Positions 1-34,974 of a stretch of DNA of 34,974 nucleotides are shown in pieces (within the stretch, counting starts at the first letter, position 1; each line of letters starts with the position of its first letter). The stretch covers positions 1 to 34,974 of the forward strand of contig DRJK01000139.1 in NCBI GenBank assembly GCA_011052215.1, read 5' to 3'. The translations under genes and the position numbers were made by a program. Origin of the DNA: Gammaproteobacteria bacterium (GTDB lineage: Bacteria > Pseudomonadota > Gammaproteobacteria > JAADHQ01). Under the pieces are notes generated by a model. The model saw nothing but the letters and a program-made list of their open reading frames with translations. It did not search any database and had not been told where the DNA came from.

Positions 1-259
1 GACGAATGTAGTTGAAATGCAAGCGACAAGTACGCTTTGGGCTAACCCGCAATCCGGACATGAAACCGGCAAGCCTGATCAAGACACGCAAAACAGGCCA
101 TCCATGGCGGCTCGGCTGCCGCGTCCGTGCGGCAGACGGTCTTGATCAGGCTTGCCGGTTCCATGTCCTCACATTGTTATGTGCTTCATAAAGTTAACGG
201 GACAACAGTGAATAGAAATGATTATATATGCTGCACTGTGAAGATGGGTTTCAGTACAG
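1..259. other. Non-coding stretch downstream of chpC
   Basis: No convincing coding region was seen here. The chpC stop codon (TAA on the minus strand) is at 260-262, so this is the 3' flank of the pil-chp operon. It holds the long inverted repeat at 57-167 (listed separately) and an AT-rich piece at about 170-235. No T-run follows the hairpin in the direction of chpC transcription, so a classical intrinsic terminator is not supported. Confidence 0.6.
57..167. repeat. Long nested inverted repeat (29-bp arms)
   Basis: The left arm at 57-85 and the right arm at 139-167 are reverse complements at 28 of 29 positions (the arms contain CCGGCAAGCCTGATCAAGAC). The 53-nt interior holds two smaller hairpins: GCCAT/ATGGC at 97-108, and CTGCCGC/GCGGCAG at 116-135 with a 6-nt loop. 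It could be an end-of-operon RNA structure, a REP-like palindrome or a small mobile-element relic. No direct target duplication was recognised. Confidence 0.8.
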
Positions 260-736
260 TTAAAGCCTGGCACTGATTGTTTTTTCAGCCATTATCATTG
301 ACTCGATCTGGTCAAGATCAGGTATGATCATCGGCTCGGCCTCAACCATTACATGGGCGCTGACACCGACATCAACACCCGTATGTTCTGCCAGGGCCGT
401 TACGACACTTTGATTGGCATTAACCAGGTGTGGAATCCCCTCCACCACAAAAGCAAAAAAAGGTAATTCCTTCTTGCCGCCCAATGCATTAAAAACTGCA
501 ACCCGACTCTTGTCACCCGACTTTGCCATTACACCACCCTGTAATGCTTCAAAGGAAAGCAAGGGTATGCCCTGACCACGCCATGTTAGTATACCCGCGC
601 ACCATTCAGGACTGCCATCTATCGGATCGGGAGATGTGTATGTAATAATTTCGGCAAGAGAAGCATTTGGTAACAGCAATTTGTCATGCTTCAGCGGAAT
701 AATCAGGCTACGTACTGATATGTTTAAATTTCTCAT
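260..736 (-). CDS. chpC: ChpC-like CheW-domain coupling protein
   Basis: The 158-residue product is a single CheW-like domain. The stretch SPEWCAGILTWRGQGIPLLS at about residues 42-61 is the typical CheW turn, where the fold exposes a hydrophobic patch to receptors and kinase. CheW proteins are cytoplasmic adaptors between methyl-accepting receptors and a CheA-type kinase. ChpC is the second CheW of the Pil-Chp system besides PilI, and is thought to link extra inputs to ChpA. Its ATG overlaps the stop of chpB by one base (TAATG), so the pair is translationally coupled. The name rests on position at the end of pilGHIJK-chpABC as much as on sequence, since CheW domains diverge strongly. Confidence 0.85.
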   Translation of the reverse strand: MRNLNISVRSLIIPLKHDKLLLPNASLAEIITYTSPDPIDGSPEWCAGILTWRGQGIPLLSFEALQGGVMAKSGDKSRVAVFNALGGKKELPFFAFVVEGIPHLVNANQSVVTALAEHTGVDVGVSAHVMVEAEPMIIPDLDQIESMIMAEKTISARL

Positions 737-1893
737 TAGCTGAATTCGCCTTCCAGGTATTCAACCAGACTTTCGGCCAATCGTTCCGGTGTAGCACTCA
801 AACTCACAATTCCTGCAGACCGGACTGAATCAGCCATGCTGCTGATGATACAACTTTCTGATTCCTGCGCCCATATCATGCCGCCTTTTTGTGCAATCAG
901 GTGACACCCGACAGTCCCGTCATTACCCATTCCACTAAAGATAATGGCATTTGCATCAGCCCCGTAATGTTTTGCAACAACCGTCAAAACATCATCAATG
1001 GATGGGCTGTAGATGCTCTTCTGTTTGATGCTCTCCATCGAGATAATCCCGCGCCCACTGAAATTAATACGCTTCTCTACAGGTGCCACAACAAGCTGGC
1101 CCTTCTCAAGGATCATCCCATCTTCCGGTGTCGAGACCCTGAGCCTGGTTACACGCCCCAACTGCTCTGCCAGCAGATTCACAAACCCGACTCCGATGTG
1201 CTGTGCCAGAATAAAACACACGGGTAAATCCTCAGGTAATTTTGCGAGAAAGGCCTTCACGGCCTGTGGGCCGCCAATAGATGCTCCCAACACCCAGATT
1301 CGCCTGGCCCTGTTGGGTGTGATTTCAAGTTTGCCCTCTTTGTTTAGTGCAACAATCTCGGCTGTAGGCATATCTTTATACGGGATAACGGGCTCACCCG
1401 TGTTTTCTGCTGATTGTTGCTGCTCAGCTTCGATACCGTCTGCCTCGAGTGCATCATAATCTATTTTCAGGACGTCTGCGGTCTCACTATCTTCACCGGA
1501 GACTTCCACTGACCCAGCTTCATTCCTGGCGGCACTATCTGCAAGACTAAACTCATCCCCTGCTGTTTTTACAATCTTTTCTGCAAGCCTTCGGCCCCAT
1601 GCACGACCACCTGCCGTTACCTGTTTTCTTATTGATGCACTGTCATTAAAAAGGATTGGTATTTTGATTTTTTCAATCAGGATATCCAGTTCAGAATCAT
1701 CGGAATCATCCAGGTTTACAAGAATCAAATCTGCAACTTCCTGGTCTATTCCTTCGGATAGACTTTTTTTCATGGTCTCGTCATCAACTACCTGCAAACC
1801 ATTCGTTTCCAGTATATCCATCAGGCAATCCCGCTCACGAACTGAACGTGACAGGATAGCCACCCGCAAGACATTACTGAGTGGATCAGGCAT
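736..1893 (-). CDS. chpB: ChpB, CheB-type protein-glutamate methylesterase
   Basis: The C-terminal half is a CheB methylesterase domain that removes methyl groups from receptor glutamates, here presumably PilJ, opposing PilK. With the ATG at 1893 as residue 1 (385 aa), the catalytic triad is visible: Ser205 in GASIGG, His232 in AQH, Asp325 in GMGNDG. The first ~100 residues look like a receiver fold (VRVAILSR.., ADLILVNLDD, KIPILFND) but lack the acidic pair, so it is probably a non-phosphorylated pseudo-receiver. An acidic, low-complexity linker of roughly 90 residues follows. The start at 1893 overlaps the chpA end by 8 bases; an ATG at 1899 is an alternative. The longer in-frame extension to 1980 would run inside the chpA receiver domain and is not credible. 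Confidence 0.9.
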   Translation of the reverse strand: MPDPLSNVLRVAILSRSVRERDCLMDILETNGLQVVDDETMKKSLSEGIDQEVADLILVNLDDSDDSELDILIEKIKIPILFNDSASIRKQVTAGGRAWGRRLAEKIVKTAGDEFSLADSAARNEAGSVEVSGEDSETADVLKIDYDALEADGIEAEQQQSAENTGEPVIPYKDMPTAEIVALNKEGKLEITPNRARRIWVLGASIGGPQAVKAFLAKLPEDLPVCFILAQHIGVGFVNLLAEQLGRVTRLRVSTPEDGMILEKGQLVVAPVEKRINFSGRGIISMESIKQKSIYSPSIDDVLTVVAKHYGADANAIIFSGMGNDGTVGCHLIAQKGGMIWAQESESCIISSMADSVRSAGIVSLSATPERLAESLVEYLEGEFS

Positions 1894-4800
1894 GCCCATG
1901 TATCTGCTCCAGTACCGAGTTGATATTTTCCAGCAAGTCATGCTCCTGGAATGGCTTGCCCAGATAACGCTCGACACCAATCTCTTCTGCGTGTCTGCGG
2001 TGTTTATCTCCTGTGCGAGATGTGATCATAATAATAGGGATAGCCTTCAGCCTTGGCTCGTTACGCATATGTGTAGCAAGCTCAAAGCCGTCCATTCGAG
2101 GCATCTCGATATCCAGAAGCATGATGTCCGGAATATGATCCTGTAACACGGTCACCGCATCAACCCCGTCCTTGGCGGTAATAACATTCATATCATTGCG
2201 CTCAAGAAGACGTGTTGTCACTTTTCTTACGGTTATGGAATCATCTACAACCATTACGGTGAGTTTACGTTGTTCCTGCGATTCAATGGTGGACGTTACT
2301 AATTCTGTAACCTTTAACGCTGCGCCCAGTCGGATAATCGAACCCATATCCAGAATCAGTACCACGCGTCCATCACCCAGGATGGTTGCGCCGGAAACTC
2401 CACGCAGTGTACTTAACTGTGGCCCTACTGATTTCACGACAATTTCACGACTACCCATCAAGCCGTCAACCTGTAATGCGGTTTGATGATCTCCTGAGCG
2501 AACCAGTATAACCGGAAGCAGGCCGGTTGAAGAAACAAGCCCGGTATAGTTTGCATGTAAAATCTGCCCCAGTCTCTGCACCTGATATTGATTGCCCGCA
2601 TACTGGTACATTTTATCCGGATCAGCCGCGTATTCCTCAAGTTGCTCGTGTGACATCCTGACGATACCTTCAATACTCGACAGCGGTACTGCATAGGATT
2701 CATCTGCAACCTTAACCAATAATGCATGATTCATGGCCAGGGTTAATGGCAGCCTGATAACAAAGCGCGCACCCTTGCCCGTTTCCGAGGATATGTTAAG
2801 TGAGCCACCCAACTGTTTGATTTCACTATTCACAACATCCATGCCGACACCACGACCGGAAATCTGTGTCACCTTTTCTGCAGTACTGAACCCTGACTCC
2901 AGTATAAACTGCATGATGTCATTATTGCTAAGATGGGTGGCATCCTCGATAAGGCCTCTTTCTTCTGCCTTTTTACGTATCGCTTCAAGATCCATGCCCC
3001 GCCCATCATCTTCAAGGATCAGAACAATTTCTGATCCTTCACGGGTTATAGATAAATTAATAGTCCCGTTAATGTTTTTACCGGCACTCTTTCGTTCTTC
3101 AGGGCTCTCAATACCATGTGATAATGCATTTCTCAACATATGTTCCAACGGTGCCGTTATTCTTTCAAGAACATTACGATCAAGCTCGCCACCTTCCCCT
3201 GTTACATTGAGTTTTGCCTTCTTGCCAAGCTCCTGGCTGATTTGTCTCAAAATGCGTTGCAACCGCGGAATCAATCCGGAGAAAGATACCATGCGTGTAC
3301 GCATAAGGCCTTCCTGTAGATCTGTATTAACGCGCGCCTGCTGAATCATCAGGGTTTCCGATTCACGCACAAGTCCACCCAACAGATTCTGTATGCTGTC
3401 GATATCCGCAGTGGTCTCCATCAGGGCGCGCGATAGCTGCTGCATCGTTGAATAGCGATCCAGCTCGAGAGGGTCAAAACTCTCATCGCTTTCAATGTCA
3501 CCTTCGTAGCGGAACAGAATCTGGGCCTCGGTTTCCATTTCCAGCTTGCGAAGTTGTTCACGTAACCGGTATACAGTCTGATCCATTTCCACCAGATTAT
3601 ATTTGAATGCACCAATCTGTTGTTCCAGACGTGACCTGAAGATACTCACTTCGCCGGCATAGTTGACAAGATTATCCAGCAGGTCAGAACGCACTCTGAC
3701 CTGTTCACCCGCTGTCGCAGGTGCAGATTCACTGGTAACCTGTATCGGGGAGGGAATAGGTGGCGGGATCTCTACCGGTTTGAGGTCACGCAGCCTGTCC
3801 TGTTTTACTTTTTCAACGGATTGAGTTTCTTCACTCTGCTGCTCTGCATCAATCAGCTCAACCGGCTCTTCCGGCTCAACCAGTTCTTCCCGCTCTTCCG
3901 GCTTAACCGGTTCTTCCAGGTCAACCGGTTCTTCTGGCTCAGCCGACTCTCCTGACCCGGTTCCACCAGCAACAGGAAAATCGAGTATCTCCGCTGTTTC
4001 TTCATCACCGCTGTCAGGCTCAATCTCTTTTACAGGGCTTTCATTTGATGTTATTTCTTTTTCGGTGCTTTCCTGTTGCGAACCTGCAGTATGAATTGCA
4101 ACAAGTTCTTTAATCAGGTCTTCAGGGATATCAAGACTTTCATTGTTTTTGGTTTTTTCCAGCAAGCGAATCAGGCGGTCGATTGCGCGTTGCATCATAT
4201 CAATCATTTCTGCCGATAAGGACAGACTACCTTCACCAACTGCGGCCAAACATGACTCGACCGCGTGGCTCAGATCACCAATGGCCTTGACTCCTGCCAT
4301 CCTTGCGCCACCTTTTAATGTATGCATTTCACGTTGTAGTTCGATGAGAGTTTCGGATTCATCGGGACTTTCTGATATTTTTTGCAGAATAATCTCGCAG
4401 GAATCAAGTATTTCAGATCCTTCCTCCAGAAAAACCTCTACCACTTCCTGGTCAAATTCTTCGTCTGAGTCTTCCTGGAATTCCTCCAGCTTCTGACTAA
4501 AGGCCTCATCCTGCTCTTTACGTACAATCTCTTCCTGCTTCTCAATTTCATGCTTGTAGAGTGTGCCTACTTTCTCCAGCATTTCCTTGATATCTGATTC
4601 CGATTCACCCGATGTGTTAATCAGTGACAAAAATTCCTCAAATGCTTTAATGGCGGAACCCAGTAAGGCCCTCCCTTCCGAGTTAACCGATGACACATTT
4701 TCATGCAGAATTTTTACATACTTCTCGAAGCTGCTGGCAATTTCAGCTATGTCATCAGCACCTGCCATCCTCGCACTGCCATGCAGTGTATGCAGGGAAC

Positions 4801-7336
4801 GCACCAGGCTTTCAGTGACCAGGCATTTTTCATCAGGCAAGCCGTCAACCGATTCCAGATACGTCTCGATTACTCCAATGTGTGCGGTTGATTCCTTGTT
4901 GAAAATCTCGTATAAAACGGGATCCATTACCCTGATTACCTCGGACTCCTGCAGCCCTTCCTCGGGCAACATAATTTCCCCGGAAATCTCGAGGGAGGGT
5001 TCTACAACCTGTAATGCATGAATTTCATCCTCTATTTCTGTTGCAAATGCCTGAATGTCAAAATCAATATCACCTTCACCTTTCAGTTCACCAATCAGCC
5101 CCGGCAGAACTCTTATTGTCGTTTCCAGTATATCAATGACCCGTGGCGATGGCTGGATGGTTCCATCCAGCACCCTGTTCAATATATTTTCAACTGACCA
5201 TGAGAACTCACCAATTTTAAGGGCTCCAACCAGCCGCCCACTTCCCTTGAGCGTATGAAAAGATCGCCTGATCGTAGTCAGTGGTTTATTATTTTCAAGA
5301 TCTTCTTTCCATTGTGACAGGGTTTCTGTAATCTCTTCCAGTACCTCTTCCGCTTCCTCAATAAAAATATCAACTATATCTTCATCCAGATCATTATCAA
5401 TGACTGGCGCAGGCTCCTGCTTTGTTGCATCAGTTGCAACTTCAGTAATAACCTCCTGCTCTAGCCCGGCTATATCTGAATCCTGCGGTTCTGTTGCACC
5501 ACTGTCACCATTTTCTACAGATGGCGATAATTCAACCTCCTGGTCCTGGCTGATAGATTGAGGTGGTTCACTGGCTCTCGTCGCTGGAATATCATCCCCC
5601 GCCGGTTTTCTTTCTTTCTTTGGACGCTCTACCTTGTAATCAAGATTTCTCAATCCTTCATAGGTCACATCCAGAATAGCATCCCTGTTGGCCCTGTTTT
5701 CGTGAACGGCCTCAAGATAGTATTCGATACTTGAAATAACATCGGCTATATTATCAAGTTCATACTGGGGAGGTGCCTCGGTTCGTAACATCAGATCATT
5801 GGTAAGATATTTAGCAGTCACTTCAACCAGTCTGGAAACCTCGTCAAGCCCCATGATTGCGAGACCGCCCCGGGCGGTCTCAAACAGATGAGGTACAACC
5901 TTCAGCTGATCAAAATCCATCGGTGCATCAAGGAAAGCGACAATGGCATCCTTTGATTTCGATATTTCAACAGTAATTTCCTTCAGAACTACATCATTAA
6001 CCTGACGTAATTCAATATTTGCCAGGGTAGTCTCGGCATCCTGTCCCTCTCCCAGCTGCCTGGCCTGTTCTTCTGCATGGCTACTTTCAACCATTCCGAC
6101 CAGACTTGATTCAACAAACAGTAGTGCCCCTGCTATATCCATCAATTGTGCTTCATCCGGTGCCAGATCACCACTGATCATACTTCCGATAACGCTGACC
6201 TGTTCCTGGATAACCTTGCGCGGCACTCCCATTCCGAGCATTCCCAATGTGTCCGCCATCTTCTTCAACACATCCACCATGGGCTCAAGTGTTGACAGGT
6301 CTCTTTCATCGCTACGCAGCAACAGGTCCAGCGAATCCTTGACGCGGGACAGGTCTTCGGATATAGCCACCGAAACTGTTTCCATTAACTGGGCATTGGG
6401 TCCACTTAATGATTCTCTTGCTGATTCCACTTCCTTACCATCCGAGAGTGCTGAGGTAAGGCTGAATTTCAACTGGATATCCTGGACACGTTTCGTAACC
6501 GGCCTTGATTGTGCGATATAATAGAGCAGGTTTTTCAGCAATTCCTCTGCCGGTTCCGAGACCAGTTCCTGCTCACCCCGATCGATCATGCGCTTTATCT
6601 CGCGATCAACCCTGCCCAATAAAAGCTTGAGGGTAATGCTTTCTTCCACCCCTTTTTTTAACAGTGATTCGGCTATTCCTTTTGCCACCCACCACAGTCT
6701 GACAACATCATCACGTGTACAAACCTGCTCAAGCTGACCCATAACCTTGATGATTTTTTTCAGGCTGCCTTCTGTACCCGTATCCCGATACCAGCCCAGC
6801 AGACCAATCTGAAACAACGGCCTTAATTTTTTGGCCAGTGCTTTTGGGTCAACACCAAACAAATCGGCTGATTCTTCAACGACAATGGGTTCTGCATCTT
6901 TCAGATTGGGTGCAAACAGTGCGCTTTCTGATAACAGTGTCTCTTCGCGTGCAGCACGAAGGTCATTCATGATTGGCATGAGTATCAGCGGATTGTCTTT
7001 CATACCACACTGAATACGTTCAAGGTAGTCAGGCAGTTGCAGGATGGCACGCATCAATACTTCATGCGCATCATCTTTCCGGGGCACTTCGTTGGCAAGC
7101 AGGGCCTGTATCAACAATTCCATTTCTTCTGCAAATAATGACGCCCCATAGAGCTCAACCATCTGCAAGGTTCCATATACCTGGTGTATATAGGTAACAC
7201 AGAAGCGTAATTGTGTTGCGTCGTCCTGATTCTCGACATATTCCTCTAAAGCAAGCCGGGCCTGCTTCATGGTTTCATCAATTTCTTCCTTGACCCAGCT
7301 CAGTGTACTGTAATCGATTGTAGAATCCGTGGCCAT
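1886..7336 (-). CDS. chpA: ChpA, multi-Hpt hybrid chemotaxis histidine kinase
   Basis: This 1816-residue CheA-like kinase is the hub of the type IV pilus chemosensory pathway. Domains in order: a degenerate Hpt-like N-terminus (IHQVYGTLQM, His51); a second degenerate Hpt-like helix bundle (HLFETARGG near 483-491, with Glu where the phospho-His should be); three intact Hpt domains with HTLKG-type motifs at His694, His849 (HTLHG) and His1005; an acidic Pro-rich linker with tandem repeats at about 1130-1160; a dimerisation helix near 1250; an HATPase (N-box from about 1398, DDGRGMD at 1443, SGRGVGMD further on); a CheW domain from about 1535; and a C-terminal receiver with Asp1698/1699 and phospho-acceptor Asp1742. 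Pseudomonas ChpA is remembered as about 2500 aa with six Hpt plus Ser/Thr variants, so this is a compact form. It starts one base inside the pilK stop (TGATG). Confidence 0.95.
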   Translation of the reverse strand: MATDSTIDYSTLSWVKEEIDETMKQARLALEEYVENQDDATQLRFCVTYIHQVYGTLQMVELYGASLFAEEMELLIQALLANEVPRKDDAHEVLMRAILQLPDYLERIQCGMKDNPLILMPIMNDLRAAREETLLSESALFAPNLKDAEPIVVEESADLFGVDPKALAKKLRPLFQIGLLGWYRDTGTEGSLKKIIKVMGQLEQVCTRDDVVRLWWVAKGIAESLLKKGVEESITLKLLLGRVDREIKRMIDRGEQELVSEPAEELLKNLLYYIAQSRPVTKRVQDIQLKFSLTSALSDGKEVESARESLSGPNAQLMETVSVAISEDLSRVKDSLDLLLRSDERDLSTLEPMVDVLKKMADTLGMLGMGVPRKVIQEQVSVIGSMISGDLAPDEAQLMDIAGALLFVESSLVGMVESSHAEEQARQLGEGQDAETTLANIELRQVNDVVLKEITVEISKSKDAIVAFLDAPMDFDQLKVVPHLFETARGGLAIMGLDEVSRLVEVTAKYLTNDLMLRTEAPPQYELDNIADVISSIEYYLEAVHENRANRDAILDVTYEGLRNLDYKVERPKKERKPAGDDIPATRASEPPQSISQDQEVELSPSVENGDSGATEPQDSDIAGLEQEVITEVATDATKQEPAPVIDNDLDEDIVDIFIEEAEEVLEEITETLSQWKEDLENNKPLTTIRRSFHTLKGSGRLVGALKIGEFSWSVENILNRVLDGTIQPSPRVIDILETTIRVLPGLIGELKGEGDIDFDIQAFATEIEDEIHALQVVEPSLEISGEIMLPEEGLQESEVIRVMDPVLYEIFNKESTAHIGVIETYLESVDGLPDEKCLVTESLVRSLHTLHGSARMAGADDIAEIASSFEKYVKILHENVSSVNSEGRALLGSAIKAFEEFLSLINTSGESESDIKEMLEKVGTLYKHEIEKQEEIVRKEQDEAFSQKLEEFQEDSDEEFDQEVVEVFLEEGSEILDSCEIILQKISESPDESETLIELQREMHTLKGGARMAGVKAIGDLSHAVESCLAAVGEGSLSLSAEMIDMMQRAIDRLIRLLEKTKNNESLDIPEDLIKELVAIHTAGSQQESTEKEITSNESPVKEIEPDSGDEETAEILDFPVAGGTGSGESAEPEEPVDLEEPVKPEEREELVEPEEPVELIDAEQQSEETQSVEKVKQDRLRDLKPVEIPPPIPSPIQVTSESAPATAGEQVRVRSDLLDNLVNYAGEVSIFRSRLEQQIGAFKYNLVEMDQTVYRLREQLRKLEMETEAQILFRYEGDIESDESFDPLELDRYSTMQQLSRALMETTADIDSIQNLLGGLVRESETLMIQQARVNTDLQEGLMRTRMVSFSGLIPRLQRILRQISQELGKKAKLNVTGEGGELDRNVLERITAPLEHMLRNALSHGIESPEERKSAGKNINGTINLSITREGSEIVLILEDDGRGMDLEAIRKKAEERGLIEDATHLSNNDIMQFILESGFSTAEKVTQISGRGVGMDVVNSEIKQLGGSLNISSETGKGARFVIRLPLTLAMNHALLVKVADESYAVPLSSIEGIVRMSHEQLEEYAADPDKMYQYAGNQYQVQRLGQILHANYTGLVSSTGLLPVILVRSGDHQTALQVDGLMGSREIVVKSVGPQLSTLRGVSGATILGDGRVVLILDMGSIIRLGAALKVTELVTSTIESQEQRKLTVMVVDDSITVRKVTTRLLERNDMNVITAKDGVDAVTVLQDHIPDIMLLDIEMPRMDGFELATHMRNEPRLKAIPIIMITSRTGDKHRRHAEEIGVERYLGKPFQEHDLLENINSVLEQIHGHA
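3858..3938. repeat. 18-bp tandem repeat within chpA linker
   Basis: On the plus strand a unit close to TCAACCGGTTCTTCCGGC recurs at 3858, 3876, 3903 and 3921, with a 9-bp half unit at 3894. On the coding strand it gives 6-residue EPEEPV-like units in the flexible linker between the last Hpt domain and the kinase core. Since the unit and half unit are multiples of three, copy-number change would keep the reading frame. Confidence 0.8.
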
Positions 7337-8226
7337 CAGTTCTGAACCTCGATTTTACGTCGGAAGGCAAGTACACGTGAATGGGCTATTTTCTCAAGTT
7401 GTGGATGGTTAATATTCAGAACCTCACCCGAACCAAGGATAAGCATGCCACCGGGCAACAAATGTCTGGCCAGATTGTTGACTATGTCGATCCGCGTGGA
7501 ACGATCAAAATATATCAGCAGATTCTGGCAATAAATAATATCCATTTCACTAACCGGCTCACCGGCTATATCCAGAACATTTTTCCGTGCAAAGCAAACC
7601 CGTTTACGCAGGTAATCTCTCACCTTGTACTTATTGTCTTCTGTTCGCGAAAAATATTTATCCCGCATGGAGGCATCCAGCGAATTTATTCGGCGTTCTG
7701 AATAAGCGCCTTCACGCCCTGTTTGCAGTGAAGCCGGGCTGATGTCTGTCGCGGTGACTCCGAAATAACTGGTCTTGCCACCAGCCTTGAATGCCTGATC
7801 GACAATCATTGCCAGTGAGTAGGCTTCTTCTCCGGTCGAGCAGGCAACACTCCATACCTGTACTGATAACTGTCCGTTTTCGGGATCCGGTTTTTTATTG
7901 ATGACGTATTCTTCAATGAGCTCCAGTGATAATGGATGCCTGAAGAAACGTGTTTCATGGACAGTGATACGATCAACCAGGGTGTTCCATTCCTGCAATC
8001 CATTTACGCCGGCTATCATGCCGAAATATTCCTTGTAGGAAGAACATTCGATCTCACGCATACGCAAGCCGATATTGGTCACCAGAAATGATTTTCTTTC
8101 AGGTGGTAATACCGTACCCGTGCGTTTCTCCAACAACTCGACCCACAGCTTGAACTGAACATCATCCATATCGGGCAGCGGATCGAGGTGTCGCATCTCA
8201 TTCAATTTTTTATGAGCAGACTTCAA
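7336..8226 (-). CDS. pilK: PilK, CheR-type receptor methyltransferase
   Basis: The 296-residue product matches CheR S-adenosylmethionine-dependent methyltransferases that methylate receptor glutamates, here presumably PilJ. Visible features are the N-terminal helical CheR domain, VHETRFFR at 89-96, the SAM-binding segment VWSVACSTGEEAYS at about 124-137, and YCQNLLIYF in the place of the usual FCRNVLIYF motif. The proposed start codon is TTG at 8226 with AGGT 8 nt upstream; an ATG at 8196 (residue 11) is the alternative. It sits 23 nt after pilJ and overlaps chpA by one base, so the adaptation enzyme and kinase are co-translated. Together with ChpB it would form a full methylation/demethylation cycle. 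Confidence 0.92.
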   Translation of the reverse strand: MKSAHKKLNEMRHLDPLPDMDDVQFKLWVELLEKRTGTVLPPERKSFLVTNIGLRMREIECSSYKEYFGMIAGVNGLQEWNTLVDRITVHETRFFRHPLSLELIEEYVINKKPDPENGQLSVQVWSVACSTGEEAYSLAMIVDQAFKAGGKTSYFGVTATDISPASLQTGREGAYSERRINSLDASMRDKYFSRTEDNKYKVRDYLRKRVCFARKNVLDIAGEPVSEMDIIYCQNLLIYFDRSTRIDIVNNLARHLLPGGMLILGSGEVLNINHPQLEKIAHSRVLAFRRKIEVQN

Positions 8227-8249
8227 GAAAAATTACCTGTAATTTATTA

Positions 8250-10271
8250 TTAATCTTCTGGCAATTTAAAGCCGGCTACAGACCGTCGAAGATCATTTGC
8301 CAATTCAGCAAGATTTCCGATAGATGCCGCCGTTTCATTGGTGCCTGCAGATGTCTGGGTTGTAATCTCCTGAATAACATTCATGGTATCTGAAATATTG
8401 GCAGCTGCATTGGACTGTTGTCCTGCGCTCTCGGTTATTGTGTGGATAAACTCTGCCAGCCGATTCGATACATTTTCGATTTCCACCAGTGCCTCACCCG
8501 CATCCTCTGAAAGCTTGGCCCCGCTAACCACACCCGAAGTACTTTGCTCCATTGAGATAACCGCTTCATTGGTGTCGGTCTGGATTGTTTTTACCAGTGC
8601 TTCTATCTGTTTTGTAGCGTCTGTTGAACGTTCCGCCAATCGCTGTACTTCATCAGCAACCACCGCAAAACCACGACCGGCTTCACCCGCCATCGCAGCC
8701 TGTATTGCAGCATTCAAAGACAGTATATTGGTCTGGTCGGCAATGTCTGTAATGAGTTCAACGATATCGCCGATTTCCTGTGAGCTCTCACCCAGCCTTT
8801 TGATACGTTTTGACGTTTCCTGTATTTGTTCACGAATGCTGTCCATGCCCTGGATAGTTCTGCGCACTGCATCGCCACCCTTGCTGGCCATATCAACCGA
8901 CTGCCTGGCCATCTTGGAGGTTTCCTCTGAATTCCTGGATACTTCCTGAATAGAAACAGCCATTTCGTTGATTGCCGAGCTGGCTGCGGTAATCTGTTGT
9001 GCCTGATGGTCACTCGCCTCTGCAAGATGCATGGCCGTTGCCTGCGTCTCCTGTGCCGCAGACGAGACCTGTACAGAAGTCTCATTAATTGTTGTAACCA
9101 GTTGTCGAAGTTCGTCAATCGCACTATTAAATGCATCTGCTATCGCACCAGTCATATCTTCGGTAACAATCGCATTGGACGTCAGGTCGCCTTCAGACAG
9201 TCCCTGAATTTCATCCAGCAAGCGTAAAATAGCTTCCTGTGAGCGCATTTGTACTTCTTCAGCTTGTTGTGTACGTAATTCAGAGTCCTTAACCAGGCGT
9301 GTTCCCAGGTAAAACAGCAGAAGAAGGGCAACACCACCAAACATGAATGCAAGGGTTGAGCTTAATGTTCGGTTATCTGCCGCACTGGCATATCCCTGAC
9401 CCAGGCTTGTACTGGAATCGATCAATGTGTCAGACAGGGCGATTACATTACCGGCCGCTTCCTGCACCTCGAAAAGAGAGGGTGATTCATCCAGGATGGC
9501 CCCTACCATGTCACTGACAATGGTAAAGTTAGTGCTTACATCCTTGAGGATAGCCCGTGCATCCGGGTCCTTCACACGCACAATCCCCTGGGCGCGATCT
9601 CCTTTAGACATGCCCTGTACAACGCCTTTGAAGATAGTCGCATCACGGCCCAACCTGTCTGCAGCGGTTACCGTTCCTGCGCCACCAACCAGCACCTTGG
9701 TTACATTGTTGGCAATACGCTGGTTTAACATCAACTGCACACTCGCCTTGTATATTTGCGCTGCAGGTGCACCACTCTCTACAAGAATACTGACTATCTG
9801 GTCTGAATCAGCCAGAAGTTTTGGCATCAGTTCATTGATTCTCTGGGCATTATTTCGTACCGATAAAACACCTTCCTTACCTCTCAGAATAGTGTCCAGA
9901 TTATTACGGAATTCGATCCAGTTTTTTTCCACCTTCAGCATTTCGGATATCATTTCCTGGCCCGTGCCTGGTAGATCATCCTTGCCATTTTTCAGGGTAT
10001 CCACCGTAGCCTGAAACTGGTCACGATATTGCTGAAGTTGCTTGAATGCATCCGGGTTACCGACGGCAGCCTCAAGTGCATATTTCGCGATACGTTGCGA
10101 CAATACACGCTGCTCTCCCGCCAAACGTATGTATTCCTTATCATGCTTGGTTTGAACCCCTACCATGAAAAAGATTACACCCATAACCACGATAGCCAGG
10201 ATGAGGGCAAACAGTACAGACATGTACTTACTCTCGAATCCCAGCATTTTATTGGTGTTCAACTTACTCAT
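8250..10271 (-). CDS. pilJ: PilJ, methyl-accepting chemoreceptor of the Pil-Chp system
   Basis: This 673-residue inner-membrane receptor has TM1 at about 18-38, a periplasmic region of about 265 residues, TM2 at about 304-323, a HAMP-like region, and a coiled-coil signalling domain at about 400-660. The hairpin tip [19 protein letters not shown] (about 530-548) is the universal CheW/CheA contact site, and [13 protein letters not shown] is the variant remembered from PilJ. The periplasmic part holds two PilJ-type helical modules, recognisable by [13 protein letters not shown] (about 53-65) and LNQRIANNV (about 182-190). No C-terminal methylation tether pentapeptide is seen. AGGAGA lies just upstream of the ATG. 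In Pseudomonas PilJ is reported to detect pilus or surface engagement; that function is inferred here. Confidence 0.95.
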
Positions 10272-10347
10272 TACTGTCTCCTGACAAATGCCAATATCAT
10301 AAAACCGTGTCTAAAAAAATAAAAAATACAGCCCTGACAACAAAACA

Positions 10348-10899
10348 TCAGCTCGCTACCTGCAGGAATAACGGGCTTTCAGACAACTTATGCATACTGA
10401 ATACCATCCATTGTCCATCATGATGTTCATAAATATGCTCAATGTAAGGCTTGATAGCCAAATCCGTACTATCGGGTGCCACTCTTCTCGTCTCAACCAG
10501 GAAGCGCCGCATCCCCATCACTTCATCGACCAGTAAGCCGGAAAAAACTCCCTGGTAATTTAAAACCAGTACTCTGGATCTTTTTTTGACATCGGTTGCC
10601 TTTCCATGCAGATAACCATTCAGATCCATAATCGGTAAAAGATTACCCCGCACATTAGCTATGCCGACCACCCAGTCCTTGGCACCCGGCACTCTCGATA
10701 ATGCGGGTAATGTCAGAATCTCAACGACCTGCCCAAGAGGGGCAATCAGCCTGTAGTCGTCTACCCTGAAACCAATCCCTCTCCATTCATCCCTGGCCTT
10801 TTCCTGTTGCGGTAATCCAGATGCCTTGGAACGGCTTCTGTTTTCTATGTTCTGCAATAGAAGTATTGGATGAGAAAATTTTTTCTTGCTGTTTCCCAT
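10348..10899 (-). CDS. pilI: PilI, CheW-like coupling protein
   Basis: The 183-residue cytoplasmic protein is one CheW domain preceded by about 45 basic and polar residues. The signature VVGIANVRGNLLPIMDLNGYLHG (middle of the protein; only part quoted in other entries) and GLLVDEVMGMRRF match CheW adaptors that bridge PilJ to ChpA. It lies 13 nt downstream of pilH and about 76 nt upstream of pilJ on the transcribed strand, so it belongs to the same operon. The first ~40 residues, rich in Lys, Arg and Ser, are not part of the CheW fold and could be a species-specific tail; the start at 10899 is the only obvious ATG near the pilH stop. Confidence 0.92.
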   Translation of the reverse strand: MGNSKKKFSHPILLLQNIENRSRSKASGLPQQEKARDEWRGIGFRVDDYRLIAPLGQVVEILTLPALSRVPGAKDWVVGIANVRGNLLPIMDLNGYLHGKATDVKKRSRVLVLNYQGVFSGLLVDEVMGMRRFLVETRRVAPDSTDLAIKPYIEHIYEHHDGQWMVFSMHKLSESPLFLQVAS

Positions 10900-10912
10900 T
10901 TAGTATTATCGC

Positions 10913-11278
10913 CTAGCTCCCCAAGGACTGGTTGATTTTACTGACCAGATCTTTTTCACCGGCAGGCTTGGTTATATAATCCTTGGCACCCTGCCGCAAA
11001 CCCCAGACGCGGTCTGTTTCCTGATCTTTGGTCGTGACAATAATGATCGGTATTTCTGCAGTCTCCGGATCGCGTGTTAACGCGCGCGTCGCCTGAAAAC
11101 CATTCATGCCGGGCATAACCACATCCATCAGGATCAGATCCGGTTTCTCTGCCTTTGCTGCGGCAATACCTTCTTCTCCGCTGGAAGCCGTAATGGCAAT
11201 AAAGCCATTTTTTTCCAGCATTGTTTTTAATACATGAATTTCGGTTGGAGAATCATCAACTATAAGAATACTAGTCAT
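10913..11278 (-). CDS. pilH: PilH, single-domain response regulator
   Basis: A stand-alone CheY-like receiver of 121 residues, the same length remembered for Pseudomonas PilH. The acidic pair Asp8/Asp9, phospho-acceptor Asp52 (LILMDVVMPGMNGF), switch Thr (VTTKD, about 82-85) and conserved Lys104 (ITKPAGEKD) are present. ChpA is expected to phosphorylate it. In Pseudomonas PilH opposes PilG in pilus retraction and surface signalling. The gene follows pilG after 79 nt and precedes pilI by 13 nt. AAGGT lies about 11 nt before the ATG. Confidence 0.95.
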   Translation of the reverse strand: MTSILIVDDSPTEIHVLKTMLEKNGFIAITASSGEEGIAAAKAEKPDLILMDVVMPGMNGFQATRALTRDPETAEIPIIIVTTKDQETDRVWGLRQGAKDYITKPAGEKDLVSKINQSLGS

Positions 11279-11357
11279 TCAAATTTACCTTCTTGCCAAA
11301 TATTTAAACCAATTTTATTATTACGGGTTATGCCAGTTCTGCCTGCTGTTATTGTGA

Positions 11358-11783
11358 CTAACTTGCTTTTTTTACATGCCGTTTGATTGCGCCAAGTAAC
11401 TCCTCTTTCGTAAAGGGTTTTGTCAGATACTGGTCTGACCCGACAATGCGCCCACGCGCCTTGTCAAACAGTCCGTCCTTACTTGACAGCATAACGACCG
11501 GTGTATGCTTGAAAACCTGGTTATGCTTGATTAATGCACATGTCTGATAGCCATCGAGCCGGGGCATCATAATGTCTACAAAAATAATATCCGGTTCCTG
11601 ATCTGTAATTTTTGAAAGCGCTTCAAAACCATCTGTTGCCGTCACGACCACACAACCTTCCTTTTTCAGTAGTGTTTCCGCTGTACGCCGAATAGTCTTA
11701 CTGTCATCAATCACCATGACCTTCATACCATCCACCCTAGATTGCTGCTCCTCTGCCACTGCGCCTCCCATACCATCCAGCAC
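11358..11783 (-). CDS. pilG: PilG, single-domain response regulator
   Basis: A CheY-like receiver of 141 residues, very close to Pseudomonas PilG: MKVMVIDDSKTIRRTAETLL from residue 20, phospho-acceptor Asp70 in FVDIMMPRLDGYQT, and Lys122 in YLTKPFTKEELLGAIK. PilG activates type IV pilus extension and cAMP signalling in Pseudomonas. The proposed start is a GTG at 11783 with a strong GGGAGG 9 nt upstream; an ATG at 11771 lies four codons in but is worse placed relative to that site. It is the first gene of the leftward operon, so the promoter should lie in 11784-12050. Confidence 0.95.
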   Translation of the reverse strand: MLDGMGGAVAEEQQSRVDGMKVMVIDDSKTIRRTAETLLKKEGCVVVTATDGFEALSKITDQEPDIIFVDIMMPRLDGYQTCALIKHNQVFKHTPVVMLSSKDGLFDKARGRIVGSDQYLTKPFTKEELLGAIKRHVKKAS

Positions 11784-12345
11784 TTATACTTGCCTCCCTG
11801 TTAACGTCATTTAACGACCTGAAACAGAAAATGTAAATCATTTGAATTATTTAACACAATCTCTGGTGATAATCCATAAACAATCTACTCGAAGGCTATA
11901 AAAATACTTATTTTTTCCACGCTAAACTTTTCAGGCTGATGTCAAGACAAATTCACATAAGTGTCTAATAATATCTTCATCATCATTTGCTAATATATTG
12001 TGCACCCGTATACCCGATTTTATCTTTTACGCCTTTTTATCGGTCCTTTTGCACAGAAACTTTAAGAAATCATCCTATCTTTCCTTGGCTATCACTGAAA
12101 ATGGCGAGATGCCCCCTTCGGAGCCGGGATGAATCCACTACGAAAGGGCTATTTTGGCCAGATTTTCCCGCGCAATGATCACCTGGGCCCGACAGACTCC
12201 TGAGTACACCGGAATTTACACCAAAGGGTCGAATGGTCCAGGTCTGGATCAAGACAAAAGGCTTGCCAAAAAATGCCGGCATTACTCCTGACGATAAAAT
12301 TAGGGTAGGATAACTGGCTCTGAAGGCCGTTTTCCCCGAAAATAA
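11784..12345. other. Divergent intergenic region between pilG and gshB
   Basis: This 562-bp gap must hold the promoters of both the leftward pil-chp operon and the rightward gshB operon. The half next to pilG (11784-12050) is AT-rich. On the minus strand it has a TTGACA hexamer at about 11939-11944, but no convincing -10 box at the right spacing, so no promoter is called. The half next to gshB contains the repeat remnant at about 12126-12201. The piece from 12202 to 12345 shows no gene I recognise; a minus-strand open frame there carries repeat DNA and resembles no known protein. Confidence 0.6.
12126..12201. repeat. Remnant of an intergenic inverted-repeat element
   Basis: From GGGATGAATCCACTACGAAA to CCGACAGACTCCT this segment resembles the right part of the element at 14430-14668 read in the opposite direction. 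It shares GGATGAATC-ACT-CGAAA, TTTTGGCCAG-TTTCCC and GATCA. It ends with GATCACCTGGGCCCGACAG, matching the outer end of the other element's left arm (GATCAGCTGTGCCCGACAG, reverse strand). Only one terminus (CCGACAGACTCCT, 12189-12201) is recognisable, so it is probably a truncated or rearranged copy. Confidence 0.65.
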
Positions 12346-13290
12346 ATGAAAAACAGACTCGGTGTTGTGATGGATTCGATTGAAGCCATCAAGATACATA
12401 AAGACAGTACCTTTGCCATGCTACTGGAGGCTCAGCGGCGCCAGTTTGATATCGACTATATCGAAATATCCTGCCTCTCATTAAGTGACGGCAAACCATT
12501 CGCCCGTTCCCGGCCCCTGAAAGTCATGGATAACACTGGAGGCTGGTTCCAGCTGGGTGAGGCCCGAACCATCCCGCTACAGGAACTGGATGTGATCCTG
12601 ATGCGTAAGGATCCACCTTTTGATATGGAATATATCTATGCCACCTACATCCTGCAGCTTGCACATGAGGCCGGTACCTTGGTCATTAACCGTCCTGACA
12701 GCCTCAGGGATGCCAATGAAAAAATCTATACCGCCTGGTTTCAACAGTGCTGTCCGCCAACCCTGGTCAGTCGGGATGCCACACAAATACGGGCATTCCT
12801 TGATACACATAACGACATTATCCTGAAGCCCCCGGGTGGCATGGGTGGTGCCTCAATCTTTCGCGTACAGCAGGGTGACCTCAATACCAATGTCATCATT
12901 GAAACCCTGACCCGTCATGGTGAAAATTTTTGCATGGCACAACGATTTATCCCTGAGATCAGGGCGGGAGACAAACGTATCCTGATAATCGATGGTAATC
13001 CGGTTCCCTATGCACTGGCCCGAATACCGGCAGCGGGTGAAAATCGGGGTAATCTGGCGGCCGGGGGCAGAGGTGAAGGCGTTGCGCTGACTGAACGGGA
13101 TTACTGGATATGCGAACAACTGGCGCCGGCATTGAAGGAATCGGGGCTATTGTTTGTCGGAATTGATGTTATCGGCGACTATCTGACGGAAATCAATGTC
13201 ACCAGTCCGACCTGCATCCGCGAGCTGGACAGGATATACGATCTGAATATCGCCGGAACACTTTTTGATTGCATTGAAAGTAAACAATAA
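12346..13290 (+). CDS. gshB: Glutathione synthetase
   Basis: The 314-residue product is an ATP-grasp enzyme that joins gamma-glutamylcysteine and glycine with ATP, the last step of glutathione synthesis in the cytoplasm. Visible features are the N-terminal LGVVMDSIEAIKIHKDSTFAML typical of bacterial GshB (quoted in part), the ATP-binding loop KPPGGMGGASIFRV from Lys161, GGRGEGVALTERD near residue 240, and the metal-binding end segment EINVTSPTCIRELD. Length fits the family (about 315). No clear ribosome binding site is seen before the ATG, but the N-terminus aligns with remembered homologues. It is divergent from pilG, as in Pseudomonas, and starts a rightward operon with apbE 15 nt downstream. 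Confidence 0.95.
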   Translation: MKNRLGVVMDSIEAIKIHKDSTFAMLLEAQRRQFDIDYIEISCLSLSDGKPFARSRPLKVMDNTGGWFQLGEARTIPLQELDVILMRKDPPFDMEYIYATYILQLAHEAGTLVINRPDSLRDANEKIYTAWFQQCCPPTLVSRDATQIRAFLDTHNDIILKPPGGMGGASIFRVQQGDLNTNVIIETLTRHGENFCMAQRFIPEIRAGDKRILIIDGNPVPYALARIPAAGENRGNLAAGGRGEGVALTERDYWICEQLAPALKESGLLFVGIDVIGDYLTEINVTSPTCIRELDRIYDLNIAGTLFDCIESKQ

Positions 13291-13305
13291 ATTGCAATAA
13301 TAACC

Positions 13306-14373
13306 ATGCATAAATCAGTCTGTAATCTTTTGCTATGCAGTACATTCCTGTTTGTACTGACAAGCTGCGGCGAACCGTCCGGGTCTCAACCCCGCGACAA
13401 GACATATCACCATAGTATATTCAGTTTTGGCACTATTATTGATATCTCTATTTATGGCACCGATGAGGCGACAGCAGAAATGGCCTTTGACCAGCTTGAG
13501 GCCGACTTTAATTACATGCATGCAACCTACCACCCCATGCTGCGTTCCGCCCTCAAAAGAAACAATGTACTGCTGGCAACGGAAGAATGGTTTACCGATG
13601 CGCCCTCTATCCGGCCATTATTGACGCAGTCTGTCCGGTTGGCAAAGGCCAGCGACAACCTGTTCAATCCTGCCATCGGCAAACTGATCAGATTATGGAA
13701 GATCAACGAAAGTGAAAACAAAACGGGCGTGCCTCCCGATGATGCAGAGATAAAAAAACTGGTGAAAAGCAATCCTGTCATGAGTGATATCGACATTGAT
13801 GGTATCAGAATAAAATCCCGCAATCCTGATGTTGAACTTAATTTCGGCGGCTTTGCCAAAGGCTACGGGATCAAACAGGAAATAGAAATGCTGAAGGAAC
13901 TCGGCATAAAAAATGCCATTATCAATGCCGGCGGTGACCTGCACGCCATCGGCAGCCATGGAAACCGGCCCTGGCGTATTGGTATACGACACCCGCGCAA
14001 AGAGAACGAGGTGCTGGCATATATTGATGCAATGGATGACGAGAGTGTTTTTACTTCAGGCGATTACGAACGTTACTTCATGTATAAGGGAAAACGTTAC
14101 CATCACATTCTTGATCCACGCACGGGTTATCCCGCCAGCGGGGCACAGTCCGTTACTGTAATCCACAGGGATCCTGCGATTGCAGATGCCGCTGCAACCG
14201 CACTGTTTGTTGCAGGCCCCGGGGACTGGCAACGTATTGCAAAATCCATGGGTGTTTCGCATGTCTTGCTGATTGACGGGCACGGTGTCATTCACATGAC
14301 CCCGGACATGAGCAGCAGGGTCCACTTCAAAGACAAACCCGGCAACATTATAATCAGTAAACCGCAACAATAG
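13306..14373 (+). CDS. apbE: ApbE-family FAD:protein FMN transferase, lipoprotein
   Basis: This 355-residue protein has a lipoprotein signal peptide with lipobox LTSC (Cys21), so it should be anchored facing the periplasm. ApbE enzymes use FAD and Mg2+ to attach FMN covalently to a Thr/Ser of targets such as NqrB/NqrC, RnfG/RnfD or other flavoproteins. The motifs NFGGFAKGYG (about 179-188), INAGGD (206-211) and HHILDPRTGYP (266-276) are present, as are the metal-binding Asp and the Ala-rich DAAATAL segment near 294-300. No acceptor protein is encoded nearby. The gene sits between gshB and tonB, which I remember as adjacent in Pseudomonas. The stop codon's last base begins the perfect palindrome at 14373-14427. 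Confidence 0.92.
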   Translation: MHKSVCNLLLCSTFLFVLTSCGEPSGSQPRDKTYHHSIFSFGTIIDISIYGTDEATAEMAFDQLEADFNYMHATYHPMLRSALKRNNVLLATEEWFTDAPSIRPLLTQSVRLAKASDNLFNPAIGKLIRLWKINESENKTGVPPDDAEIKKLVKSNPVMSDIDIDGIRIKSRNPDVELNFGGFAKGYGIKQEIEMLKELGIKNAIINAGGDLHAIGSHGNRPWRIGIRHPRKENEVLAYIDAMDDESVFTSGDYERYFMYKGKRYHHILDPRTGYPASGAQSVTVIHRDPAIADAAATALFVAGPGDWQRIAKSMGVSHVLLIDGHGVIHMTPDMSSRVHFKDKPGNIIISKPQQ

Positions 14374-14427
14374 TGCTTAATCCATGTGATAATTACGGGT
14401 TCAGTAATTATCACATGGATTAAGCAC
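14373..14427. repeat. Perfect palindrome, 24-bp arms, 7-nt loop
   Basis: The arms 14373-14396 and 14404-14427 are exact reverse complements, separated by GGGTTCA. The left arm begins GTGCTTAATCCATGTGATAA. It could fold into a very stable RNA hairpin directly behind apbE, but the following bases (CAAGGGCC) are not a T-run. It may act as an mRNA 3'-end stabiliser or a Rho-linked or bidirectional stop, or be a mobile-element relic. Confidence 0.9.
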
Positions 14428-14429
14428 CA

Positions 14430-14668
14430 AGGGCCTGTCGGGCACAGCTGATCGTAGCGAGAGAAGGCCATTTTGGGCCGGATTTTCCGATCATTTGGGG
14501 CGAATAGTGAACCTGGATTTTAGCGACAAATACGCCAGGAGCGTATCTGGACCGCCAAAAACGACCCGGAAGGGGTGAAATACGGGGATGTATTTCATCA
14601 AAATGATCGGGAAAGCTGGCCAAAACGGCTTTTTCGCAGTAGATTCATCCTAAGTCCGGCAGACTCCA
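14430..14668. mobile_element. MITE-like structured inverted-repeat element
   Basis: The outer arms at about 14431-14496 and 14601-14667 are imperfect inverted repeats of roughly 66 bp, meeting at a perfect inner block CCGATCATTT/AAATGATCGG. The termini are GGGCCTGTCGGGC on the left and, reading the reverse strand, GGAGTCTGCCGG on the right. Two more hairpins lie inside: ATACGC/GCGTAT at 14530-14546 and TGAAATAC/GTATTTCA at 14576-14597. No coding sequence is evident, so it would be a non-autonomous element or a structured RNA. The right end lies 7 nt from the tonB start codon. With the palindrome at 14373-14427 it fills the 301-bp gap between apbE and tonB. Confidence 0.7.
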
Positions 14669-14674
14669 GAAAAC

Positions 14675-15556
14675 ATGACCCATACATATCAAAAGCCCAC
14701 CATTTCACACAATGACCGTATCGGTCTGACGTTGTTTCTGGCTATTACATTGCATGCACTTGTCATTCTGGGAATCAGTTTCAACTCCGATGATATCGGC
14801 AAACAGGATCTACTGGCCACGATGGATATTACCCTTGTCCAGCACAAGACAGACCAGGCGCCGGACAAGGCCGATTACCTGGCACAGGCAAACCTGAAAG
14901 GCTCCGGCAACACCCGTGAAAAAGTAAGACATCATGCGCTGCAAAGCAAGCCCAGCCCTGAACAGACCAAGGGACACGCAGACCAGAGTATCGCGCCCTC
15001 CATGACCAGCCCGAACCCGAAAGGCCATGTACAGTTATTAACACGGGAACAGGCAGATAGCCGGGTTCACTCGAGTAAAAAAGAACTGGATGTCAAACGA
15101 ACCAGAAAAATCTCGACCCGGGAACTCATCAGGCGCAGTAAGGAAATAGCAAGACTCAGTGCGCAGAATGATGCATACTGGCAAGCGTATTCAAAACGTC
15201 CTGACTCCAAGTATATTTATGCCAATACCAAAAAACACGCCGATGCAGCCTACCTGACTTCGTGGAGTCGAAAAGTCGAACGTATCGGTAATATGAACTA
15301 CCCGTCTGAAGCTCAACGAAAGAACATGAATGGCAACCTGATTATGGAAGTGACCCTGAAACCGGATGGAAACCTCATCAGTGTCAGAATACTGAAATCA
15401 TCCACTCACAAGATCCTTGACCGGGCCGCCATCAATATTGTAAAACTGGCCGCACCCTTTTCCCATGTGCCGGAAAGTGTACTGGAAAACCGCAAGGTCC
15501 TGAGAATCGTCAGGACCTGGTCATTCACAGACTCAAACAGATTGTACAGCAGGTGA
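14675..15556 (+). CDS. tonB: TonB-family energy transducer (TonB3-like)
   Basis: The 293-residue product has a short cytoplasmic N-terminus, one TM helix at about 18-36 (LTLFLAITLHALVILGISF), a long charged periplasmic spacer and a TonB C-terminal domain (NYPSEAQRKNMNGNLIMEVT followed by LKPDGNLISVRILKSS, about 207-245). TonB couples the proton-motive force of ExbB/ExbD to outer-membrane receptors. The spacer is Lys/Ser/Gln-rich rather than the Pro-Glu/Pro-Lys rod of classical TonB. The position next to gshB and algH matches Pseudomonas tonB3, a gene reported to be needed for twitching motility. No exbB/exbD are nearby. The ATG has no good ribosome binding site, because a repeat element ends just upstream; a later start is unlikely because the TM helix begins at residue 18. 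Confidence 0.88.
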   Translation: MTHTYQKPTISHNDRIGLTLFLAITLHALVILGISFNSDDIGKQDLLATMDITLVQHKTDQAPDKADYLAQANLKGSGNTREKVRHHALQSKPSPEQTKGHADQSIAPSMTSPNPKGHVQLLTREQADSRVHSSKKELDVKRTRKISTRELIRRSKEIARLSAQNDAYWQAYSKRPDSKYIYANTKKHADAAYLTSWSRKVERIGNMNYPSEAQRKNMNGNLIMEVTLKPDGNLISVRILKSSTHKILDRAAINIVKLAAPFSHVPESVLENRKVLRIVRTWSFTDSNRLYSR

Positions 15557-15563
15557 AGCCGGC

Positions 15564-16127
15564 ATGGATACAACCACCAACCTGACCAATAATTACCTGA
15601 TTGCCATGCCACAACTGAATGACCCCAATTTCTATCATACTGCCACCTATATATGTGAACACAGCAATGATGGCGCCATGGGAATGGTAATAAACCGTCC
15701 ACTGGATCTCAGTCTTACCGAGGTACTGGAGCAAATGAATATCTGCGTTCAGGATGAATCCCTCGCAGAGGTACCCGTATACTCCGGTGGCCCTGTTCAG
15801 GAGGAAAGGGGTTTTGTATTGCATCGCCCGGCAAATAAATGGGAGTCCACCGTTACCATTACAAGTGAACTGGCCATTACCACTTCAAAAGATATCCTGA
15901 TGAATATTGCTGAAGGCAAGGGGCCAGAGCAGTATCTGGTCGCATTAGGTTATGCGGGGTGGGGGGCCGGGCAACTGGAAAGGGAATTATCGGAAAACGC
16001 ATGGTTATGTGGCCCGGCTGATTTATCTATCATGTTTAAAGAACCCACCGGTAAGCGTTGGGAAAAAGCAGCGCAATTAATGGGTGTCGACCTCAACCTG
16101 TTATCAGGTGATGCAGGCCACGCCTGA
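15564..16127 (+). CDS. yqgE: YqgE/AlgH family protein (DUF179)
   Basis: The 187-residue protein begins LTNNYLIAMPQLNDPNFYHT and contains ICEHSNDGAMGMVINRP (about 31-47), PVYSGGPVQEERGFVLH, and GYAGWGAGQLERE near 130-142. These are the hallmark motifs of the YqgE/AlgH family. The biochemical role is not settled; in Pseudomonas AlgH was first linked to alginate regulation, and the gene is almost always next to ruvX. It lies 7 nt after tonB and 17 nt before ruvX, so it is co-transcribed. The length is as expected for the family. Confidence 0.93.
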   Translation: MDTTTNLTNNYLIAMPQLNDPNFYHTATYICEHSNDGAMGMVINRPLDLSLTEVLEQMNICVQDESLAEVPVYSGGPVQEERGFVLHRPANKWESTVTITSELAITTSKDILMNIAEGKGPEQYLVALGYAGWGAGQLERELSENAWLCGPADLSIMFKEPTGKRWEKAAQLMGVDLNLLSGDAGHA

Positions 16128-16144
16128 AGCCGTTCATTCTTGCA

Positions 16145-16585
16145 ATGACAAAAAAAACAAGAAGCCTGCTTGCCTTTGATTTTGGGCTGAAGAGGATCGG
16201 TATTGCCGTTGGCCAGGAGATCACAGGGACAGCACAGGCCCTGAAAACGATACAAAGCAACCAGCAGGGGCCAGACTGGGAACAAATTGAAAAACTCATA
16301 CCGGAATGGAAACCGGATGCATTGATAATTGGAATACCCTATCACCTGGATGGGGCTGAAAATGAAATGACGACCGCTGCCAGAAGGTTTGCAAGGCAAT
16401 TAAATGGACGTTTCCATTTACCTGTTTATGAAATGGATGAAAGGCTCAGTTCCCGCGAAGCAGAGGAAGAGATTACCCGGCAACGTGCATCGGGCCTCAG
16501 AAAAAAAACTGCCAGGAAAGATATTGATAAAATGGCTGCGCAGATAATTCTGCAAAGCTGGTTACAGCAACAGGAGTACCAATAG
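16145..16585 (+). CDS. ruvX: RuvX/YqgF, putative pre-16S rRNA nuclease
   Basis: A 146-residue RNase H-like protein with LLAFDFGLKRIGIAVG (about 8-23; first catalytic Asp) and YEMDERLSSREAEEEI (about 97-112; DERL/S-R-A motif), plus a C-terminal DKMAAQIILQSWL carrying another family-conserved acidic residue. YqgF/RuvX is implicated in 16S rRNA 5'-end maturation and was earlier proposed as a Holliday junction resolvase. The gene is one base away from pyrR, so translation is probably coupled. Length and neighbours (yqgE upstream) are typical. Confidence 0.94.
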   Translation: MTKKTRSLLAFDFGLKRIGIAVGQEITGTAQALKTIQSNQQGPDWEQIEKLIPEWKPDALIIGIPYHLDGAENEMTTAARRFARQLNGRFHLPVYEMDERLSSREAEEEITRQRASGLRKKTARKDIDKMAAQIILQSWLQQQEYQ

Positions 16586-16586
16586 C

Positions 16587-17096
16587 ATGGGCACACCTAA
16601 CGAGGTCGAACAGTTACTTGAAGAAATAGCCCGGGAGCTGAAGGATCTGGTAAAACAACAGGATATCAAAAATCCCGTCATGATCGGCATTCATACCGGC
16701 GGGGTGTGGGTGGCTGAAAAACTGCACCGGCTACTGGGTCTCGATTCTGAACTGGGGACGATGGATATATCCTTCTACCGGGACGACTTTACCCGCATCG
16801 GCATCAACCCCCAGGTTCAGCCTACCAGCCTGCCCTTCAGCATCGATGACCAGCATATCATCCTGGTCGACGACGTACTGCATACCGGGCGAACCATCCG
16901 GGCGGCCATGAATGAACTGTTTGACTATGGCCGGCCCGCCTCTATTTCTCTGGTAACCCTGGTGGAACGCAGTGGCCGTGAATTGCCCATTGCCGCCAGC
17001 ATCGTCGGCAAGCAACTGGATCTGGAGCCTGGACAACACGTCAAACTGACCGGGCCGGACCCCCTGCAACTGGTCATACAGAAGACCCCTGACTAA
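16587..17096 (+). CDS. pyrR: PyrR, PRPP-binding pyrimidine regulator / uracil phosphoribosyltransferase
   Basis: The 169-residue type I phosphoribosyltransferase has the PRPP loop ILVDDVLHTGRTIRAAM (about 92-108), and DISFYRDDFTRIG (60-72) and IGIHTGGVWVA matching PyrR. PyrR is an RNA-binding attenuator in Bacillus and also has uracil phosphoribosyltransferase activity. In Pseudomonas a homologue lies upstream of pyrB and is reported to influence pyr gene expression. It precedes pyrB by 111 nt. I see no clear attenuator with competing hairpins in that gap, so RNA-mediated control by this protein is not demonstrated here. Confidence 0.93.
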   Translation: MGTPNEVEQLLEEIARELKDLVKQQDIKNPVMIGIHTGGVWVAEKLHRLLGLDSELGTMDISFYRDDFTRIGINPQVQPTSLPFSIDDQHIILVDDVLHTGRTIRAAMNELFDYGRPASISLVTLVERSGRELPIAASIVGKQLDLEPGQHVKLTGPDPLQLVIQKTPD

Positions 17097-17207
17097 AACT
17101 GCAAGGCAACCAGACCAGCCACGGCTTTTTTCAATTTATTCCAAAAAGGACTAAACAAAAGGAAAGAAAACACATACAATACGTCAAATCCACACACAAG
17201 AGAGATC
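17097..17207 (+). promoter_or_regulatory. pyrR-pyrB spacer, possible pyrB leader
   Basis: This 111-nt gap is long for the otherwise tight operon. It has a small AGCC/GGCT repeat followed by T6 at about 17121-17132, too small to be a sound terminator. An AT/purine-rich run and a TACAAT hexamer at about 17175-17180 could be a -10 box for pyrB, but no matching -35 is seen. An internal promoter or regulatory leader is possible but unproven. Confidence 0.25.
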
Positions 17208-18176
17208 ATGAACCTTCAGGTTGACGATAAAGGACGTTTACGACACTTCCTCTCCATTGATGGACTAGACCGGGACATTCTGACAGACATCCTGGACACT
17301 GCCGAATCTTTTGCCGGTGTCACCGAACAATCAATCAAAAAAGTACCTCTGCTCAGGGGTAAAACCATCGTCAACCTCTTCTTTGAGCCCAGTACCCGCA
17401 CAAGGACTACTTTCGAGCTGGCAGCAAAAAGGCTTTCTGCTGATGTACTGAATATCAATATCAACACCTCGTCTGCCAGCAAGGGTGAAACACTGCTCGA
17501 TACCTTGCGCAATCTCGAGGCCATGCATTCCGATATGTTTGTTGTCCGTCATGCCGACAGTGGTGCAGCAAACTTTATTGCCAGCCATGCCCTGCCCCAT
17601 GTCAGCGTGATCAACGCCGGTGATGGCTGGCATTCGCATCCCACCCAGGCCATGCTGGATATGTTCACCATTCGCAGGCATAAAAAAGAATTCAAAAACC
17701 TCAAGGTTGTTATCGTCGGAGACATATTACATTCACGCGTCGCCCGTTCACAGATTCTGGCATTGAATACACTGGGAACAAGTGAAGTCCGGATTGTTGC
17801 TCCGCGAACCCTGATACCTGCAAAAATAGAATCCCTGGGCGTACATGTCCACCATGACCTTGAGTCAGGCATCAGGGATGCCGATGTAATCATTATGCTG
17901 CGCCTGCAGAATGAACGTATGAAAAGTGCCCTGCTACCCAGTGAACATGAATATTTTCATCTCTATGGCCTGACAGAGGAAAAACTCTCGGCGGCCAGGC
18001 CCGACGCCATCGTCATGCATCCCGGACCGATCAACCGGGGAATAGAGATGGACTCCCAGGTGGCCGATGGCTCGCGCTCCGTCATTCTGCAACAGGTTTC
18101 CTACGGTATAGCCGTTCGCATGGCTGTCATGTCGATGGCCATGCGTAGCCAGCAGGGTAGTGGGGGGCAGGAGTAA
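17208..18176 (+). CDS. pyrB: Aspartate carbamoyltransferase catalytic subunit
   Basis: The 322-residue enzyme condenses carbamoyl phosphate with aspartate, the first committed step of UMP synthesis. The carbamoyl-phosphate loop [13 protein letters not shown] (about 58-70) is present, as are [22 protein letters not shown] (substrate binding) and [12 protein letters not shown] near the C-terminus. No pyrI regulatory chain is adjacent. The length and downstream partner fit the Pseudomonas-type ATCase, in which PyrB forms a dodecamer with a non-catalytic dihydroorotase-like chain. Its stop overlaps the next start by one base (TAATG), consistent with stoichiometric synthesis of the two subunits. 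Confidence 0.96.
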
Positions 18177-19468
18177 TGCACATCAGAATCAGAAATGGCC
18201 GCGTCATTGATCCTGCCAATGCGGTAGATGCCCAACTGGATGTTTTCGTGGCTGATGGTAAAATTGTCGCCGTTGGCAAGGAAATGAATGGCTTTCAGGC
18301 AGATGAAGAAATCAACGCCGATGGCCACTGGGTCATTCCCGGTCTGGTTGACCTGGCTGCACGAATGCGTGAACCCGGTCTGGAACACAAGGCCACAATC
18401 GCGTCCGAAACGCGCGCCGCTGCCGCATCCGGCATTACCACCTTGTGCTGTCCACCGGACACCTTGCCGATTATTGATACCCCGGCCGTTGCTGAACTGA
18501 TCCAAAAAAGGGCAGAACAGGCGGGTTTTGCCAACCTGCACCCCATTGCCGCCCTCACCAAGGGACTGCAAGGTGAAAATCTCAGCGAAATGGCTTCACT
18601 TAAAAATGCGGGATGTGTGGCAGTTTACAACACCATTCCATTGGCAAATACGCAGATTCAGCGCCTGGCCATGGAGTATGCGGCCACACACAATCTCATT
18701 GTCTTTATCTCACCGGTGGACCCCTGGCTAAGTAACAATGGCTGTGTGCACGAAGGCAGGGTCTCTACCCGCCTTGGCCTGCCCGGCATCCCGACAGCCG
18801 CCGAGACTGCTGCGGTAGCCCGTGATCTGGCACTGGTTGAACAGGTGGGTGTCCACACGCACTTCACGCGGATATCCACTGCACGTGCCGCAAGAATGAT
18901 TGCCAGGGCACAATATGATGGCCTGCCCGTCACGGCAGATGTCTGCGCACACCAGTTTCACCTGACGGAAATGGATATCTGTGAGTACGATAGTAACTGC
19001 CATGTTATCCCCCCTTTCAGAACACAGCGGGATCTGGAAGGCCTGCGCGAAGCGATATCACAAAACGTCATCCAGGCCATCTGTTCCGACCACCAGCCTC
19101 ATGAGCCGGATGCCAAACTGGCCCCGTTTGGTTCGACCCTGCCCGGAATATCGGCACTGGAAACACTGCTGCCACTGAGCCTGCGCCTGATAGACGAGGA
19201 GAACCTGCCTGTTTCAGAAACCATCCGTCGAATTACCAGTGGCCCCGCCAATATACTGAATACCGGTGCCGGCACACTTGGCACGGGCAGGCAGGCCGAT
19301 ATCTGCATCATGGACCCGGAAAAAATCTGGCAACTGTCATCTGCCGACATGGTCAGCCATGGTCACAATACACCCTTTGCCAACTGGGAATTCAAAGGCA
19401 AGGCCGTTGTTACCCTGTTCAAGGGCAGGGTTGTTTATCGTCACAACCAGAATACCCTCAATGGGTAA
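18176..19468 (+). CDS. pyrC': Inactive dihydroorotase-like ATCase subunit (PyrC')
   Basis: The 430-residue amidohydrolase-fold protein resembles type I dihydroorotase but lacks catalytic residues. The metal-binding HxH of the usual DxHxHLREPG is replaced: here it reads [11 protein letters not shown] (about 60-70), with Ala and Arg in place of both His. [16 protein letters not shown] is retained near residue 305-320. This matches the Pseudomonas PyrC'/PyrX chain, a non-catalytic partner needed for assembly of PyrB. A GGGGGGCAGGAG stretch provides the ribosome binding site inside the end of pyrB. A genuine dihydroorotase must be encoded elsewhere. A catalytic role for this protein is unlikely, though the full set of metal ligands was not checked by structure. 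Confidence 0.9.
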
Positions 19469-20339
19469 AACAAACAGAAATACCATTTTTTTGGAAAATG
19501 CAGAGGTTCTCTCGCATCAGGCATTCGAGGGTGGTCAATACATTTTACGGGTCCGTGCTGAAAAATGTGCGCAACATGCCATGCCCGGCAGCTTTGCCCA
19601 TATTCAGTGTGACCCGCTATTGCCCATGCGCCGACCGATCTCGATATTACGGGTCTCACAAAAAAGCGGCTGGGTTGATTTTCTGTACAAGCTGGAAGGC
19701 CAGGGAACCCGCCTGCTGTCCACGCGTAAACAGGGTGACAAAATCAGCATACTCGCGCCCATAGGCAATCCGTTCGTTCCACATGCCAAGCACCCACGCC
19801 CCTTGCTGATTGGCGGTGGTGTGGGCCTGCCACCGATGATTTTCCTCGCCGATCGTTTACGCAAAATAGAAGGCGCCTGTCATCCACTGGTATTAATGGG
19901 TTCTGAAGTCCCGTTCCCGTTTCAGGCCCGGCCCTCGGAAATCATGGTCGATGGTATTGAGGAAGACGTCATTGCCTGCATGCCATTGCTGGATGACTGG
20001 AATATCGCCAGCCGCCTGACCAGCCTACGGGGTTATGCCGGCTGTTATCAGGGTTATGTAACCGACCTGGCCCGCCAGTGGCTGGATCATCTGGATGAAA
20101 ACCAGCGCAGGGAGGTCGAAATTTTTGCCTGTGGCCCGCACCCCATGCTCGAGGCGGTTGCGGCGCTGGCACGGGAATTCGGCCTGCCCTGCCAGGTATC
20201 ACTTGAGGAATTCATGGCCTGTGCCGTAGGTGGTTGTGCCGGTTGTATCGTCGAGGTCAAAACACCGAATGGCCCGGCCATGAAAAGGGTCTGTGTCGAC
20301 GGCCCTGTTTTTGATGCTGCAAGCGTATTTCAGTCATAA
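19461..20339 (+). CDS. pyrK: PyrK-like flavin/[2Fe-2S] dihydroorotate dehydrogenase electron-transfer subunit
   Basis: From the ATG at 19461 the product is 292 residues with a ferredoxin-reductase-like layout: FAD-binding RRPISILRV (about 57-65), GGGVGLPPMIF (118-128), nucleotide-binding FACGPHPMLEAV (about 222-233), and a C-terminal [2Fe-2S] cluster with Cys254, Cys259, Cys262 and Cys278 (Cx4Cx2Cx15C). PyrK passes electrons from dihydroorotate dehydrogenase PyrDB (class 1B) to NAD+. The gene overlaps the end of pyrC' by 8 bases, so it is in the same operon. No pyrD is in the window. A longer frame starting at 19266 lies inside pyrC' and is rejected. It might serve another flavoenzyme if no pyrDB exists. 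Confidence 0.85.
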   Translation: MGKTNRNTIFLENAEVLSHQAFEGGQYILRVRAEKCAQHAMPGSFAHIQCDPLLPMRRPISILRVSQKSGWVDFLYKLEGQGTRLLSTRKQGDKISILAPIGNPFVPHAKHPRPLLIGGGVGLPPMIFLADRLRKIEGACHPLVLMGSEVPFPFQARPSEIMVDGIEEDVIACMPLLDDWNIASRLTSLRGYAGCYQGYVTDLARQWLDHLDENQRREVEIFACGPHPMLEAVAALAREFGLPCQVSLEEFMACAVGGCAGCIVEVKTPNGPAMKRVCVDGPVFDAASVFQS

Positions 20340-20597
20340 CCCGGCATCAAAACAAAGGACCCTGACACCTTTAAGCAGGATGTGAATGTTCGATCCTGGC
20401 GTAATCCTCATTATGACCCGGGACCGGGGCAGGAAGTGATCTTCACGGTGATCTGTCTGGTCGTGGCATTTTCCATCACGGCTCAGGGATCGGCCATTGG
20501 TCGCGTCATGCTGCACCGGATCCGCCAACATTTCCTTCTTCCCCCCCGTAAATTGCTTTATACTTCCCGCTATGAATAACAATCTGGATCTATTGCC
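20340..20597. other. Gap between pyrK and the usp gene
   Basis: These 258 bases contain a short palindrome-like motif AAAGGACCCTGACACCTTT at 20354-20372, similar in style to terminal motifs of REP-associated tyrosine transposase elements, but no transposase is nearby. A TTTATACT box at about 20559-20566 might be a -10 element for the usp gene. Small open frames on both strands have no recognisable similarity and are not called. Confidence 0.35.
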
Positions 20598-21047
20598 ATG
20601 AGTCAGGAAAATACTTGCATTATCGCCGCACTGGATCTGTCTGATGACCTTGAAGCCGTTGCCTCCAAGGCACGTTATCTGGCCGATTGCATGCAGCTCC
20701 CGGTCAGACTGTTACACATCATAGACGATCAGGCGCTCATCGAATTATCCAATGAATTCGGCCCGGGCAATACGCCTGGAAGCGGGTACATACAGCAGGA
20801 ACTCAGGGATGAATACATTGCACGACACAAGATTGGTGCACGACTCAATCTGTCCGACAACCAGCTGGGTGAGCTGGAAATACGGGCCGGACAACACTGC
20901 GCCAAAACACTGGAACAGCGGGCCCGTGACCTGAACGCCTCGGTGATTGTGACCGGCCAGCCTGAAACTCACTTTGGCTCGGTTGTTTCCCACCTTGCCC
21001 GGCACGCACACTGTGACGTCTATATCGTTCGGACCAGGCCCAAGTGA
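20598..21047 (+). CDS. Universal stress protein (UspA family)
   Basis: The 149-residue protein has the Usp fold pattern: IIAALDLSDDLEAVASKARYLA at the start (quoted in part), LPVRLLHIIDD in the second strand, ARDLNASVIVTG near 110-121, and SHLARHAHCDVYIVRTRPK at the end. The ATP-binding G-2x-G-9x-G-(S/T) signature is not intact (GQPETHFGSVV), so it is more like the non-ATP-binding UspA branch than the nucleotide-binding one; that is inference. The function is unknown beyond a link of the family to stress and growth arrest. It overlaps the DUF202 gene by 3 bases, an unusual pairing that suggests co-regulation. Confidence 0.88.
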   Translation: MSQENTCIIAALDLSDDLEAVASKARYLADCMQLPVRLLHIIDDQALIELSNEFGPGNTPGSGYIQQELRDEYIARHKIGARLNLSDNQLGELEIRAGQHCAKTLEQRARDLNASVIVTGQPETHFGSVVSHLARHAHCDVYIVRTRPK

Positions 21048-21400
21048 GCTCGCTGCCTGATACGAACAGGCTTGCGCTGGACCGCACGGTACTGGCCAAT
21101 GAAAGAACATATGCAGCATGGATCCGCACCGGTCTCACGTCACTTGTGGCAGGTCTTGGTATCGCCAGGTTCCTGTCAAACAGCATGCCACTGTGGAGTA
21201 CCCACATCATTGCGGCAATACTGATACTTTTCAGTGCGGTCTCATTCATTCTGGCAGCATGGCGCTACGAGCATTTACACGTGGGAATGGCGCATCTTGA
21301 TGTCAGAATGATCCCTGTTTACACGGTCAAGATATCAAGCATCGTGCTGGTGAGTTGCTCTTTGATTGCACTGGCCAGCTTATGGTACATAACACCCTAG
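21044..21400 (+). CDS. DUF202 (YidH-like) small membrane protein
   Basis: The 118-residue protein carries the family motif LANERTYAAWIRTGLTSLVAG (about 18-38, quoted over its core) followed by three predicted TM segments: near 28-45, 51-70 and 95-115. E. coli YidH is a distant relative of similar length; the function is unknown. It starts with GTG overlapping the usp stop (GTGA). The TAG stop at 21398-21400 lies at the left end of the inverted-repeat element, so the final residues and the stop may have been set by its insertion. The length is still normal for the family. Confidence 0.88.
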   Translation: MSSLPDTNRLALDRTVLANERTYAAWIRTGLTSLVAGLGIARFLSNSMPLWSTHIIAAILILFSAVSFILAAWRYEHLHVGMAHLDVRMIPVYTVKISSIVLVSCSLIALASLWYITP

Positions 21401-21543
21401 GAATCTGTCGGATTCAGGATGATTCTCGGCAACTGCTCCATGCGTTGCCCTGCCTCCTGCGTCCATGCAGTCGTACTGCGGCGGCAGGAAATCGACCCGT
21501 TTTCCCACTCGCCGCTACAAATACCTGAATCAGACAGACTCCT
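21399..21543. mobile_element. MITE-like element with 20-bp terminal inverted repeats
   Basis: The left end AGGAATCTGTCGGATTCAGG (21399-21418) and the right end CCTGAATCAGACAGACTCCT (21524-21543) are inverted repeats matching at 18 of 20 positions. The 105-bp interior has no credible gene. The terminal AGGA(G/A)TCTGTC core is shared with the ends of the elements near 12201 and 14668. An obvious target-site duplication was not seen, and the left end coincides with the DUF202 stop codon. Confidence 0.75.
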
Positions 21544-21623
21544 GGCTGACAAGTTACCAACCATGGCCAGCTTATTATGTACAAACAGCACAAGTCGCAA
21601 GCTCTTCCCGGAAGGACAGAAAA

Positions 21624-22259
21624 GTGTCAGATATTACACAATCCCTTCTGACGGCAGCGAGTAATTATGAACCCCTGTTCGTGGAATATGGTCTGGCTGT
21701 CATCCTTGCTGCCATCGCGATCGAAGGCTTCGGCATACCCGTGCCGGGTCAAAGCCTGCTCATTGCGGGGGCGCTATTGAGTACGCGCGGCGAGTTTGAT
21801 ATCCATGTATTACTGGTGTCGGCCTGGTTTGCCGCCGTTGCCGGCAGCACGCTGGGTTACGTCATCGGCAGAATCGGTGGCAGAAAACTGTTGCTCCGCC
21901 TGCCACTAAGCCCTTCCCGGCTTGAGCGTATGGACACCATCTGTAAACGGTATGGCTCGCTGATCGTGATCCTGTCCCGCTTCATCGATGGCCCGCGACA
22001 ACTCGCCGGAATTTTTGTCGGCAGCCTGCACATGCGGCCCGGCACATTTCTTCTGGCGACCAGTGTGGGGGCTGCTCTGTGGGTCGGATTATGGGGATTC
22101 GGCAGTTACTATCTGGGCGAGCATATTCACGTCATTTCACAGGTCTTCGAGTCTGTTGCACCCTATACCTGGATTGCTACAGGATTATTGGTCCTGATGT
22201 TATGCTTCTATCTGATCCACAGACACAGCCACCGCGAATCCACACATGGAAAGCACTAA
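21624..22259 (+). CDS. DedA-family membrane protein
   Basis: Starting at the GTG at 21624 (GGAAGGA just upstream) the product is 211 residues. DedA signatures are visible: EGFGIPVPGQSLLIAGALL at about 33-51 and the amphipathic helix motif SRFIDGPRQLAGIFVG at about 117-132, with several TM helices, one near the C-terminus (TWIATGLLVLMLCFYLI). DedA proteins are implicated in lipid-carrier flipping (for example undecaprenyl phosphate), membrane homeostasis and antimicrobial tolerance. The substrate here is unknown. An in-frame extension back to 21465 would translate part of the upstream repeat element and lacks a ribosome binding site, so it is rejected. Confidence 0.88.
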   Translation: MSDITQSLLTAASNYEPLFVEYGLAVILAAIAIEGFGIPVPGQSLLIAGALLSTRGEFDIHVLLVSAWFAAVAGSTLGYVIGRIGGRKLLLRLPLSPSRLERMDTICKRYGSLIVILSRFIDGPRQLAGIFVGSLHMRPGTFLLATSVGAALWVGLWGFGSYYLGEHIHVISQVFESVAPYTWIATGLLVLMLCFYLIHRHSHRESTHGKH

Positions 22260-22524
22260 TAGACAAAGGGATCCCGTCACCGATGAACGGTAAACCGGGT
22301 AAAGAGTTAATAAAGGTTATTCCTGTTTTATCCTTTCAGCAATCTGCAGAAGGACTTGTTGACATGGGTTACCACTGGCGTGTAAGAAACGTATGCGACG
22401 TGTATTATGCGAGTGGTGGGTTATTTGCACATCGGGCCAGGCAGGGTACGCATCACGATCCGGAAAGATACGGGCTGACCTGCCGTTGGGAATATCCGGA
22501 TCAAACATCAAGACGGTGAAAATT
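22260..22524. other. Gap upstream of the RND efflux operon
   Basis: In these 265 bases a TTGACA hexamer at 22359-22364 is a possible -35 box for the efflux operon, but the bases 16-18 nt downstream (around GTAAGA) are a poor -10. No gene, terminator or clear operator was recognised. The open frame that runs into the following gene from 22393 has an unremarkable N-terminus and is treated as leader. Confidence 0.35.
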
Positions 22525-23658
22525 ATGTCATCCCGAAAATCACGTTTAATCAAACATCTGGCTGTGATGCTGAGTCTGGTTGCGGTCGTTTATGGTGGTG
22601 TGATCGGGTTCAGCTACTACATGGGTGCCAGGTTTCTGGCCGCCATGGCCAATACACCGCAACCACCAGTGAACGTATCGGTCGCCCGCGTGCAATCTGT
22701 TGCATGGCCGCAGACACTGTCGGCCGTCGCCTCGGTCAAATCAGTTCAGGGTGCATCACTCTCGCCCCAGTCTGCCGGCACGGTGACGGGGCTGTTTTTT
22801 GATTCCGGTGACATTGTCAGGAAAAATCAACTGCTGTTGCAACTCAATGACAATGTCGCACGTGCGCAACTGGCATCGGCCCAGGCCAGGCTGACCAATG
22901 CGAGACAGGCCCGCGACCGGCAAAAGGATCTGATCAAGCACCGGGCCACCAATGAGGCCTCACTTGAAGAGGCCGTGGCCAACTTCCGCGAGGCACGGGC
23001 AGCGGTCCAGCAGGCGCAGGCCGTGCTCACCGACCTGCAACTGCGTGCGCCGTTTGATGGCAACCTGGGTATAAGAGAGGTTGCACTGGGCCAGTATGTG
23101 GCCCCCGGCACCACGGTGGCCAGCATCGAACAATGGGACCCGCTACGCATTATCTTTTCGCTGCCGCAGCGTGAAATCCTGCGTGTTCAGCCCGGTGACA
23201 AGGTTCACCTGGTGGTGGATGGCCTCAATGATGAGGGATTCGATGGCAAGGTCAGTGCGATCGATGCAAGCGTGAATTCCAGAACACGTGATATCCGCAT
23301 CGAGGTCAGGATCGACAATCCGGACGAGCTCTTGCGCGCCGGTATGTATGGTGTTGCCAGGGTTATTCTGAAACAGCGTGAGCAGGTGGTTGCAATACCG
23401 CAGACTGCCATTACCTTCAAGAGTTATGGTACCTATCTGTATGTTATCGAACAGCGTCAGGGTACCGATGTAGCGGTGGAACGAAGCGTACAGACAGGGC
23501 GCCATCATCAGGGCTTCATTGCCATTACGCACGGGGTCAAGGCAGGTGAGCGGGTGGTGATTGCCGGCCAGGTGAAACTGCATAACGGTGCCAGGGTGCA
23601 GATTGTTCCGGCACCACCGGCGCTGACCCGTCCGCAGCCGGATCATGACGGGAACTGA
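22525..23658 (+). CDS. RND efflux periplasmic adaptor (membrane fusion protein)
   Basis: The 377-residue protein has an N-terminal membrane anchor (about 8-30), a lipoyl-like half-motif (SPQSAGTVTGLFFDSGDIVRK, about 75-95, quoted in part), an alpha-helical hairpin rich in Ala/Gln/Arg (about 105-170), the second lipoyl half (LRAPFDGNLGIREVALGQYV), and beta-barrel and membrane-proximal domains. This is the AcrA/MexE adaptor architecture. The adaptor links the inner-membrane pump to an outer-membrane channel. The ATG at 22525 places the hydrophobic anchor right after a basic N-terminus; an upstream in-frame ATG at 22393 adds 44 residues without similarity. It overlaps the pump gene by 14 bases. 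No outer-membrane factor is encoded next to it. Confidence 0.9.
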   Translation: MSSRKSRLIKHLAVMLSLVAVVYGGVIGFSYYMGARFLAAMANTPQPPVNVSVARVQSVAWPQTLSAVASVKSVQGASLSPQSAGTVTGLFFDSGDIVRKNQLLLQLNDNVARAQLASAQARLTNARQARDRQKDLIKHRATNEASLEEAVANFREARAAVQQAQAVLTDLQLRAPFDGNLGIREVALGQYVAPGTTVASIEQWDPLRIIFSLPQREILRVQPGDKVHLVVDGLNDEGFDGKVSAIDASVNSRTRDIRIEVRIDNPDELLRAGMYGVARVILKQREQVVAIPQTAITFKSYGTYLYVIEQRQGTDVAVERSVQTGRHHQGFIAITHGVKAGERVVIAGQVKLHNGARVQIVPAPPALTRPQPDHDGN

Positions 23659-26600
23659 ACCCTTGGCCACACAATCAACGCAAGCACGCTGGACAGATCT
23701 TTTTATACGCAAGCCGGTTCTGGCCATCGCACTGTCCGCTGTTATCGCGATACTGGGTGGTTACGGGCTGAGTTCGCTGACCGTGCGCGAATATCCCAGG
23801 CTGGTTTCCACTACCATCAGTGTCAATACCGCTTACCCCGGTGCCAGTCCCCAGACTATTCAAAGCTACATCACTGAACCATTGAGCCGGGTGCTGGGCA
23901 GTGTCCCCGGCTTGAATTATCTGACCTCCAGCAGCAGTCAGGGGCAATCGTCTATCACGCTCAACATGCGCCTTAACACCAACCCCGATGCAGCCCTGGC
24001 GCAGACACTGACGAAGATCAAACGGATCGAACCGCAGTTGCCCCGGGACAGTTTTCCCCCCGGCGTCAGCGCCTCTTCCGGGCATAGCACGGCACTGATG
24101 TACATTGCCTTCTACAGTCCGGACGACAGCATGCGTACCCCGCAGATTGTCGATTATGTGGTGCGTAACGTGCAGCCGAGGGTACAGACCGTAGCCGGGG
24201 TCGCGGAAGCCCAGATCGTGCCGCCCAGTGCATCCGGTGGTAATGGCAACAACCAGGCAGTCCGGGTCTGGCTCGATCCATCGAAGATGGCCGCCCGCCA
24301 GGTCACGGCGGCCGATGTGCGCAATGCACTGTCGGCACAGAACATCGTCGCTGCCATCGGCAAGACAAAGGGCCCCATGATCTCCATTCCGTTGACCAGC
24401 AACCTGGAGCTGAACAAACCGGAACAGTTTAAAAAACTGGTAATAACAAGTGTGGGTGATACGCCGATCTATCTCGAGGATATTGCCAGGGTGGAAATGG
24501 GAGCGGAAAATTATGCTTCGCGTTTTTATTTCGACGGTCATGTGTCGGTGGCCATCGGTATTCAGACCACGCCTTCGGCAAATGCACTCGACACGGCACT
24601 GGGGGTCAGCAAACAGGTCGAGGCACTGCGCAATCAACTGCCACCCGGACTGGCCGTGGGTTTGCCCTATAATGCTGCAACCTTCATCGATGAATCGATT
24701 CGTGAGGTAGTGACCACCATCGGCATCACCCTGGCCGTGGTCATGCTGGTGATCTACCTGTTCCTGGGTTCCTTTCGTGGTTTGCTGATCCCCGGCATCG
24801 CCATTCCCCTGTCGCTGGCCGGTGCCGGTTTTTTGATGTTTCTCAGCGGTTATTCCTATAATCTGATCACCCTGCTGGCCTTTGTTCTGGCCATCGGTCT
24901 GGTGGTGGATGATGCCATCGTGGTAGTGGAAAATGTTCATCGCCATATCGATGCGGGCCGCTCCGGTTTCCAGGCGGCCGTTCTTTCAGCGCGCGAACTG
25001 ACCATGCCGGTCATCGTCATGTCCACCACCCTGGTGGCGGTGTTCCTGCCGGTGATTTTTACCGGCGGCCTGACCGGTATCCTGTTCACCGAGTTCGCGC
25101 TGACCATTATCTTCGCGGTACTCGTTTCCATGCTGGTCGCCCTGACCCTGTCGCCGGTGATGAGCGGCCATTTCCTGCGTCGTACGCCTGAGCGGGGCCT
25201 GGCACATTTTCTTGATCGTGTTTACAGTCGGCTCAATCGCAGTTTCGACCGCAGCCTGCACGGGTTTCTGGAGTTTCCGTCAGTGGGGCTGGTATTCGTC
25301 ATCGCCACGTTGATCGCGGTGTATTTTATGTTCACCTCGGTACGCCACGAACTGTCACCCCCACAAAACGGTGACATCATCTTTACCGTCAATAATGTAC
25401 AACCCGATGCCTCGCCCGGTTACATTGAACTCTATGCCAGACAGGTGCTGGACGTTCTGCACACCCTTCCTGAAAAAGAGCATTCCTTTATGGTGACCGG
25501 TTTTAGTCCGGCCGGAGCAGGTAGCAACGGCTTTTTCGCCGGGGTCACACTTAAATCGAAAAAATCACACCGCAGGACGGCCGAGCAGATCAAACCCGGA
25601 CTCCAGGCTGCACTCAACAAGGTGGCAGGTGTGCAGGGTTCTGCCTTTACGCCGCCTCCATTACCGGGTTCATCCGGGTTGTTTCCCATCGATTTCGTCA
25701 TCACCAGTGATGGCCCTTTCGATGAACTCGAGCAGGTTGCCGAACAGGTACTGGCCAGTGCGCGCCAGAGTGGCAAATTTTTGTTTATCGAAAAAAATCT
25801 GAAGATAGACCAGCCGCAGTACGAAATTCGTGTCGACCGCAAACTGGCCGCCAACCTGGGCATCAGTATGCGTGACATTGCCGTTAATCTGCAAACCATG
25901 CTCTCCGGCGCTTATGTCAACCGTTTCACCAGTAAAGGTTATACCTACCAGGTAGTCCCGCAGGTAGTGATGAGTCACCGTGCAACACGCCAGGCACTCG
26001 AGCAAATATACCTGCGCAGTGCCAGCGGGCAGATGGTGCCATTGTCCACCCTGGTAAGCTTTGCAATAAAGGTTATCCCGCAAGCGCTGCCGCAGTTCAA
26101 TCGCCTCAATAGTGTCAGCCTGCAAGGGGTACAGTTCCCCGGCGTCTCCGAGGGAGATGCCCTGACCTTCCTGAAGACGGCAACCGGGAAAACATCGTCG
26201 GCGGTCAATATTGATTACAGTGGCGCCTCACGTCAGTTCATCGAACAGGGCGATACATTCATGGTATCCGTCATTCTCGCCATTGTGCTTATCTACCTGC
26301 TGCTGGCTGCACAATTCAACAGTTTTCGTGACAGCCTGATTATTCTCTTCACCGTGCCCATGGCTGCGGTCGGTGCGCTGTTGCTGATGACCCCGGGGCT
26401 GGCCAGTCTTAATATCTACACCCAGATTGCACTCATTACGCTGGTTGGCCTGATTACCAAGCAAGGCATTCTGGTGGTGCAATTCGCCAAGGATCTGCAA
26501 TATGACGAGGGCCTGGGAATTCGTGAGGCAGTGGAAAAAGCCGCCAGCATCCGCCTGCGCCCGGTGCTGATGACCACCCTGTCGATGGTGCTCGGGGTGG

Positions 26601-26833
26601 TCCCGCTGATCATCGCGACCGGTTCGGGTGCACCCCCACGCAACCAGCTCGGCATCGTGATTGCTGCAGGGCTTGGCATCGGTGCCTTTTTCAGCCTGTA
26701 TATCGTGCCGTTGATGTATCTGTACCTGGCCCGGGATGCAACCAGTATGCGCGAGACGGAGGCCCGGCAACACCGTGATCTTGAGGCACTGGCAGACGGT
26801 ATTACCGGCAACGATAACCATACTGACCGGTAA
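23645..26833 (+). CDS. RND multidrug-type efflux pump (HAE1-like)
   Basis: The 1062-residue inner-membrane transporter has the 12-TM RND layout: TM1 at about 24-44, a large periplasmic loop starting VREYPRLVSTTISVNTAYPG, TM2-TM6 in the 350-560 range, a second periplasmic loop, then TM7-TM12. The proton-relay motif GLVVDDAIVVVENVHRH is in TM4 (Asp422/Asp423). The pore and porter domains look complete and there is no frameshift. Such pumps export hydrophobic compounds or, in some branches, lipids by proton antiport. The substrate cannot be read from the sequence. It shares an operon with the adaptor and is followed by a two-component system likely to regulate it. An alternative TTG start exists 6 codons in. 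Confidence 0.93.
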   Translation: MTGTEPLATQSTQARWTDLFIRKPVLAIALSAVIAILGGYGLSSLTVREYPRLVSTTISVNTAYPGASPQTIQSYITEPLSRVLGSVPGLNYLTSSSSQGQSSITLNMRLNTNPDAALAQTLTKIKRIEPQLPRDSFPPGVSASSGHSTALMYIAFYSPDDSMRTPQIVDYVVRNVQPRVQTVAGVAEAQIVPPSASGGNGNNQAVRVWLDPSKMAARQVTAADVRNALSAQNIVAAIGKTKGPMISIPLTSNLELNKPEQFKKLVITSVGDTPIYLEDIARVEMGAENYASRFYFDGHVSVAIGIQTTPSANALDTALGVSKQVEALRNQLPPGLAVGLPYNAATFIDESIREVVTTIGITLAVVMLVIYLFLGSFRGLLIPGIAIPLSLAGAGFLMFLSGYSYNLITLLAFVLAIGLVVDDAIVVVENVHRHIDAGRSGFQAAVLSARELTMPVIVMSTTLVAVFLPVIFTGGLTGILFTEFALTIIFAVLVSMLVALTLSPVMSGHFLRRTPERGLAHFLDRVYSRLNRSFDRSLHGFLEFPSVGLVFVIATLIAVYFMFTSVRHELSPPQNGDIIFTVNNVQPDASPGYIELYARQVLDVLHTLPEKEHSFMVTGFSPAGAGSNGFFAGVTLKSKKSHRRTAEQIKPGLQAALNKVAGVQGSAFTPPPLPGSSGLFPIDFVITSDGPFDELEQVAEQVLASARQSGKFLFIEKNLKIDQPQYEIRVDRKLAANLGISMRDIAVNLQTMLSGAYVNRFTSKGYTYQVVPQVVMSHRATRQALEQIYLRSASGQMVPLSTLVSFAIKVIPQALPQFNRLNSVSLQGVQFPGVSEGDALTFLKTATGKTSSAVNIDYSGASRQFIEQGDTFMVSVILAIVLIYLLLAAQFNSFRDSLIILFTVPMAAVGALLLMTPGLASLNIYTQIALITLVGLITKQGILVVQFAKDLQYDEGLGIREAVEKAASIRLRPVLMTTLSMVLGVVPLIIATGSGAPPRNQLGIVIAAGLGIGAFFSLYIVPLMYLYLARDATSMRETEARQHRDLEALADGITGNDNHTDR

Positions 26834-27076
26834 CCCCTCATTTTCCTGATCAACAGAAATAAAAGGGTTCGCAACAGGGATATGCCTTTTCCATTACACC
26901 GGCACTTTCAATGACAAGTGAGTTCGGTCTTGCAAGTCAGGGACTGATATCACAACAGGGTTAACAATATTTAATGTTTTACCCATTCTCACTTCAGTGA
27001 CAAACAGGTATGCTGACAGTCACCCTGTTGTTATTTCCGGCAAAAGGAGGCGGGCTGACCACTTGAGACAAACACC
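26834..27076. promoter_or_regulatory. Intergenic region before the two-component genes
   Basis: These 243 bases separate the pump from its presumed regulator. They contain a 12-bp imperfect palindrome TCACTTCAGTGA at about 26990-27001 and an AAAGGAGGCGGG run about 25-30 nt before the response-regulator ATG, too distant to be its ribosome binding site. An AT-rich stretch (AACAATATTTAATG) could include a promoter. No operator was assigned with confidence. Confidence 0.3.
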
Positions 27077-27766
27077 ATGCGCACCCTTGTCATCGAAGAC
27101 GATATCGACACAGCAAACTACATTGCCAAGGGCCTGAAAGAGCACGGTCATGTGGTCGATCAGGCCTCTGATGGCAAGGATGGCCTGTTTATGGCGCTGG
27201 AAAATGACTACGAAATAATCATTCTTGATCGCATGCTACCTGCACTCGACGGGCTATCGATCCTGAAAACCCTGCGCAGTTCAAAGCACCGGACACCCGT
27301 GATCATACTCAGCGCCCTGGGTGAGGTGGACGACAGGGTAGCGGGTCTGAAGGCCGGCGGGGATGACTACCTGGTCAAACCCTTTGCATTTTCTGAACTG
27401 CTGGCGCGCATCGAGGCACTGTTGCGACGCGGGGAAATGAAACCCGATACCAGTCTGCTGAAAGTCGCCGACCTGGAACTGGAACGCCTGACACACAGGG
27501 TCAAACGAGCCGGCAAAGCCATCGACCTGCAACCACGCGAATATATGATTCTCGAATTTCTGATGCAACATACCGGCCAGATCGTCACGCGCACCATGCT
27601 ACTGGAAAATGTCTGGGATTATCATTTCGACCCCCAGACCAACATCATCGATGTGCATATCAGCCGGCTGCGCAACAAGATAGACAAAGGATTCGAGCCC
27701 CCCCTGATGCAGACCGTGCGCGGTGCCGGCTATTGCCTGCGTGAACCATCAGCGGGATCCGCCTAG
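27077..27766 (+). CDS. OmpR/PhoB-family response regulator
   Basis: The 229-residue protein has a receiver domain (acidic residues Glu7/Asp8/Asp9, phospho-acceptor Asp51 in ILDRMLPALDGL, Lys101 in LVKPFAFSELL) and a C-terminal winged-helix DNA-binding domain (DLQPREYMILEFLMQH, NIIDVHISRLRNKID, VRGAGYCL). It belongs to the metal/efflux-type branch (CopR/CusR/QseB-like) by general look; the ligand is unknown. The sensor kinase follows after 3 nt. The position behind an RND pair suggests control of the pump. Confidence 0.93.
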   Translation: MRTLVIEDDIDTANYIAKGLKEHGHVVDQASDGKDGLFMALENDYEIIILDRMLPALDGLSILKTLRSSKHRTPVIILSALGEVDDRVAGLKAGGDDYLVKPFAFSELLARIEALLRRGEMKPDTSLLKVADLELERLTHRVKRAGKAIDLQPREYMILEFLMQHTGQIVTRTMLLENVWDYHFDPQTNIIDVHISRLRNKIDKGFEPPLMQTVRGAGYCLREPSAGSA

Positions 27767-27769
27767 CCC

Positions 27770-29164
27770 ATGCAACATCGCCTGCTGCGCAGCTTCAGTT
27801 TTCGCCTGGCCTTTACCTACATGACGCTGTTCGGTGCCTCGGTATTGCTGTTGTTATGGTTTATCTACTGGTCGACGGCGGCCTACATGTCGCGACAGGC
27901 CGATGCCACCATTGCCGCCGAGATTACCGGCCTGGCGGAACGTTACGACATGGACGGCCTCGGCGGCCTGATCGAGGTCATTAACGAACGTCTGTCACGC
28001 AAACCCACCGGCTCATCCATCTATCTGTTAACCACGGCAATCAATACGCGCATCGCCGGCAACCTCAACCGCTGGCCGGCGACACCGGCCGGCAAGGATG
28101 GCTGGTTGAACTTCCGGCTCGAAAACGCCGGTCACAATAAGAAGGAAATCCACCTGGCCCGGGCGCGCAGTTTCACCCTGACCGGTAATTTTCATTTGCT
28201 GGTTGGCCGCGATATTTATGAACTGGAAGAGACCCAGCAACGTATCATTCGTACCCTGATCGTCGGCTTTGCCATTACCCTGGTGCTGGGTGGCGTTGGC
28301 GGGTTCGTGCTCAGCCGCCGGGTCATGAAACGCCTCGAGGCCATCAACACCACCAGCCGCGAGATCATCAACGGTGACCTGTCGCGCCGCATCATGATGC
28401 AGCACAGCGGCGATGAATTCGATTCACTGGCCGGCAACCTCAATACCATGCTCGACCGCATCGAGGAACTGATGGAAGGCGTGCGGCGCGTCTCCGACAG
28501 CATCGCCCACGACCTGCGCACGCCGTTGGCGCGGCTGCGTAACCGGCTTGAACTACTGCGTACCGAACAGGAGAAAACACGTCAGGATCCAACCCTGACC
28601 GAACAGGCCATGAACGATGCCGATGGCCTGTTGAAGACCTTCAATGCATTGCTGCGCATCGCCCGTATCGAAACCCGGCAACACAGGGAAGCGTTCAGTG
28701 AAACAGATATGGGCGCCCTGCTGCACGACGTGGTTGAACTCTATGAGCCACTGGCCGAAGAAAAAGACCAGTCTCTGCGCCTGCAAGTGGATACCAGTGT
28801 GTATATGCAGGGCGACCGTGACCTGCTGTTCCAGGCCATGACCAACCTGCTGGACAATGCCATCAAGTACACCCCGCAGCAAGGACAGATTGATATCACC
28901 CTCGGGCAGCAGGCCGGGTGTGGCGTGATCAGTATTGCCGACAGCGGCCCGGGTATTCCCGAAGATGAACGGCAATCGGTGTTCCAGCGCTTTTACCGAC
29001 TGGAAAAAAGCCGCACAACCCCCGGCAGCGGGCTGGGCCTGAGCCTGGTGGCAGCCGTGGCGGGAATCCACGGCATGACGCTGAAGCTGGAAGATAACCA
29101 GCCCGGCCTTCGGGTCCGTTGCGAGTTCCCGATAACCCGCGCCACCAACATTAACGAATCTTAA
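27770..29164 (+). CDS. Sensor histidine kinase with HAMP domain
   Basis: The 464-residue membrane kinase has TM1 at about 13-36, a periplasmic domain of roughly 125 residues, TM2 at about 162-183, HAMP at about 183-236, the phospho-acceptor motif SIAHDLRTPLARLRNRL (His247), an N-box (AMTNLLDNAIKYTP, about 359-372), a G1-type loop (ADSGPGIPEDE) and a G2-type loop (PGSGLGLSL). It should phosphorylate the upstream regulator. The small periplasmic domain is of the type seen in copper, zinc or envelope-stress sensors, but there are no obvious His/Met metal clusters, so the signal is unknown. Confidence 0.93.
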   Translation: MQHRLLRSFSFRLAFTYMTLFGASVLLLLWFIYWSTAAYMSRQADATIAAEITGLAERYDMDGLGGLIEVINERLSRKPTGSSIYLLTTAINTRIAGNLNRWPATPAGKDGWLNFRLENAGHNKKEIHLARARSFTLTGNFHLLVGRDIYELEETQQRIIRTLIVGFAITLVLGGVGGFVLSRRVMKRLEAINTTSREIINGDLSRRIMMQHSGDEFDSLAGNLNTMLDRIEELMEGVRRVSDSIAHDLRTPLARLRNRLELLRTEQEKTRQDPTLTEQAMNDADGLLKTFNALLRIARIETRQHREAFSETDMGALLHDVVELYEPLAEEKDQSLRLQVDTSVYMQGDRDLLFQAMTNLLDNAIKYTPQQGQIDITLGQQAGCGVISIADSGPGIPEDERQSVFQRFYRLEKSRTTPGSGLGLSLVAAVAGIHGMTLKLEDNQPGLRVRCEFPITRATNINES

Positions 29165-29282
29165 TCTCCCCTCCACCTCCAGTTAAACCCGGACAAGGTA
29201 ATGTTGTATGCAAAGTCGGCGCTGCAACACTTGCCAGTCGAGCAGCCCCGGCAAAATTTTTAACTGCCACGAGGGTAAAAAC

Positions 29283-29945
29283 ATGTACACCAGCGCAAAA
29301 AATTCAGCCGCCACATTACTTCTGTTCATAACCACTATAATCGGTACCACGGCCGTCCTGGCCGCACCACCAACGCCCTCGTCGAGGGCGGCCACCAAAA
29401 CCGGCAAACACACGACGTTAAGTGCCGAGCAACGGCAAATACACCAGGCCAGCACCCTGGCACAAAATGGTCGCAAGGCCATGTCATACATTGTCGCGGC
29501 ACGCCAGCTGCTTTCCGAGAAACACGGCACTGAAGCCCATCAGTACCTTGAACAGGCCAAAGGCCTGCTGACAAAACTGAAGTCCAACGTCACCACCGAC
29601 AATGAAAATGCCTCTGGCCTGCTACCCATCTACTCACAACTGGGCATCAGGGAAGGCGTGGAAATTACCGATCAGATCAAACAACAGCTGGGTAAAACCC
29701 ACCTGGATGCCGTCCGCGGGAAACACAGGAAAGTCATCGAGGCACTCAAGACCGTGAACATCGAAATGCAATACAGCTTTGTTGACCTCCCCGTAGTGGC
29801 AACACTTGGAAAAGTCGAATCTGCCCTTAAATCACTTTCTGCAAAGAACACCCGACAGGCCAGTCAAGCATTGGCCGATGCCCAGGAAGGTCTGATTCGC
29901 GACACCATTGTCATTAATGCCGTCAAAGAAAACCCGGCCAGCTAA
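29283..29945 (+). CDS. Secreted YfdX-family protein
   Basis: The 220-residue product starts with a signal peptide (hydrophobic core LLLFITTIIGTTAVLA, cleavage likely near AVLA-APP). The mature part is helical and Lys/Gln/Ala-rich, with SLRQLLSEKH-type helices (AARQLLSEKHGTEAHQYLEQ) and LLPIYSQLGIREGVEI, which I recognise as the YfdX pattern. The function is unknown; E. coli yfdX belongs to the EvgA acid/multidrug response regulon. It starts at the ATG at 29283 with GAGGGT upstream; the longer frame from 29208 lacks a signal peptide at its start. It follows the sensor kinase after 118 nt and could be a target of that regulator. Confidence 0.78.
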   Translation: MYTSAKNSAATLLLFITTIIGTTAVLAAPPTPSSRAATKTGKHTTLSAEQRQIHQASTLAQNGRKAMSYIVAARQLLSEKHGTEAHQYLEQAKGLLTKLKSNVTTDNENASGLLPIYSQLGIREGVEITDQIKQQLGKTHLDAVRGKHRKVIEALKTVNIEMQYSFVDLPVVATLGKVESALKSLSAKNTRQASQALADAQEGLIRDTIVINAVKENPAS

Positions 29946-29990
29946 ACGTGCCACACGGCACATTGAACAGAGTCAAGGAGTCATTCCAAA

Positions 29991-31001
29991 ATGAACGCAA
30001 ACATCGCACCGGTAGACCCAAAAACCACCCACAGCGCCCACTATCAGGCCTTTCACCAGGTCCGTGAACATCTGCAGCAACGCATCATCGGCCAGCAGAC
30101 ACTCATCGACCGACTGCTCATCGCACTACTGGCAGATGGACATCTGTTGGTGGAAGGCGCACCCGGGCTGGCCAAAACCACGGCCATCAAGGAACTGGCC
30201 GCCGTGCTGGAAGGTGACTTTCACCGCCTGCAATTTACCCCGGATCTGCTGCCCAGCGATTTGACCGGTACCGACATCTACCGGCCGGAAACCGGCGACT
30301 TTCATTTCCAGCAGGGACCACTGTTCCACAATCTGATTCTGGCCGACGAAATCAACCGCGCACCGGCCAAGGTGCAGTCTGCCCTGCTCGAAGCCATGGG
30401 TGAAAAACAGATCACCGTCGGCCGCCACACCTATCCCCTGCCGCGTCCGTTTCTGGTCATGGCCACCCAGAACCCCATTGAACATGAAGGTACCTACGCC
30501 TTGCCCGAGGCCCAGTTGGACCGTTTTCTGATGCACATTCGCATCGGATACCCCGATGTTCAATCGGAACACGCGATCCTCGGACTGGCCCGCCGTCAGG
30601 CCGAACGTGAAGACACTAACCCGGCGGCCACCGAACTGGAGCTGAGTAAAGAGCAGATTTTTGCCGCCCGTCACGAGGTGCTGCACGTCCACATGGCCGA
30701 ATCGGTAGAAAAATACCTGGTACAGCTGGTGCTGGCCAGCCGGGCGCCGGCACCCTACAGCGAGGAACTGGTACGCTGGGTGAATTATGGCGCCAGTCCG
30801 CGTGCCACTATCGCCCTCGACCGTTGTGCCCGTGCCCATGCCTGGCTGGATGGTCGCGATTATGTCTCGCCAGCCGATGTACAGACGGTGGCCTTCGACG
30901 TGCTGCGCCACCGGGTGCTGGTTTCCTTCGAGGCCGAGGCCGAAGGCATGGACTCCGATGATGTAATCCGCGAACTATTGAATCTGATCCCGGTAGCCTG
31001 A
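29991..31001 (+). CDS. MoxR-family AAA+ ATPase
   Basis: The 336-residue AAA+ protein has Walker A EGAPGLAKTTAIKEL (Gly56-Thr64), Walker B LILADEINRAPAKVQSALLEAM (about 115-136, quoted in part), sensor 1 VMATQNPIEHEGTYALPEAQ and an arginine-finger/lid region. MoxR ATPases act as chaperone-like factors for assembling or activating large complexes, with VWA proteins as partners. AAGGAG lies 10 nt before the ATG. It opens the operon with DUF58, DUF4381 and two VWA genes, each start within 1-8 bases of the preceding stop. The ATPase client is unknown. Confidence 0.95.
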   Translation: MNANIAPVDPKTTHSAHYQAFHQVREHLQQRIIGQQTLIDRLLIALLADGHLLVEGAPGLAKTTAIKELAAVLEGDFHRLQFTPDLLPSDLTGTDIYRPETGDFHFQQGPLFHNLILADEINRAPAKVQSALLEAMGEKQITVGRHTYPLPRPFLVMATQNPIEHEGTYALPEAQLDRFLMHIRIGYPDVQSEHAILGLARRQAEREDTNPAATELELSKEQIFAARHEVLHVHMAESVEKYLVQLVLASRAPAPYSEELVRWVNYGASPRATIALDRCARAHAWLDGRDYVSPADVQTVAFDVLRHRVLVSFEAEAEGMDSDDVIRELLNLIPVA

Positions 31002-31002
31002 C

Positions 31003-32031
31003 ATGAAACTCGCTGACAAACTGTTTCCTGGTGCAAAAAAACGCCATCATAAAGTTAACACCGGGGCCGTTGATCGCACTGCCAACCCGGCCCTTAACCC
31101 GGCTACCCGGGTCAGCCACGATGAACTCATTGCACTGCATCAGCAGGCCCGCAAACTCAATCCTGGCCGCAAGCAGGCCGCGCTGGCACAACTGTCCGGC
31201 AACCATGCCTCGCGTTTTCGCGGTCGTGGCATGGACTATCAGGAATCGCGTTTCTATCAACCTGGCGACGACATCCGCAGTATGGACTGGCGGGTCACTG
31301 CCCGCACCGGTCGGCCTCACACCAAGCTCTATCAGGAAGAACGGGAACGTCCGGTGGTGGTCTGTGTCGATCTGAACCCGGGTATGTTCTTCGCCAGCCA
31401 CGGCGCACTCAAATCAGTGGTTGCCGCCCACGCAGCAGCCCTGATCGGCTGGGCGACCGTTATCCACGGTGATCGTATCGGTGCGTTGTTATTCAACGGT
31501 GACCATCACGAGTTACCCCCCCGTGGTGGCAAGCACGGTGTGTTGCGCCTGATCCGCCAGCTGGTAGCACAAAGTGATCCACTGGAAAATCTCAAACAGC
31601 CCCCCCACCCTCAAGGGCTCAACGGTGCACTGGCCCGGCTGCGCCGGGTCAGCCGGCCCGGCAGCCTGATCTTTCTGCTCAGCGATTTTTACGGCATTGA
31701 TGACGAGACCGGCAACCACCTGATGAGACTGCGCCAGCATAACGACGTGGTCGCCATTCAGCTGGTCGATGCCCTGGAGCTTGGCCCACCGCCCCCGGCG
31801 CGCTATGGCATCAGTGACGGCCAGCACACCGGCATGCTCGACACCCGTTCGGTTACGGCACAAAAAACCTATCATGATTTCTTTAGCCTGCACCACCAGA
31901 CGGTGCGGGATCTCATGCACAGCCGGGCCATCCCGCTGCTGCAACTGTCCACCGGGGATGACGTCGCCAGCATATTGCGGCGTGGCTTTACCCCGGCACC
32001 GATCATCATTGCAAAGGAGGTGGCAGCATGA
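31003..32031 (+). CDS. DUF58 protein
   Basis: The 342-residue protein carries the DUF58 motif YQPGDDIRSMDWRVTARTGRP (around residue 80-100), followed by a VWA-like segment starting VVVCVDLNPGMFFASHGALK. The MIDAS motif (DxSxS) is degenerate: it reads DLNPG, so metal binding at that site is doubtful. DUF58 proteins accompany MoxR and VWA proteins and are proposed to be part of the same complex. It lies one nt after moxR, and the DUF4381 start overlaps its stop by 4 bases (ATGA). No TM helix is evident. Confidence 0.93.
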   Translation: MKLADKLFPGAKKRHHKVNTGAVDRTANPALNPATRVSHDELIALHQQARKLNPGRKQAALAQLSGNHASRFRGRGMDYQESRFYQPGDDIRSMDWRVTARTGRPHTKLYQEERERPVVVCVDLNPGMFFASHGALKSVVAAHAAALIGWATVIHGDRIGALLFNGDHHELPPRGGKHGVLRLIRQLVAQSDPLENLKQPPHPQGLNGALARLRRVSRPGSLIFLLSDFYGIDDETGNHLMRLRQHNDVVAIQLVDALELGPPPPARYGISDGQHTGMLDTRSVTAQKTYHDFFSLHHQTVRDLMHSRAIPLLQLSTGDDVASILRRGFTPAPIIIAKEVAA

Positions 32032-32513
32032 ACCCGGCCGCCCAACCGGCACTGCAATTGCGCGACATCCACCTGCCGGCCGAACCCGGCCTTTGGCCGC
32101 CGGCACCGGGCTGGTGGATACTCGCCGCGTTGTTGCTTGTCCTGCTGGTCTGGGCGGCATGGGTCGGCCTGCGCCACTACCGTTTGCATTGCCAGCGCCA
32201 GCGCATCCTCGCCATGATCGATGAACTGGAACAGGAGACCGGTGACAACACGACACCGGAAAAAATTGCACAGATATCCATCCTGCTGCGTCGACTGGCG
32301 CTGATGCGTTATCCACGCCGGCAGGTTGCCGCCCTGACCGGTAACGACTGGCTGCGCTTTCTCGATGCGTCCGGAGGCCAGGGCCGCTTCAGCCAGGGCC
32401 CCGGACAAGTGCTGGCCACCGGCCCCTATCAACCCGCCTTGCCCGCCGATCTGGATATCCGGGCACTTGGCAACCTGGTACGTAACTGGGTGATAAAGAA
32501 CATGGAACACTGA
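32028..32513 (+). CDS. DUF4381 membrane protein
   Basis: A 161-residue protein with one TM helix at about 28-47 (GWWILAALLLVLLVWAAWVG) preceded by the typical IHLPAEPGLWPPAPGWW lead-in, and a basic cytoplasmic domain. It matches the DUF4381 proteins found between DUF58 and BatA in MoxR-linked operons. The function is unknown; it probably helps to anchor the complex in the inner membrane. It overlaps DUF58 by 4 bases and is one nt from the next gene. Confidence 0.9.
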   Translation: MNPAAQPALQLRDIHLPAEPGLWPPAPGWWILAALLLVLLVWAAWVGLRHYRLHCQRQRILAMIDELEQETGDNTTPEKIAQISILLRRLALMRYPRRQVAALTGNDWLRFLDASGGQGRFSQGPGQVLATGPYQPALPADLDIRALGNLVRNWVIKNMEH

Positions 32514-32514
32514 T

Positions 32515-33528
32515 ATGACAATTGAATTTGCCTGGCCCTGGTTACTCGCCGCCCTGCCCTTGCCACTACTGGCTCTGTTGCTGCCACGCGCTGCCAGCAC
32601 AGCCCCGGCGGCACTGCGTTTTCCCTTTTATGGCGCGCTGCAAGCCAATCTGCAAGGCCACACCGGCCAGCGCTCACGGCTACGAATGGTGCTGGCGGTA
32701 CTGGCCTGGCTGACACTGGTGCTGGCGGCAACACGCCCGCAACTGATCGGTGAAACCGTACACCTGCCAGTGAGCGGACGCAGCCTGATGCTGGCGGTGG
32801 ATATTTCCGGTTCCATGCAGACCGAAGACATGCAAATCAACGGCCACCAGCTCAGCCGCCTCACCGCCGTCAAACTGGTGGCTGGCAAATTTATTCAACA
32901 ACGCAAGGGTGACCGCCTCGGTCTTATCCTGTTTGGTGATCAGGCCTATCTGCAGGCACCGCTGACCTTTGATCGCAGCACGGTGCGTACCCTGCTCGAC
33001 GAGGCGCAGATCGGCCTGGCCGGCAAACGCACCGCCATCGGTGACGCCATCGGCCTGTCGATCAAACGTTTGCGCAAGGAACCGGCCCGTAACCGCGTGC
33101 TGATCCTGCTCACCGACGGCACCAACACCGCCGGTAATGTTGATCCGCTCAAGGCCGCCGACCTGGCCGCGCGCGAAGGCGTGCATATCTACACCATCGG
33201 TATCGGTAGTGGTGAAATGCAGATACAGACACCCTTCGGCGTGCAGCGGATGGCAACGGGCGACCTCGATGAGAACAGTCTCAAGGCCATTGCCAGCAAG
33301 ACGGATGGACGTTATTTCCGTGCCCGTGATGCCGCCCGGCTGGCGAAGATCTATGCCCTGCTGGATCGTATCGAACCGGTCTCCAAAGATGAGCAGACCT
33401 GGCGACCGGTGGATGAACTCTATTTCTGGCCACTGTCTGCGGCGTTGCTGCTCAGTGTGCTGATCGCCCTGTCCACTGCCTTCAGTTGGCGGGCGATACC
33501 GGCCCCTGCGGAGGTACACCATGCCTGA
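32515..33528 (+). CDS. batA: BatA-like VWA-domain membrane protein
   Basis: The 337-residue protein has two N-terminal TM helices (about 7-24 and 57-72), a von Willebrand A domain with intact MIDAS Asp96-x-Ser98-x-Ser100 (AVDISGSM) and the TDGTNTAGN loop, and a C-terminal TM helix near 305-325. The domain binds a divalent metal and protein ligands. The family is named after Bacteroides aerotolerance genes; the role in proteobacteria is not established. It overlaps the next gene by 8 bases. Confidence 0.92.
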   Translation: MTIEFAWPWLLAALPLPLLALLLPRAASTAPAALRFPFYGALQANLQGHTGQRSRLRMVLAVLAWLTLVLAATRPQLIGETVHLPVSGRSLMLAVDISGSMQTEDMQINGHQLSRLTAVKLVAGKFIQQRKGDRLGLILFGDQAYLQAPLTFDRSTVRTLLDEAQIGLAGKRTAIGDAIGLSIKRLRKEPARNRVLILLTDGTNTAGNVDPLKAADLAAREGVHIYTIGIGSGEMQIQTPFGVQRMATGDLDENSLKAIASKTDGRYFRARDAARLAKIYALLDRIEPVSKDEQTWRPVDELYFWPLSAALLLSVLIALSTAFSWRAIPAPAEVHHA

Positions 33529-34974
33529 ACAATTTCATTTTCTTCAGCCCCTGTGGCTACTCAGCCTGATCCCGCTGGCCCTGCTGGTGTGGCGGCTGCG
33601 CCGGGCTGCTGCTGACGACAACCCCTGGGCCCGCATTATAGACGCCCGCCTGCGACCCTTGTTACTGACAGGTCAGGACCACAGGGTCAACCGCTCCGTA
33701 TTATGGTTGCTCGGTACGGGATGGCTGCTCGCCGCCCTGGCGCTGGCTAATCCGGTGTGGGAAAAACAGCCACAACCGCTTTACCAGACCAGTTCGGCAC
33801 GGGTCATCGTACTGGACCTGTCGCTCTCCATGCTTGACCGGGATCTGAAACCCTCACGGCTGGAGCGGGCACGTTTCAAGATCGAGGATGTCCTTGCCCG
33901 TAATGATGAGGGACAGACCGGACTGGTGGTATTTGCCGGCGATGCCTTTACCGTTACACCGCTTACCCGCGATGTGGACACCATTCGCGCCCTGCTCAAG
34001 TCGCTCGACCCAGGCCTTATGCCAGTGCAGGGCAGCCGTGCCGACCTGGGCCTGGAAAAGGCCGGCGAACTGTTGCGGCAGGCGGGATTGAGCAGTGGCC
34101 GGATTTTGCTATTTGCTGATGGCGTGAGTGGCGACAAGGCACGCCAGGCCGCTACACAATTACGCAAGCAGGGGTACCGTGTATCGGTAATCGGCATCGG
34201 CAGTAACAAGGCCGAGCCATTAACCAATGCACAGGGCCAGCTGTTACGCACCCGTGACAACAAGCTCGTCGTACCGGCACTTGAAACCGTGGCCCTCCAG
34301 GCCGTGGCCAAGGCCGGCGGTGGTCGCTACCGTACCTTTAACAACAGCGATACCGACATCAAGGCACTGCTGGATCATGACACACCGCTGAGCACAGAAA
34401 ATCTTGTCAATGGTGAGATGCAGGGACAGGACTGGAAAGAACGCGGCCCCTGGCTGGCGTTGTTGCTGCTGCCGCTGGCGGCACTGGCCTTCCGCCGCGG
34501 TTGGCTGCTGAGCGTGGTGCTGCTGGTTGGTTTACTGCCACCGCCGCAACCGGCCATGGCCGCCGGATGGGGTGATCTCTGGCAACGCCCCGATCAACAG
34601 GCAGCGAAGGCCCTGGCGGAAAAGAACTACAAGCGTGCCAGTCAGATAGCAGAAGACCCGCTACAGAAAGGCAGCGCCGAGTACAGACGCAATAATTACA
34701 AACAGGCGTTGGAAAGTTTTTCCCATGCCAGCGGCACGGCGGCTGATTATAACCGGGGTAATACACTGGCAAGACTCGGTCGTTATAAAGATGCCATCAG
34801 CGCCTACGATGCCGCGCTGAAATCCGCGCCCGGAATGGAGGATGCGCTGGCCAACAAGGCAGCGGTCAAGGCGTTGCTGCGTCAGCAAAAGCAGCAGAAA
34901 AAGAATCAGTCACAGGGAAAACAGGCACAGAAAGATAAATCAGGCCAGCGGGGAAAACAGGCGCAGAAGGGTAA
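33521..34974 (+). CDS. batB: BatB-like VWA protein with TPR C-terminus (partial, runs off the window)
   Basis: No stop codon occurs before the window end: 484 complete codons (33521-34972) and two bases are present. Features are TM helices at about 11-26 and 60-77, a VWA domain with MIDAS Asp99-x-Ser101-x-Ser103 (LDLSLSM) and FADGVSG, two TM segments at about 309-323 and 327-341, and then a TPR-like region (NRGNTLARLGRYKDAISAYDAAL, about 411-433, quoted in part). After that comes a Lys/Gln-rich low-complexity tail where the window ends. This is a BatB-BatC fusion-like layout. The ATG at 33521 overlaps the BatA stop. A BatD-like gene might follow outside the window, which I cannot see. Confidence 0.92.
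   Translation, partial: MPEQFHFLQPLWLLSLIPLALLVWRLRRAAADDNPWARIIDARLRPLLLTGQDHRVNRSVLWLLGTGWLLAALALANPVWEKQPQPLYQTSSARVIVLDLSLSMLDRDLKPSRLERARFKIEDVLARNDEGQTGLVVFAGDAFTVTPLTRDVDTIRALLKSLDPGLMPVQGSRADLGLEKAGELLRQAGLSSGRILLFADGVSGDKARQAATQLRKQGYRVSVIGIGSNKAEPLTNAQGQLLRTRDNKLVVPALETVALQAVAKAGGGRYRTFNNSDTDIKALLDHDTPLSTENLVNGEMQGQDWKERGPWLALLLLPLAALAFRRGWLLSVVLLVGLLPPPQPAMAAGWGDLWQRPDQQAAKALAEKNYKRASQIAEDPLQKGSAEYRRNNYKQALESFSHASGTAADYNRGNTLARLGRYKDAISAYDAALKSAPGMEDALANKAAVKALLRQQKQQKKNQSQGKQAQKDKSGQRGKQAQKG

Follow-up and report, generated by a model that had tools for sequence, protein, structure and literature searches.

Two stacked MITE-type repeats in the apbE-tonB junction of a gammaproteobacterial genome are probably tolerated insertions

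The tonB gene of this gammaproteobacterium is preceded by a long, highly self-complementary stretch of DNA, which raises the question of whether this stretch is a regulatory RNA leader or an inserted repeat. In the window, by which the whole 34,974-nt stretch of analysed DNA is meant, the architecture described by an earlier, sequence-only reading was found again. The two imperfect 66-nt arms form 54 pairs (47 Watson-Crick and 7 G-U), a perfect 10-bp inner block (CCGATCATTT/AAATGATCGG) lies within the arm pair 14472-14496/14601-14625 (84% complementary), and two inner hairpins are present, namely ATACGC/GCGTAT and GTGAAATACG/TGTATTTCAT. The element ends about 7 nt 5' of the tonB ATG, and the base of its stem about 9 nt 5' of it. 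The former agrees with the distance of ~7 nt given in that reading, and the start codon was confirmed by the alignment with congeners (Table 1). The predicted RNA fold of positions 14420-14690 had an energy of -94.6 kcal/mol (z = -4.06), and none of 200 dinucleotide shuffles folded equally well. Among 245-nt stretches of the window the folding energy was unremarkable (z of -1.55). Because the energy alone was not extreme, the case beyond chance is made by the inverted-repeat architecture together with membership of a repeat family. No plausible gene was found within the element. A glyQ-like peptide, YGDVFHQN, in its core was rejected as a candidate, since the core matched a non-coding repeat module of other genomes over a longer stretch.

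Table 1. Positions of the genes, repeats and flank remnants discussed in the text (coordinates of the window)
Feature	Position	Strand	Remarks
Family-A copy with internal deletion, upstream of gshB	about 12110..12206 (left limit approximate)	-	
apbE	13306..14373	+	Pfam ApbE, 6.7e-71; same gene order in three congeners (G001-G003)
apbE stop codon TAG	14371..14373	+	target TA (14371-14372) followed by the initial G of family B
Family-B MITE, 24-bp perfect inverted repeat with 7-nt loop	14373..14427	.	arms 14373-14396 and 14404-14427; no T-run after it
Decayed CTAG flank, now CCAA	14427..14430	.	shared border of B (right end) and A (left end); B terminates in the C at 14427
Family-A MITE (element under study)	14430..14667	+	+ denotes the orientation in which the left arm contains GTAGCGAG
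Left 66-nt arm, family A	14431..14496	+	
Third repeat module inside A, bearing two extra hairpins	about 14512..14602	+	replaces ~8 bp of the canonical centre
Right 66-nt arm, family A	14601..14666	+	
Remnant AG of right CTAG flank, T missing	14668..14669	.	CTAG consensus compared with window sequence
tonB, 293 aa, intact	14675..15556	+	Pfam TonB_C, 3.8e-15; N-terminus and start align with congeners
Family-A copy	21397..21545	.	stop codon of a DUF202 gene (21044-21400) provided by the left CTAG

The element was found to belong to a repeat family, here termed family A, which gave 19 matches, corresponding to about a dozen copies, in its own genome (a 2.6-Mb draft). When GTDB genomes were searched with a right-arm pattern, family A was found on at least 107 contigs of other genomes, mostly Gammaproteobacteria MAGs and mostly marine, with hosts including Thiodiazotropha, Sedimenticola, Chromatiales, Thiomicrorhabdus and Halioglobus. 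A few contigs (among L101-L180) were labelled Bacteroidetes or Armatimonadetes, which points either to mislabelled or contaminated bins or to a wider spread. The canonical form is ~160 bp long, mostly 157-163 bp between GRGYCTGTCGG ends, and 30 of about 68 pairs, among those listed, had CTAG flanks on both sides. These palindromic flanks are compatible with duplication of either 4 bp (CTAG) or 2 bp (TA), and no pre-insertion site of family A was seen base for base. At 10 of 57 family-A loci, by simple ORF calling, the flank TAG was exactly the stop codon of the neighbouring gene. In the family alignment, the arm sequences differed between lineages with pairing kept, around constant asymmetric motifs. 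Family A is short, has terminal inverted repeats and occurs in many dispersed copies, features expected of a MITE. Judged by sequence comparison, family A is a MITE-type repeat and its copy at tonB is old. It appears to be nameless, as far as a short search of the open-licence literature covered it.

Two further family-A copies in the window (Table 1) had been omitted by the sequence-only reading. The one at 21397-21545 carries a different inner module, CGGCAACTGCTCCATGCGTTGCC...CATGCAGTCGTACTGCGG, which also occurs in family-A elements of two other genomes (G054 and G181). In G054, a bacterium of another family, an independent copy sits in the same operon type, between ruvX and pyrR. Elsewhere in the own genome (C148:7960-8393, L012/L013), a family-A end pair was observed inside a longer inverted repeat that extends as far as the end of the contig and may be a fold-back of the assembly. 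The copy at tonB is longer than the usual form because its centre holds a third repeat module, which is not present in canonical copies and is single-copy in the own genome. Relatives of this module were found in G181, within another family-A element, and in G138 and G087 as separate copies. The tonB copy of family A is thus read as a composite.

A second inserted repeat, likewise passed over before, lies at 14373-14427, directly behind apbE, and is here assigned to family B. Further copies of this family, of 55-160 bp (some about 155-160 bp) and with CTAG-type flanks, were found on contigs C109, C55, C59, C146 and C111 of the own genome. The copy on C109 (L022, G000:C109:5217-5274) is located between iscS and iscU. 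There, iscS ends with CACACTAG, and its stop codon TAG is formed by TA together with the G that opens the element; apbE ends in the same way, with CAA CAA TA followed by the G of the element. The iscS-iscU junction of three congeners reads CACACTAA... without an element, compared with CACACTA followed by the family-B element here. As these congener sites contain the TA without the element, it follows that TA is the insertion target of family B and that a stop codon can be restored by the insertion. At tonB itself, the left flank of B (today ATAG) has decayed, as have the two flanks of A; the target duplications given for this site are accordingly reconstructions, none being intact. The CCAA at the border of A and B is most readily explained as a CTAG that has decayed. 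In the 24-bp stem of B, both arms share two changes (TTAATCC/GGATTAA versus TCTATCC/GGATAGA), which could reflect maintained pairing or simply templated correction of one arm by the other. Taken together, A and B are regarded as unrelated MITE families that are stacked at the apbE-tonB seam.

The gene order of the operon is gshB-apbE-tonB-yqgE-ruvX-pyrR. In the three congeners the distance from the apbE stop to the tonB ATG is 20, 2 and -4 nt, and neither element is present, which bears out the view of the element as an insertion. When both elements were removed in silico, the junction became CAACAATAG-AAAAC-ATG with a 5-nt gap, the same spacing class as in the congeners. Because apbE of the congeners runs straight into tonB, tonB is an inner gene of the operon and the element displaced no tonB promoter; gaps of this size are too short for tonB to have had its own promoter there. 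The Shine-Dalgarno sequence of tonB was indeed poor, as had been pointed out, with a duplex energy of -2.8 kcal/mol. The corresponding values of the congeners were -5.0 kcal/mol (moderate), -1.7 and -1.9 kcal/mol (the last two amounting to none), and gshB, apbE and ruvX in the window are likewise without a Shine-Dalgarno sequence. Since tonB of the congeners also lacks a strong Shine-Dalgarno sequence, the missing ribosome binding site is ancestral. The earlier statement that the element sits where the tonB ribosome binding site and promoter should be was therefore mostly wrong.

Several explanations in which the element has a function were weighed. Outward sigma-70 promoters are known in several bacterial MITEs (PMC10969869), and the element might supply a new promoter for tonB; we regard this as highly improbable, because a consensus scan, which is blind to other promoter types, gave nothing promoter-like on the + strand of 14373-14674. 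A promoter-like match, TTCAAA-17-TATAAT (14326-14354), was found where apbE ends; separate transcription of tonB could start from it, though matches of this kind turn up about as often as expected by chance. Terminator-like sites, or stems followed by a T-run, were not found in 14373-14674. Co-option of the insertion was considered as well, in which case the two hairpins would now serve as a leader that sets the TonB level, e.g. through RNase III-controlled decay or through blocking of the 30S site until cleavage. Any read-through transcript would contain both stems, the base of the A stem lies close to the ATG, the B stem has perfect pairing, the changes in one arm being matched in the other, and Correia elements act in this way at Neisseria mtrCDE (PMC10969869). 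The changes in the stem of A at tonB speak against such a role. Compared with the 61 Watson-Crick pairs of copy C27, 46 pairs were unchanged, 2 were compensated, 4 had become G-T, 4 A-C and 5 other mismatches. Thus 9 changed pairs were broken versus 6 retained, with G-T equal to A-C, changes which look like those of drifting, neutral inverted-repeat DNA. The predicted openness of positions -8 to +15 was nearly the same with and without the stem cut (0.43 and 0.43). The orientation of the family relative to genes was random. The survey behind this used one pattern and simple ORF calling in draft genomes; of 39 loci at which genes were called to the left and right of the element and no ORF overlapped it, 27 had co-directional flanking genes, with 13 versus 14 elements in the two orientations. 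Co-option as a leader is accordingly considered unlikely.

A function of the folded strand itself, with family A acting as a non-coding structured RNA or as a single-stranded DNA substrate that folds, would account for the fixed length of ~160 bp, the constant asymmetric motifs and the lower folding energy of one strand. The + strand was the better folder in 50 of 52 copies and in all 11 divergent ones, at least two Watson-Crick types were found at 34 of 50 consensus pairs, and arm sequences co-change across genera. Templated correction, however, can make inverted-repeat DNA covary as well. A strand-specific RNA signal was at first apparent (G-T 242 versus A-C 33), but it fell to 37 versus 27, and to 22 versus 18 in divergent copies, when only stem columns predicted on both strands were counted. 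Because most of the G-T excess was gone in these columns, leaving no clear strand-specific retention, the signal was no longer counted in favour of an RNA function; the strand bias came from columns fixed as G-T across family A. Rfam searches at gathering and relaxed thresholds returned nothing credible, only sub-threshold noise of microRNA-type hairpins and a weak sRNA match. We give a functional folded strand little chance. The proposal that the structured RNA acts as a leader hence found no support, there being no Rfam family, no orientation bias, no clear strand-specific G-U retention and little compensation. Another reading, to which we attach a similarly low probability, sees in family A a mobile element, so far undescribed and found across genera, that conserves its folded form while its stem sequence is free to vary (e.g. 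as a single-strand or RNA-mediated hairpin), or that spreads via stop-codon rebuilding at operon seams, which would make its insertion nearly harmless.

The random orientation, the lack of clear strand-specific retention and the drift-like tonB copy favour tolerated insertions. It is likely that the two stacked MITEs in the apbE-tonB seam are tolerated passengers and do not form a host-selected regulatory leader. The insertion of family B would have been into the TA of the stop codon of apbE; with G as its first base, B would have restored this codon to TAG. Family A would occupy a CTAG on the right-hand border of B, the order in which A and B inserted being uncertain. As the elements contain neither a T-tract terminator nor a good promoter, tonB would be transcribed by read-through from upstream, and the inserts would uncouple its translation from that of apbE. 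By analogy with Correia elements (PMC10969869), the stems are probably substrates of RNase III, a gene for which is present in the genome; cutting of the long duplexes would leave tonB on a processed, weakly initiated message.

Some described repeats resemble the elements at tonB. Correia elements (NEMIS) of Neisseria are non-autonomous inverted repeats of ~105-155 bp near genes, which are co-transcribed and whose stems are RNase III substrates (PMC10969869, PMC2229807). Family A is alike in being a short, non-autonomous inverted-repeat element near genes, but differs in its ends, its target (CTAG) and its hosts. The Correia end motif, TATAGYGGATTAA, could not be found in the window when up to two mismatches were allowed. 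QMITE2 of Coxiella burnetii is 150-190 bp long, is intergenic or in 3' untranslated regions, forms a long hairpin and has variable direct repeats of 7-11 nt (PMC5896051). By description, not by sequence, it is similar to family A in size, hairpin and gammaproteobacterial host, whereas its direct repeats differ from CTAG. The Chunjie MITE of Geobacter uraniireducens (178-235 bp; Chen et al., known by the title of the reference), from an unrelated host, was likened in the same way, by description and not by sequence.

According to the title of Tenzen and Ohtsubo (1991), as cited in PMC2170065, IS630 prefers the TA within CTAG and duplicates TA. The CTAG flanks of A and B resemble this IS630/Tc1-mariner target. 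Of 39 products of ISY100, 3 had a full TA at one end and a single A at the opposite one, a loss also seen at the right end of family A here. The elements differ from this group in that no transposase with A or B ends was found among the IS630-type genes checked. Among PF01609 and PF13358 genes of this and the other searched genomes, no parent autonomous element with these ends was found, and unpaired element ends at 80 loci had no adjoining parent transposon. No match to the element was found in viral contigs, and only one weak partial match in plasmids. The parent transposon may be lost or unsampled; an insertion sequence with the ends GGAGYCTGTCGGACTTAGG, if found, would name the parent transposase family.

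The explanation of this strange-looking tonB leader as two stacked mobile elements guards against its annotation as a riboswitch. It also shows a simple route by which a mobile hairpin can enter an operon without breaking a gene, i.e. by insertion at the TA of a stop codon with rebuilding of TAG. Family A is common in uncultured sulfur-cycling Gammaproteobacteria. In another part of the window, positions 49-175 of the - strand, beside a chemotaxis gene cluster, matched the Rfam TwoAYGGAY RNA (RF01731) with a score of 43.2, compared with a gathering threshold of 43.
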